This document shows positions 1 through 47,392 of a DNA stretch of 47,392 bases, one piece after another (position 1 is the first letter of the stretch; each line of letters begins with the position of its first letter). Source of the DNA: Minisyncoccota bacterium (GTDB lineage: Bacteria; Patescibacteriota; Minisyncoccia; JAHIHE01; JAGLIN01); assembly GCA_028690055.1 (NCBI GenBank), contig JAQVBZ010000012.1, positions 1-47,392 of the forward strand, in the 5' to 3' direction. Below the pieces are notes generated by a model. It searched no databases. It saw only the letters and a list, made by a program, of their open reading frames with translations, and was not told the origin of the DNA. A program made the position numbers and the translations under genes.

Positions 1-31
1 GCATTTCGATGATACACTTTTTCATAGAAGT

Positions 32-88
32 AGTGGTTAAATTTAGCTTTGAGTTGGGTAACTCTTGTTTTAAGCTAAGCTTACCACT
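32..88. repeat. Inverted repeat / stem-loop downstream of the first gene
   Basis: AGTGGT at 32-37 pairs with ACCACT at 83-88, with further inner complementarity (AGCTT/AAGCT and AGTT/AACT). It lies beyond the stop of the minus-strand gene that ends at 114. It has no clean T-run, so a canonical terminator is not certain; a structured 3' UTR or a small repeat is equally possible. Confidence 0.4.
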
Positions 89-113
89 ATTTTTGATTTA
101 TCCACCACACTTG

Positions 114-641
114 TTAGTATAGAGCCATCTCTTTTTGCAATTCTTTCTCGATTTTTTTCCAAAGCTCCTTTAGGCGTCGCTCAGCAGCCTTATGATTTGC
201 AGGTAAGTGTGTGGTTTTTTTGATAAGGAACCCCTCGTCATGTTCACGTATGCGTTGGTCTCCCATTCTATTCATTACTTCTGCGACATCTGCTCTTTCT
301 CCAAGGTTTTTTATCCATACATAATAATCAGTGCCTATTATAGTAAAAGCAATCTCTTCTCTTCGCAGCATTTTTAGAACTGCTTCTTTCGAATGATCCG
401 GTAATAGCAGTATCCTGATATTTTTGTATCGTATGCCTTCTACTTTTTCCTCTACGATTGATTCTATTTTTTTCTCTTCTTTCGATTTTTCGTGCTCCTT
501 TCGTGCCAGTTGTCTTTGTTTCGCTCTGTCTGTTATCGCTTTGGTCCTTTCAAATTGCATTGCTTCTTGAGGACTGGTTGCGCCACCTGTATTGCTATCG
601 TTAACTCCTGATCTTAGAACCTTTCTTACCGATACTTTCAT
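114..641 (-). CDS. Small basic/coiled-coil protein of unknown function
   Basis: I do not recognise this 175-aa protein. The N-terminal third is Ser/Thr/Gly- and Gln-rich. Residues about 35-70 are dense in Lys, Glu and Arg and look like a charged helix or coiled coil. Residues about 70-130 alternate hydrophobic and charged positions as a small alpha/beta fold would (YKNIRILLLPDHSKEAV, then FTIIGTDYYVWI). The C-terminus is again a charged helix. There is no signal peptide, membrane segment or cysteine pair. The start is well supported: AAAGGAGG lies about 6 nt before the ATG, a strong SD that most housekeeping genes here lack. An inverted repeat sits in its leader (665-704). Confidence 0.7.
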   Translation of the reverse strand: MKVSVRKVLRSGVNDSNTGGATSPQEAMQFERTKAITDRAKQRQLARKEHEKSKEEKKIESIVEEKVEGIRYKNIRILLLPDHSKEAVLKMLRREEIAFTIIGTDYYVWIKNLGERADVAEVMNRMGDQRIREHDEGFLIKKTTHLPANHKAAERRLKELWKKIEKELQKEMALY

Positions 642-664
642 TTTTTCTCCTCCTTTATTTATCT

Positions 665-704
665 AAAGGTTTTTATATACAAGGCTTTATATGTAAGAAC
701 CTTT
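665..704 (-). promoter_or_regulatory. Inverted repeat in the leader of the gene at 114-641
   Basis: AAAGGTTTTTATATA and TATGTAAGAACCTTT form a 13-of-15 bp imperfect inverted repeat around a 10-nt centre, about 24-63 bp upstream of a strongly SD-led start. It could be an operator or a 5' UTR hairpin. The role is inferred from position only. Confidence 0.45.
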
Positions 705-822
705 AAATAAATGTTTTTCAATGAACGATACTAGATACTAAGACAAAATACAAAAAATGTCAAATGTTTAGGCAACAGTATCGAAAATCCGGCACAAACT
801 GCGATATATTGCTTCCCGGCTC

Positions 823-850
823 TTTACTATTTCCTATTTTCTGCTAAAAT
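823..850 (+). promoter_or_regulatory. Putative clpC promoter
   Basis: TTTACT, 16 nt, then TGC-TAAAAT (extended -10), about 80 nt upstream of the clpC ATG. No CIRCE-type or CtsR-type tandem operator was seen nearby. Confidence 0.4.
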
Positions 851-932
851 ATCCTTTCGGTGTAGCGCTTGTCCAAAGGGTGAAAAGCCCCTATACTTAA
901 AGCGTACTTAAAAATAAAGTAATTCCAATATT

Positions 933-3509
933 ATGAGTCTATTCCCTAAAAAAATTGAAAGTAAATTTACAGCTCACCTCAAAAATGTATTGCGGACATC
1001 GGAAGAGATGGCGCGTGATCTGTCGCAAAGCGAGATAACTATTGAACATCTCGTCTTTAGTATAATCTCGCAAGAGGGAAGTCTCGGGTCTAATATGCTC
1101 GGGGGTGAAGGTTTTGATATAAAGAAATTGCAGGGGCGGATCGAGAAGCTACCCAAATCTACCAAAGGCAAGGTAAAACTTTCCGACAACCTCAAGGACG
1201 TTTTTCAGGATATGACTTTGTGTGCGAGCCGTTACAACCATTCGTATATCGGTACGGAGCATCTTCTCTGCGCTATTTTGGAAAGCGATAATTCTCAGGC
1301 AAAGGAGCTTTTTGCGGCGATGAAGATTGACAGCGCGAAATTGCAAGAAGGTTTGGAAGCGATTTTGGAAAGTTCACTACGTTTCTCGGGCATCAAGGAA
1401 CTTTCCGAGAATCCTAAGGGGGGCGTGGATGGCTCGGATTTGGGCATCTCCGGAATAAATTTCTCGGCGGGAATGGGAGAGATGCCGCAATCGGGAATGA
1501 TGGGTATTCCCGTGGGACCGAAACAGTCGGCGCTGGATGCTTTTTGTGTCAATATGAACGACGAGATGGAAGAGCGGAAAGCGGATCCGGTAATCGGTCG
1601 AGAGAAAGAAATCGCCAAGGTGGTAAATATTCTTTCCCGTAAAAGCAAGAGCAATCCGATTCTGGTGGGCGAGCCGGGAGTCGGGAAGACGGCCATCGTG
1701 CAAGGACTGGCACGCAGGATAAATGATGGGGATGTGCCTAGCAATCTCTCGGGCAAGAAAATATTTTCTCTGGATTTGGGACTGTTGATTGCGGGAACGG
1801 TTTTTCGTGGGGAATTCGAGTCGCGCTTGAAAGACGTAATTGCCGAAGCGCAGGCGGACAAGAGTGTGATTCTTTTTATCGACGAAATCCATACTATCAT
1901 CGGGGCGGGTAATACCGGCGGGGGAGGAAGCCTGGATGCGGCGAATATTCTTAAACCGCCATTGTCGCGCGGAGATATAGTTTGTATCGGTGCGACAACA
2001 CTGGATGAGTACCGTAAACATTTTAAGAAGGACGCGGCGCTGGAACGCCGCTTCCAGATGGTATTGACGGAAGAGCCGACGACGGAAGAGGCCAAGCGGA
2101 TATTGACGGGGCTGAAAAGCTATTATGAAAAGCATCACAATCTGACCATCACCAAGGAAGCGATCGAGGCGGCAGTTGATTTGAGCCAGAGATTTATCAA
2201 CGACCGATTTTTGCCGGATAAGGCTTTGGACGTGCTGGATGAAGCGGCGGCGATGGTGCGTAGCCGCCACGGTAATAAAAATTATTTCAAAGAGATCAAA
2301 GCTCTGCGTCACCGCGAACAGGAATTGACGGAGGAAAAGGAAATAAAAGTTGAAGATGAAGATTATGAGGGCGCATTGGAAGCGAAAGCGCGGGAGTCAG
2401 AGGTGAGTAAGGAAATCAAAAAATTTTGCGATTTGCAGGACAAAGAGAATCGGACGAAAATCGAAGTGCCGGTGACCGAGAGAGAAATCGGTGAGGTAAT
2501 CGAACAGGTGACGGGCGTGCCGGTCAATGAACTTTTGGAAGAGGAAAGGGCGAAGATGCAGGATCTGGAAAAAGAGCTCAAGAAAAAAGTCATCGGTCAG
2601 GAGGAAGCAATCGAGAGTATCGCACGCGCCATCCGTCGCAGCCGTTCCGGCATTGCGGAGGGTAACCGTCCTATCGGAGTGTTCATGTTTCTGGGTCCGA
2701 CCGGGGTGGGGAAAACTGAGTTGGTAAAAGTGCTGGCGGAGACGATTTACAAAGACAAGAAGGCGCTAATCAAGGTAGATATGAGCGAATTTATGGAGCG
2801 GCACAATGTGTCGCGGCTGGTAGGCGCACCGGCGGGATATGTCGGATTCGAGGAGGGAGGAAAGCTCACCGAGGAGGTGCGTTTGCATCCTTACTCTATC
2901 GTACTCTTTGACGAAATCGAAAAGGCGCACCCCGATGTCTTCAATATTATGTTGCAGATTTTTGAGGACGGAGAGCTGACGGACGCGGCGGGTCGCAAGG
3001 TGGATTTTCGAAACACCGTTATCGTGATGACGTCCAATTTGGGTACGGAGGAACTGACACAGGAAGCGGGCATCGGTTTCTTTTCTGAGGAAGAGAAAAG
3101 TGAGCAGGGGAAGAAAGAGGACGCGCGACAACATTATATCGAAACCAAAGAAAGCGTGCTGGACGAACTTAAAGACGAATTCCGTCCGGAGTTTCTGAAT
3201 CGTATCGATAAAGTATTAGTCTTTAATCCGCTAGGAAAGAAAGATATCGAGGCGATATTGAAAATCAAAGTCGAAGAACTACGCAAACGGCTGCTTTTGA
3301 GAAAAAACATCAAACTGACTATCGGCAAGGATGTGATGGAATCCATTGCCGAACATAGCTTTGATGCGAACGAGGGAGCAAGGCTAATCCGTCGCAATTT
3401 GCAGGAGATAATCGAGGACCCGATATCCGAAAAGATCGTGCGAGGAGAAATCTCCAAGGGAGGCAAGGTAGGGATTTCTATGAAAGGGAGTAAAATTGTG
3501 GTGAAATAA
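933..3509 (+). CDS. clpC: ClpC-type AAA+ protein unfoldase
   Basis: This 858-aa Hsp100 ATPase unfolds substrates for ClpP or acts as a disaggregase. The N-terminal Clp_N repeats span about residues 10-150. They are followed by a Gly/Met-rich linker, then AAA-1 with Walker A GEPGVGKTAIVQ and Walker B VILFIDEIHT. The middle domain is short and contains a UVR-like segment (EDYEGALEAKARE), which fits ClpC rather than ClpB with its long M-domain. AAA-2 has GPTGVGKTELV and SIVLFDEIEKAHPDV, then a D2-small C-terminal domain. The length is typical for the family. The ATG has no SD (leader AATTCCAATATT), like most core genes in this window. An extended -10 promoter lies upstream and a terminator follows. 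No clpP is in the window. Confidence 0.95.
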   Translation: MSLFPKKIESKFTAHLKNVLRTSEEMARDLSQSEITIEHLVFSIISQEGSLGSNMLGGEGFDIKKLQGRIEKLPKSTKGKVKLSDNLKDVFQDMTLCASRYNHSYIGTEHLLCAILESDNSQAKELFAAMKIDSAKLQEGLEAILESSLRFSGIKELSENPKGGVDGSDLGISGINFSAGMGEMPQSGMMGIPVGPKQSALDAFCVNMNDEMEERKADPVIGREKEIAKVVNILSRKSKSNPILVGEPGVGKTAIVQGLARRINDGDVPSNLSGKKIFSLDLGLLIAGTVFRGEFESRLKDVIAEAQADKSVILFIDEIHTIIGAGNTGGGGSLDAANILKPPLSRGDIVCIGATTLDEYRKHFKKDAALERRFQMVLTEEPTTEEAKRILTGLKSYYEKHHNLTITKEAIEAAVDLSQRFINDRFLPDKALDVLDEAAAMVRSRHGNKNYFKEIKALRHREQELTEEKEIKVEDEDYEGALEAKARESEVSKEIKKFCDLQDKENRTKIEVPVTEREIGEVIEQVTGVPVNELLEEERAKMQDLEKELKKKVIGQEEAIESIARAIRRSRSGIAEGNRPIGVFMFLGPTGVGKTELVKVLAETIYKDKKALIKVDMSEFMERHNVSRLVGAPAGYVGFEEGGKLTEEVRLHPYSIVLFDEIEKAHPDVFNIMLQIFEDGELTDAAGRKVDFRNTVIVMTSNLGTEELTQEAGIGFFSEEEKSEQGKKEDARQHYIETKESVLDELKDEFRPEFLNRIDKVLVFNPLGKKDIEAILKIKVEELRKRLLLRKNIKLTIGKDVMESIAEHSFDANEGARLIRRNLQEIIEDPISEKIVRGEISKGGKVGISMKGSKIVVK

Positions 3510-3528
3510 CGTTTTCTTTAATGTAAGC

Positions 3529-3560
3529 AAAAACAGCAGAGTAGAGACCTGTTGTTTTTT
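3529..3560 (+). terminator. Intrinsic terminator after clpC
   Basis: AACAGCAG ... CTGTTGTT stem (one G-U pair) followed by TTTT, about 20 nt past the clpC stop. Confidence 0.7.
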
Positions 3561-3575
3561 ATTTTGATGTTTATC

Positions 3576-3716
3576 TGTCATTCCGGAATTTTGCTACTGC
3601 AAAATATCCGGAATCTCGTAACTATGCAAGACAAATACTCTGTTTAGTTGTGTGCATATATTACCGGCTTAGTAGTGGGATCCCAGATATTTGCTTTGCG
3701 AATTCCGGGATGACAG
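3576..3716. repeat. GTCATTCC-family palindromic repeat, copy 1
   Basis: The element begins TGTCATTCCGG and ends CCGGGATGACA, so its termini are inverted repeats. It is about 140 bp. The interior (ATATCCGGAATC, then CTATGCAA) closely matches the copy at 46653-46795. This repeat and the comF promoter are all that the 3510-3860 gap holds besides the terminator. Confidence 0.75.
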
Positions 3717-3809
3717 CTTGTGGAGGGATTTTTACCAGAATGATAAAATGAAGGCTTTACGGCAGGACGTAGCGTTCAGGTGACCTGATTCGTTTTTCGC
3801 AATTGCGAA

Positions 3810-3839
3810 TTGCCATTTTATTTCTGTCTCTGTTATAAT
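3810..3839 (+). promoter_or_regulatory. Putative comF promoter
   Basis: TTGCCA, 18 nt, TATAAT, followed by a leader of about 15-20 nt to the ATG at 3861. The TTGCCA hexamer recurs in both tRNA-Ser promoters of this window. Confidence 0.6.
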
Positions 3840-3860
3840 TGATTTAATAAGATACAAATT

Positions 3861-4667
3861 ATGCAAAAAATCTTTGCTAAAACTTTTGAATATTTTCTCG
3901 ACCTGATTTTTCCGATTCACTGTCTCGGGTGCGGGAAGAATCGGGAGGAACTGGCGGCGCGGGAAAGGTGGATCTGCCCGGACTGTTTTTTGAAGATTAT
4001 GCCGCGTGGCGAGCAGGTGTGCCCGAAGTGTAAAGAAGCGAGCGAGGGCGGGAGGACGCATAGTTTTTGCCGTGGTGATAATTTTTTGGACGGACTGTGG
4101 GCGGCGGTTTATTATGATGAATTTTTTGAGCGGGCGGTGCACGATTTCAAATTCAAATTTATCAAGGAGATATCCTACCCGCTTTCGGAGCTGATGGTAA
4201 GGAGTATATTGGAAACGCAGGAATTCGGTGAGTTTCAGGATATCGTTTTGGTAAATTATGCCAAAGACGAGGAGGAGGGGATATATTCGGATGAGCAGAA
4301 AAACGTGAAAGCGGAGACGATATTGATTCCGGTTCCTTTACATCCCAAAAGATACGCTATGCGCGGATTTAATCAATCTTTTCTTCTGGCGAAAAATATC
4401 GGAGAAAAATTTGCTTTGCCGGTTCGCGAAGATATTCTGTCGCGGACAAAAAATACCAAGCCGCAGAGCAAGACTTCTAATAAAGAAGAAAGATATAAGA
4501 ATATCGAAAGCGCTTTTCTTTGCAGAAAGCCCGATGAAGTGAAGGGCATAAATATTATTGTGGTAGATGACATCTGCACCACTTCGGCAACGCTCAATGA
4601 ATGCGCCAAGGAATTGAAACGGTGCGGTGCGAAAAACGTGTGGGGGTGGGTGGTGGCGAGGAAATAG
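3861..4667 (+). CDS. comF: ComF family phosphoribosyltransferase-like protein
   Basis: A 268-aa ComF-type protein, associated with natural transformation and DNA uptake in other bacteria; its biochemical role is unsettled. The N-terminus carries the double zinc ribbon: CLGCGK and CPDC, then CPKCK with a later Cys. The C-terminus holds the PRTase PRPP-binding loop, IIVVDDICTTSATL. The segment HPKRYAMRGFNQSFLLA (about residues 160-180) is the usual ComF RGFNQ region. Acidic filler around residues 125-145 (YAKDEEEGIYSDEQ) makes it slightly longer than usual. No SD precedes the ATG. It is monocistronic, with a clear TTGCCA/TATAAT promoter. Confidence 0.93.
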   Translation: MQKIFAKTFEYFLDLIFPIHCLGCGKNREELAARERWICPDCFLKIMPRGEQVCPKCKEASEGGRTHSFCRGDNFLDGLWAAVYYDEFFERAVHDFKFKFIKEISYPLSELMVRSILETQEFGEFQDIVLVNYAKDEEEGIYSDEQKNVKAETILIPVPLHPKRYAMRGFNQSFLLAKNIGEKFALPVREDILSRTKNTKPQSKTSNKEERYKNIESAFLCRKPDEVKGINIIVVDDICTTSATLNECAKELKRCGAKNVWGWVVARK

Positions 4668-4731
4668 TATTCGGGCATGAAATGAGATTGTGTGTATTAA
4701 CCAATCCGGACATAGGTGATTAGCTATGGAT

Positions 4732-4768
4732 AAAAAAAGAGCGTTAACCTTTAAAGGCTAGCGCTTTT
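4732..4768 (-). terminator. Intrinsic terminator for the gene at 4790-6118
   Basis: On the minus strand a CAAAAGCG...CGCTCTTTT hairpin ends in seven T residues, just past the stop at 4790. It may also serve comF from the other side. Confidence 0.65.
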
Positions 4769-4789
4769 GAATTTGAATAGGAAGGGTGT

Positions 4790-6118
4790 TTACCTCCTAC
4801 TTTTAGATGATATGTTTATTTTTACGCTGCCGGTGGTCGGTAAATTCCATGGGAAGAATAACGTTCCACTCGGATTGGTTATCTCGGCAGCTACGATGCG
4901 TGAGGCGGCATCAGGAGTCATACCTTTTATTTCTATTAGCTTTCCGAAGAAGCTGGCGCATCTTTCTTTTTTATATTCGTCCATCTGTATCTGGACCTGC
5001 TGAAGTCGCGGACCATTAAGTATTCCGAGGCCTCCTTCAGTGGCCATGGCCAAGATTTCACTTATCTCTGAAGTCACCGGCCCATATAGGAAACCAAGTA
5101 ACTGGAAGAGGGATTTTTCATCTTTGAAGGGGTTATTTTCCAATGCCCCATCCAACATGGTTTTCTTTATGAACGGTCTTGCGAGTCCCCATAACTCATC
5201 TGGAGTAATCTCACTGAGGATGTTGGTTAATGCGTCGGGATTTTCGCTGAAGCCATCCAAGATGGCAAGCTCGATCCGATTTTCTGCGCTTGTTTTCTCA
5301 GGAAATCCTTCCCCTTCCTCTTTTTCTTTCTTCTCTTTGTCCAGACGCATTTCGAGGATTGCGGCAATCATGATCTTCTTGGGTTTCTCAACCAGATAAA
5401 GTTCATCGACACCGATGCCTTTGAAATTGCATTTTTCCAGGAAGTTGAGGATGACGACCTCATCTTGTTCCATAAAAGAAGGGGCGATATTTCCATCGGA
5501 TTTTTTCAATGTTGATATGAAGTCTTTCAATATGCCGTTGATGCGGATTCTTTCCTGTTTTTCTCTTTCTTCCTTGATTTCAAGCCCTTCCACTACCTCC
5601 TGGCAAACGGCGAGGGCTTCTTTGATAAATTCTACATAAGCTTCATTATCCTCGAAATTACTCATATCTGGGATTAATATCTTTGAGGAACAGAGTTTTT
5701 CTCTTATTTTATTAATCTTCGTGAGATTTTCATTTTCATTAGAGGCAGAACTTGTTATCTCATCCAGGCTTGTCATATCAAAAAATCTGATGGCATCCTT
5801 GAACGCTTGGACTTTTATTTCCCCGTCCAAGCCTTGAGGCGAAAGTACGCTATTGGAGATGATAGTCTGTCTTCCTTTTTCTATGGCAGTTGTAAGCATT
5901 TTTCTTAATTCCCTGGCGCCTTCCTTTCTTTCTTGAAAGGTGGTCGAGGTTTTTAGGTAGTGACGCAATTCATCAAAACCTATTTTTTCAAGAAGTTTAT
6001 TTTGCTCCACATATTTAGTGTAGTGGAAAAACTCTTCGCTGATTTCTTTTTTTTCCAGTTCTTCCATAATCTCTAGGACCGCTGTCGCAGTCTTCTTACT
6101 AATTGGAAAATTTACCAT
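4790..6118 (-). CDS. Helical protein of unknown function (442 aa)
   Basis: I do not recognise this protein. It is almost entirely predicted helix with many Glu/Lys, and has no signal peptide, membrane segment or cysteine motif. It reads as a cytosolic alpha-helical repeat or scaffold. Residues about 190-290 are especially acidic (VAEKPKK, KEKKEKEEGEG). The C-terminus has a compact hydrophobic stretch, GTLFFPWNLPTTGSV, before a basic tail. The start at 6118 is supported by GGGAG 5-6 nt before the ATG, so it belongs to the SD-led minority of genes here. It is monocistronic and has its own terminator. Confidence 0.75.
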   Translation of the reverse strand: MVNFPISKKTATAVLEIMEELEKKEISEEFFHYTKYVEQNKLLEKIGFDELRHYLKTSTTFQERKEGARELRKMLTTAIEKGRQTIISNSVLSPQGLDGEIKVQAFKDAIRFFDMTSLDEITSSASNENENLTKINKIREKLCSSKILIPDMSNFEDNEAYVEFIKEALAVCQEVVEGLEIKEEREKQERIRINGILKDFISTLKKSDGNIAPSFMEQDEVVILNFLEKCNFKGIGVDELYLVEKPKKIMIAAILEMRLDKEKKEKEEGEGFPEKTSAENRIELAILDGFSENPDALTNILSEITPDELWGLARPFIKKTMLDGALENNPFKDEKSLFQLLGFLYGPVTSEISEILAMATEGGLGILNGPRLQQVQIQMDEYKKERCASFFGKLIEIKGMTPDAASRIVAAEITNPSGTLFFPWNLPTTGSVKINISSKSRR

Positions 6119-6261
6119 GGTTATCTCCCTGTTTTTTGTTTTCTATAGCCGTTTTAAGTAAATACGCTATTTTAGTGTAGCATAAAAACATATAAGTGTC
6201 AAGATGCTTCGTGTAATGGAGCTGTAATGTAGAAGAGATTTGCAATATTCGATTTTCCGCC

Positions 6262-6290
6262 TTGTAACTGCATCGCGATGGTGTTATAAT
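6262..6290 (+). promoter_or_regulatory. Promoter of the L,D-transpeptidase gene
   Basis: TTGTAA, 17 nt, TATAAT. Transcription would start near 6297, leaving about 40 nt to the ATG at 6337. That favours this start over the TTG at 6310. Confidence 0.65.
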
Positions 6291-6336
6291 AATTTTAGGG
6301 TGATGATGATTGCGCCTCTTTATTTTATTATTACAT

Positions 6337-7245
6337 ATGCCTAAGCGTATCAAGGCCGGGAAAAGAAAACGAGCGAGCGAGCTGTTCTATTTTGTGATTC
6401 TGCTGTTATGTTTGGGGGCGGTGATTTTTTTGGCTTTCAAAACTTTTGCGGGCGATCTTATCCTCGATGCCGATATCGCAAAGGTCGAAGAAGTGGGGGC
6501 GAGTGAGCAGTTGGAAATCAATTTCAATCGGCCGGTCGCGGAGATGGGATTGGATAATATAGGGATAGAGCCTTTTATCGGTTTTGCTTATGAGTTGACC
6601 GAGGATAAACAAAACCTCACGATAGTGCCGAATAGTGATTTTGTTTTGGGACAGAAATATACGATTACTTTGAAAAATATCCGAGGGGTCTCGGGGTTTC
6701 CTCTCGGCAGTAAGAAACTGGCCTTCTATACCGAGAAGATAAAGAAGGAAACTGTGGCGATGGAGGCTGATACAGACGGACAGTATTTTGCCGAACTGAC
6801 CCTCGCTAAAGATAAATATGTTCCGCCGGCGACTTCTACGCCTACCAAGGTTATTCCGGTCGAGCCGCATATTTTGGAAGGGAAATATATCGATGTCGGT
6901 ATCAGCAAACAGCTTATGACTGTATTTGAAAACGGGAGACAGATAAACCAATTCAAGGTCTCGACCGGAAAAGTCGGAATGCCTACGCCGTTGGGGGAAT
7001 TCAAAGTTCGGAGCAAGGAAACTAATCATTGGTCCTTTACTTACAAATTATGGATGCCGTACAGTATGAATTTTGCCAGCGGCTATTATATCCATGAACT
7101 TCCTTACTGGCCTAGCGGTTATCGTGAGGGGGAGAGCCACTTGGGTATCAGGGTTTCTCACGGATGTATCCGGTTGGGCATAGGTCCGGCGGAGTACGTT
7201 TTTAATTGGTCGGAAATCGGCACGCCGATATATATACATCAGTAG
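6337..7245 (+). CDS. Membrane-anchored L,D-transpeptidase (YkuD domain) with Ig-like domain
   Basis: This 302-aa protein should make 3-3 crosslinks or attach proteins in peptidoglycan outside the membrane. A basic N-terminus (MPKRIKAGKRKR) precedes one transmembrane segment (about residues 14-35). A Big_5-like Ig domain follows (about 45-145: LEINFNRPV, then YTITLKNIRG). The YkuD domain spans about 185-300, with the catalytic motif VSHGCIRL near residue 280 and the upstream His in YIHELPYW. I chose the ATG at 6337 because a TTG at 6310 would add a hydrophobic stretch before the basic residues and leave almost no leader. There is no SD. A strong promoter and terminator make it a single-gene unit. 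Confidence 0.92.
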   Translation: MPKRIKAGKRKRASELFYFVILLLCLGAVIFLAFKTFAGDLILDADIAKVEEVGASEQLEINFNRPVAEMGLDNIGIEPFIGFAYELTEDKQNLTIVPNSDFVLGQKYTITLKNIRGVSGFPLGSKKLAFYTEKIKKETVAMEADTDGQYFAELTLAKDKYVPPATSTPTKVIPVEPHILEGKYIDVGISKQLMTVFENGRQINQFKVSTGKVGMPTPLGEFKVRSKETNHWSFTYKLWMPYSMNFASGYYIHELPYWPSGYREGESHLGIRVSHGCIRLGIGPAEYVFNWSEIGTPIYIHQ

Positions 7246-7269
7246 CATATTCAGTTTTTAGGATTTGTG

Positions 7270-7294
7270 GAGCGCAATGGCTTGCGCTCTTTTT
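7270..7294 (+). terminator. Intrinsic terminator of the L,D-transpeptidase gene
   Basis: GAGCGCAA / TTGCGCTC perfect 8-bp stem, 4-nt loop, then TTTTT. Confidence 0.85.
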
Positions 7295-7335
7295 CGTGGT
7301 TCGGGAATTTATTAGATATTTATTTATTTTTTATC

Positions 7336-7446
7336 GTGGAGTAGCAGACTTTAGTCTGCGCGGTTGTCCTAAGTTGCTAAACTCTCTGCAATCGCACGTT
7401 TTATTCGCATAGGATAGCCGCGCAGGTTAAAACCTGCTACTCCACT
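7336..7446. repeat. GGAGTAGC-family palindromic repeat, copy 1
   Basis: The ends are GTGGAGTAGCAG and CTGCTACTCCAC. Each arm holds its own small hairpin (GCAGACTTTAGTCTGC; GCAGGTTAAAACCTGC), followed or preceded by CGCGG/CCGCG and TTGTCC/GGATAG. Related copies are at 22952-23061 and 30744-30857. The rest of the 7249-7631 gap shows no gene. Confidence 0.85.
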
Positions 7447-7587
7447 TATGATAGTTTATTGTAAAGGTTCGGCATCAGACCGAGAGATATCGTATTTTCT
7501 GTCTCGCTTCTGAGGCGAAGGTGAGAAAACAAATCACGGAAGCTAAAAAATAATCAACCCTTTTATATTTTTTGGGAAACAAAAAAT

Positions 7588-7620
7588 AAAAGACAATGGA
7601 CCGAAGTTCATTGTCTTTTT
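7588..7620. terminator. Bidirectional terminator next to obg
   Basis: AAAAGACAATG / CATTGTCTTTT perfect 11-bp stem with A and T tracts on both sides, 12 nt past the obg stop. Confidence 0.85.
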
Positions 7621-7631
7621 TGTTAGGGGTA

Positions 7632-8606
7632 TCAGATTTTTATGCCTGCATCATCTTTGATCTTGGTGAGCAATTTCTTTACTTCCTCCAGCGCGTCGAA
7701 GTCGTAGATGGAAAGCGCAAGGACGTCGGGGTTGATTTTCTTTAGTTCCTTGATTTTCTTTTCCTTCTCTTCCGCACTGATGAGGTCGGTCTTGGTCAGA
7801 AAAATGTATTCTTTTTTTTCGGCCAGCTCCGGTTCGTATTTTACCAGCTCTTTGCGGATGATGTCGTAGTCGCGCTTGAGGTCGTCGGATTCGGCGCTCA
7901 GACAATGGATCAGGATGTTGGTCCGTTTGATATGGCGCAGGAATCTTGTGCCTAGGCCTTTGCCTTCACTGGCGCCTTCGATGAGTCCCGGGATGTCGGC
8001 GATGATGAGTCCGTAGAAATCACCGAGGTTAGGTTCCAGTGTGGTGAAGGGGTAAGCGGCTACTTTGGCGTCCGCCTTGGTAAGTGCGTTCAATAGACTG
8101 GATTTGCCCGCGGAGGGGAAGCCGATAAAGCCCACTTGGGCGATGAGATTGAGTTCCAAGGTGCAATCGAATTCTTGCCCCGGTCTGCCCTGTTCCGATT
8201 CTTTGGGGGTGGTATTGGTGGAGGAGCGGAAAGACCAGTTACCACGTCCGCCCTTGCCTCCACGCGCGAGTTGTATCTTGTCGTTGGGGGTCATTATCTC
8301 AAAATCTCTGTGAGTTACGAGATTGTGAGCGATAGTTCCGATCGGGACTTCGAGTATCAAGTCTTCACCGTTCCTGCCATCCAGCAATCGGTTCTGCCCG
8401 TCTTTACCGTCTTCCGCTTCGAACTCTTTTTTGAAACGGAATTTGCCCAGCGCGTTCAAATTGGAAGTGGCCGCCATATAGACATCACCGCCTCTGCCGC
8501 CGCTAGCTCCGGTCGGTCCGCGTCCGCCCTTGCTTTTGTCGAAAGCCACACAGCCGTTTCCGCCTTTGCCTGCGATGATCCTGATTGTTACTTCATCGAT
8601 TAACAT
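7632..8606 (-). CDS. obgE: Obg family GTPase
   Basis: This 324-aa GTPase acts in 50S ribosome assembly and stress signalling. The glycine-rich Obg fold is N-terminal (GKGGNGCVAF, GGRGGDVYM, to about residue 155). The G domain follows: G1 GFPSAGKSSLL, switch/G3 DIPGLIEGASEGKGLG, G4 TKTDLI. The family's more variable third domain is absent or minimal, as is common in small genomes. The ATG lacks an SD. It is monocistronic with its own terminator. The usual neighbours rplU and rpmA are not adjacent here. Confidence 0.96.
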   Translation of the reverse strand: MLIDEVTIRIIAGKGGNGCVAFDKSKGGRGPTGASGGRGGDVYMAATSNLNALGKFRFKKEFEAEDGKDGQNRLLDGRNGEDLILEVPIGTIAHNLVTHRDFEIMTPNDKIQLARGGKGGRGNWSFRSSTNTTPKESEQGRPGQEFDCTLELNLIAQVGFIGFPSAGKSSLLNALTKADAKVAAYPFTTLEPNLGDFYGLIIADIPGLIEGASEGKGLGTRFLRHIKRTNILIHCLSAESDDLKRDYDIIRKELVKYEPELAEKKEYIFLTKTDLISAEEKEKKIKELKKINPDVLALSIYDFDALEEVKKLLTKIKDDAGIKI

Positions 8607-8750
8607 AAAATTGTGCTATTAGATTGATTATCTGTATAATTGACAGCCCATAACTTATAAAAGTATTCTTTTCTGGTCGGGATATGATCTGTCGTATCGC
8701 AGGCCTTTAATTATCTGCTATGGGGTATCGGTTATTCTAACACCTTGCCA

Positions 8751-8787
8751 AACAAAAAACAAGGAACAATCCTCGTTTTTTGTTTTT
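8751..8787 (-). terminator. Terminator of the RRM gene
   Basis: AACAAAAAACAAGGA / TCCTCGTTTTTTGTT long stem with one mismatch, just past the stop at 8794. The U tract lies within the 3' arm. Confidence 0.7.
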
Positions 8788-8793
8788 ATTGGA

Positions 8794-9090
8794 CTAGAAT
8801 GCGCTGTTTTGGTCGTAACCTGAATCTTTCTTGAAGCCCTCTTTTTTCTCACGAGCTTCGCTGACAGTGATAGTTCTTCCACCAAATTCTGCACCATTCA
8901 TCTTCTCGATTGCGGTCTGAGCCTCGGCTTCAGTAGCCATCTCAACAAAACCGAAACCTTTTGATCTGCCTGACATCCTGTCGATGATGATGATTGCAGA
9001 TTCAACTGCGCCAGCTACAGAAAAAGCATCTTTCAATTCGTCCTCTGTGGTCCTGTAAGGAAGGCCACCTACATACAATTTTTTTGCCAT
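8794..9090 (-). CDS. RRM-domain RNA-binding protein
   Basis: A 98-aa single-RRM protein of the bacterial Rbp/GRP type, an RNA chaperone commonly linked to cold or stress. RNP2 is KLYVGGLPY at residues 4-12 and RNP1 is RSKGFGFVEM at about 43-52. The fold continues to about residue 80, with a short charged tail and no glycine-rich domain. There is no SD before the ATG. About 230 bp separate it from the divergent gene at 9324. This AT-rich leader holds no gene, and such genes often have regulatory 5' UTRs (inference). Confidence 0.93.
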   Translation of the reverse strand: MAKKLYVGGLPYRTTEDELKDAFSVAGAVESAIIIIDRMSGRSKGFGFVEMATEAEAQTAIEKMNGAEFGGRTITVSEAREKKEGFKKDSGYDQNSAF

Positions 9091-9323
9091 GTTTTGATTG
9101 ACGTTTTTTAATTAATCGTGTAAGACGACCTTTTGGGATTTTCTTGTCTGCAGCTTTTTGGCTCCTTGTATAAAATGCAATAAAAACAAAAAACTTGAGA
9201 AACCCTAACTAAAACTTACACTGTCTATATGTTACATCAAAAATTGAAAAAGGGCAATAGGGTGTTTCTGGCGCAAAATAGAGTTTCTGCTAGAATGGAA
9301 TAAAAGCTAATAACTACAAAAAT

Positions 9324-9944
9324 ATGGCAAAAGAACAAGTACAAAAGGCGGTAGATTTCATTTTTGAAATGAACCAGCTTAAGCGGGAATATCGACGCGG
9401 AATGACTTTGACGGGAGTGCAAGTGCCGGACACGATTGCGGAACACGCACTGCGGGCGGCGCAGATCGGTTTTGTTTTGGCATCTATGGAGAATGAACGG
9501 GCGGGCAAGGAAATCGTGTCGGCGGAAAAAGTGGCATCTATACTTATTATTCACGACAACGCAGAGGCGCGGGTGGGAGACCAGCACAAGGTAGGCGCGC
9601 GCTATATGGATAATAAAGAGGGTGGGGCAAAAGCATTTATGGAACAGATTGAAGGCTTGGGAGGAAATATTGAGGATAAGTGGAAAAGTTATATGGAAGA
9701 ATTTGAAAGCCGCGATACTAAAGAAGGAATTGTTGCCAAGGACGCTGACTGGCTGGAGACGGCTTTTCAGGCAAAAGAATATTTGGATTTAGGATATGAA
9801 AGTGCGATAGATTGGATTTTGAATGTCGAAAAAGCAGTGGAGACCGAGTCGGCCAAGGAGATAATCGCAGTGATGAAGGAAACGGAATTTACAGCCTGGT
9901 GGAAGGGGCTTAAGAAGATGACGTATGAGAAATTGGGGAAATAA
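9324..9944 (+). CDS. HD-domain phosphohydrolase (YfbR/HDDC2-like)
   Basis: This 206-aa metal-dependent HD hydrolase resembles the 5'-nucleotidase YfbR/HDDC2 group, which acts on deoxynucleoside monophosphates. The expected ligands are visible: H in IAEHALRAAQ (about residue 40) and the HD pair in LIIHDNAEARVGD (about 78-90), then later acidic residues and KDADWLETAFQAKEY (about 140). The specificity is inferred from overall similarity. It fits the other nucleotide-handling genes nearby (Nudix, dCMP deaminase, DNPH1). The ATG has no SD; TGC-TAGAAT about 30 nt upstream is a plausible extended -10. Confidence 0.85.
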   Translation: MAKEQVQKAVDFIFEMNQLKREYRRGMTLTGVQVPDTIAEHALRAAQIGFVLASMENERAGKEIVSAEKVASILIIHDNAEARVGDQHKVGARYMDNKEGGAKAFMEQIEGLGGNIEDKWKSYMEEFESRDTKEGIVAKDADWLETAFQAKEYLDLGYESAIDWILNVEKAVETESAKEIIAVMKETEFTAWWKGLKKMTYEKLGK

Positions 9945-10011
9945 GGAGTTTGAATCTTTTATGACGATACCGTAATTGGAAGCAGTCAGCTTGATAAACT
10001 TTGATAAACTT

Positions 10012-10082
10012 CGTGAAGCGAAGGATTCTGTTACCTTGCGTGATATATCGGGATTCTTTGGAGTACCTCAGAATGACAGATA
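10012..10082. repeat. GTCATTCC-family repeat, partial copy (right end)
   Basis: GTGAAGCGAAGGATTC at the left and GGAGTACCTCAGAATGACAGA at the right. A near copy is at 39966-40034. A second short end (CCCTCAGAGATGACA) follows at about 10100-10116. Confidence 0.6.
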
Positions 10083-10163
10083 AACAAGGGATTCTTATTT
10101 CCCTCAGAGATGACAAAAACGATGGATTTACGGTAGGGGATATTTTTTTAGGAGGAAGATATT

Positions 10164-10643
10164 ATGGGTATCAGCAAAAAAAATATACCGAGTGATGAAA
10201 AGATTAATAATGGACCAGGTCTCCGTGTTAAACAGGCAAGGGAATCGAGTGGATATTTAATAGGATTGTCTTTCAGCGGAACCGTAAGAGATATATCCAA
10301 AGGTGAAATCTCTCGCGAGCGTATCACAAAAGTTATTGCAGGTACGAGGATATCAAATGATGAAGATTTCGAAAAATGGATAGGGGGCCTAAAGGAAAGT
10401 CCTTGGGGTCTCGACAACGATGCGGAACAATACGCTCGAGATTTATGGAAGAAAGGATTGGTGGAACAGCCTAGGCTTTGTCTCAGGTCTCGATCGGCAT
10501 ATACCGGTGCGGGGACGTATATCAGAGCCTTGGATAGGGGCAGCGTTGTGTATCGAAATCTAGGGATAAACCCATCAGGTTTTGTCGTATACGGCATGTA
10601 TCGATTGAGAAAAATGATCAAGAAAGCAAAAGGAGTAAACTAA
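10164..10643 (+). CDS. Small protein of unknown function (159 aa)
   Basis: I do not recognise this protein. It is soluble and basic overall, with a Lys/Arg-rich C-terminus (MYRLRKMIKKAKG) and no signal or membrane segment. Its middle part (DISKGEISRERITKVIAG) could be a small helix-turn-helix-like segment, but this is weak. AGGAGG about 9 nt before the ATG makes the start firm. The stop codon falls inside the terminator hairpin (10628-10653), so the transcript ends almost at the stop. It has no clear partner: a repeat lies upstream and a convergent VOC gene downstream. Confidence 0.7.
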   Translation: MGISKKNIPSDEKINNGPGLRVKQARESSGYLIGLSFSGTVRDISKGEISRERITKVIAGTRISNDEDFEKWIGGLKESPWGLDNDAEQYARDLWKKGLVEQPRLCLRSRSAYTGAGTYIRALDRGSVVYRNLGINPSGFVVYGMYRLRKMIKKAKGVN

Positions 10644-10653
10644 CTCCTTTTTT
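10628..10653 (+). terminator. Terminator overlapping the stop codon of the 159-aa gene
   Basis: AAAGGAGT / ACTCCTTT perfect 8-bp stem then TTT. The TAA stop is at 10641-10643, at the loop/3' arm. Confidence 0.85.
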
Positions 10654-10660
10654 CGTTATA

Positions 10661-10691
10661 AAAAAACAGCGTCTCTCTCGAAACGCTGTTT
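10661..10691 (-). terminator. Terminator of the VOC gene
   Basis: On the minus strand AAACAGCGT / ACGCTGTTT perfect stem then a T tract, about 15 nt after the stop at 10706. Confidence 0.85.
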
Positions 10692-10705
10692 GTTTTCTTG
10701 AAATT

Positions 10706-11101
10706 TTATTTCACCATCGCGTCATTCTGCATGATGCCGAATATATTTTTTTCCGTATCTTCGGCGTAGCATAGCCAGCCTATATCGAATACGGGCATTT
10801 TGGGACTGGTGAGCTTGCCGCCGTTAGTCTCGATTTTTTTCATATAATCGTCTATAGAATTTACGCCGACAGTGCAGACGAACGAGCGGACGGCCTCATT
10901 TCCTTGGGGAGCAGGACTTTCTCTTTTCATTATCCCTCCATCGATACCATTACCATCTTCTTTGGCGGACACCATGTAGTAGTCGGGCGCGCCTGCGGGA
11001 CCTTCCCATTTTTCTATTTTCCAGCCGAAAGTTTCCCGATAGAACCGCGCCGCTCTTTCTATATCGTCGGCGTGGATTTCGAAGTGTATTATACTTGGCA
11101 T
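10706..11101 (-). CDS. VOC (glyoxalase/bleomycin-resistance fold) family protein
   Basis: A 131-aa protein with one pair of beta-alpha-beta-beta-beta modules. The N-terminal pattern is IIHFEIHADDIERAARFYRETFGW, with the metal-ligand type H and E positions; the C-terminal module ends in ATED TEKNIFGIMQ-like sequence. The family includes glyoxalases, dioxygenases and antibiotic-binding proteins; the substrate cannot be told. Start choice: a GTG at 11110 overlaps the SD itself, whereas the ATG at 11101 has GGAGG at an 8-nt spacing, so 11101 is used. It is one of the few SD-led genes with a recognisable family. Confidence 0.88.
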   Translation of the reverse strand: MPSIIHFEIHADDIERAARFYRETFGWKIEKWEGPAGAPDYYMVSAKEDGNGIDGGIMKRESPAPQGNEAVRSFVCTVGVNSIDDYMKKIETNGGKLTSPKMPVFDIGWLCYAEDTEKNIFGIMQNDAMVK

Positions 11102-11239
11102 ATCAAACACCTCCTTTCTTTAGAAAACTATTTTATCTTGATGGTTGTATTTTCTTCAAGATATATTTTCATGCAGAACGATTGGGTACGTCTGGCTTTT
11201 TGATAAAGATCTGCTTTTCATTTCGGGGGATTCAGATAG

Positions 11240-12280
11240 TCAGGATATATATTTAAGTATCTTGCCCACCAATTTCTTATTTTTAACGGCTGGTATCAGC
11301 GCGAAAAAGACGATATTGCGTAGCGGCCCCATTTTTATAAGGGCTCTCATCGCGTTATTTTGCAATCTCTTGGTTTCCAGCAAGTCTTTGATGCCAGGTG
11401 CTTCGTATTTCTCGTCTAGCACGGTTTTGGCCACTTCTTCACCCGATACGATAGCTTGATAGATTCCTTCTCCGGTCAGTCCGGAGCCTAAACCGGCTGC
11501 ATCGCCTGCGAGAAAGATATTTCCGAATCTATACCCTCTATAGTCATAGTTGATGGCATATCCCTCGAATTTTCCTTTTGAAACATCGATATTCTTTTTG
11601 CTTAACCACTTGTTGAAATTTTTCTGTAACTTTTTTGCGGACAAGTTGCGGGGGTCACACATACATCCGATGGAAACATAGCTGTCGTGTGGGAATATCC
11701 AAGCGTACCAAGCATGAAAAAGTTTTGAGTCGAAGAAGAACTCTAATTTCTTATAGCGGTCGGTCGGAATGATATATTGGATAGCGATGGCGGTATCCTC
11801 GGTTTTTACGCCGAGAAATCTTCTGACACAAGAAAAGGCTCCATCGGCGCCGATAAGATATTTATAGCCGTAAGAAGATAAGTCTTCCAGAGCAACTTTT
11901 TCTTTATCGATTGCGATTACTTTGCATCCTGTTTTTATTTCCACATTGCTTAAACCTTCCAGCTTCCGGAGTTGCCAAGTCGCGAATTTTCTGCGGTCTA
12001 TGGTGGAAAGCATATCGCATTTGTCTTTCAATGTCGTGTTCAGGAGTGAGGCATGCAGAGTCATTTCTTTGAAACGGACATCCATTAATTGTTCGGGGAC
12101 TTGAATATGGTTAAAGTCTTTGCGAGTCAGACCGCCGGCGCAGATTTTTGGTCCGATGATGTCTTTTTGTTCGAGGATGAGGATTCTCAAAGCGCTTTTG
12201 GACAGCTCTGTCGCACAAGCTAGTCCCGCAGGTCCGGCACCGATGATTACGACGTCATAATGCTCTTTTGCTTGGTTCAT
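11240..12280 (-). CDS. Geranylgeranyl-reductase-family FAD oxidoreductase
   Basis: A 346-aa flavoprotein of the GGR superfamily, whose members reduce isoprenoid double bonds in chlorophyll, archaeal lipids or quinones. It shows an N-terminal Rossmann motif VVIIGAGPAGLACA, a mid-protein DG-type motif YLIGADGAFSCVRR, and the family's YAWIFP segment (about residue 185). The second FAD motif is FLAGDAAGLGSGLTGEGIYQAI (about 265-285, family-typical). The substrate is unknown; many such bacterial homologues are annotated only by family. There is no SD. It is preceded by the VOC gene in the same orientation, about 140 bp apart. Confidence 0.88.
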   Translation of the reverse strand: MNQAKEHYDVVIIGAGPAGLACATELSKSALRILILEQKDIIGPKICAGGLTRKDFNHIQVPEQLMDVRFKEMTLHASLLNTTLKDKCDMLSTIDRRKFATWQLRKLEGLSNVEIKTGCKVIAIDKEKVALEDLSSYGYKYLIGADGAFSCVRRFLGVKTEDTAIAIQYIIPTDRYKKLEFFFDSKLFHAWYAWIFPHDSYVSIGCMCDPRNLSAKKLQKNFNKWLSKKNIDVSKGKFEGYAINYDYRGYRFGNIFLAGDAAGLGSGLTGEGIYQAIVSGEEVAKTVLDEKYEAPGIKDLLETKRLQNNAMRALIKMGPLRNIVFFALIPAVKNKKLVGKILKYIS

Positions 12281-12484
12281 ATTTTTGACAATTATTTATT
12301 TCTGAAATCAAAATAGACATTTTTGTTTTATTGCACAAGGACCTTGTAGATTGATATAAGATATCTGAACTTGTAACATATCGAGAACGCCGGCGGTTGT
12401 ATTGATTTTATCCAGTATGATGATTTAATTTTAACAGATGGATGTAAGTAGGGCAAAGTACTCGGAAATTCTTTGAACCAAACC

Positions 12485-12518
12485 AAAAAAACAGCACTCG
12501 TAAGGGGTACTGTTCTTT
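12485..12518 (-). terminator. Terminator of the gene at 12540-13172
   Basis: AACAGCAC / GTACTGTT stem with one mismatch. On the minus strand it is followed by seven T residues. Confidence 0.7.
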
Positions 12519-12539
12519 TAAGCGGGGTCTGTATGTTTT

Positions 12540-13172
12540 CTAGGATTTCTTCAATTTGTCTCTGGATGCGTAGACCATAAAAGCCAGAATTACGATAGTC
12601 AAAAGGGAAAAAGCTTTTATGAATGACATAAAATAATCATTCTTATAGTCACTTGTTTCGGTTATAGGAATGTTTTCTGTCTGATCTTGAGATTCACTTT
12701 CACTCTCGTTCAAAATTTCGTCGTCGTTTCTATCTATAAGTTGAATCTCTGTCAGGAAATATCCTGACAATTCCCCGTCGCTGGTAAATTGCACTTTAGT
12801 CTCTATATTATCGTTTTCTTCCATACCTTGCTCGGGGTAATCATCGATATCCAAGATTTGTCCAGCTCTGTCAATCTGCGCGGCGTAGTTTTTGTTGCAG
12901 GTAGAGGTGTCATCATCATTGACGGCATTGATATCGGTTATCTCGATTCTGATATCATAATAATTCGGGTTAATATTCTTTTGTATGCTGCGTACCGTGG
13001 CGGTGATGTCGCATATCGGACTTTCTGTGGGAGGCGCCTCAGTCACTTCCGCCGATACTTGCGGTTTAGTGTTCGCAGGCATAGCTTCATGGACGGCATA
13101 TAAAGAATGTGGTAGGAGAAAAAAAGCCAAGGCGATCAGTGGAAGTAGGAAATTCATGCTGTGCGTTTTCAT
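12540..13172 (-). CDS. Secreted, C-terminally membrane-anchored protein of unknown function
   Basis: A 210-aa protein with a signal peptide (residues 1-26, MNFLLPLIALAFFLLPHSLYA core). An extracytoplasmic domain follows, probably all-beta (DITATVRSIQKNINPNYYDI, then QFTSDGELSGYFLTEIQ). After it come a Ser/Glu-rich spacer and a single C-terminal transmembrane helix with a basic tail (LLTIVILAFMVYASRDKLKK). The layout is that of a surface-displayed protein. I cannot assign a family. No SD is present. Confidence 0.75.
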   Translation of the reverse strand: MKTHSMNFLLPLIALAFFLLPHSLYAVHEAMPANTKPQVSAEVTEAPPTESPICDITATVRSIQKNINPNYYDIRIEITDINAVNDDDTSTCNKNYAAQIDRAGQILDIDDYPEQGMEENDNIETKVQFTSDGELSGYFLTEIQLIDRNDDEILNESESESQDQTENIPITETSDYKNDYFMSFIKAFSLLTIVILAFMVYASRDKLKKS

Positions 13173-13231
13173 AATGTTTTATGTGATAAATTGATCAATC
13201 GGGATAATCTAATAATAACAGAAAATATGAT

Positions 13232-13756
13232 TTATAAAAGTAGGGTTGTGTCTTCTAAGACTCTTTTCAGCGAAGTATCCAGACGAGGAACGGTAGCAAA
13301 AATTTTTATTTCTTGGGGTGAGATCCACTTATAGCCGATATGTTCCCAGTCCAAAGATATCTCGGGTAATTCTCTGAGTTCTGCGAGGCAGGGTATAACG
13401 ATCCAAGTTTTATCAATTTTTTTATCGGTAAATTTATAGGGCAGGGCAATATGGATGTCTTTTATCTTTTCCTTATCCAATCCCAACTCTTCATTAAGCT
13501 CTTCGAATATTTTTTTTTCAATCGGGACCATTTCGTCGATGTAGCCTGCTACCGAATTCCACATTTTCTTATAGGTACCGACTTCCTCGCTTCTTTGCAG
13601 AAGGAGAATCTTTTTCTTGTATCTTACGAAGCATGTTAGGACCAATGCTTCTTTGGAGGTTGAATAATCGATACGGCCATCGGAAAAATGGGGAAGTCTG
13701 GCGGAAAAATCTCGTAAGATTTTCTCGATTTCAATTTTACTTTGCTTTGTATCCAT
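13232..13756 (-). CDS. Nudix hydrolase with a degenerate Nudix box
   Basis: A 174-aa Nudix fold protein; family members hydrolyse nucleoside diphosphates linked to X. The box reads GYIDEMVPIEKKIFEELNEE then LGL (about residues 72-94). The two metal-binding Glu of the EExG segment are kept. However, the Glu after Gx5 is Val, and the Arg before the EL is Glu. Catalysis may be altered or absent, or the specificity unusual. It ends 15 bp after the metallophosphoesterase gene in the same orientation, so they probably share a transcript. No SD. Confidence 0.85.
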   Translation of the reverse strand: MDTKQSKIEIEKILRDFSARLPHFSDGRIDYSTSKEALVLTCFVRYKKKILLLQRSEEVGTYKKMWNSVAGYIDEMVPIEKKIFEELNEELGLDKEKIKDIHIALPYKFTDKKIDKTWIVIPCLAELRELPEISLDWEHIGYKWISPQEIKIFATVPRLDTSLKRVLEDTTLLL

Positions 13757-13771
13757 CTTTTATTTTTAAAC

Positions 13772-14608
13772 TTATTTTTCCAGAACAATAATATTTATCT
13801 GCGGCCTTGCGAAAAAGCGGATAGGTAGCGCGCTGGTGCCGACACCGTTGGAGACGAGGACGGGTATGCCGTTGGTTACCTGGAAGCTTTTGAGATATTT
13901 TTGCCCATAGTCGGAAGGGATGTATGGTGCCCAGAGCCCAAAGAAAGTTACTTGCCCGCCATGTGTATGACCCGCAAGCATCAGGTCGATGCGGTCAGTG
14001 TGGAGTTCTTCGGCAAAATCGGGATTGTGTGAAACCAGGACGACAAAGTCGCTTGCTTCGGTGTCATCGGTGGTCGTTTCGGCGTCGGAAATTTCACCAT
14101 AGGAAGTTTTTACTCCGCCCAATTTTATTTTTTGTCCGTCGATTTCTATCCACTGAGCTTCATTTTCCAACGGGATGATACCGGCTTCCTTCATATATTT
14201 AACCGTGAGTCGGTAGTCAGCTACGCTGTCGTGGTTGCCGGTGACGCCGTAGACGCCTAGAGGGGCTTCGAGTCTGGCGAGCTCCATGAAGCAAGGCTTA
14301 AGGTATTCTTCGTAGTCAGTGACATAATCTCCGCCTAGAATAATGATATCCGGTTCTATGGTATTAATGCGCGAAACTATATCCGCGACCCTTTCTGGCG
14401 AGGAGAACTTATCAAGATGAAAGTCGGAAGCAAAGATGATTTTTTTTCCGACAAAATTATCCGGTACGTCGCTGTCTTGGATGATTGTTACTTTTTCTTC
14501 GATGAGATAAGGTTCGACGAAAGAGTACAGAAAACAGGCCAGCGTGAAAACGATGAATATCTTTGCAAAACTCTTGAGAGATGATGCTTTTTTATGGTGG
14601 AGTTTCAT
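13772..14608 (-). CDS. Membrane-anchored metallophosphoesterase (YkuE-like)
   Basis: A 278-aa calcineurin-like phosphoesterase with an N-terminal membrane anchor (residues 13-30). The metal-binding motifs appear in order: FASDFHLD, GGDYVTD, GNHD, SHNPD and GHTHGGQ. The closest type is YkuE/YaeI-like enzymes acting at the membrane or on lipid-linked phosphates; the exact substrate is unknown. The Nudix gene follows 15 bp downstream. A divergent promoter for the gene at 14714 lies just upstream. No SD. Confidence 0.93.
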   Translation of the reverse strand: MKLHHKKASSLKSFAKIFIVFTLACFLYSFVEPYLIEEKVTIIQDSDVPDNFVGKKIIFASDFHLDKFSSPERVADIVSRINTIEPDIIILGGDYVTDYEEYLKPCFMELARLEAPLGVYGVTGNHDSVADYRLTVKYMKEAGIIPLENEAQWIEIDGQKIKLGGVKTSYGEISDAETTTDDTEASDFVVLVSHNPDFAEELHTDRIDLMLAGHTHGGQVTFFGLWAPYIPSDYGQKYLKSFQVTNGIPVLVSNGVGTSALPIRFFARPQINIIVLEK

Positions 14609-14618
14609 AATCTATATC

Positions 14619-14646
14619 TTTACAAAATGTAAAAAAGCTTTATAAT
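14619..14646 (+). promoter_or_regulatory. Promoter of the 81-aa gene
   Basis: TTTACA, 16 nt, TATAAT, directed to the right, about 65 nt before the GTG at 14714. Confidence 0.55.
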
Positions 14647-14713
14647 AGCAAACAGTGGAATAATAGGAGACGATAGTCTGAACAAGGGAAACGAGGAATA
14701 CGCAAAAATTAAA

Positions 14714-14959
14714 GTGAAGGGTGTTGTTATGATCGGAGAGGAAAATGGTGAAAACATATTTGCGATTAGTCTTGAAAACGGAATCGGTTATCAATGGCCT
14801 GAAAGCTTCCTTTTGGAACACGGTTTGACTGGAATATTTCCCGGCAGTATCGTTGAGATATGTGGTAAGGAGGGAAACAGTAAAATTGACCTTTGGGGGG
14901 CAAAGTTGAAGGATGTTAGAATGTTTAAAGGAAAAGATAAATATTTGCAGGCTTTTTAA
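14714..14959 (+). CDS. Small unknown protein, probable beta-barrel (81 aa)
   Basis: I do not recognise this protein. Alternating strand-like segments (VVMIGEENGENIFAISLENG, GSIVEICGK, IDLWGAKLKDV) suggest a compact OB- or SH3-like barrel. Its size and strand pattern resemble the next small gene (15306-15545), though sequence identity is low. The start is unsure: GTG at 14714 or ATG at 14729, with the frame open further upstream through GAGGAATACGC. The stop is inside the terminator hairpin. Confidence 0.6.
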   Translation: MKGVVMIGEENGENIFAISLENGIGYQWPESFLLEHGLTGIFPGSIVEICGKEGNSKIDLWGAKLKDVRMFKGKDKYLQAF

Positions 14960-14975
14960 ATAAGCCTCTTTTTTT
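14949..14975 (+). terminator. Terminator overlapping the stop of the 81-aa gene
   Basis: AGGCTT / AAGCCT stem, then a 7-T tract. The TAA stop (14957-14959) is in the loop. Confidence 0.75.
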
Positions 14976-15060
14976 ATTCTAACAAATTTAAGGGCTTAGG
15001 CAAATAAAATGGAATTAAATGATAAGTCGAGTGATTATCACCGGTTTGCTATTTTTTATC

Positions 15061-15231
15061 CGTCATTCCGGCCTTTGAGCCGGAATCTGCGGAGCGCTTC
15101 GTTAATACTTTATGTCTCGAGACGAATTAAATGGTTTCACGGTATTTTGAGAACGAAAGACTGAGCATGGCGAGATAAACAAAGCAAAGTGGTAACATAT
15201 CGCAGATTCCGTGTCGGGGTACGGAATGGCA
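15061..15231. repeat. GTCATTCC-family repeat, long divergent copy
   Basis: It starts CGTCATTCCGGC and ends GTACGGAATGGC. Within it, GGAATCTGCGG pairs with CGCAGATTCC, giving nested inverted ends over about 170 bp. It fills most of the 14976-15250 gap. Confidence 0.65.
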
Positions 15232-15252
15232 AATCTGACTTGCGCTTAAAAT

Positions 15253-15281
15253 TTGACAGGGTATCTTCTTATTTATATAAT
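15253..15281 (+). promoter_or_regulatory. Consensus promoter of the 79-aa gene
   Basis: A perfect TTGACA, 17 nt, TATAAT, the only exact consensus promoter I found in the window, 24 nt before the ATG at 15306. Confidence 0.8.
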
Positions 15282-15305
15282 TTAAACAAAAAGTGGTGAT
15301 TTATA

Positions 15306-15545
15306 ATGGCTTACGATAAAGATAAATCTTCTGGTTGGGTTAGAATGAGAATTTCTAGGTCTGTGAAAACTTTTTTTGGTCATGATGGTGCGGAGAGGGC
15401 TCTTCTATATCTGGATGGTACCCCGTTGTTCGTTCTGAAATCACTTCTTGATCAGAGTGGATCGATATTGGAAAGAGGGTCATTTGTGAAGGTCTTGCGT
15501 TTTGGTTCAGAAGTTGTCGACATAAAAATATCGGAGGACGAATGA
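15306..15545 (+). CDS. Small unknown protein, probable beta-rich (79 aa)
   Basis: I do not recognise this protein. It begins MAYDKDKSSGWVRMRISR and ends with a strand-rich segment, SFVKVLRFGSEVVDIKISED, so a small barrel is likely. Residues 35-50 (LLYLDGTPLFVLKSLLD) form the hydrophobic core. It has no signal or membrane segment. GGTGAT upstream is a weak SD. A perfect consensus promoter lies directly ahead, implying strong expression for such a tiny gene. Together with the 81-aa gene it may be a pair of small paralogue-like folds. Confidence 0.65.
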   Translation: MAYDKDKSSGWVRMRISRSVKTFFGHDGAERALLYLDGTPLFVLKSLLDQSGSILERGSFVKVLRFGSEVVDIKISEDE

Positions 15546-15632
15546 ACAAAATCACGGGCTTGTAGCTTCTTAACAGAGGGGCTATATTTTTTGTTTCGGG
15601 CGGTTTGGGCGATATTTAAATCGTGCTCGTTA

Positions 15633-15661
15633 TAAAAAAATTCCGGACAAAAATCCGGAAT
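15633..15661 (-). terminator. Terminator of the gene at 15687-16487
   Basis: ATTCCGGA / TCCGGAAT perfect 8-bp stem followed on the minus strand by a 7-T tract. Confidence 0.85.
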
Positions 15662-15686
15662 CGCATTATCGATATAGGTAGGCAGC

Positions 15687-16487
15687 CTAATCCGTGTCGT
15701 ATGCGTTCAAACAGTAATGACAGCCGTTGTATCCTTGGGTGATGGCTTCTTCGACGGTGTCGAAATGTACGCGATGCTCTTCGTTGATGAGTTTTTCCCA
15801 TTCGCATCCTTCGATATGAAGTTCCAATGTGCTTGAATTCCCAACCAGTGAGATTGCCTTGAGGTAGCGGTCGGAAATCAGGTCTTCTTCGCCCCAATCC
15901 ACTCCCCAGAACTCTCCCATCTCTTGGCGGTCGCTGGAAGAATATCCCAGGACTTTGAAAATCGAGTTGACTATGCAGGCGCAATTTTCATCAATCAGTG
16001 AATACTTCACTCTGTCGCCGGCATCGAAATGCGCGTTGAAGTTGGAGACACTTTCCAAGATAGCATCCATAAGTTCTTCGTAGGAAGAAAATGCGGGCGA
16101 AGCCAGATCGTAGGGGGCGCGGTGTCCCTGATAATCGTAGTCGCTGGAGAAATAGCTGGTGTTGTCTTCTTTGGCGATTTCGTGGATGGACTGTCTATCG
16201 GCTCCGGGGCTGAAATTGATTCTGATGTAATTCGTTCCATCGCCTTTGCCCGCGCCCATAGTCGAATAATATACGGTCATGCTTTTGTCATTCACTTCGC
16301 TGAAATATTCGATACCCCATTTCTCCGCGATGCGTTTAGCCTGTGCTTCGCTTTCATAGATAAAAGTGATGAAGTGATGATTGCCGATGAAAAAACCTTC
16401 CATATCTCGCGATGACCAGTATACTCCGGCAATGCTTGAGAGCGAAGTCGTATCTCTCATCTTCTTTTCCAGGTAAAAGATTTCCAT
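15687..16487 (-). CDS. Unknown protein with a C-terminal Ada-like Cys/His domain
   Basis: A 266-aa protein of unassigned function. The middle contains Asn-Cys-Ala-Cys followed by a hydrophobic helix (LIDENCACIVNSIFKVLGYS). This resembles the catalytic-cysteine helix of papain-like or DUF4105-type folds; the similarity is weak. The last 45 residues carry H-x3-C (HIEGC), a strand/helix, then GYNGCHYC. This is the pattern of the small Ada-like zinc module found at the C-terminus of many bacterial secreted or DNA-related proteins (GYxPCxxC). There is no signal peptide. Start: ATG at 16487, or M10 at 16460; neither has a convincing SD. Confidence 0.75.
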   Translation of the reverse strand: MEIFYLEKKMRDTTSLSSIAGVYWSSRDMEGFFIGNHHFITFIYESEAQAKRIAEKWGIEYFSEVNDKSMTVYYSTMGAGKGDGTNYIRINFSPGADRQSIHEIAKEDNTSYFSSDYDYQGHRAPYDLASPAFSSYEELMDAILESVSNFNAHFDAGDRVKYSLIDENCACIVNSIFKVLGYSSSDRQEMGEFWGVDWGEEDLISDRYLKAISLVGNSSTLELHIEGCEWEKLINEEHRVHFDTVEEAITQGYNGCHYCLNAYDTD

Positions 16488-16697
16488 TTTTTTGATTGAG
16501 ATGCTTAAAAATATTGATGGGAAATTGATAGGATTACTCTATTAATTTTAACAAATTTTGATTTATAAGCAAATAAAGGCAGGCTTGCGGATTGCATATG
16601 ATGAATTTTTTCAGTATATATCAGGATTGGGGTAATTTCCAAGTAGCGGGACTGTGTTATGATAGTCTTAAGGGGTCTTATAAATTTTGGTAAAAAA

Positions 16698-17714
16698 ATG
16701 GAAGAAACAAAGAATAGGAATATGCTCATCGATGCGGCTCGGGTAGTATGCTCTCTCTTGGTTATTGTTGTGCACACGCGGCTTTGGTCCGATACCGATT
16801 TCTATTTGGGGCATTTTTTGTCGAATGTTGTGGCTAGGATGGCAGTACCTCTTTTCTTTATGTTCGCCGGTTATTTCCTTTATACTCGGCTGAGTAAGGA
16901 AGAGCATCCGGTTGATTATCTGAAGAAATATGTGCTTAATCTTTTGCGGGTTTATGTGATCTGGTCGCTTATCTATTTACCCTACGATTTTTCTTTACTT
17001 CTTCGGTCAGGCGATTCATATGTTGAGGCGGGTAGGATATATCTTTCTCATTTTTTCATTGAAGGCGGTCATTTTCATCTGTGGTTTTTCCCTGCACTCA
17101 TTTATACTGTATTGATTGTCGGTTTTTTGTATCTTAAAGACAGAGTCAAACTGCTTGGTTTTTTGGCAGTGCTTTTTTATGCAATCGGGCTTGTGGGAGA
17201 ACCTTATCGCACATGGTTTGCGGGTATGCCGGTATCAGCGGATTTGTTCCGGTTGGTTCATGAATTGGGCACTAGCCGCAGCGCGCTTTTTTTCGCATTG
17301 CCTTTTGTAGTTTGGGGGTTTTCAGAACATAAGGTTATGAAAAAATTCGGAAATCGTATGCTTGGTACCGGATTTTTGCTTTAGCTTTCGGTGCTGTCGG
17401 TCGAATCTTTTTTTCTGGAGGAAATGCTTAGTACAGGAGGTTTTAACCTTTATCTTTTTCTGATGCCTGCGACCTATTTTGCTTTCATCTATCTTATAAC
17501 AAATTCCATAACTTTACCGCACATAGGTTCAAGGACTCTCCGAGATTTGAGTCTATTAATATATTGTTCTCATGGACTATCCCTGATTATTATAGACGAA
17601 TATCTGCCGCAGACTTTGCGCAGTGGCGATCGTTTCTTGATTTGCTTGCTGCCCACGCTAATACTTTCTTTCCTTATCTTGAAATCTTATAAGTTGCGGA
17701 AAATCTTTTTATAA
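16698..17714 (+). pseudogene. Acyltransferase family 3 membrane protein, interrupted by an in-frame UAG
   Basis: An OafA/YrhL/WecH-like membrane O-acyltransferase, which would acetylate surface glycans. The N-terminus has the family pattern (MLIDAARVVCSLLVIVVHTR), with the catalytic-type His after the first helix, and further membrane helices follow. A TAG at 17382-17384 interrupts the frame after GTGFLL. The same frame then continues as LSVLSVESFFLEEML through four more helix-like segments to 17714. No frameshift is needed: one codon separates the two parts. Both halves are needed for the usual length of about 340 aa. It is either a recent nonsense mutation, a sequence error, or readthrough. 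I prefer the ATG at 16698 to the one at 16659. Confidence 0.82.
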
Positions 17715-17730
17715 TGATTTTATCGGATAG

Positions 17731-17762
17731 AAAACCTTCCTTTGGGGAAAAGGAGGGTTTTT
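17731..17762 (+). terminator. Terminator after the acyltransferase gene
   Basis: AAAACC-T-TCCTTT / AAAGGA-G-GGTTTT stem with one mismatch, then TT. It may also serve the convergent dCMP deaminase gene. Confidence 0.75.
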
Positions 17763-17790
17763 ATTATGCTTTTTCACATTTTGAAAAAAG

Positions 17791-18279
17791 TCATTCTTGA
17801 TAGTCAAAAGAGAGCAAATTATATTCTGCGGTATCATAGGCGCATATACCATCTTCGTGCCAGAGAACGAATTCTTTTATGCCGATATCAAGAGCAGATT
17901 TACTACAAATGGTGCAATACGGTTTTCCCGATTTTTCCATATGATCCTCCTTACCTATTCTTGTGAAGTAAAGGGTTGCGCCTTCTATTTTGTCGGGGGC
18001 ATTCTTGAGCGCGTCGAAGATGGCGCGCTGTTCCGCGTGGATGCAACAGGTTTTGTCGGTCACTTTCCGGTGCAATCCTTCCTTCGGGAAATCGCACCGC
18101 CTTTGGCTTTCGAGATGGCCGGCAGGGGAATTAAAACCTTTGCCGATGATTTCACCGTCACTTACGACGATACTGCCGCAGCGAGCCCTTACACAAGTCG
18201 CTTTTCTTGCGACTGCGGCGGCCACAGCAATGAATTTCTCAGCGTCTTCTTCTTCTTCTTGATTTTTAAGATGTCGCAT
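17791..18279 (-). CDS. Deoxycytidylate deaminase family protein (ComEB-like)
   Basis: A 162-aa zinc-dependent cytidine/deoxycytidylate deaminase, probably converting dCMP to dUMP for dTMP synthesis. Zinc and catalytic motifs: CIHAEQRAI (HAE, about residue 83) and KPYCTICSK (about 118-126; PYCxxC in place of the common PCxxC). The Cys-rich insert around residues 60-80 (QRRCDFPKEGLHRKV, then CC) is typical of the dCMP deaminase/ComEB group. DNPH1, HD and Nudix genes lie within a few kilobases. No SD. Confidence 0.92.
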   Translation of the reverse strand: MRHLKNQEEEEDAEKFIAVAAAVARKATCVRARCGSIVVSDGEIIGKGFNSPAGHLESQRRCDFPKEGLHRKVTDKTCCIHAEQRAIFDALKNAPDKIEGATLYFTRIGKEDHMEKSGKPYCTICSKSALDIGIKEFVLWHEDGICAYDTAEYNLLSFDYQE

Positions 18280-18325
18280 AATGTTGGGACGTTATTATCT
18301 GTAGAGAAATGAGAACAGGGGATAT

Positions 18326-18354
18326 TGACAAAAACGATACATTGCTTTATTTTA
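18326..18354 (+). promoter_or_regulatory. Promoter of the 141-aa gene
   Basis: TTGACA, 17 nt, TATTTT, divergent from the dCMP deaminase gene. Confidence 0.6.
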
Positions 18355-18409
18355 TCTGGTTGCCGGTAAGTTGTAATCATAGCTTACGTGCCGGCAGGAA
18401 AGATCGATT

Positions 18410-18835
18410 ATGACAGAGGAAAAACCTAAGTATGTAGCTGGATTCGATAGGATTCAGGAAGCATTAGTGTCAGGGCTTGATAGCTATTGCGAGAAAGTAG
18501 GGGATTGCAACTGTCAGTTTGCCTTTTCGGGAAGAGTAAGAGGAAGAGGGAAATGGATGATATTTAATGACGGGGATGCAATCGAATTTGACAGCTTCGG
18601 GAAATTCGCCGAATATCTCAGGGGGGAACATGGAATCGTTCTTGAGGTAACATCCGCTGATGAAGAGATAGGGGTACTCGAGGCCTATTTGTCGGAAATT
18701 CTCGGCGCATTCGATGATTCCAATATCCAGCTTTATGTCGGGCGGGACGGATGGGGAGTAGTGGATGACGGTGATTTCTCCGATTGGCTGACTCCTCTCC
18801 GGGAGCTTTCGCTCCTTCGTTGCGGAAATCCGTAA
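18410..18835 (+). CDS. Small acidic protein of unknown function (141 aa)
   Basis: I do not recognise this protein. It is acidic and soluble, with mixed alpha/beta character. CxC in VGDCNCQFAFSG and a strand pair with GRDGWGVVDDGDFSDW are the most distinctive segments. AGGAAAG 8-9 nt before the ATG is a usable SD, and a TTGACA/TATTTT promoter lies upstream. The end of the gene contains GGGAGC / GCTCC, which might form a hairpin, but no U tract follows. It lies between the divergent dCMP deaminase gene and the convergent DNPH1-like gene. Confidence 0.65.
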   Translation: MTEEKPKYVAGFDRIQEALVSGLDSYCEKVGDCNCQFAFSGRVRGRGKWMIFNDGDAIEFDSFGKFAEYLRGEHGIVLEVTSADEEIGVLEAYLSEILGAFDDSNIQLYVGRDGWGVVDDGDFSDWLTPLRELSLLRCGNP

Positions 18836-18927
18836 AGAGTATCAATGATAATTTGGGAGGGAGAAAAAGAATAAGACCGAATAAAAAAAATGTTTTGGCT
18901 GTTGGAATAAAGTTTCGACAGCCGATT

Positions 18928-19353
18928 TTAATTCGTAGAAGAAATTTTATCCATAAACGTTTGCAGAAGTGCCTCGATCTCTTCGATACTTCGATATCTT
19001 TTGACGGATAAAACCTTGTTTCCCGCAATCATTGCAGAAAGATGCGCGTCGGCACTGTCGCGGAACAGGCAGAGGATGGGCTTATTTCTCTCTATCCGTC
19101 CGATCTCATAGCCGACTCCCATAGATGGAGTGGTAACTTCGGCAACGATAGCGTCGCATTTTTCAAGGAGGGCTATGTCGCGGTTAAAAATCGCTTCGTC
19201 TGAGAGGTTTGTTTCTCCTTTTTCCGAAAGATTTTCGTTGCCTACATGTTCAGTAAGGACGGTGCCGTATTTTTTGAGGAGAGTGATTATTCCGTTGTAA
19301 AGTTCGCGGTCGTCACGCCCACCACGGATGGAGCCGGCAAAATATATTTTCAT
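18928..19353 (-). CDS. 2'-deoxynucleoside 5'-phosphate N-hydrolase (DNPH1/Rcl-like)
   Basis: A 141-aa enzyme of the nucleoside 2-deoxyribosyltransferase fold. It matches the vertebrate DNPH1/Rcl pattern closely: YFAGSIRGGRDDRELY at the N-terminus, YGTVLTEHVG, then VAEVTTPSMGVGYEIGR and ILCLFRDSADAHLSAMI. The conserved Glu in GYEIGR is the presumed nucleophile. It would cleave the N-glycosidic bond of (modified) deoxynucleoside monophosphates, a nucleotide-pool cleaning step. It ends within about 20 bp of the small membrane gene upstream, so the two are probably cotranscribed. No SD. Confidence 0.92.
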   Translation of the reverse strand: MKIYFAGSIRGGRDDRELYNGIITLLKKYGTVLTEHVGNENLSEKGETNLSDEAIFNRDIALLEKCDAIVAEVTTPSMGVGYEIGRIERNKPILCLFRDSADAHLSAMIAGNKVLSVKRYRSIEEIEALLQTFMDKISSTN

Positions 19354-19372
19354 AAAGTTTTGGATATGCTTA

Positions 19373-19621
19373 TTACAAAAACCAATAGTTGATTATCCCT
19401 AAAAGAATCATAAAAGTGACTATGATTGAGGTGATCAGTAATCCACTCTGTCCGGCTTCTTTGTAGGCTTTATAGCTGGAATAGAACCAGAAGGGCTGGC
19501 CGATTAGACTGATGATGAGTCCCCATTCGGGATGCTTGAATCCGGTGAGGGCATAGCCGCCGATGGTGAACAGGGGAATGAGAAACTGCGAGGCGTAATC
19601 TAAACGGTCACTTTGTTTCAT
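19373..19621 (-). CDS. Small three-helix membrane protein (82 aa)
   Basis: This protein contains about three hydrophobic segments (LIPLFTIGGYALTG; LIISLIGQPFWFYSSYKAY; LLITSIIVTFMILLGIINYW). The WFYSSYKAYKEAGQSGLL loop has a PnuC- or SemiSWEET-like flavour, but I cannot assign a transport function. It lies 19 bp upstream of the DNPH1-like gene in the same orientation, which suggests a functional or at least transcriptional link. No SD. Confidence 0.75.
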   Translation of the reverse strand: MKQSDRLDYASQFLIPLFTIGGYALTGFKHPEWGLIISLIGQPFWFYSSYKAYKEAGQSGLLITSIIVTFMILLGIINYWFL

Positions 19622-19742
19622 ATGGATTTGTTATTGATACTGTTTATACATTATTTTAACATATTAGGAGAGGAGAAACCAATGCAGATCCTTTAAGACA
19701 TCATAACAGAAACTTAATTGTGACATAACGATTTTACTTTTA

Positions 19743-19897
19743 TTCCCCCTCACCTCAACCCTCTCCCGGTGGGGGAGGGGGAAATTCCAAATGCTGTATA
19801 GCTGGGTTGTGGAACAGATTTAGCTTATCTGGTATTACATAACAAAAAATAGTCGGTATCATATAACAAAAAATATCGCCGAAGCGATATTTTTTTG
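19743..19897. repeat. Structured intergenic DNA: C/G-tract hairpin, 24-bp tandem repeat, terminator
   Basis: Three items lie in the 19622-19920 gap. At 19743-19780, CCCCCTCACC pairs with GGTGGGGGAGGGG. At 19831-19878, a 24-bp unit (GGTATYAYATAACAAAAAAT core) occurs twice in tandem. At 19868-19897, a 12-bp perfect stem (AAAAAATATCGC / GCGATATTTTTT, 4-nt loop) can terminate both the surface-protein gene and anything from the left. Confidence 0.75.
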
Positions 19898-19920
19898 GAT
19901 ACTGAACATGTGTTTCAAAA

Positions 19921-21960
19921 CTAGTCTCTCTTTTCGATTGGTGGTGTGTTTTCCTTGTGATGTTCAACGGGAGTTTCTTCGTTTTTATCCTTTTTATTTT
20001 TATTCCTGGATTTTAGGAGGGCGACGATAAGGACGATAAATCCCAGCAATGCCAATCCTGCGGCGGCATAGAGATAATAATTCGTCGAATTATCTGCTAC
20101 TTCCGGGGCGGGCTGTTCGTTTGTCGTTTCTACGGGTGCCGCCGCTTTCGCTTCTTGAACCAAGAAACTGAGGGGTGCGCTTTTTGTGATCACTTTTCCG
20201 GTCTCGTCATTGATTACAGCGTATGCTTCGTGGTTGCCGCTTTCCAATGTCTTTATGAAATGGTATTCCCAATTGCCGTATTCGTCGGTAATTACGGTTG
20301 CGACGATCGGTATATCGGAATAGATGTAGAGAGTCACGACGGTGTTGGCATCGGCTTTTCCGTTGAAGGTGTAGCCGTTCTCGGTGCCGTTGTTAGCGTA
20401 GACAGTTTTAGCGTCAGCGAAAGTGATATTGGCGCTTTCTACTCCGCTAGTCGTGGGGTGCTCAAGTGCTTGGTCCAGGATGATTGCTCTTTCGATGGGG
20501 GATAATCCCATATCTTTTTTACCGTCACCGAGTGGATTATAACCGTTCCGGAGTTCTTCTCCATCCTTGTAGCCGTCTCCGTCGGTGTCTTTGTTATTAA
20601 CTTTGGTGCCTATTCTGGATTCTATGTCGTCGGATACTCCGTCACCGTCGCTGTCGAGCATGACTACGATTGGTGCTGCTTGAGTGAGTCCGGTGACTTT
20701 ATCCAAGGTGATGCTTTCGTAGGACTGGGCAATTTTTATCTGGGTCTCTTTCTCTTTGAGGGGTATGTTTAAGCTCAGGATCTTTTCGCCGTTGGATTGA
20801 TTGACAAGACTCTCCAGCTTGCCGACAGTCATTGATTTGTAAAATATCCCTTCCTTTTGCGCATTGATACTGTCGTATTCTTTGGCAGATTCGACAATCT
20901 CTCCGATATAGATTGCTTTGATGCTATCGCTACAGGCCGTACTGCTCAATCCTTGACAGACTATCCTCTCCGCGTATTTTGCCAGGTAGAAGACCTTACA
21001 TTCCTCTGAACTGGCCGCGCCGGCTTGCGAACATTTATTCTCGAGTTCGGACATTTTCTGATCTTCGGCAACTTGAGATTCTGCTCTGTTCACTTCGACG
21101 GGCAGGGTATTAAAAACGGATACTTCTTTTAGTTGCACATCTTGCTTTATCTCGACAGTGAGTTTATAGGATCCATCAGGGAAATCGTCGAGTAGCAGAT
21201 TGGCGCAATAGGTTTGTTCTTGGGGTTCGAAAATGGCAAGGTTCCGGTTGGTTTCCCCCTCCATTTTTATGGTAAAGCTTTTAACTTTTTGCGCGAGAGT
21301 CAGGCACAGTTTTTTGTCTTCCGTGATAGGACCGCTGATTTGTGAACTCAGGCTCAATTGTTCGGGAGTGATTCCGGAGGGAGTCTCTTTCTCCGTGGCA
21401 ACCGATGTCGTCTGTGTAGATGTCGATTTTGATGGAGCGGTCTCTGAAGAATCGGTGGCCTTGTCTGCATCCGTGTCCGACTTTGTGCCGGCTTCATTTG
21501 TTGATGCGGATGTTGTCGCAGAGGGGTTACCGGCATCGGTCTGTGGCGAGTTTCCGGTATCCGCTGTTGATGAAGGAGTCGTACTCGGGTCTTCTGCTAC
21601 CGGATCAGCGGCAGGAACAGGATGGACGACATCAGTCGTAACTTCAGCGGAATCAGTATCGATGTCCGATTGCGTGTCGTTTGCGGTTGAGTCTGTTGCC
21701 GGGGGGATTGAGGTCTCCGTAGATGAATCGGTTGCAGTATCACTTACCAGAGGTTCTCCCGGCGATCTCCTCTTGATACTGGAATAAGAGGTGCCGGTAG
21801 ATGATTTTGCCACAGCTTCATCATTTTGTTGGGTTACGCTGGTTGTCGTACCGGCCTGTGAACTTAATGTGATACTCTCGCTTCCTATAATCAGACAAAA
21901 TAGAAAGGCTGAGCTTAAGACGAACAGAAGACACAAGGAAAAGATTTGTTTTATTCTCAT
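19921..21960 (-). CDS. Large cell-surface protein with Ca-binding-type repeats and C-terminal anchor
   Basis: A 679-aa secreted protein. The signal peptide is at residues 1-25. A long low-complexity Ser/Thr/Asp-rich stalk covers about 30-195, and a beta domain about 200-290. A Cys-containing helical part follows (about 295-370). Then come thrombospondin-3/EF-like repeats (LDSDGDGVSDDIE and DTDGDGYKDGEE, about 435-475), a Big/Ig-like domain (about 510-600: YTFNGKADANTVVTLYIY), one transmembrane helix (about 630-650) and a basic tail. This is the build of a surface adhesin or S-layer-associated protein. The last reading frame uses TAG as its stop. No SD. Confidence 0.88.
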   Translation of the reverse strand: MRIKQIFSLCLLFVLSSAFLFCLIIGSESITLSSQAGTTTSVTQQNDEAVAKSSTGTSYSSIKRRSPGEPLVSDTATDSSTETSIPPATDSTANDTQSDIDTDSAEVTTDVVHPVPAADPVAEDPSTTPSSTADTGNSPQTDAGNPSATTSASTNEAGTKSDTDADKATDSSETAPSKSTSTQTTSVATEKETPSGITPEQLSLSSQISGPITEDKKLCLTLAQKVKSFTIKMEGETNRNLAIFEPQEQTYCANLLLDDFPDGSYKLTVEIKQDVQLKEVSVFNTLPVEVNRAESQVAEDQKMSELENKCSQAGAASSEECKVFYLAKYAERIVCQGLSSTACSDSIKAIYIGEIVESAKEYDSINAQKEGIFYKSMTVGKLESLVNQSNGEKILSLNIPLKEKETQIKIAQSYESITLDKVTGLTQAAPIVVMLDSDGDGVSDDIESRIGTKVNNKDTDGDGYKDGEELRNGYNPLGDGKKDMGLSPIERAIILDQALEHPTTSGVESANITFADAKTVYANNGTENGYTFNGKADANTVVTLYIYSDIPIVATVITDEYGNWEYHFIKTLESGNHEAYAVINDETGKVITKSAPLSFLVQEAKAAAPVETTNEQPAPEVADNSTNYYLYAAAGLALLGFIVLIVALLKSRNKNKKDKNEETPVEHHKENTPPIEKRD

Positions 21961-22140
21961 TTTCTTTTTTTAGCTTTGGTTAATTATAAAAAATACGAAT
22001 AAAAAATGTCTTGTATAAACACAACCATCATCAATTTATTATATTATACAGTTTTTTAAAGATGTTATCAAATTTGTTGATAGTAATTTTGTGTACGATA
22101 GATGTTTCCATAAATAAACTTGATAATGATCGGACCAAAA

Positions 22141-22170
22141 AAAACAAGCCCGGCTGCGAGCGGCCGGGCT
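22141..22170 (-). terminator. Terminator of the kinase pseudogene
   Basis: AGCCCGGC / GCCGGGCT perfect stem; on the minus strand a TGTTTTTTTT tract follows. It sits just past the TAA at 22181, which supports 22181 as the original gene end. Confidence 0.85.
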
Positions 22171-22180
22171 ATGAAAAAAG

Positions 22181-22822
22181 TTATTTTAAGTCTAATATTT
22201 TGACGATTTCAGCGTAGGCCTCGTCGGCGTCTTCGAAAATTTTGTAGCCGCAATCTTCCGCTTCGGCGATATAGCGTGGGCGTTCGACGTACCAGAAGGC
22301 CTCGGCTCCCATCTTTAGCATCTCTTCCGTTTTGCCCCATCGCGGCCTTTGCCGGTTTCGCTACAATACTTCTTCAAGAGATTTACCGATCAGGACGACA
22401 CCGGGGAAGTCGAGATCTTTTTTCGCGAGACGGGGAAGGATATTGATACCTTCGAAAATAATAGGGCGTTTTTTGCTCAGCGGTTTGCGCAGATAGCCTG
22501 CGATTATAGATTTGAGTGGAATGTGCCCGCTTCCGTATTCGCGTATTTTTTTCAAGACTCCCGGCCAAAGTTGCTCATGCTGTTCGGACAGGAGCCTCCA
22601 CTGCTCCTCAGGGTCATTGTCCGTATAATAGGCATATTCATTTTTTTCATCGAAGAAATTTTCCCATTTGTTATATTTAGGGTCTTTGACCAGTTCGTCA
22701 CGCAGGGCGTCGGTTTCCAGGCAATAGCCTCCTGTCGCTTTGGCTAACTTTCGGGAGAGATAAGTCTTGCCGGCAGTAGGGATGCCGGTTATGAAAATTT
22801 TAGGGTTGATTATTTCGGTCAT
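22181..22822 (-). pseudogene. P-loop kinase (zeta-toxin/AAA-like), interrupted by an in-frame UAG
   Basis: A small P-loop NTPase of the adenylate/shikimate-kinase-like group. Walker A is ITGIPTAGKTYLSRKLA and an acceptor-type motif CLETDALRDEL follows. The frame ends at a TAG (22361-22363) after SLEEVL, then continues without frameshift as RNRQRPRWGKTEEML and on to TAA at 22181. The expected C-terminal lid (RNRxRPRWG) is in the second part, so the full protein would be about 212 aa. The terminator directly after 22181 supports this as one gene. A start at 22822 (MTEIINPKIFITG) is preferred over 22858. The substrate is unknown. Confidence 0.8.
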
Positions 22823-22951
22823 TGTATTGTTAATGGGGCGAATAACATAAGTACTCATATTTTATAGTTTTTATAATTTTTCGCCAGTTTTTTTGATTAT
22901 TGAAAATATGTCTCATTATTCGGGGACTCGCTTTGCATATCTTTTTTATAT

Positions 22952-23061
22952 ATGGAGTAGCAGACTTCAGTCTGCGCGGCTGTCCAATGCGGGGACAGTA
23001 AAATGCATGCGACGCATTTTCCGCTTGGGATAGCCGCGCGGGATAAATCCCGCTACTCCAT
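22952..23061. repeat. GGAGTAGC-family palindromic repeat, copy 2
   Basis: ATGGAGTAGCAG at the left, CGCTACTCCAT at the right, with inner GCAGACTTCAGTCTGC and GCGGGATAAATCCCGC hairpins. The arms vary in sequence while pairing is kept (AGACT/AGTCT against GGGAT/ATCCC), which indicates compensatory change. Confidence 0.85.
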
Positions 23062-23100
23062 AGCCGTACCATTTTTGTATAGATGGTACTTAAATATTTC

Positions 23101-23667
23101 TTATAAGTTCTTATTTTCCAGATATCTTGCTATTTTATTATATTTTGGAAGCTGAAGAACATAATATGTAAAAGCCAGGATTGCTATAAATAATATCATT
23201 AGTAAAAAGAAGAAGAATAACAGTTCATTGGCGTCCGTAAGGAGTGATGTGTAAATTGAAAGAATTGGGAAAATCACTAAGATTGTCAGAATGTCATAGT
23301 TTAGAAAACCGGTAACTATATATTTATTGTTTGTATCCAATTTTAGCATGCCGCGCATGATAGGGATATAGTTTACAAGCTCCCAGACGGGAGAAAGCTT
23401 GAAGATAAACAATTTTTCTCTGAAAAATATAGTGTTATTATCCGTTTGTTTGAATGTAAAATTGATTATTTTAATGTTTTTAATGAGATCGTCTTTTGAA
23501 ATGCTGTTAACTTTGTTATTAGATTCTACTTCTTTGCGATATATGACAATACCTTTTGAAAAGTACCTTTTAGACCAAGAAAGCCACAATATTCCTTCGG
23601 CTATAGTAGAGGCAACTAAAAGACCTATGAACAAAAACATATATTTACCGAGAAGATTATCGACCAT
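23101..23667 (-). CDS. Membrane protein of unknown function (188 aa)
   Basis: An integral membrane protein with an N-terminal helix (residues 8-30), a cytosolic or external domain of about 85 residues (Lys/Asn-rich, SISKDDLIKNIKIINFTFKQ), then two or three closely spaced C-terminal helices (ILTILVIFPILSIYTSLL; LLFFFFLLMILFIAILAF). I do not recognise the family. DedA lies 42 bp upstream in the same direction, so the two may share a transcript. It is strongly AT-rich compared with DedA. Confidence 0.75.
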   Translation of the reverse strand: MVDNLLGKYMFLFIGLLVASTIAEGILWLSWSKRYFSKGIVIYRKEVESNNKVNSISKDDLIKNIKIINFTFKQTDNNTIFFREKLFIFKLSPVWELVNYIPIMRGMLKLDTNNKYIVTGFLNYDILTILVIFPILSIYTSLLTDANELLFFFFLLMILFIAILAFTYYVLQLPKYNKIARYLENKNL

Positions 23668-23709
23668 GGTATTAAAATAGATTTTAAATACAATTGGATT
23701 TATATAGGT

Positions 23710-24327
23710 CTAGATATCTTCCCTTTGTTTCCTATGTTTCTTGTTTTTGTAGAAAACATAACTGATAACGAAGATGATTAGCGCCACCACAACGACATCC
23801 AACTTCTCACTATAAGTACGTATGACTTCCCAGTTGCTGCCGAGGCGATAGCCGAGATAGGTCAGGAAGAAGTTCCACATTGTGGCTCCGAGAATAGTGT
23901 ATAGCGAGAAAATCCAGATGTTCATCCGGGCGGTGCCGGCGGGAAGGGAGATGAAGTGGCGCACTAGGGGAATGAAGCGCGAAATAAAGATGGTCTTCTG
24001 CCCGAATTTTTTGAAAAAGTTTTCCGTGAGGTCGAGATGATGTTCGTTAAGGAGCAGATATCTTCCGTATTTGATGATGAGCGGACGGCCGAAATTCATA
24101 CCTATATAATAGGAGATGAGCGAGCCGATGATACTGCCGAGCGTGCTGAAAAGTACTACTGCTTCCCAGCTCATCTTACTCTGGTAGATGAGAAAGCCCG
24201 CAAAAGGCATTACTGCTTCGCTAGGCACGGGTGCGATCATACTTTCCAGCATCATCAGGAAAGTGAGTCCGGGGTAGCCGGCGCTGGAGATAATTTGAGT
24301 AAAAAATTCTATGAGAAATGCGAACAT
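23710..24327 (-). CDS. DedA/SNARE-associated (VTT domain) membrane protein
   Basis: A 205-aa DedA-family protein, linked in other bacteria to undecaprenyl-phosphate or phospholipid flipping and proton-dependent homeostasis. Typical motifs: E-x-PVPSE near residue 32 (MIAPVPSEAVMPFAG), GSIIGSLISYYIG, and FISRFIPLVRHFISLPAGTARM with the conserved Arg. Four or five membrane helices and a basic tail complete it. The start is the ATG at 24327, with no SD. Confidence 0.93.
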   Translation of the reverse strand: MFAFLIEFFTQIISSAGYPGLTFLMMLESMIAPVPSEAVMPFAGFLIYQSKMSWEAVVLFSTLGSIIGSLISYYIGMNFGRPLIIKYGRYLLLNEHHLDLTENFFKKFGQKTIFISRFIPLVRHFISLPAGTARMNIWIFSLYTILGATMWNFFLTYLGYRLGSNWEVIRTYSEKLDVVVVALIIFVISYVFYKNKKHRKQREDI

Positions 24328-24551
24328 CGTTTTGTGGAAAATTTATTAAATATAATCTCTTGAAATATAAGCTCAGCTTAGCATAGGATGAGGTTTTATT
24401 CAATAAGATTTATTACATCATATTAAACGTTTTGTTGTAATTTATATAGTGGTTCTGTCTGTATGATCTGAATACTCAGAGGCATTTTTATCTTTTGGGA
24501 AAAGCACGGATTGGGCATTATCTATTTGTTGGCTATCTTCATGGCCTATAT

Positions 24552-24579
24552 AAAAAGACGTAAATATTACGCCTTTTTA
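24552..24579 (-). terminator. Terminator of the TetR-YhgE operon
   Basis: AAAAAG-A-CGTAA / TTACG-C-CTTTTT stem, with T tracts on both sides, 20 nt after the TetR stop at 24599. Confidence 0.75.
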
Positions 24580-24598
24580 GAATATTCGATAGTGCTCT

Positions 24599-25177
24599 CT
24601 ATTTCCTTATAAACCCGTCAAAAAGCAAGGTTCTGACAGTTTCGGCCATTTTCTTTTCGGGGAGGTCGGGGTGGAAAATGGCCCAGTCTACTCCGCTTAC
24701 AGCCAAGAGGGAGAAGAGTGTGATGATCAGACTCTCTGTTTCCAGTTTTGCGTCGATGACTTTTTCAGCTTTGGCTTCTTCTATGATTTTACCCATCGCA
24801 GACAAATATCGTTTGCGGATAAGGGCGATACTTTTTTTACCGCGTTTTTGAAAATTGCCGATTTGTCCCAGAATCATCAGACACATATCGCGATGTTCTT
24901 TGAAAAAAGTAAAGTGGAAATCTACAATGAGACTGAGCTTTTCTTTTATGCCCAAGTCTTTTTTCGCTATATCTTCCACTCCCCGCGAAAGCCGTTCTAC
25001 CCCTTCTTGAATGAGCGCGGAAAAGAGCTCTTCCTTGTTTTGGAAGTGATAAAAGATGGTGCCTTTGGCAACGCCCGCTTTTTGCGCCACTTCGTCAAGC
25101 GAGGTTCCTTCAAAACCCTTCTTTCCGAAGAGCGTGGCGGCGGCGAGATAGATAGATTGTTTTTTGTTGATTTTCAT
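24599..25177 (-). CDS. TetR/AcrR family transcriptional regulator
   Basis: A 192-aa repressor with an N-terminal HTH (residues about 10-55: AAATLFGKKGFEGTSLDEVA then KAGVAKGTIFYHFQNKEEL) and a helical ligand-binding domain. Start: the ATG at 25177 (MKINKKQ); a longer frame from TTG has no support. It is the last gene of a three-gene unit, 7 bp after the YhgE-like stop. It presumably controls the palindrome ACTGAC-TG-GTCAGT in front of the operon (inference from position and from known TetR operator form). Confidence 0.93.
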   Translation of the reverse strand: MKINKKQSIYLAAATLFGKKGFEGTSLDEVAQKAGVAKGTIFYHFQNKEELFSALIQEGVERLSRGVEDIAKKDLGIKEKLSLIVDFHFTFFKEHRDMCLMILGQIGNFQKRGKKSIALIRKRYLSAMGKIIEEAKAEKVIDAKLETESLIITLFSLLAVSGVDWAIFHPDLPEKKMAETVRTLLFDGFIRK

Positions 25178-25184
25178 AATTACA

Positions 25185-27287
25185 TTATAACTCAATTAGA
25201 GGATAAATGTCAGTAGCTTTGGCAGTGCGTTTGGTGCTTAGCGTTTTAAGCGCCAGAAAGATGAATACGAAAGTGGACAGCGCTAGGACTTGATTTCTGG
25301 CAATCTGCATATTTCCGCCGAGGATGAAGATTCTTAGTCCGCGGATGGCGTAAGACATCGGGACAAAGGGGCTGCATAATTGGAAAAAACGCGGCGCGGA
25401 TTGGACTGGGAAAGTCCCGGAAGCGGAAGTGAGCTGGATCATTAAGACGATGATACCGATAAGCTCTCCGACCTTGCCCAGCGAAAAGGATAGAAATTGC
25501 ATAATAGCAATGGAGGCGAGAGAAATAAGGATACAAAAGAGGATAAAATAAATAGTAAATTTAGTCTTTAGCCCTAATCCGTAAATAATCGACAGGGCTA
25601 GCAGCACTGCCTGGCTGACGCCCACTAAAGCGAGCGGAATAAACTTAGCGATTGTAATTTCGGCTTTGGATACGCCGCTTAGGTTGAGCTTAGTATCGCG
25701 AGTAGGTTTTACCAATGTCAGGATGAGTGCGCCCATCCAAAGTGCCAGAGGGATAAAATAGGGAGCGAAGCCGGAGCCGTAAGTTTCGTTGGCATCTTCT
25801 GAGTAGTTTTCTACCTTAATCGGCTCATTGATTATATCGAGTAAGGTGTCGATTTTTTCAGGAGTAAGGTCTTCCTCCATTTGTTTTACGCCATCATCAA
25901 GCCCGAGGCTGAGCGTTGTGGCACCTTCTTGCGCGCTTGCCAATCCGTCGGTAAGCTGACGGTTACCATCTGTGAGTTGCTGAAGTCCGCTTGTTAGGTC
26001 TTTTGAACCGTTGTAAGCGGAGTTTACGCCGGCAGTATATTGAATGCTGCCGCTTTGAATGTCGGCAAGCCCCTTGCTCAGATCGGAGCTTCCGCTTGAG
26101 AGCTGAGTAATGCCATCGGAAAGGGTAGCGGCTCCATCTGAGGCGCTTTGCGCTCCCTGTTGAAGGGAACCTATACCCGTATCAAGTTTAGACATATTTT
26201 CTGAAATCGTGTCCGCTCCGGTTGCAATCTGCCTCGAACCGGAAACTAACTGGTCCTTTTGCTCTTTGGCGGGGGCGATGTAGTTAGGAACTTCCAGTGA
26301 ATATTTCTGGTTGTTTGAGTCGATAATCTGACTGAATCCGTTTAGAAAAGGGTAAAAGGGATTCAACATTTCATCAACGCTGCTTACCTTGGTTGACATT
26401 TCGTCGGCGCCTTGTGCCAGTTGAGTTGTGCCGTCCGATAATTGCGCGCTGCCATTTTTTAGTTCAGTTGAGCCGTCGGATAATTGTTTTAGTCCGTCGG
26501 TCAGAGTCTTAGTTCCGACATCCGCCGATTTAAGCCCAGTTTCTAAAACGGTTGAGCCCTCTTTGGCCTGAGCAATACCGTTATTAAGGTTGGATGATTT
26601 TGTATCCAATGTTTTTAAGCCGGTGGTGAGATTTTGTGAACCGTCAGCAGCTTTTTGTAAATTAGTACCAATAGTATTTGATCCAGATTCAAGTGTACTA
26701 AGCCCTTGCGCCAATTGGCTTGCGCCGGCGCTTGCTTCTTCAAGTTTGACGTTTGTCTCTTTTAATTTTACCTGTGCCACTTGGGAAAATTCCGGCAAAA
26801 TTTCTTCATTGATATTTTTACCCAGTACGGCGATCACGTTTTTGAAATAGGTGGTAAAAAGGAAACTGGTGGAGTCGTGCGTCTGCCATGTTATGCTTGC
26901 TTGGCGAGGCGTATCACTTTCTCCGGAAACGAGAGCGGTGCTGAAGTCTTCAGGAATGCGGACTATAGCGTAATACTTTTGGTTATCAAGTCCATCTTGG
27001 GCTTCGTCGTAATCAACGAAGTCCCAGCCGAGAACATCATTGTCTTCAAGATTTTTTACTATTCTTTCACCGTAGTATTCTTGTTTACCTTCATAGAATG
27101 CTCCTGCATCTTCATTGACGACAGCGACGGGAACGTCCGTCATATTTTCGTAAGGATTCCAGAACGCCCACAGATATAAAAAACCATAGGCGAGTGGCAA
27201 AAATATGGCGACGACCAAAGTAAGGAGTTTTATCTTATCTCTGAAATCAGTGTGTAAGTCTTTTTTAATTATAGCTGAAATTTTCAT
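25185..27287 (-). CDS. YhgE/Pip family ABC-2-type membrane protein
   Basis: A 700-aa protein of the YhgE/Pip (phage infection protein) group, an ABC-2-like exporter component. Residues about 15-40 form the first membrane helix. The YhgE N-terminal domain follows (VPVAVVNEDAGAFYEG; YAIVRIPEDFS). Residues about 190-470 contain many 7-residue LxxG-type repeats (GLKQLSDGSTELKNGSAQL) that build the long extracellular helical stalk. The last 200 residues carry five membrane helices. Its ATG overlaps the TGA of the ATPase-like gene (ATGA), so the two are translationally coupled. Known Pip proteins serve as phage receptors in lactic acid bacteria; the substrate here is unknown. Confidence 0.93.
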   Translation of the reverse strand: MKISAIIKKDLHTDFRDKIKLLTLVVAIFLPLAYGFLYLWAFWNPYENMTDVPVAVVNEDAGAFYEGKQEYYGERIVKNLEDNDVLGWDFVDYDEAQDGLDNQKYYAIVRIPEDFSTALVSGESDTPRQASITWQTHDSTSFLFTTYFKNVIAVLGKNINEEILPEFSQVAQVKLKETNVKLEEASAGASQLAQGLSTLESGSNTIGTNLQKAADGSQNLTTGLKTLDTKSSNLNNGIAQAKEGSTVLETGLKSADVGTKTLTDGLKQLSDGSTELKNGSAQLSDGTTQLAQGADEMSTKVSSVDEMLNPFYPFLNGFSQIIDSNNQKYSLEVPNYIAPAKEQKDQLVSGSRQIATGADTISENMSKLDTGIGSLQQGAQSASDGAATLSDGITQLSSGSSDLSKGLADIQSGSIQYTAGVNSAYNGSKDLTSGLQQLTDGNRQLTDGLASAQEGATTLSLGLDDGVKQMEEDLTPEKIDTLLDIINEPIKVENYSEDANETYGSGFAPYFIPLALWMGALILTLVKPTRDTKLNLSGVSKAEITIAKFIPLALVGVSQAVLLALSIIYGLGLKTKFTIYFILFCILISLASIAIMQFLSFSLGKVGELIGIIVLMIQLTSASGTFPVQSAPRFFQLCSPFVPMSYAIRGLRIFILGGNMQIARNQVLALSTFVFIFLALKTLSTKRTAKATDIYPLIEL

Positions 27288-27931
27288 AATGTTTCTTTTA
27301 TTAAATGTCCACCCGCTAAAGCGATGATGCGCTGTGAATTCATCCGGGCTTCATCAAAATCTTTGGTGGAAAATAACACAGTTTTATTTTGTAAGATACT
27401 ATTTGCAATCTCCCAATATTTTTTTGATTCGAGAGATGTTAGCCTCCGGGTTGGTTCATCCAAGATGACGATGTCGGGATTATGGGCGGTGGCGCAAGCG
27501 AGCGAGGCGATGGCGCGGGCAAAAGGGGGACAATATTTGATGGACGTATCGGCGTATGTTTTGACATTGAAACGGTCGAGTACCTTTTGTACGGTAATGT
27601 CTTCATAGTTGAATCCACCGATCTCTAGGACAAATCTGATATTTTCTCTTATACTCATTTCTTCCGCAAGAGCGTTGATATTGTCTATTTCCCCCAGACC
27701 GATATGGCTGCGATAGGATTCCAATTCGCTAAAAATATTTATGTCATCTGTCGTGACTGTGCCGGAAGTGGGCTTCAGATATCCACCCAGCATTAGAAGC
27801 AGAGCTTTCTTGCCACTGCCCTCGGAACCATAGAATGCCACTTTTTGTCCCGATTCAAGGAAAAAAGACACACTGTCGATAATTGTTTTTGTAAGTGTGC
27901 GAAAAATTAGGTTGTTGGCTGATATTTTCAT
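27284..27931 (-). CDS. Degenerate ABC-transporter ATPase (probable pseudo-ATPase)
   Basis: A 215-aa protein with the ABC nucleotide-binding-domain fold. Its motifs are eroded. Walker A reads YGSEGSGKKALL, so the Ser/Thr after the Lys is Lys. No Q-loop Gln is evident (IGLGEIDNINAL). The LSGGQ signature is replaced by CPPFARAIASLA. Walker B is intact (DIVILDEPT). The H-loop His is absent (LFSTKDFDEA). It may not hydrolyse ATP normally. It is the first gene of the operon and is coupled to YhgE by an ATGA overlap. Start: the ATG at 27931; a TTG at 27937 is less likely. No SD. Confidence 0.85.
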   Translation of the reverse strand: MKISANNLIFRTLTKTIIDSVSFFLESGQKVAFYGSEGSGKKALLLMLGGYLKPTSGTVTTDDINIFSELESYRSHIGLGEIDNINALAEEMSIRENIRFVLEIGGFNYEDITVQKVLDRFNVKTYADTSIKYCPPFARAIASLACATAHNPDIVILDEPTRRLTSLESKKYWEIANSILQNKTVLFSTKDFDEARMNSQRIIALAGGHLIKETL

Positions 27932-27940
27932 ATGCAATAT

Positions 27941-27961
27941 ATTATAAACTGACTGGTCAGT
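27941..27961 (-). promoter_or_regulatory. Operator-promoter of the ATPase-YhgE-TetR operon
   Basis: On the minus strand ACTGAC-CA-GTCAGT (27948-27961) is a perfect 6+6 inverted repeat with a 2-bp centre. It is immediately followed by a TATAAT -10 (27946-27941). The ATG is 10 nt past that. A repressor bound here would cover the promoter spacer. The form matches known QacR/AcrR-type operators. Confidence 0.75.
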
Positions 27962-28123
27962 ACATATTATTACAAATAAATGATTTTGTCAATAGTTGAG
28001 AAATGAAACGGGGCGTAGTGTATTTACATGAAACGATATTTGGATCTTGATAGAAAGATAAAATAGACAAATAAAAACAGCCACTGCGTGGTCGTCATCT
28101 TGATTCTTCCTGCATTCCGATGG

Positions 28124-28160
28124 GCAAGAATATATTCTTTTTGCAAGATTATATTCTTGC
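28124..28160. repeat. Perfect 11-bp inverted repeat
   Basis: GCAAGAATATA (28124-28134) and TATATTCTTGC (28150-28160), 15-nt centre. It lies in a region downstream of the weak small gene at 28192-28413. A shorter CCAC-tgc-GTGG hairpin with a minus-strand T tract follows at about 28070-28096. Confidence 0.55.
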
Positions 28161-28191
28161 GAAATTTGTATTGTCTTTCGCCTTACTTCGT

Positions 28192-28413
28192 CTACCTCCT
28201 GTGATGTCTTGTCATAGAACATTTCAGGCTGGTCACCTCCACGATATATTCTTCCGCACTATTTACCCCCAGCTCTTTGATGAATACGAAATCCAGTCTT
28301 TGCATTATTTCGAATTCATTGCGGAGAGTTGTTTCCTCCTGCGGGGCGATAGCCTGACTTCGTGGGGCGGATGTCTTGGGCTCAGGCGAAAAACCTTTGT
28401 CTTGGTTTTTCAT
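28192..28413 (-). CDS. Doubtful small ORF (73 aa), possibly part of a frameshifted gene
   Basis: The first 60 residues look coding: a Pro/Ser linker, then LRNEFEIMQRLDFVFIKELG and NSAEEYIVEVTS. The end (MTRHHRR) does not. A second overlapping frame starts at 28222, behind GGAGGTGA inside this ORF, with MFYDKTSQEVDEVRRKTIQI, and would read through a terminator-like hairpin. Either these are two overlapping small genes or a single gene broken by a frameshift near 28200-28220. I cannot decide. Confidence 0.35.
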   Translation of the reverse strand: MKNQDKGFSPEPKTSAPRSQAIAPQEETTLRNEFEIMQRLDFVFIKELGVNSAEEYIVEVTSLKCSMTRHHRR

Positions 28414-28592
28414 AGCTTTAATTTTAACTGATAATTTTAGAGCTTTCTAGGATTATACACTGATAATGAAAACGTGGCAAGGGTGGGGAAATACTGGTTG
28501 CCGACAGCTTCTCGTAGGAGCATTACAGCTTTCAACAGTAAAGGCTTAGTGCCTGTTATGCGTTTTTTTATGTGCTATTTAAAAAAGAATAA

Positions 28593-28621
28593 AGGTTCGG
28601 TCGAAGAAAACGACTGAACCT
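28593..28621 (-). terminator. Terminator of the decayed gene at 28675-29067
   Basis: AGGTTC-G-GTCG / CGAC-T-GAACCT 11-bp stem with one G-T pair. On the minus strand TTTATTCTTTTTT follows. Confidence 0.7.
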
Positions 28622-28674
28622 CAAATGTTATTATAATTAGTTTTCGTAATTCACCCTCCCTTTTTTACCCCTCC

Positions 28675-29067
28675 TTAATCTTTACTGAAGTTTCTTATAT
28701 CGACATCAATCCCGTTCACTATCTTTAGCCCCCATGCGATGTCGGCGTTCGTGAAGGCGTCCATGCCGGTTTTTGTTAGTAAATATTCGGCATCGACGCA
28801 ATAGCTTTCGCTGCTCTCTTCGTCCTCGTAGTTTTCGAGGACCCATATTTTGTATCTCTTAAAGTCATAAATGATTCTCTTGTTTTTCTTGAGCAGATAA
28901 AAGAATCTTTGCTCAATCTCGCTCAATTTTTCCATTGATGGAATTGTCATTTTTGCAGCTTTGACGAGAATCGGATTCGCCTTGTCAATACCAATCTGGC
29001 TATCCCAGAATTTTTTAAGCTCCGGTTAATCTTCGGATTCAAATTTGGGTAATGTTATAGGTTCTAT
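28675..29067 (-). pseudogene. Unknown small protein gene with lost start and in-frame UAA
   Basis: The intact frame from an ATG at 28950 gives 91 aa (KLSEIEQRFFYLLKKNKRII; WGLKIVNGIDVDIRN). The same frame reads upstream as PELKKFWDSQIGIDKANPIL directly to it, then meets TAA (29026-29028). Before that come EPITLPKFESED and an ATA codon at 29065-29067, 8 nt after an AAGGAG SD. So the gene once began at 29067 (ATG to ATA) and has gained a stop. No function recognised. A terminator is still present downstream. Confidence 0.65.
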
Positions 29068-29214
29068 GTTTTCATCTCCTTTTCAAACATTTTTTCTATT
29101 AACATAAGATTATACGTGGAATGTGATAAATGTCAAGTGTCGTTATAATCGAAGAAAAAAGGCGCTTTCGGGGCACCGTAGTCTGTTCTGTCCTCCGCTA
29201 AAGCAAGCTATTTT

Positions 29215-30069
29215 TTATTCTGTCGACATAAGAATTTCTCCACATTTATCTTCGGCGGCGGTTGCTAGATCTATTATGTCGTCAATTTGCGGTTCGATGG
29301 CGCTTAGTTCCGTTCCATCCTTCAGTTCAGCCCAGGCAGTGTGGCTGTGGGTTTGAGAAACGGCTTTGACTTTGCAATCGTTGATAGCCTGTTTGATTTT
29401 TTCCCACGTTTTGTCGTTTTCTTCGTCGCTCCGGAACCAGGCGGGGGATTGTGTCTTCAGTTCTTGGGAGAGTGTGGCGCTGTCGTAGTTGGAAATTTTT
29501 TGCTGCAGATTTTCGGGGAATATCCTTCGGATGTCTTCGTTATATGTGGCACCGTCGCTCGGCGCTTCGTGGGTGAATCGTGCTATATCGTAGAAGGACA
29601 ACTCATTGGGGTAGTCTATCTTTACCGGCACCGATAAGCCGCTTAATTCCGTAAGTGTGTCATTTTGAAAAATAAATTCGCTGCAGCGCGCCCAGACGTA
29701 TATAGGGAAGAGCTCATTGTTCGGGTCGAGATTCTCCACGACGCAGAAATTGCGGCTGTTTTCCTCTGTCTGCCAAGCGAAAGTTTTTTTAGTCACAAGA
29801 TAGTCGGCGATGGCTTGTCCCATATAGTCATTGGCGAAACCGTATGAGGTCTTGCCCTCTCCTGTGGTACACGCTCTAAACTCGCAGTTCGGTCCGGTGC
29901 GACCGACAGAAGAGCCGTCGGGACAGAGTTTGGCATCCGTTGTGCAGACAGTGTCCTCTGGCGCTAGAATATCCGTGTTCTCGGTAAGAAAGTAACCTAC
30001 GCTCAAAATAATTAAAGCGAAGAAACCGGCAAGAATTTTTTCATTCCTTGATAAAGATAGAGGTGTCAT
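29215..30069 (-). CDS. Membrane-anchored extracytoplasmic protein with a Cys-rich knot (284 aa)
   Basis: An N-terminal transmembrane anchor (residues 11-29) is followed by a disulfide-type module with four Cys (VCTTDAKLCPDGSSVGR, then NCEFRAC). This short CxDGSxVGRxGPxC pattern recurs in CPR exported proteins. A domain of about 200 residues follows, with Trp and three more Cys and no motif I can name. It probably sits outside the membrane. The ATG has no SD. Flavodoxin lies about 50 bp downstream in the same orientation but is probably a separate function. Confidence 0.78.
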   Translation of the reverse strand: MTPLSLSRNEKILAGFFALIILSVGYFLTENTDILAPEDTVCTTDAKLCPDGSSVGRTGPNCEFRACTTGEGKTSYGFANDYMGQAIADYLVTKKTFAWQTEENSRNFCVVENLDPNNELFPIYVWARCSEFIFQNDTLTELSGLSVPVKIDYPNELSFYDIARFTHEAPSDGATYNEDIRRIFPENLQQKISNYDSATLSQELKTQSPAWFRSDEENDKTWEKIKQAINDCKVKAVSQTHSHTAWAELKDGTELSAIEPQIDDIIDLATAAEDKCGEILMSTE

Positions 30070-30120
30070 GTTCTTGTTGATTATTATTAAATGTTGTCTT
30101 TCGTGAGGCTGGTCGTAGGA

Positions 30121-30603
30121 CTAAATACCGTGCTTGATTTGGTCCGCAAATAAAGCTATTTTTTCTTCGTAGGCCAGCTTGGCCGCAAGCTCCTGTTTGT
30201 TGAAGCCCGTAAAAGCGACAGGATCTTTGCCGGCGACTTGCGCTGCCATTTGCGCTGCCGATGCCGGATCGGTGTCGCTGGAAGTGATAAAGAAAGCAAA
30301 CTTGCCGAGTAGAGATTGGCACTGGGAGAGATAAGTTCTGACTGCGGGAGAGAGATTGCCGCCCCAGATCGGACTGCCGATAATCACCAGATCATAACCG
30401 GTCGGGTTTTTGGTCATCGGCGCGATGTCGGTCAGCTTCTGCTTCATTGCATCGCGGCCGCCGGTAATCGAGCTAAAGAGGCCCGTTCGTTTTTTCTTGT
30501 CTATGATCTCTTCGATATCCGCATCGAGATGGGAGGCAAGGTCAAGGGCAACTCGGGCAGTATTACCGGTTCGGGAATAAAAGACGATGAGAATTTTTGG
30601 CAT
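30121..30603 (-). CDS. Flavodoxin family protein
   Basis: A 160-aa flavodoxin-like FMN protein, an electron carrier or NAD(P)H-quinone reductase type. The phosphate loop is YSRTGNT at residues 9-15 (family [S/T]xTGNT). FMN-contacting loops appear at GSPIWGGNLSPAVR (about 80-93) and FITSSDTDP. It lacks the acidic long-chain insert. Start: the ATG at 30603 (MPKILIVFYSR); the frame is open further upstream but gives no flavodoxin sequence. No SD. Confidence 0.92.
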   Translation of the reverse strand: MPKILIVFYSRTGNTARVALDLASHLDADIEEIIDKKKRTGLFSSITGGRDAMKQKLTDIAPMTKNPTGYDLVIIGSPIWGGNLSPAVRTYLSQCQSLLGKFAFFITSSDTDPASAAQMAAQVAGKDPVAFTGFNKQELAAKLAYEEKIALFADQIKHGI

Positions 30604-30711
30604 ATGCTTTATTTTATTTTTGGTTAAAGCTTTATATAGGGTTGTATTAATTTTTAACATTATAGCAAGACTTGATAAAATAATACAACAAAACGAGCTA
30701 AAGGTAAAAAA

Positions 30712-30737
30712 TAAAAAAACCGGTCGAGACGGCCGGG
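30712..30737 (-). terminator. Minus-strand terminator
   Basis: CCGGTCG / CGGCCGG 7-bp stem with one G-U, 3-nt loop, then TTTTTTTATTTTT on the minus strand. Its likely user is the PRTase gene ending at 31005, with repeat copy 3 lying between them. Confidence 0.65.
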
Positions 30738-30743
30738 TCGGTA

Positions 30744-30857
30744 GATGGGGAGTAGCGGGATTCATCCCGCGTCGCTGTCCAATACAGAAAATGCCGTTCG
30801 ATATCCCTCATTCTGTTCGTATCGGATAGTCGCGCAGGCTAAAGTCTGCCACTCCAT
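30744..30857. repeat. GGAGTAGC-family palindromic repeat, copy 3
   Basis: GGGGAGTAGCGGG at the left and CTGCCACTCCAT at the right; GCGGGATTCATCCCGC and GCAGGCTAAAGTCTGC hairpins in the arms; GCTGTCC / GGATAGTC at the inner borders. The remaining 30858-31004 shows no gene. Confidence 0.85.
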
Positions 30858-31004
30858 CGTCTCGAGGGACAATCTGTCTTTTTTGTATGGACTGGTGTTG
30901 TTCGATGGAGTTTATAATTTGATATATTTTTCGATTATACATATTTATTCTAAATTGTGTGATAGGTGGGGTATTTTTTGAATATACATACGATTGCTTT
31001 GTCT

Positions 31005-32057
31005 TCAGGCACCACCCTCTTTGTTTTTCTCCGCCTTTTCCTTCAATATATACCAGCCTCCTGTCAGCTCTACTCCATTTTTATCGGCATATTTCTTAGC
31101 TTTTTCGAATATAGCGAACGCCTCTCCTTTCTTTCCTTCATATAAAAGAGAAGCGAAATCTTGAAAAGGCATATCGAGGCGCTCCATAACCTTATTCTTG
31201 CGACGTATTTCGAATTCTCCCGGCCTGTCAAATCCTTGACCCGAATGGATCATCGCATTCGGAAATTTCTCTCCCGCATTTTCAAGTGCGACTCTCATGG
31301 TGTCGCCTTGATCTATCATATCGTCTGCCAAAATCACTGCTTGTGTGTCTGTGTCTGTCTCGGCTGTTTCGTATGTTGCAATTTCTTGCTGCTTGTCGAC
31401 GGCAATCATAAAAGTATCAACTCCGAACGAATTTTCTCCATATCTTTCGACGACCTCTTTTACGATTTCGACGTATATACCGCCACCGCTTATGATGCCT
31501 CCCACTTTCGTGTTTTTCGCGAAGAAGTCTTTTATGGCATTCACGCTGAGAGCGTTAGTTCCATAAAAGAATTCTTTGAGCACGTATTGCATCTCATCCT
31601 CTGTCAATTTATGATCCGGGTTTTTGACGGATTGCGCCTTTTCTTCTACCCGAGTCAGCATGTCTTCTGTAGCTTGAAGGAGGTTTTCTATCACTATTTG
31701 TGGCGGTATGCCATGGGCGGAGGTATCATCTGCACCGGCGTGATTTTCCGTTTGTTTTTCAAGAGATTGCAGGAAAGACGGGTTGATTTCGACAGATTTT
31801 TGCTCTAGGCATTGTTCTATGATTACGTTTGCCATCTGGGAAGCAAAATCATGCGCCTCGGCAAGCAATGATTGCTGTAGGGCCGAATCTTGGATCTCCA
31901 GTATTTGTGTTTTTATCTTCCTGAGGATATCAACGCCTTTACCGATTTCTTTTTTTCTCTTTTCTCTGAGTTCACGTTCTTCTTCCGATAGAGGTGCGCG
32001 TTCTCTTTCTATGAAGGCTGTGTGACTGCCTCTGGTGACAATTTCTTCGAATGACAT
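31005..32057 (-). CDS. Phosphoribosyltransferase-like domain protein (350 aa)
   Basis: The N-terminal 150 residues are helical and charged (SEEERELREKRKKEIGKGVD). The central part (about 180-290) has a PRTase fold signature: GGIISGGGIYVEIVKEVVER, then the PRPP-loop-like VILADDMIDQGDTM (about 245-258). The C-terminus (about 300-345) is helical, with tetratricopeptide-like spacing (YEGKKGEAFAIFEKAKKYAD). It could be a PRTase-derived regulator or nucleotide-binding protein; no substrate can be named. The gene at 32070 ends 12 bp upstream in the same orientation. Confidence 0.78.
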   Translation of the reverse strand: MSFEEIVTRGSHTAFIERERAPLSEEERELREKRKKEIGKGVDILRKIKTQILEIQDSALQQSLLAEAHDFASQMANVIIEQCLEQKSVEINPSFLQSLEKQTENHAGADDTSAHGIPPQIVIENLLQATEDMLTRVEEKAQSVKNPDHKLTEDEMQYVLKEFFYGTNALSVNAIKDFFAKNTKVGGIISGGGIYVEIVKEVVERYGENSFGVDTFMIAVDKQQEIATYETAETDTDTQAVILADDMIDQGDTMRVALENAGEKFPNAMIHSGQGFDRPGEFEIRRKNKVMERLDMPFQDFASLLYEGKKGEAFAIFEKAKKYADKNGVELTGGWYILKEKAEKNKEGGA

Positions 32058-32069
32058 TTTGATAGATTA

Positions 32070-32687
32070 TTATTTAATTAGGAATTCGTTCGAGTATATT
32101 TCCTTGGCATCGGTAAGGGCGAAAGTATCCTCATCTGTGATCTGGGTGCCATAGGTGAAAGCGAGTCTATATCTTCCTTTCGCAATGCGTTCGATAGTCC
32201 CTGCTTCGGAAAGGTTTGTCAGGCATATGTTCTGGTTCCATTCATCAGAAAGTTCTTGCCCTGCTTCGAATTTGATCGGGAAGCTCCTCTCGTATAGAGC
32301 AATCTGGCAGGCCCCTCCTGTAGCTTCATATGTCAGTTGAAAGTCACTGCCCTTATTATCGTCGAGGTATATCCATTTCCCCTTTTCGAAATATTTGATG
32401 TTCCAGAAGCGGTTTTCGTTGTTATAATAGAGGATGTCTTTATCTGAATCATTTTTGACGATGATTCTTATCGTATCATTCTCGGCATATTCCGTTTTGT
32501 CGGTAGAAATTACAATGCCCGATCCATCCTTTTTATCAGTAGAAGTTTCTGCGTCGTTTGATTTCTCTAATTCGGCAGGTGATGGAGCAACAGCCTGCTT
32601 TGGTTTGAAAGCGTCGAGAACCAACGTGCTAATCGTTATGACTGCGATGGTTGATAGGAGTGCGATGATAAATTTTTTATTGTTCAT
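32070..32687 (-). CDS. Membrane-anchored beta-sandwich protein (205 aa)
   Basis: An N-terminal transmembrane anchor ([19 protein letters not shown]) is followed by a Ser/Thr/Asp-rich linker. Then comes an Ig-like domain of the type [19 protein letters not shown] (like the intracellular proteinase inhibitor/Big fold), with a Cys pair ([11 protein letters not shown] and NICLTNLS). Start: the ATG at 32687 (MNNKKF). The frame is open a further 264 bp upstream, where it runs into a copied fragment of the radical SAM gene, but that part is not homologous to this protein. No SD. Confidence 0.8.
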
Positions 32688-32833
32688 CTTTTTTCTTAGT
32701 GAATTAAATTTACAATAAATCGCTTTTTTAAATATTAGCATAAAAAAACCATATTTGCATATGATTCTTTGATGTGGAGGGGAGTCCGGAGTCTGACTTA
32801 AGGCCTGATCTTGAGTATCTGAAAGGCCAGACA

Positions 32834-32951
32834 CTTCCGTAAATCTCTCCATAAACCGCGCATAACAATAAAAGCAGCGGTGAATACAGCCCACATAAGG
32901 ATTTATTACATAATCAGCCTCCGGCAGATTTGATTTGGTGATTTTGAGCAC
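32834..32951 (-). pseudogene. Copied 5' fragment of the radical SAM gene (copy A)
   Basis: It encodes [20 protein letters not shown], then [17 protein letters not shown], nearly identical to the first part of the gene at 37973-38785, with the CxxxCxxC cluster motif kept. Similarity stops after about 38 codons. A 24-bp segment present in the intact gene near its start is missing. The adjoining upstream DNA, including the repeat at 32975-33085, is shared too. Confidence 0.85.
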
Positions 32952-32974
32952 TATGTTTTATATGATTTTTTATT

Positions 32975-33085
32975 TGTCATTCCGAGCTTGTCGAGGAATC
33001 CCTATATTACGATAAAATTATCTAATATGATTGGGTTGTAGTGAAGCGATTCTTCGACTCCGCTATCGCTCCACTCAGAATGACA
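32975..33085. repeat. GTCATTCC-family repeat next to copy A
   Basis: TTTGTCATTCCGAGCTTG at the left and CACTCAGAATGACAA at the right. Near copies are at 37839-37949 and 38819-38920, each on the 5' side of a radical SAM start. Confidence 0.8.
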
Positions 33086-33100
33086 ACTAGGGAACATCAT

Positions 33101-33445
33101 TTATTTCACTAATTTTTCCTTTGCCCCTTCGATAGAGCTTACAAATAACATCCTCTCTGTTTTATTGCTCTCACAGATGAAATTTTTCAGATTCTTGCTC
33201 TCAAATTTTGAATAGTCGCCGACTAGGGCGATGCGGAAATTGTAGGTCGCGAATTTCTGGAGGATGTCTCCTAGGATACCGGTCTTAAGGTCGAAGAATT
33301 CAGGAACGATGTTCTTTTCGTGTATGATGAGCCGGCTTGCTTTCTTGGCATAGCAGTTCGCCATCAGGTCGAGTGCATCGCTGACGTTTTTGATTTCGAT
33401 ATCGTCTGATATGAGCTCGGCGATGTTGATTTTTTTGATTTCAAT
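33101..33445 (-). CDS. DUF4180 domain protein with a probable AUU start
   Basis: The family pattern is clear: DALDLMANCYAKKASRLIIH, then EFFDLKTGILGDILQKFATY, LVGDYSKFESKNLKNFI and a C-terminal LFVSSIEGAKEKL. An ATG at 33364 would remove the first 27 residues. The frame continues upstream as IEIKKINIAELISDDIEIKN, which matches the usual DUF4180 N-terminus, and reaches an ATT (33443-33445) where Met is expected. No ATG, GTG or TTG lies nearby, and there is no SD. Either AUU is used or the start is damaged. Function unknown; the fold is STAS-like by reputation. Confidence 0.8.
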   Translation of the reverse strand: MEIKKINIAELISDDIEIKNVSDALDLMANCYAKKASRLIIHEKNIVPEFFDLKTGILGDILQKFATYNFRIALVGDYSKFESKNLKNFICESNKTERMLFVSSIEGAKEKLVK

Positions 33446-33557
33446 CAGGTCTATTCCAATTTTTAAGAGGGGATAATTTTGTTAATCTTTATACAAATAT
33501 ACGATAAATATAGCAAAAAGTAAAAACAAAAAAGTCCGGATCGTTTCCGGGCAAGAA

Positions 33558-33588
33558 GAAAGAGGCTCTTGTTATTTGAGCCTCTCGT
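33558..33588 (-). terminator. Terminator of the gene at 33600-34199
   Basis: AGAGGCTC / GAGCCTCT stem extended by GAAA/TTTC, on the minus strand followed by TTCTTCTT, 12 nt after the stop. Confidence 0.75.
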
Positions 33589-33599
33589 TTCCAATTTTA

Positions 33600-34199
33600 T
33601 TATTCAGTCCATCTTTCCGGAGGCCTGCAGTCCTTGTCCCCAGGGAATGGATCGGCTGCCATTATGCGGTCGTTGCTTGTATTACGTTGATGCTCCGGAA
33701 CCACTTGGATTCCGCGTCCTTTTAACCCCTCATAATAGTCATAGCGTATAATCATTCTATCTGTGGGCGAATCCGCACGTTCAAATTTGAACGGGGTTAG
33801 CTTTTGTTTCTCTTCGTAATAGATTATCGCTCCGATTACCCCGATATTATTTGGCGTTCCCATTTGCGAGGCATACACCTGAGGTATGGAATCGAAACAA
33901 AAATGTGTCACTTCTTCCTCTTTGTCGTTTAATCTCCACCCGGGGACATTTAAACTTCCCCAAGGACGTATCAGATATCCGCCGCTGTTTTTGCTGGCCT
34001 CTTCCCCGTTTATGACGCTAAGTCCATCAACTGAAGGGACGAATAAAATCACGTAGGGGGAATCGTTGTGAAGACGTATGGAATATTTTTCACCTTTGCA
34101 GCTCTCTACAAACGTTTCTCCTTTATAGTCATACTCAGTTTTCGGTATCCCATTTTTTCCAATGATTTCCATTCTGAACTTTCCTGTGGGGTTTCTCAT
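33600..34199 (-). CDS. Unknown beta-rich protein (199 aa)
   Basis: A soluble, all-beta-looking protein. Residues about 45-100 (PYVILFVPSVDGLSVINGEE, GGYLIRPWGSLNVPGWRLN, VTHFCF) match a type seen in bacterial hypothetical proteins, where a glycine-proline loop GY-PG-GWR precedes an FxF strand. I cannot name a function. The C-terminus is Pro/Asp-rich and probably disordered. The SD AAAGGAG 7-8 nt before the ATG makes the start firm, and the gene has its own terminator. Confidence 0.72.
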   Translation of the reverse strand: MRNPTGKFRMEIIGKNGIPKTEYDYKGETFVESCKGEKYSIRLHNDSPYVILFVPSVDGLSVINGEEASKNSGGYLIRPWGSLNVPGWRLNDKEEEVTHFCFDSIPQVYASQMGTPNNIGVIGAIIYYEEKQKLTPFKFERADSPTDRMIIRYDYYEGLKGRGIQVVPEHQRNTSNDRIMAADPFPGDKDCRPPERWTE

Positions 34200-34452
34200 C
34201 TTTCTGTCTCCTTTGCTTTTTTTGTTGCTGTATCGAACAGTATATCTATTCCTCCCGTATATTTTTTGCGGCCTTTCTTGAGCTGAAGCGTCCGTAAAAT
34301 CGTTTTTTGTGGCCAGAAAAAAGATAAATAGGGCAGGTTGCTATCCGTTACTTTAAGACAACTGCTGATTCTAGCGCAATCAAGCTATTCTGTCAATGAC
34401 CGCGATGTAGCAAAAAATCATGCTCTCGCATGAAGTTTGTTACAAGTAAAAA

Positions 34453-35090
34453 CCCCGGCTTTTAGCCGGGGTGTACGTTTGAAGGCGACGCCGTATACTA
34501 AAGCCGTCCGGCAGGACGGCTTTAGTAGTAAGTTATACGCCTATGAACCAACATAAACGTACAATCCGTACGTTATCACATTCTTTCTACGATTTGAAGT
34601 ACCATCTAGTATGGACACCAAAGTCTCGTGGCAAGGTATTGGGATCAGATCATGTTAAGAATGAACTGAGAAGAATCTTCGAGGCCATCTGCAGATGGAA
34701 GCACTGGGAAATCATTGAATTAAGCATTCAAGAAAACCATATCCATCTCTGTCTTTTAGCCACACCCAGAGATTCAGTCTCTTATGTAATGCAAATGCTC
34801 AAAGGTAAATCATCAGCTTGGATGAAAAAGAAGATTAAGCGTACCCACGGTCTTTATGAAAAAGAGTCCTTGTGGGCACGGGGGTATTTTGTTTCGACTA
34901 TCGGTTTGGATGAAAATATCATCACGCGATATGTAAAACATCAACACCATAAAAACCAAGTCGATCAACCATCGCTCTTTGATAAATTAATCAAATGGAA
35001 TACAAAAAGTCGCCCTGCTGGCCTGGCCGGCAAACCCAAAGCCACCGGACCTCAGCCCAGTGGTCGTTTACTGTTTTTGCGGAAAAAAAT
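34453..35090 (+). mobile_element. IS200-type insertion sequence (single tnpA)
   Basis: Left end: hairpin CCCCGGCTTTTAGCCGGGG at 34453-34471, the subterminal form usual for IS200/IS605 ends. It is followed by a second hairpin and tnpA. Right end: not sharply defined; CCAC-C-GG ... CC-CA-GTGG (35042-35063) and GCTGGCC-T-GGCCGGC just before it are candidate end hairpins. There is no tnpB. The right limit of 35090 is an estimate set by the start of the neighbouring gene's 3' end at 35106. Confidence 0.75.
34497..34526 (+). promoter_or_regulatory. Strong hairpin in front of tnpA
   Basis: ACTAAAGCCGTCC / GGACGGCTTTAGT, a perfect 13-bp stem with a 4-nt loop, ending 16 nt before the tnpA ATG. It may terminate read-in transcription or hide the start, as leader structures do in known IS200 elements. 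Confidence 0.7.
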
Positions 35091-35181
35091 TGTTCTGATT
35101 TATTTTCAATCTTTAACTTCGGTGATGACAAACTTAATAAACTCAATCACCTCATTTTGCCTCTCCATCTCCACTCCATAA
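34543..35181 (+). CDS. tnpA: IS200/IS605 family Y1 HUH transposase TnpA
   Basis: A single-strand DNA transposase. The HUH motif is ENHIHLCLLA (His66, His68), the catalytic Tyr is Tyr130 in ITRYVKHQ, and the family's DLKYHLVWTPKSR and LWARGYFVSTIG segments are present. The known family ends near residue 150. Here the frame runs on to 212, through the presumed right end of the element and antisense to the last 76 bp of the nucleotidyltransferase gene. So residues from about 155 are probably acquired read-through sequence. The catalytic core looks intact. Confidence 0.92.
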   Translation: MNQHKRTIRTLSHSFYDLKYHLVWTPKSRGKVLGSDHVKNELRRIFEAICRWKHWEIIELSIQENHIHLCLLATPRDSVSYVMQMLKGKSSAWMKKKIKRTHGLYEKESLWARGYFVSTIGLDENIITRYVKHQHHKNQVDQPSLFDKLIKWNTKSRPAGLAGKPKATGPQPSGRLLFLRKKIVLIYFQSLTSVMTNLINSITSFCLSISTP

Positions 35182-35885
35182 TGCCAACTATCAGCTTCCT
35201 CTATGAGATCTTTCCATCGGGGATATTCTTTTTTTACCCATGTGGCGGCAACTTTTTTTGATACGGCGTCGCTACGTTTTAACGTGTAGAGGATGCGGCA
35301 CAGGTTTAGTACGACATATGATTGCAGGTGGCTGTCTGCGAGACGGGTGGGGGCGGTTATTATCGGTTCCCATTCTTTGTGCAAATCTCGGATGCATGCT
35401 TCTTGGACGTCTGCGATATTTACCGGCTTTATGAGAGTTTTGAATCCGGGGCCGATGAGCGCGATTCCGGAATTATAGAGGAAATAGTTGTTGATTATCC
35501 ATTCATTGCCGTAAGGTATTTCGTCGTAGAATATACCGCCGCCGACATATGGTCTCGGAGCTTGGGGCGGAAGGATATTTTGCAGCATATTATGAGGGAT
35601 ATATGAACACTCTATCCGTTTCGACCATTTCTCGAATTTTTGCTCTGTGTCCGAGTGCAATATTTTTACTGAGGCAATCTGTTCTTTCGTGGCTGGGTGC
35701 GTTAAAACTACCGCAAGGTCTATGTCACTGCGTCCTTCGTCGAAGTCGCCGTATGACAGTGAGCCGGTGAGATAGATTCCGACGGGGTCGGCAGTGAAGA
35801 TATCCGATATGCCTTGTGATAAGAAATATAGAACATCGTTGATGTCTTGGTAGGGCGTTATTTTTTTATATTCAATTTTAAGCAT
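35106..35885 (-). CDS. Aminoglycoside-adenylyltransferase-like nucleotidyltransferase
   Basis: A 259-aa protein with an N-terminal nucleotidyltransferase domain: GSLSYGDFDEGRSDIDLAVV (GS-x-DxD, about residues 41-60). The C-terminal helical domain is of the AadA/DUF4111 type (DLHKEWEPIITAPTRLADSH; VLNLCRILYTLKRSDAVSKK). It is related to ANT(3'')/(9) resistance enzymes, but chromosomal members often have unknown substrates, so resistance is not implied. The IS200 element abuts its 3' end and may have replaced its terminator; the coding end looks complete. No SD. Confidence 0.87.
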   Translation of the reverse strand: MLKIEYKKITPYQDINDVLYFLSQGISDIFTADPVGIYLTGSLSYGDFDEGRSDIDLAVVLTHPATKEQIASVKILHSDTEQKFEKWSKRIECSYIPHNMLQNILPPQAPRPYVGGGIFYDEIPYGNEWIINNYFLYNSGIALIGPGFKTLIKPVNIADVQEACIRDLHKEWEPIITAPTRLADSHLQSYVVLNLCRILYTLKRSDAVSKKVAATWVKKEYPRWKDLIEEADSWHYGVEMERQNEVIEFIKFVITEVKD

Positions 35886-35940
35886 TCCGGTATATAAGGT
35901 TATTGGATATTGATTTTTCTCTACTCCGATGAAATATAGT

Positions 35941-36011
35941 TACGGGATTGCCGTCCCCATCTCCGCGAGGACAGGCTATATTCGCAGTGTCTTCTTCTCG
36001 CAATGACAGTG
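35941..36011. repeat. Possible GTCATTCC-family remnant
   Basis: ACGGGATTGCCG at the left and CTCGCAATGACAG at the right are of the same general form as the repeat ends elsewhere. Otherwise the 35886-36220 gap shows only a terminator. Confidence 0.4.
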
Positions 36012-36170
36012 ATATAGCGTCCTCTATGCAGATTTCTTGCCCCTCTTTGACCAAATCATACTCCAAATAAGCGAAAAAGTAAAAAGAAAAATAATAAACA
36101 CTCAATGTTAAATCTGCGGAAAATTCTGATGCCCGGATTATTTAAAGAGATTTCTTGGTTTATGACAGAA

Positions 36171-36203
36171 GAAAAGCGCCGTACCCGTAGGTCGTGCGCT
36201 TTG
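36171..36203 (-). terminator. Terminator of the gene at 36221-36574
   Basis: AAAGCGC / GCGCTTT perfect stem with a 16-nt loop, then TTCTTCT on the minus strand, 18 nt after the stop. Confidence 0.65.
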
Positions 36204-36220
36204 ATGATTTTTCTTTTTGA

Positions 36221-36574
36221 TTATGCGAGAACACTATGTTTTGCTCGATAAGGCAGTGTATTTCGAACGACTGTCCAGTCCGGATTAATTGTCCAGACAT
36301 TATATTCTCCTACAAACACCTTTTCTTTTTCAATCAGAGATTTGCACATCTTTTCTATGCAAATATGTCCTTGTCCATTCAACCAGCAAAATGGTGGAGC
36401 GACATCCGGTGCAATAAGGGCAATTTTCTTGTCGAGTCCAGCCCTCCATAGCAGTGCTTGCATGATGAGAAAGCGATTCTCGTAAGTAAGCTCGGCAGTG
36501 TGTAAATTCTTGTACTCCTCTAGTATTTCTACAAAATCACAATAGTCCAATTTTGCATATGGATTGTTTTCCAT
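36221..36574 (-). CDS. Small unknown protein (117 aa)
   Basis: I do not recognise this protein. The N-terminal half is helical (FVEILEEYKNLHTAELTYEN), and the middle is Trp/Cys-containing (PPFCWLNGQGHICIEKMC). The C-terminal half ends with strand-like VWTINPDWTVVRN. It is soluble with no signal peptide. GAGGGGG 8 nt before the ATG gives an SD-led start, and a hairpin terminator follows. It is another of the small, self-contained, SD-led units that punctuate this window. Confidence 0.65.
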   Translation of the reverse strand: MENNPYAKLDYCDFVEILEEYKNLHTAELTYENRFLIMQALLWRAGLDKKIALIAPDVAPPFCWLNGQGHICIEKMCKSLIEKEKVFVGEYNVWTINPDWTVVRNTLPYRAKHSVLA

Positions 36575-36765
36575 TCTTTTATCCCCCTCGGTTTTTTTGA
36601 TCTATTCTGTTTTATGCTGTTATTGATAGTAGTGGATTTTAGTAATATTGTCAAGGTCAGTCGTGAAATTTGATTGAAACAATTATGAATATACCATATA
36701 ATAATTATGTCAGGCCGACTATTTTATGTTTCGGATTGATATGATAATTCTTTAATTACACTCAT

Positions 36766-37577
36766 ATGAAAAAACATCTCTTGTGCTATTCCTTCTATCG
36801 ATAGCAGCAGCGATAGTCATAGGCAGCCGTTCTTTTAATTCAGCTTCTAAGGAGGCCGGTATCTTTGATTCAAATGAATCGGGCGAATCGCAGGAAGCGG
36901 GAATATCGGCTACGGAAGAAACGGATGATTCTGCCTTGAGTGAGGAAGAATTCAATAATAGTGGCCAAGCCAAGGCCATAGAAAAAGAATCGGATCTTTG
37001 GCCGGTTTTCGAAGATGCTGAGGTGGGTTTTTCGGTCCATTATCCGCAAGACGCTAATTTGGTTGACCAAAAAGAATCTGTTACCGAGGCAGACGGTATC
37101 TATTATAAAATAGATGTGAGAGATTTCGGAGAAGGGGATTTGCCACGGGATTTGAGCGCGGAAGAGGCGCAAAAGAATGTTGAATCGTTATCCAGCGGTG
37201 AGTTCGGAATAAACCACGAGAATTCTCTGGAGCTGTCGCAGAAAGTAAGGTCGGTGGGTTTTCTCTTTGCTCAGGATTTTATGGTGCTGTCGAGATTCGA
37301 TGTCTGCAGCGTGACTATGGAAAGAACGCTCTTGTTCTATTTTAACAACAAGCAGATTTCCATAACTGCGTATGCTCCGATAAATGTCCTGCAAAAAACG
37401 ATGCCCGAATATTTTATTTCGGACAAGGAAAATTGCGGTGAGCAATCAAGATGGAATTTTGATAAGCAGAACGAATTCTATCAGCAGTTGGCAGACAAAA
37501 AAGCTCCGGCTGATATCCAGCAATGGTTTGATAACTTCGACAAAATGGCTGAGACGATCATCTTCGATCACAGGTAG
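36766..37577 (+). pseudogene. Exported protein gene with a one-base shift in its A-run near the start
   Basis: From 36783 the frame is open to 37577 (264 aa): an Asp/Glu/Ser-rich linker, then a domain with FSVHYPQDANLVDQ and two or three Cys, ending with WFDNFDKMAETIIFDH. Its first residues (LFLLSIAAAIVIG) are a headless signal helix starting at GTG. Seventeen bases upstream, an ATG is followed by AAAAAAC. With one more A, or a -1 slip, the frame becomes MKKTSLVLFLLSIAAAIVIG, a perfect lipoprotein-like or membrane-anchor start. So the gene is either slightly broken, mis-sequenced or subject to slippage. Confidence 0.78.
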
Positions 37578-37600
37578 GGAAGTGATTCTGTCATTATAAT

Positions 37601-37630
37601 AAAAATACACGATTGATTCGTGTATTTTTA
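37601..37630. terminator. Bidirectional terminator
   Basis: AATACACG / CGTGTATT perfect stem flanked by A and T tracts, about 25 nt after the exported-protein stop. Confidence 0.85.
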
Positions 37631-37726
37631 TTATTCATTCGTATTGTGTTCACAATCAGCAAGGTTGTGCGTGCAATCAAAACGGAATGATTCAATCGGG
37701 GCGATCTTCCCAACAGTGTACATTGC

Positions 37727-37754
37727 GCGGGAGCAGGTATATACCTGCTCCCGC
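37727..37754. repeat. Perfect 28-bp palindrome
   Basis: The half-site is GCGGGAGCAGGTAT; the second half is its exact reverse complement, with no spacer. No U tract adjoins it. The inner GCAGGTATATACCTGC resembles arm hairpins of the GGAGTAGC repeats. Confidence 0.8.
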
Positions 37755-37758
37755 ACCG

Positions 37759-37815
37759 AGCAGCGGTGCATACAGCCCACATAAGGATTGATTACATAGT
37801 GGTGATTTTGAGCAT
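37759..37815 (-). pseudogene. Copied 5' fragment of the radical SAM gene (copy B)
   Basis: ATGCTCAAAATCACC is followed, after an internal 25-bp deletion, by TATGTAATCAATCC and the codons for the CMHR part of the cluster motif. Similarity ends at about 37759, directly beside the 28-bp palindrome. The rest of the 37578-37972 gap holds repeat DNA and a terminator only. Confidence 0.8.
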
Positions 37816-37838
37816 TATATTTTATATGGTTTTTTATT

Positions 37839-37949
37839 TGTCATTCCGAGCTTGTCGAGGAATCCCTATATTACGATAAAATTATTTAATATGGGTTTAG
37901 CGGTAGTGAAGGGATCCTTCGACTTCACTCTGTTTCGCCCAGGATGACA
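37839..37949. repeat. GTCATTCC-family repeat next to copy B
   Basis: TTTGTCATTCCGAGCTTG at the left, GCCCAGGATGACAA at the right; interior nearly identical to 32975-33085. Confidence 0.8.
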
Positions 37950-37972
37950 AAAAAAGGGCTTTCGCATGAGCG

Positions 37973-38785
37973 CTATTTCTTATGATGGAAATAAATCCCG
38001 CATTCTATTTTCTGTTTCCGGCAAAACGCTTCAATTTCCTTTTCCATCTTATCCCAGAATTTATTATCCGAGAAATAGATGTCTCTGTAATCATCCAAAA
38101 GATTCGAATGATATTTTTTGAGCCAGTTTTCAGTGCACTTCCAGAGTTCGCCGGAGACATATAGATTTTCGAACATGTAATGATCCGTGCAGTGCCGGGT
38201 GGCGAGCACAATCTTTTTCCAGTCGGTGAGAAAGGGGAGTATCGGGCCGATGAAGACATAGGTCGGGATGCCGTTTTCTTTCAGCTTTTCAAGCGCTTTG
38301 ACGCGGTTTTCTACAGATGAAGCGAAAGGTTCGATTTCGCGGCGCAGACCATCGTCCAGGGTCGTGATAGTGAAGCCGACTCGCCGATTTTCGAACTGCT
38401 TGATGAGGTCGATGTCTCGGAGGACCAAGTCGGATTTCGTCTGGATACACAGGTCCGGTTCGAGGGGAATGAGCTTTTGTAAAATCTTTCTCGTGAGTTC
38501 ATATTTTTTCTCAAGCGGATGATAGGCATCGGTCACGGAAGAAAGAAACATTTCCTTGCCCTTGTATTTCTGCGTCTTCTCTGGCACCAGCTGCGGCGCG
38601 TTTATCTTCACATCCACAAAATCACCCCAGTCTTCCTTGTGATTCGTAAACCTCTTCATAAACCGCGCATAGCAATAAAAGCAGCGGTGCATACAGCCCA
38701 CATAAGGATTGATTACATAATCAGCCTCCGGCAGATTCGATTTGGTGATTATGGAAGAGGATCGGATTTCGATGATTTTGAGCAT
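37973..38785 (-). CDS. Radical SAM protein of the spore-photoproduct-lyase-like (Rv2578c) family
   Basis: A 270-aa radical SAM enzyme. The cluster motif is [14 protein letters not shown] (CxxxCxxC, about residues 30-38). The TIM-barrel continues with MFLSSVTDAYHPLEKKYELT, LCIQTKSDLVLRDIDLI and GFTITTLDDGLRREIEP, typical of SplB-like/Rv2578c proteins. These are often called DNA repair photolyases, but most have no proven substrate. It lacks the N-terminal extension of true SPL. Two partial copies of its 5' end lie at 37759-37815 and 32834-32951. No SD precedes the ATG at 38785. Confidence 0.92.
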   Translation of the reverse strand: MLKIIEIRSSSIITKSNLPEADYVINPYVGCMHRCFYCYARFMKRFTNHKEDWGDFVDVKINAPQLVPEKTQKYKGKEMFLSSVTDAYHPLEKKYELTRKILQKLIPLEPDLCIQTKSDLVLRDIDLIKQFENRRVGFTITTLDDGLRREIEPFASSVENRVKALEKLKENGIPTYVFIGPILPFLTDWKKIVLATRHCTDHYMFENLYVSGELWKCTENWLKKYHSNLLDDYRDIYFSDNKFWDKMEKEIEAFCRKQKIECGIYFHHKK

Positions 38786-38818
38786 GGATATTCACATAAT
38801 TTTTTATTTGTCATTCCG

Positions 38819-38920
38819 AGCTTGTCGAGGAATCCCTACATTATGATAAAATTATTTAATATGGATTCAGGTATTAATGAAGGGGTCCTTCGGCTCCGCT
38901 CCGCTTCGCTCAGGATGACA
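38819..38920. repeat. GTCATTCC-family repeat upstream of the radical SAM gene
   Basis: TTTGTCATTCCGAGCTTG at the left, GCTCAGGATGACA at the right, about 100 bp, in the promoter region of the gene at 37973-38785. Confidence 0.8.
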
Positions 38921-39040
38921 AAAAGGGATTGATACTTCCTATAGCGCGTTGTCATTAATTACACCAACATAATATGCAGAGTTCAACTTTGCTTGTCAGG
39001 ATATATTCTCTTTTTAACATTGCCCATAAATGTGTGATAA

Positions 39041-39820
39041 TTATTGATCCTGTCTATCTATTACATACATTCCTATATATTTATCATAGATGAGCTCTTC
39101 AAGAAGGATTAAAATGTTTTCTGAAATACCTATGCCTTCCTCGATATTACTTTTTGACAATTCGCGTCCGTGAAAGACTTCTCCTCTTTTTTGAATGAAA
39201 TATTGTATCGCTAAATATAATTTTTTATCTATAATATTTTTTTTATACAAATTTCTAGCTTGATTAGAAATTGATCTATTTTTTAATATTTCGTTTTCTG
39301 ACACTCCTGAGAGAATGTCTAGGTTTTCTTGTATTTTTTTATAATTAATTAGGAATTTTAATAATGGCTGGCTTAGTTCAGTATCGTTTTTAGCTATGTT
39401 CTTTGCTTTTTCTTTTATGTCTTGCGAAACATCTCTTGTTTTTTCTTTAAGATATGTTGTTAGTTCCTGTGCTTCTTTTTCTCCAAAAGAATGGTTGATT
39501 ACTTGAACATTTTGTTGCTGATTGACCGTAGATATAATTGTACTTTGTAGCAACGCGAATTTCTCAATCGTTTCATTTTTCAAATTCTCTATGTCTTTTT
39601 TTATTTTTAAGACATTTAAGATATTCAATTCATTGACTAGCGGTAATAAGACTAGCGCTACAATTACTATAAGTAATAGCTGGCTGAAAAAATCTATTTT
39701 AATTGCAAAGGTGTTTTGTTGATACCATATAAATATGGCTATTGTGATAATAATAGCAAATATATTATATAAAGGTTTATTTTTTTCAGTCAGTTTGTTG
39801 TATCGGGGTCTGATATTCAT
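39041..39820 (-). CDS. Membrane-anchored protein with a DUF4145/HEPN-like C-terminus
   Basis: A 259-aa protein. Two N-terminal membrane helices (about residues 18-36 and 44-64) precede a coiled coil of about 100 residues (IKKDIENLKNETIEKFALLQ). The C-terminal helical domain (about 165-250) contains RGEVFH, an R-x4-H motif, in the context YFIQKRGEVFHGRELSKSNI. This arrangement resembles DUF4145 and other HEPN folds, some of which are RNases in defence systems. The assignment rests on the motif and helix pattern only. It is very AT-rich compared with purB. No SD. Confidence 0.72.
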   Translation of the reverse strand: MNIRPRYNKLTEKNKPLYNIFAIIITIAIFIWYQQNTFAIKIDFFSQLLLIVIVALVLLPLVNELNILNVLKIKKDIENLKNETIEKFALLQSTIISTVNQQQNVQVINHSFGEKEAQELTTYLKEKTRDVSQDIKEKAKNIAKNDTELSQPLLKFLINYKKIQENLDILSGVSENEILKNRSISNQARNLYKKNIIDKKLYLAIQYFIQKRGEVFHGRELSKSNIEEGIGISENILILLEELIYDKYIGMYVIDRQDQ

Positions 39821-39965
39821 TCTGATATTTTAGTTATTTATTTAAATGCGGCTTTTTTCCATCGTAGATGAACGTTGATTCGTCGATCTATTTTTGATTT
39901 ATGCTTGTTTCCTTCCAGCTTTTCTTTAATGGTTTTTAGCGGTTTACTGGCGAAGAATGTAGCGT

Positions 39966-40034
39966 AGTGAAGTGAAGAATCTCGTTACTACGCGGGATAG
40001 AGGGGGATTATTCGGAGTACCTCAGAATGGCAGA
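39966..40034. repeat. GTCATTCC-family repeat, partial copy
   Basis: GTGAAGTGAAGAATCTC at the left and CGGAGTACCTCAGAATGGCAG at the right; nearest relative at 10012-10082. The 39821-40330 gap otherwise holds two hairpins and no convincing gene. Confidence 0.6.
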
Positions 40035-40146
40035 ATGGTGGTTTGGCGGCAAGGGGCAGGGGCTGGTTGACTCGATGAGCAGTTTCGCGGGCATATTGTC
40101 AGTTCTTTGCCTAATCATACGACAAAGAGGTGAAAAAGTAAAAAAC

Positions 40147-40174
40147 AAAATAACCCCGTTTCCGCGGGGTTATT
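40147..40174. terminator. Strong bidirectional terminator
   Basis: AAATAACCCCG / CGGGGTTATTT perfect 11-bp stem. No gene ends close by on either side, so a short transcript between here and 40290 is possible. Confidence 0.75.
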
Positions 40175-40290
40175 TGTAGATATTCATGGACTATTTATTT
40201 CGGCATCGTGAAACCGTCGATTACGACTCTGTCGCCATGTTTGTGTTTATAACTGATAAATATAAATTCGGTATGTATATAAATAAATTA

Positions 40291-40326
40291 AGAAGGCCTA
40301 TCAGTAGTACCGATAGACCTTTTTTG
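40291..40326 (-). terminator. Hairpin after purB
   Basis: AAGG-C-CTATC / GATAG-A-CCTT stem 5 nt past the purB stop. On the minus strand only a broken T tract follows (CTTCTTAATTTATTT), so efficiency is uncertain. Confidence 0.55.
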
Positions 40327-40330
40327 GTTT

Positions 40331-41809
40331 TTAAACTCCCAAAATTTTTTCGTAGAGTGTATTTTCTCCTTTGAGGAGATACTCAAAGGCGAACAGCTGA
40401 TTCCATTTTTCTCGGTTTTCGGGTCTTTCGAAGATTTTAACGAGAATGCGGTTCCATTCTTCGATGGTTTCTTTGTTCGCCTCTAGCCGATCCGAAACAA
40501 CAAGCTTGCCATTGGCAATGATGTCTTGGGTGGAAATCGGCTTGCGGGTATTTCTTAGTGGCAGGAGCATTCTTTGGGCTTCGGCAATAGATGTCGGAGG
40601 ATTTTCTCGGAGCCTTTTTGCTTCCTCGCTCGGTTCAAAGACATTGAATGCGGCGAGCTGAACTATCCTGTATGCACCTTCTGTTCCCAGCCCATACGGT
40701 GCGCCGAGATGTCGCAGAAATTCTTTTACTTCGCCGGCTGCATAGCATCCGCACGACTCGTTTATCTCTTTAAGCATATTGTCGGGATAGACGGTTAATC
40801 CCTGCAGGACTTTGTTCATCGTTTTTATAGCGTGGATAGCGACATGGAAAAGGTCCGGCCAAGCAATCCGTTCGACCGACGATTGTTCGATAGCCCTTTC
40901 TTCCCATGTGACGACATTGTCCATAAGCATATTCATATAACCCTTTGCTGCACGGGCCATACCTTCTATCTTTTCACCTGAGATCGTATTTTTCTTGTGT
41001 GGCATTGCTGAAGAACCTTTTTGTTTTTTGCCGAACGGTTCTTGCAGGATAGTTATTCCGCTACGAGCACCGAGGCGGATATCGATGGCTATCTTGTTGA
41101 GCGATAGCACTATCTGGCATATTGCCTGGGCTAGCGGAGCGTAAAGCTCTCTGGGTAGAATCTGTGTAGCACCATAGAAAGGCTGGAACCCGAGGATGCG
41201 CAGGGCTTCTTCTTCTATCTCTGCGGTAATCCCTTGATAGTTACCGATGGCGCCGGAAAGCTTGGAGAACTTAAGATTTTCTTCGGTTCTCTCTAGATTT
41301 CTCAATCCTTCTCTAAGGATAACCAGCCATGTAAGACAGCGTTTACCGAAGGATTCTATCTCTGCCCATTGGCCGTGTGTTCTGGCGAGCATCACAGTAT
41401 ATCGATACTCGATAGACATCTCTTCAAGCCTTTTGATCAACGGCTTTAGCTCTTCCTTTAATAAGGAGACAGATTCCCGAAGTGTCGAAACGAAAGCCGA
41501 TTCTTCCGTATCATATGAAGTAAGACCGTCATGCCAATATTTTTGAAGTTCAATCGGCAGGAATCTCAGGCGCTCATCGATGAACGCATTGAGGTCGTGT
41601 TTAGTCTCCTCTTCCCGTTTTAACCACCAAGCGATATCGATTTCCTGATTTCCCAGTTTTTCGAATATGCTTGTAAAGATTTCCCTGTTAATAAGTCCGA
41701 GGTTAGCTCTTGCCTCAATTACGGCAAATTCGGTTTTCTGCCATAATTTCAGTTTGTTTTCGTTTGACCAAACCCTGCTTATCGTAGGATGCTCATATCT
41801 TGCGATAAT
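40331..41809 (-). CDS. purB: Adenylosuccinate lyase, probable AUU start
   Basis: A 492-aa member of the fumarase/aspartase superfamily. It makes AICAR from SAICAR and AMP from adenylosuccinate in purine synthesis. The signature is GSSAMPHKKNTI (flexible loop with the catalytic Ser). Other family segments are ARTHGQWAEIESFGKR and SKLSGAIGNYQG. The usual PurB N-terminus (M-I-x-RY) is found as I-I-A-RYEHPTISRVWSNENK, with ATT where Met should be. AGGAGG lies exactly 7 nt before that ATT (41809). No ATG, GTG or TTG fits; a TTG at 41887 adds 26 non-homologous residues. A stem-loop covers the start of the transcript. No other purine genes are adjacent. Confidence 0.93.
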   Translation of the reverse strand: MIARYEHPTISRVWSNENKLKLWQKTEFAVIEARANLGLINREIFTSIFEKLGNQEIDIAWWLKREEETKHDLNAFIDERLRFLPIELQKYWHDGLTSYDTEESAFVSTLRESVSLLKEELKPLIKRLEEMSIEYRYTVMLARTHGQWAEIESFGKRCLTWLVILREGLRNLERTEENLKFSKLSGAIGNYQGITAEIEEEALRILGFQPFYGATQILPRELYAPLAQAICQIVLSLNKIAIDIRLGARSGITILQEPFGKKQKGSSAMPHKKNTISGEKIEGMARAAKGYMNMLMDNVVTWEERAIEQSSVERIAWPDLFHVAIHAIKTMNKVLQGLTVYPDNMLKEINESCGCYAAGEVKEFLRHLGAPYGLGTEGAYRIVQLAAFNVFEPSEEAKRLRENPPTSIAEAQRMLLPLRNTRKPISTQDIIANGKLVVSDRLEANKETIEEWNRILVKIFERPENREKWNQLFAFEYLLKGENTLYEKILGV

Positions 41810-41830
41810 AATTTTCCCTCCTATATAAGT

Positions 41831-41858
41831 TATCGATGGCTGTAAAAAACCATCGATA
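41831..41858 (-). promoter_or_regulatory. Stem-loop at the purB transcription start
   Basis: TATCGATGG / CCATCGATA perfect 9-bp inverted repeat with a 10-nt loop. It begins just after the -10 and ends 9 nt before AGGAGG. It could be an operator or an mRNA 5' hairpin. Confidence 0.7.
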
Positions 41859-41859
41859 T

Positions 41860-41887
41860 ATATTACATGATGACTATTATAAGTCAA
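41860..41887 (-). promoter_or_regulatory. purB promoter
   Basis: On the minus strand TTGACT, 16 nt, TAATAT. The -35 lies only 14 bp from the 17-bp tRNA-like repeat that ends the integrated element, so the element borders but spares it. Confidence 0.6.
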
Positions 41888-41900
41888 ACTTTTTTATTTA

Positions 41901-41960
41901 GCGGAGAGGGCGAGATTTACCCATCCGCTTTGCTACTGGGCATAAACTTCTCATCTCGCC
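41901..41960. repeat. Left attachment-like site with nested inverted repeat
   Basis: The tRNA-like 17-mer overlaps a larger inverted repeat: GGCGAGAT (41909-41916) with ATCTCGCC (41953-41960), and inside it CCCA (41920-41923) with TGGG (41937-41940). Imperfect palindromes of this size are the usual form of serine integrase att sites. The remaining 41961-42156 has no convincing gene. Confidence 0.6.
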
Positions 41961-42156
41961 AAATTGCGGGCTATTCGAGTTAAGTACCCGTAAGATATAA
42001 TCAGTGTAAGGCTTTTTAGGTGGTTTGGTTAGAAGGGGTTTTGAGGTACTCGGGTCGGGGTCAGAAAATAGAAAATGAGACAAATGAGACACTATAAAAA
42101 GAATTTTAAAATATGTCTAGTTTGCCTATTGTTTGCTGTAGTTAGCTAAAATATAG

Positions 42157-42185
42157 ATAAGACACAAAAAAGTTGTGTCTTATTT
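42157..42185. terminator. Terminator-like hairpin upstream of the recombinase
   Basis: AAGACACAA / TTGTGTCTT perfect 9-bp stem with T and A tracts; it would shield the recombinase gene from outside transcription. Confidence 0.7.
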
Positions 42186-42279
42186 GACTTTGTGGCGATT
42201 ATAGCGTCTTATATTAATTTGCTGGACTAAGTGAACGAGTCGCGTCATTAATGTTGTTGTAATAAGATAAAAACAAAGC

Positions 42280-43602
42280 ATGGAATTGCAACATCAAAAA
42301 ATGTCACAAGAAAAACAAAGCGTATTATCTCCGGTAAAATATTGCCTTTATGCTCGGAAGTCTACCGAGTCCGAAGAGAGGCAGGTCCTTTCCATAGACA
42401 GCCAAATTAAAGAAATGCTGGATCTGGCAGAAAGAGAAAATCTCAATATCGTATCAATCAAACGAGAATCTCACAGCGCAAAAGAAACTGGAACAAGACC
42501 GATTTTCAATGAAATTATTTCTGAGATTCAGGAGCAGAAGTTTGACGGCATCCTGACTTGGGCGCCGGATAGAATTTCCCGAAATGCGGGAGATCTCGGA
42601 AAAATTGTCGATCTTATGGACGGAGGATTTTTAAAAGAGATAAGAACTTACGGACAAAAATTTTCCAATTCTCCGAATGAAAAATTCTTGCTTATGATAT
42701 TAGGCTCGCAAGCAAAACTTGAAAATGATAATCGTGGTATTAATGTGAAACGGGGACTCAGGGCAAGATGCGAAATGGGCTTATGGCCGACTATCGCTCC
42801 CTTGGGATATCTCAACCAAAAACATATGGACAAGAAATGCCAGATAATCATTGATCCGCAAAGAGCGCCTGTTATCAAGAAGATATTTGAAAAAGCGGCA
42901 TACGAGCATTATTCAGGAAGAAAAATCTACCATTGGCTGAGATTTGATTTGAACTTTTACACTAGAGGCAATAAACCTTTGACGCTCGCTGGAGTGTATC
43001 GAGTGCTGGATAATCCGCTCTATTATGGAGTGTTTGAATATCCTGCCAAAAGTGATAATTGGTATTCCGGAAAGCATGAGCCTATTATTACGCAAGAACT
43101 TTTTGAAAAAGCTCAAGCCTGGCTCAAAAGAGACAAAATCGTGAGAGAGAATAAAGAGTTTGCTTTTACCAAACTTATAACTTGCGGACTATGTGGTTCG
43201 GGAATATCGGCTGAAGAAAAATATAAACAGCTAAAAGATGGAACTGCTGCACACTATGTTTATTATGGATGCAGCCGCGCTAAAGACAGACATTGTAAAA
43301 ATAAATATATAAGAGAAGAAGAATTAATTACAGGGCTACTGAAAATAATGGATAAAGTTGATATCAGTGAACTTGGTATGAAAACAAGACTGGAGATGGA
43401 AGTTGAAAGGTTCAATAAATTTCAAAATATGGTCTTTGGAGAAAAACCAAACAACAAAAAACAAAAGCCCGCAGTTGATATGCGGGTTTATGCTAAATAT
43501 GTACTTAAAGAAGGAAGCGCGACGGAGAAGCGAGAATTGCTGGCTAATTTGAGAAGCAGGATTTTGTTGCGGGACAAGAACTTAATGCTAGTCGATAGCT
43601 AA
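42280..43602 (+). CDS. Large serine recombinase (integrase)
   Basis: A 440-aa site-specific recombinase. The resolvase domain has the catalytic Ser28 in YARKSTESEERQVLSIDSQ and the Arg/Asp core in WAPDRISRNAGDL. The recombinase domain runs about residues 165-275 (GYLNQK, then VYRVLDNPLYYGVFEY). The zinc ribbon has CGLCGSG (about 303-309) and YGCSRAKDRHC (about 328-338). A coiled-coil region follows. This is the usual integrase type in CPR genomes. It lies next to the left end of the element, as integrases do. It overlaps the convergent gene at 43599 by 4 bp. ATG at 42280 or M8 at 42301; no SD. Confidence 0.95.
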   Translation: MELQHQKMSQEKQSVLSPVKYCLYARKSTESEERQVLSIDSQIKEMLDLAERENLNIVSIKRESHSAKETGTRPIFNEIISEIQEQKFDGILTWAPDRISRNAGDLGKIVDLMDGGFLKEIRTYGQKFSNSPNEKFLLMILGSQAKLENDNRGINVKRGLRARCEMGLWPTIAPLGYLNQKHMDKKCQIIIDPQRAPVIKKIFEKAAYEHYSGRKIYHWLRFDLNFYTRGNKPLTLAGVYRVLDNPLYYGVFEYPAKSDNWYSGKHEPIITQELFEKAQAWLKRDKIVRENKEFAFTKLITCGLCGSGISAEEKYKQLKDGTAAHYVYYGCSRAKDRHCKNKYIREEELITGLLKIMDKVDISELGMKTRLEMEVERFNKFQNMVFGEKPNNKKQKPAVDMRVYAKYVLKEGSATEKRELLANLRSRILLRDKNLMLVDS

Positions 43603-44306
43603 TTTTTTTCTGCAATAAATAACTTATCCAATGATTCTAAGGCTGAAACGCAAGGGTTGGACAATTCATAGTCAAACCAAATGTAGCAATCTATCCTTAA
43701 TATTTTGATAATCTGACCTAGTTTAGCAATCCAATCTCTTTCTAACTTCAAATTTGCCACTCCGCCGGGTTCCTTAAGCAGTTTATTTTTATGAGCAACT
43801 GATTGATGTCTAATCTTATGAAAATTCTGTCCTTCAAAATGTTTTTTTAACTCCTTTAGATCGGTTAGTCCACTTAAACTTCTTTTCTTCTTCCTAATAT
43901 CAGCCATTTTATCTCCAATATAAGAATTGTCTTCCTCAGTTCCAAAATCAAATTTATAGTAATCAGGAGTTGGATAATTCTTTTCAAGAAAATCCATAAA
44001 TGCTTGGACTAGATCTTCTTTAATCTCTGGTATGGAAGCTTTCTCTTTTTCTATAATTTTTTCAAGTATAGGTTTGATTGTCAGCTCTTCTTGTTTTTTT
44101 GAGCAAATCAATGTATGTAATATTTCAATGGATGCATAAAAACTGTTGTTGGCAGATAAAATGGAAAAATCATATCCTAATAATTCGTTTTCAGGTAATT
44201 TACTGTATATTTTTTCGCATACTAGAAAATTGATATCTGCGAGATAAACAAGTTTAACTATTTTATCAATATATTGCTCGTCTGATAGCTCCATTTGTTT
44301 TTTCAT
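43599..44306 (-). CDS. AbiU2/HEPN-like protein (element cargo)
   Basis: A 235-aa all-helical protein. Residues 160-185 contain FHKIRHQSVAHKNKLL, in which RHQSVAH is an R-x5-H motif of the HEPN type, in a context (R-x-x-HxxVAHKN) seen in AbiU2-like proteins. HEPN proteins of this sort often act as RNase toxins in abortive infection. No antitoxin nucleotidyltransferase is adjacent. It is convergent with the recombinase. The assignment is by motif and context; AbiU2 membership needs a profile search. No SD. Confidence 0.7.
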   Translation of the reverse strand: MKKQMELSDEQYIDKIVKLVYLADINFLVCEKIYSKLPENELLGYDFSILSANNSFYASIEILHTLICSKKQEELTIKPILEKIIEKEKASIPEIKEDLVQAFMDFLEKNYPTPDYYKFDFGTEEDNSYIGDKMADIRKKKRSLSGLTDLKELKKHFEGQNFHKIRHQSVAHKNKLLKEPGGVANLKLERDWIAKLGQIIKILRIDCYIWFDYELSNPCVSALESLDKLFIAEKN

Positions 44307-44491
44307 TTGATTTTTTGTTATAAATCTAACATTGTCCTTATAAGATAAACTCCTTCATTTTCTTTGAAGCTATATTTTAAGTTCAGCGCTTTTATAGCCA
44401 TTTTTATTCTCTTTTAGGGTTTAATACCCCCCGCATCTCTGCTGCGAGAAGGCTTCATTAGTCATTAAAATGTTGTCATTTTCATTCTGAT

Positions 44492-44989
44492 TTATCGAGT
44501 TCGTTTGGATTCCACTTGATAAGCAGGATATAAAAAATAAGATGAAATATAGAAAGATAAGAGTGCTCCTAATATCATTGTAGGATCAACAAGTAATGTA
44601 ATTATTATATTCAGATATATTATGGCCAATGCCACTATTACTCCCGTCTTAGGTTTCTTATATATTAGTATACTTATAATAATTCCCAAGAATAATAAAA
44701 GCCAAATGATATTATCGTTTATTGTACCGTTACTTTCACTTTGACTAATAAAAGAACCTAGCCCAAAAAGATAAAATATAATATAGCCAAGACAAGCCCT
44801 ACCTCGTGCCGAGGAGAGTATATTCAACTTGTCATACTGTTCAATCTGATATCTTAATTTCTTATCTTCAATTGCGAAAAATGCAAAAAAGCCTTTATTA
44901 TTTTTCTTATTGTTTAACATGCTTTGACAATGTTTGCATTTGATTGCTTCTTCTTGGATTTGCTCTGCACAAAAAGGACATATTTTCAT
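44492..44989 (-). CDS. Zinc-ribbon membrane protein (element cargo)
   Basis: A 165-aa protein. The N-terminus is a double CxxC zinc ribbon (KICPFCAEQIQEEAIKCKHC). A basic linker follows, then about four membrane helices (IIFYLFGLGSFIS; IIWLLLFLGIIISILIY; VIVALAIIYLNIIITLLV; a final one). Such zinc-ribbon plus membrane proteins are common and mostly uncharacterised. It belongs to the AT-rich minus-strand block of the integrated element. Confidence 0.8.
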   Translation of the reverse strand: MKICPFCAEQIQEEAIKCKHCQSMLNNKKNNKGFFAFFAIEDKKLRYQIEQYDKLNILSSARGRACLGYIIFYLFGLGSFISQSESNGTINDNIIWLLLFLGIIISILIYKKPKTGVIVALAIIYLNIIITLLVDPTMILGALLSFYISSYFLYPAYQVESKRTR

Positions 44990-45100
44990 AAATTTAGAAT
45001 TGATGGATTTTATAAATTACACGATAGAATTGCTAAGATGCAAAAATACCTTTTGTGAGGATTTGTTTCTTTTGTTTGAGATGGGGCCCTTGCAAAAAGT

Positions 45101-45574
45101 TTAGTGCTGAATAAAAAAAGCAATAAAAATAATCGCTAATACTATCCATATCGTTAACCCAGCTAGAGTATTCCAAAAAGATGATTCTTGATTTTTAATT
45201 GCTTTTCGAATCAAATCTTTTGGTACGGGATAAGGCACTCCCAACTTTTTGGGGAGTACACGGATTTCCCAATATAGATCCGGAATTCTACTTGCCATGA
45301 CAAGAATGAAAGCAATCAAAAATAGAATTCCCCAGTAGCTATATACATAATAACAAATCGCTATTGTGATAATGCTCGATAGAATAGCAACTACAATGCC
45401 AGAACTATTCCATTTTTTGACTTCATTCTTCAAATAATCTTGATATTCGTTTGGGTCTAATGGTTTTTCAAGTAAACCCCTGCCGATGGATCCAACAAGA
45501 TTTGTGCCCGCGTAAACAATGATTAACCATGCAACTATTGCTTTTATGATTGACCAGATGAGGAGTGCTATCAT
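45101..45574 (-). CDS. Membrane protein (157 aa, element cargo)
   Basis: About four membrane helices: residues 1-25, 60-78, 80-97 and 135-155. A cytosolic loop of about 35 residues lies between the first and second (LLEKPLDPNEYQDYLKNEV), and an amphipathic stretch (IRVLPKKLGVPYPVPKDLIRK) before the last. No family recognised. No SD. The 43599-46314 genes all run leftward with gaps of 70-190 bp, so an operon is possible. Confidence 0.75.
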   Translation of the reverse strand: MIALLIWSIIKAIVAWLIIVYAGTNLVGSIGRGLLEKPLDPNEYQDYLKNEVKKWNSSGIVVAILSSIITIAICYYVYSYWGILFLIAFILVMASRIPDLYWEIRVLPKKLGVPYPVPKDLIRKAIKNQESSFWNTLAGLTIWIVLAIIFIAFFIQH

Positions 45575-45640
45575 TTCATTAAATTTAAAAATTTATTTAT
45601 CTTCTATCAAAATATTCAATCTATTATTTTTGTCATCAAA

Positions 45641-45943
45641 TTACGTGTTATTTCTATCGCCTAAAGACTCAAATTCACTATTTGCGATATTGCTATCTTC
45701 TCCTTTATCTATTAAACCTGCATCTGGACCTTTCCCGATTACACGATTAAGTTGAGCATGTTTTCCTTCCAGTAATATGCCGGCCTTTCTTTTATCTCCA
45801 TTGTTTTTAGGTTTTTCAAAAATCCATTTTAAAAAACCGGTTGTCCAACCGATAAAAGCAAGGATGATTGTAATAATAATACCTACAATCTCTACGAAAC
45901 CTGAATTTTGATTTGCCCAGTATCTAATAGCTTCTATATCCAT
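45641..45943 (-). CDS. Single-helix membrane protein (100 aa, element cargo)
   Basis: One membrane helix (residues 16-40, GFVEIVGIIITIILAFIGWT) is followed by a basic stretch (KWIFEKPKNNGDKRK) and a hydrophilic tail with Asn/Asp/Ser. The end (ESLGDRNNT) looks arbitrary, so truncation is possible. No family recognised. It is a member of the leftward block. Confidence 0.6.
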   Translation of the reverse strand: MDIEAIRYWANQNSGFVEIVGIIITIILAFIGWTTGFLKWIFEKPKNNGDKRKAGILLEGKHAQLNRVIGKGPDAGLIDKGEDSNIANSEFESLGDRNNT

Positions 45944-46053
45944 ATCACTCGGAATGACTTTTTATTATCTATATTTTATGCCTTTTATGCAAATTTGTAA
46001 AAAAGAATTTTGACAATAAGTAAGAAGATTTCCGTCTGACTATATTATTTGAT

Positions 46054-46314
46054 CTACTCTGAGCTTTTTTCTTCTGCCGGATATAATTTATGCAATCCTA
46101 GTCCGATATACCATGAAACTATGCCATAGAAGATTAAGTTGGCACATTCAGAGATAGAGAATTTTTCTCCTGTAAATACGCCATATATTAGGAATACAAA
46201 AACAGCCCCCGGCAGGAGTATTAGAATCATTGCAAACAGACTGACTGCTATTTGAGCAATATTTTGACCAAGCTCTTCCAATGCCTGATTAAGTTTATAA
46301 AGCGGATTGTTCAT
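46054..46314 (-). CDS. Small two-helix membrane protein (86 aa, element cargo)
   Basis: Two membrane helices (SLFAMILILLPGAVFVFLIYG; LIFYGIVSWYIGLGLH) lie between a helical N-terminus (LYKLNQALEELGQNIAQIAV) and a short acidic tail. No family recognised. It is the first gene of the leftward block, starting 45 bp from the 3' end of tRNA-Ser. Confidence 0.65.
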   Translation of the reverse strand: MNNPLYKLNQALEELGQNIAQIAVSLFAMILILLPGAVFVFLIYGVFTGEKFSISECANLIFYGIVSWYIGLGLHKLYPAEEKSSE

Positions 46315-46359
46315 ATTTTCGTATACTTTATGAGTCTATCCGATACTTTATTGTAAATG

Positions 46360-46446
46360 CGGAGAGGGCGAGATTCGAACTCGCGGGACCCGTGAAGGTC
46401 CTCCGGTTTTCAAGACCGGTACATTAAACCGCTCTGTCACCTCTCC
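46360..46446 (-). tRNA. tRNA-Ser (anticodon UGA)
   Basis: 87 nt. The acceptor stem is GGAGAGG with CCTCTCC and discriminator G. The anticodon loop is CTTGAAA. The long variable arm GGACC-TTCAC-GGGTCC identifies serine. The T-loop GTTCGAATC is normal. CCA is not encoded. Its last 17 nt form the right end of the integrated element. Confidence 0.95.
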
Positions 46447-46474
46447 TTGTGTGGGCTGTGATTACTACTTAGAC

Positions 46475-46503
46475 AAAATAGCATTATATTTTTCGTTTGG
46501 CAA
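46475..46503 (-). promoter_or_regulatory. tRNA-Ser(UGA) promoter
   Basis: TTGCCA, 17 nt, TATTTT, about 30 nt before the tRNA. The -35 is identical to that of tRNA-Ser(GCU). Confidence 0.6.
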
Positions 46504-46652
46504 GGTGATTGGTATAGATGTGGCTAGTGCTTTTTGTTTTTCAAATTATAAAGTATACTATAGATAGTATAGGCGATATTCTGTTAGTGGGGTATAAATC
46601 TTTTTTTGAGGAAGGACAGATGAGAGGTGAGAAGTAAAGGATTCCCTTAATT

Positions 46653-46795
46653 TGTCATTCTGGAATTCTGGTACTCCAAAATATCCGGAATCCCGAAGCT
46701 ATGCAAAACGAATATTATGTTTCTATTGAACGACTAAGCATTAAAGGCATAGTAAGGGGATCCCGGATATTTACTCCGTAAATTTCGGGATGACA
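46653..46795. repeat. GTCATTCC-family palindromic repeat, close relative of copy 1
   Basis: TGTCATTCTGG at the left and CGGGATGACA at the right; the interior ATATCCGGAATC, CTATGCAA and GGATCCCGGATATTT parallels 3576-3716. The 46504-46925 gap otherwise holds the palindrome at 46852. Confidence 0.8.
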
Positions 46796-46851
46796 ATGAG
46801 AGGTGGTAAATTCTTGAGCCATCGTATCTTTGGAGTTGTTGCGTTATAGAA

Positions 46852-46871
46852 GGGCACAAGATATTGTGCCC
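46852..46871. repeat. GGGCACAA palindrome
   Basis: GGGCACAA-gata-TTGTGCCC, a perfect 8-bp stem, followed by CCTAC. It has the form of a short interspersed hairpin rather than a terminator, since no T tract follows. Confidence 0.65.
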
Positions 46872-46925
46872 CTACAAAATGCAGCTACAGGCGATATCCG
46901 ATAGTTATATATTAATTTAATATTT

Positions 46926-47093
46926 ATGAATTCAAACTCTTTCGTCTGGATGGGTGCCGCGGTCGGTTCGGTTATAGGTGCATATGTACCGGCATTGTGG
47001 GGTGCGGGGATGTTTTCCTATTCCTCTATCATACTCAGTACGATCGGAGGGCTTGGCGGAATCTGGCTCGGTTTTAAGCTTAGTCGCTATTAG
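46926..47093 (+). CDS. Small glycine-rich membrane protein (55 aa)
   Basis: It starts MNSNSFVWMGAAVGSVIGAY and ends GGLGGIWLGFKLSRY. It forms two short hydrophobic helices rich in Gly and Ala with GxxxG spacing (VGSVIGAYVPALWGAG; TIGGLGGIWLGFKL). This is a recurrent small-protein type in bacteria with no known function. Codon use is coherent and there is no internal stop. There is no SD; the leader is ATTAATTTAATATTT. It is read toward tRNA-Ser(GCU). Confidence 0.75.
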   Translation: MNSNSFVWMGAAVGSVIGAYVPALWGAGMFSYSSIILSTIGGLGGIWLGFKLSRY

Positions 47094-47124
47094 ATAGTCG
47101 AATATTTCGAAATAGTCCAAAGCC

Positions 47125-47153
47125 TTGCCAGACTAAAAAAAACCGCTTATACT
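47125..47153 (+). promoter_or_regulatory. tRNA-Ser(GCU) promoter
   Basis: TTGCCA, 17 nt, TATACT, about 40 nt before the mature 5' end. Confidence 0.65.
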
Positions 47154-47199
47154 GATTGCGTGCTTAATGGACTTATTAACAGAGTATTACAATCTATTT

Positions 47200-47286
47200 G
47201 GAGAGGTGGCTGAGCGGCTGAAAGCACCACACTGCTAATGTGGGAAGGGGTAAAACCCTTCGCGGGTTCGAATCCCGCCCTCTCCG
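47200..47286 (+). tRNA. tRNA-Ser (anticodon GCU)
   Basis: 87 nt. The acceptor is GGAGAGG/CCTCTCC with discriminator G. The anticodon loop is CTGCTAA. The variable arm is GAAGGG-GTAAAA-CCCTTC and the T-loop GTTCGAATC. CCA is not encoded. Its 3' end differs from the 17-bp element repeat by one base (C for T in AATCCCGCC). Confidence 0.95.
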
Positions 47287-47291
47287 CATCA

Positions 47292-47305
47292 TCGTGCTAG
47301 CACGA
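47292..47305. repeat. Perfect 14-bp palindrome behind tRNA-Ser(GCU)
   Basis: TCGTGCTAGCACGA, 5 nt after the tRNA end. It could be a processing hairpin in the tRNA trailer or a protein-binding site. Confidence 0.6.
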
Positions 47306-47312
47306 AGTAGTT

Positions 47313-47343
47313 AAAAACAGAGCTTATTTAAAGCTCTGTTTTT
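47313..47343 (+). terminator. Terminator of tRNA-Ser(GCU)
   Basis: AACAGAGCTT / AAGCTCTGTT perfect 10-bp stem, then TTT. Confidence 0.85.
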
Positions 47344-47392
47344 GTTTACAAAATAGCCAGATCTTGGTAAAGTTATAGATGTAAAGTTTTAT

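Follow-up and report, generated by a model that had tools for sequence, protein, structure and literature searches.

A large serine recombinase family associated with tRNA 3' ends in Patescibacteria, and its putative integrative element at a tRNA-Ser(UGA) gene

Features of the tRNA-Ser(UGA) locus

The window, by which we mean the whole stretch of 47,392 nucleotides that was analysed (contig JAQVBZ010000012.1 of a Minisyncoccota bacterium), carries a large serine recombinase (LSR) gene and several small ORFs between a purB-like gene and a tRNA-Ser(UGA) gene. The features of this locus are listed below, P1 being the element end next to the tRNA and P2 the opposite one.

40331-41887, minus strand: purB-like adenylosuccinate lyase, left chromosomal flank (Pfam Lyase_1, 2e-30; NCBIfam TIGR00928 purB, 326 bits, approximately at the cut-off)
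41901-41965, no strand given: small tRNA-linked repeat unit (96% identical unit beside tRNA-Ser(UGA) in genome G005)
41965-41969, plus strand: distal junction core TGCGG, putative left end of the LSR element (G005 alignment breaks right after GCGG; same core in the G460/G480 empty site)
41966-42012, plus strand: P2 end GCGGGCTATTCGAGTTAAGTACCCGTAAGATATAATCAGTGTAAGG (matches P2 ends of L005, L146, L259, L260, L261 and the G403 array)
42280-43602, plus strand: LSR, 440 aa, intact (Pfam PF00239/PF07508/PF13408)
43599-44306, minus strand: cargo ORF, 235 aa (no family above cut-off)
44492-44989, minus strand: cargo ORF, 165 aa (weak zinc-ribbon match, hydrophobic segments)
45101-45574, minus strand: cargo ORF, 157 aa, hydrophobic
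45641-45943, minus strand: cargo ORF, 100 aa, N-terminal segment hydrophobic
46054-46314, minus strand: cargo ORF, 86 aa, hydrophobic
46333-46358, plus strand: P1 end AGTCTATCCGATACTTTATTGTAAAT, immediately outside the tRNA 3' end (kept outside the tRNA in relatives)
46358-46362, plus strand: proximal junction core TGCGG at the tRNA 3' terminus (G460/G480 empty site; P2 consensus)
46359-46446, minus strand: tRNA-Ser(UGA), target gene, intact
47200-47287, plus strand: tRNA-Ser(GCU), unoccupied neighbour, source of a third 17-mer match

The sequence GCGGAGAGGGCGAGATT is present in two exact copies, at 41901-41917 and at 46359-46375, and a third match (16 of 17 positions), at 47271-47287, corresponds to the tRNA-Ser(GCU) 3' end, while 0.14 matches within 3 mismatches would be expected by chance. 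The preliminary description had reported both exact copies, but placed the start of the second at 46360 instead of 46359. It had correctly recognised this copy as the 3' end of tRNA-Ser(UGA), a minus-strand gene, as well as the LSR gene and the AT-rich cargo in the interval between the copies (GC 30-38%). None of the five cargo ORFs gave a family above the cut-off in Pfam and defence-family searches, no known defence family was matched by the cargo and no phage genes were recognised in the element. Within its own genome the P1 arm of the window is the sole match.

The recombinase and its relatives

By Pfam the window protein displays the N-terminal Resolvase, Recombinase and Zn_ribbon domains of an LSR together with the catalytic serine motif, here YARKS, and the corresponding YxRxS motif is found in 86 of 86 homologues. 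The nearest NCBIfam model is CcrB, at 119.7 bits against a cut-off of 900, and among solved structures the SPbeta recombinase is nearest (E about 1e-9). The best listed matches in phage collections show 24-28% identity, and when plasmids are included none of the best matches listed reaches 30%. The 16 close homologues (66-80% identity) are found on bacterial genome contigs, nearly all of them labelled as CPR/Patescibacteria or as unnamed bacteria, and with a threshold of E <= 1e-120 a homologue is present in 52 of the 380 genomes sampled from the phylum. Some copies contain in-frame stops and other LSRs are fragmentary. In the literature searched, which was mostly openly accessible, no account was found of a Patescibacteria LSR family that targets tRNA genes.

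tRNA genes as targets across the family

A tRNA-Ser gene, of any anticodon, lies downstream on the opposite strand for 14 of the 16 close homologues. Among 86 distinct LSRs, 69 have a tRNA within the fetched DNA, and the nearest downstream one is on the opposite (minus) strand in all of them (69/69). The other 17 have no tRNA within the fetched DNA, several of these being contig ends or array members. More distant members of the family adjoin tRNA-Gln, Arg, Asn, Trp, Glu, Gly, Asp, Leu, Lys, Ala or Thr, and the target labels are clustered on the LSR tree, as none of 200 shuffles was equally low. The smallest supported clade that contains the window LSR has 23 members, with 18 at tRNA-Ser, four without a tRNA in reach and one at a tRNA-Asp, whose 3' end is likewise GCGG.

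These patterns indicate that the tRNA association is a general trait of the family, and that the window clade accepts tRNA-Ser of any anticodon. The earlier suggestion that an LSR island at a tRNA-Ser 3' end is unusual and belongs to a distinct CPR family is supported by an association seen across tens of genomes. L009 and L011, two of the 17 LSRs without a tRNA, occupy non-tRNA sites carrying GCGG and TTCGAAC, as would suit a recombinase that reads the tRNA end together with the T arm. Unusually for the attB of an LSR, the B1 half of the site is not obviously conserved.

Ends of the element and the crossover core

Outside the tRNA the P1 arm, conserved among relatives, consists of GGGTC, about 20 bases and then (T)GCGG. 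At the other end, the alignment between the window and G005, a genome of the same family and another genus, stops immediately after GCGG at 41969, where the P2 end starts (GCGGGCTATTCGAGTTAAGTACCCGTAAG). Matching left ends are carried by L005 (GCGGGCATCTCGAGATAAGTACCCC), L146, L259, L260 and L261 and by the G403 array. Together, the alignment break and the P2 match place the LSR element at about 41966-46362, with ends sharing TGCGG. A second P2 class, GCGG-N9-GATTCGAAC-TAAGTGGGTCGC, resembles the 3' end of tRNA-Ser. The left end was mapped in only a minority of the elements, and the mapped LSR junctions have only TGCGG in common.

An exact empty site is found at tRNA-Ser(GGA) in G460, where it reads ...CCCTTTTCGAAAAATT-GCGG-tRNA. 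The occupied site of G480 exhibits the G460 flank up to GCGG followed by element DNA, while its other end consists of element DNA, TGCGG and the tRNA, and (T)GCGG is the sole block common to the empty and the occupied site. The same core is seen in the window, and such a short attP/attB common core, 5 bp, is of the length expected of an LSR. The comparison places the crossover in the 4-5 bp core (T)GCGG, with which the end of the tRNA gene is covered, the two crossover bases themselves presumably lying within it. A crossover within the T loop was rejected on the evidence of L178, whose distal end and tRNA differ in the nine bases that follow GCGG although the tRNA is still called intact.

At the tRNA-Ser(UGA) next to ruvX, compared in 30 genomes of one genus, the P1 arm is present at 6 of the 30 sites (G481, G467 and G403 flagged by pattern; G480, G427 and G451 recognised by eye) and absent from the rest. 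The window's own empty site is known from another genus (G005) alone, and no tRNA-Ser neighbour was seen among the purB relatives.

The 17-mer belongs to a small tRNA-linked repeat

The repeat unit of the window consists of the 17-bp copy of the tRNA-Ser(UGA) 3' end (41901-41917), a hairpin core and an inverse T-stem, and its RNA fold on the tRNA strand gives z = -2.1. In G005 the tRNA-Ser(UGA) is 98% identical to that of the window, with the same tRNA-Ser(GCU) neighbour, and a unit of ~65 bp stands alongside it twice in tandem, the 17-mer at the start of each. The first of these units is 96% identical to 41901-41969 of the window. No LSR is present at this locus, and purB was not found there, unit and tRNA being adjacent. 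Furthermore, G000 and G005 carry copies of the unit beside tRNA-Ser(CGA), Tyr, Val and Gln, each starting with the 3' end of its own neighbour tRNA, and the likeness stops in the T loop. In a comparison of the regions upstream of each LSR, no comparable long tRNA-end repeat was found outside the window, except for a duplicated P1 arm in L123, which was a first hint that the 17-mer is peculiar to this locus.

Given the unit without an LSR in G005 and the units at other tRNAs, the distal 17-mer marks a small tRNA-linked repeat. It is best read as the remnant of this separate repeat and not as an attachment site of the LSR, and the alignments indicate that the unit at 41901-41965 is older than the LSR insertion. 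The view of long tRNA-derived blocks as a sign of tyrosine integrases may well apply to this small unit. A 17-mer acting as a tRNA-mimicking P2 end was also considered, and was overturned by the G005 locus and the P2 consensus.

The preliminary description had taken the two 17-mers as the bounds of the LSR element and the 17-bp identity block as its attachment site, and an attL/attR pair whose long tRNA-derived block evolved in an LSR element would indeed account for an exact direct repeat around the LSR and its cargo. However, we consider this highly improbable, given that the other elements bear no comparable repeat apart from that in L123, that the unit occurs without an LSR in G005, that the conserved P2 end, the element's own left end at 41965-41969, lies 65 bp inside the distal 17-mer and that exact junctions elsewhere share TGCGG alone. 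The description had itself named a 17-mer at places without an LSR as an argument against its reading, and G005 provides such a place.

Movement, arrays and cassettes without a recombinase

G480 and G403, two different species, share a nearly identical element of ~17 kb, which lies at different tRNA-Ser genes in the two. One 2-kb stretch is 94.6% identical and most others are 99.9-100% identical, whereas the host DNA is 70.6% and the flank 85% identical. The G403 copy is part of an array; it ends at TGCGG and is followed by another element instead of the tRNA. This comparison shows a recent horizontal movement whose boundaries are exact. Moreover, tRNA-Ser(GGA) holds differing elements in G480 and G435 and is empty in others of the genus. 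Both observations speak against the elements being inactive relics that mark tRNA loci through old vertical inheritance, a very unlikely reading for which the in-frame stops in some copies and the fragments of some LSRs could be cited. For G403 and G480 it is contradicted by the near-identical 17-kb element in hosts of about 71% DNA identity.

Stacked cassettes, some without a recombinase, are observed in L168, L178, L259, L260, L261 and the G403 array. In L168 (genome G431) four modules stand in a row at one tRNA-Ser, with a P1-P2 junction between each. The first combines an LSR, a restriction-type methylase and an AAA ATPase, and the following ones carry in turn an ABC-transporter, a Fic protein with a helicase, and a methyltransferase. 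LSR-less cassettes with the same ends as the LSR elements measure 0.64-3.8 kb, and some hold a single gene, such as a methyltransferase of 777 bp (L259, G480) and an AAA_33 of ~640 bp (G427). A trypsin-like cassette with the same ends is present in G451, a genome with no LSR of the window family at the threshold used. In G481 a solitary Fic cassette is located at tRNA-Ser(UGA), and a 2.06-kb LSR-less cassette lies between this tRNA and a gene which in G456, G457, G460 and G430 is 54-571 bp from the tRNA.

The weakest alternative holds that a tyrosine integrase, or an insertion of some unrelated kind, made the island at tRNA-Ser, and that the LSR is a passenger with no part in tRNA targeting. 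It could point to the long tRNA 3' repeat typical of tyrosine integrases, the 17-mer unit being perhaps a leftover of such a system. It is rendered extremely improbable by the lack of a tyrosine integrase in Pfam scans of the window element ORFs and by the LSR being the sole factor common to tens of genomes, in which the position and orientation of the tRNA are conserved along with the P1 arm. Homologues scattered independently of tRNA genes would have spoken for it, but the reverse is observed.

Comparison with known systems

SCC/SCCmec elements stack, include cassettes without their own recombinase and insert at the 3' end of rlmH, leaving the gene intact. Features in common with SCC/ccr are a large serine recombinase, for which CcrB is the nearest curated model, insertion at a conserved gene's 3' end without loss of the gene, stacking and recombinase-less cassettes. 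The differences are the tRNA genes as targets in place of rlmH, a single recombinase gene per element, other hosts and cassettes down to one gene. The window element does not belong to SCC/ccr, given 119.7 bits to CcrB for a cut-off of 900 and a tRNA-Ser target instead of rlmH. In its way of working the Patescibacteria element nevertheless resembles SCC/ccr, a tRNA gene taking the role of rlmH. Large serine integrases of phages and conjugative elements (e.g. SPbeta YokA/YotN) have the same domain architecture, but identity to the best matches in phage collections is 24-28% and the Patescibacteria family has tRNA targets of its own.

Tyrosine-integrase islands likewise insert at the tRNA 3' end, on the 3' side of a tRNA that stays intact, and in M. 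abscessus 16 tRNA/tmRNA attB sites are used by tyrosine integrases (PMC10654092). Those islands have a long block that extends into the T arm, whereas a serine recombinase and a terminal block of 4-5 bp are found here; none of the Pfam-scanned window element ORFs has a tyrosine integrase domain, and the element ends share TGCGG alone instead of a long tRNA 3' repeat serving as the element's own att. Integrons resemble the present arrays in their small cassettes at a fixed site, apparent addition next to that site and recombinase-less cassettes. They differ by the tyrosine recombinase IntI, which is replaced here by an LSR riding on some of the cassettes, and by the anchor, here a tRNA gene. 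The window element is not an integron on these grounds, and the single array junction that was folded showed no attC-like folding (z = 0.88, no better than shuffles).

Proposed mechanism and significance

Taken together, the comparisons favour, with a probability of about 0.87, an integrative element of ~4.4 kb (~41966-46362) moved by a Patescibacteria LSR family that inserts at tRNA 3' ends, the 17-bp repeat being separate and older. A small unit with the last 17 bases of the tRNA would already have stood beside the gene, and the LSR element would have landed between unit and tRNA. By the comparisons, strand exchange joins the P1 arm to the tRNA and the P2 arm to the old downstream flank, so that the tRNA stays whole and the trailer alone is replaced. 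The recombinase presumably reads the tRNA 3' end and the T arm as one attB half-site, which would make any tRNA-Ser isoacceptor usable. The P1-tRNA junction may be used again, new elements entering next to the tRNA, and arrays would grow by this reuse; LSR-less cassettes with the same ends may be mobilised in trans. A wider proposal, which we regard as evenly poised, is a serine-recombinase counterpart of integrons, in which LSRs of one family throughout Patescibacteria treat the tRNA 3' end as a permanent docking site read through its T arm on any isoacceptor, and cassettes of one or a few genes, some moved in trans, are added next to the tRNA to form ordered arrays.

LSRs usually use non-tRNA sites, and tRNA genes are favoured by tyrosine integrases, as exemplified in PMC10654092. 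The present family appears to be one of LSRs aimed at tRNA 3' ends, a target that usually belongs to the unrelated tyrosine integrases. With close relatives on different isoacceptors and isotypes, it offers a natural series for the study of LSR target choice, and it would supply many LSRs with predictable, gene-sparing target sites. For the tiny genomes of Patescibacteria, it represents a route of gene exchange whose cargo includes restriction-modification, Fic, transporter and methyltransferase cassettes.

Small repeat units linked to tRNA genes

Small repeat units adjoining tRNA genes were found at the following places:
Window 41901-41965: one unit
L263 (G005:C17), a locus of the same-family relative G005: small repeat unit
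Loci L297-L307: small repeat units

In the genomes G000 and G005 these units adjoin tRNAs of the isotypes Ser-UGA, Ser-CGA, Tyr, Val and Gln, and each unit starts with a copy of the last 14-19 bases of the adjoining tRNA itself, as far as the T loop. The tRNA copy is followed by a conserved hairpin core, ACCCATyCrCTnnGCTACTGGGCATAAACTTC, and then by an inverse T stem. Wherever a tRNA is in reach the orientation is constant, and some units stand in tandem at a spacing of ~115-118 bp. The units look like mini-elements, with tRNA repeats in the style of tyrosine integrases.

A palindromic repeat, GGAGTAGCAGACTTnAGTCTGCGCGG, is common to the window and G005, where it adjoins tRNA-Ser genes:
Window 7338-7444: palindromic repeat
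Window 22954-22995: palindromic repeat

Cassette array and region upstream of the LSR genes

At L168 (G431:C10) a single tRNA-Ser carries an array of four cassette modules, whose contents are an R-M-like methylase and AAA ATPase; an ABC transporter; Fic and a ResIII/DEAD helicase; and a methyltransferase.

Directly 5' of the LSR start codon lies a conserved stretch, GGGACGCTCTGGACTCC...GCGTCATT (for example at loci L006, L008, L014 and L019), which contains a GACGC/GCGTC inverted repeat and is possibly an operator or leader.

Other LSRs in genome G000

G000, to which the window belongs, holds a second close LSR (62%) at L045 (G000:C11:50000-64866), for which no tRNA was found up to the contig end, 4.6 kb off. 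At L046 (G000:C32:1-8000) there is a distant LSR, ~33% identical, in a 515-aa frame. Since this distant LSR also has a tRNA (Trp) on the opposite strand, 126 bp downstream, the observation suggests that the tRNA habit may extend past the LSR family of the window.
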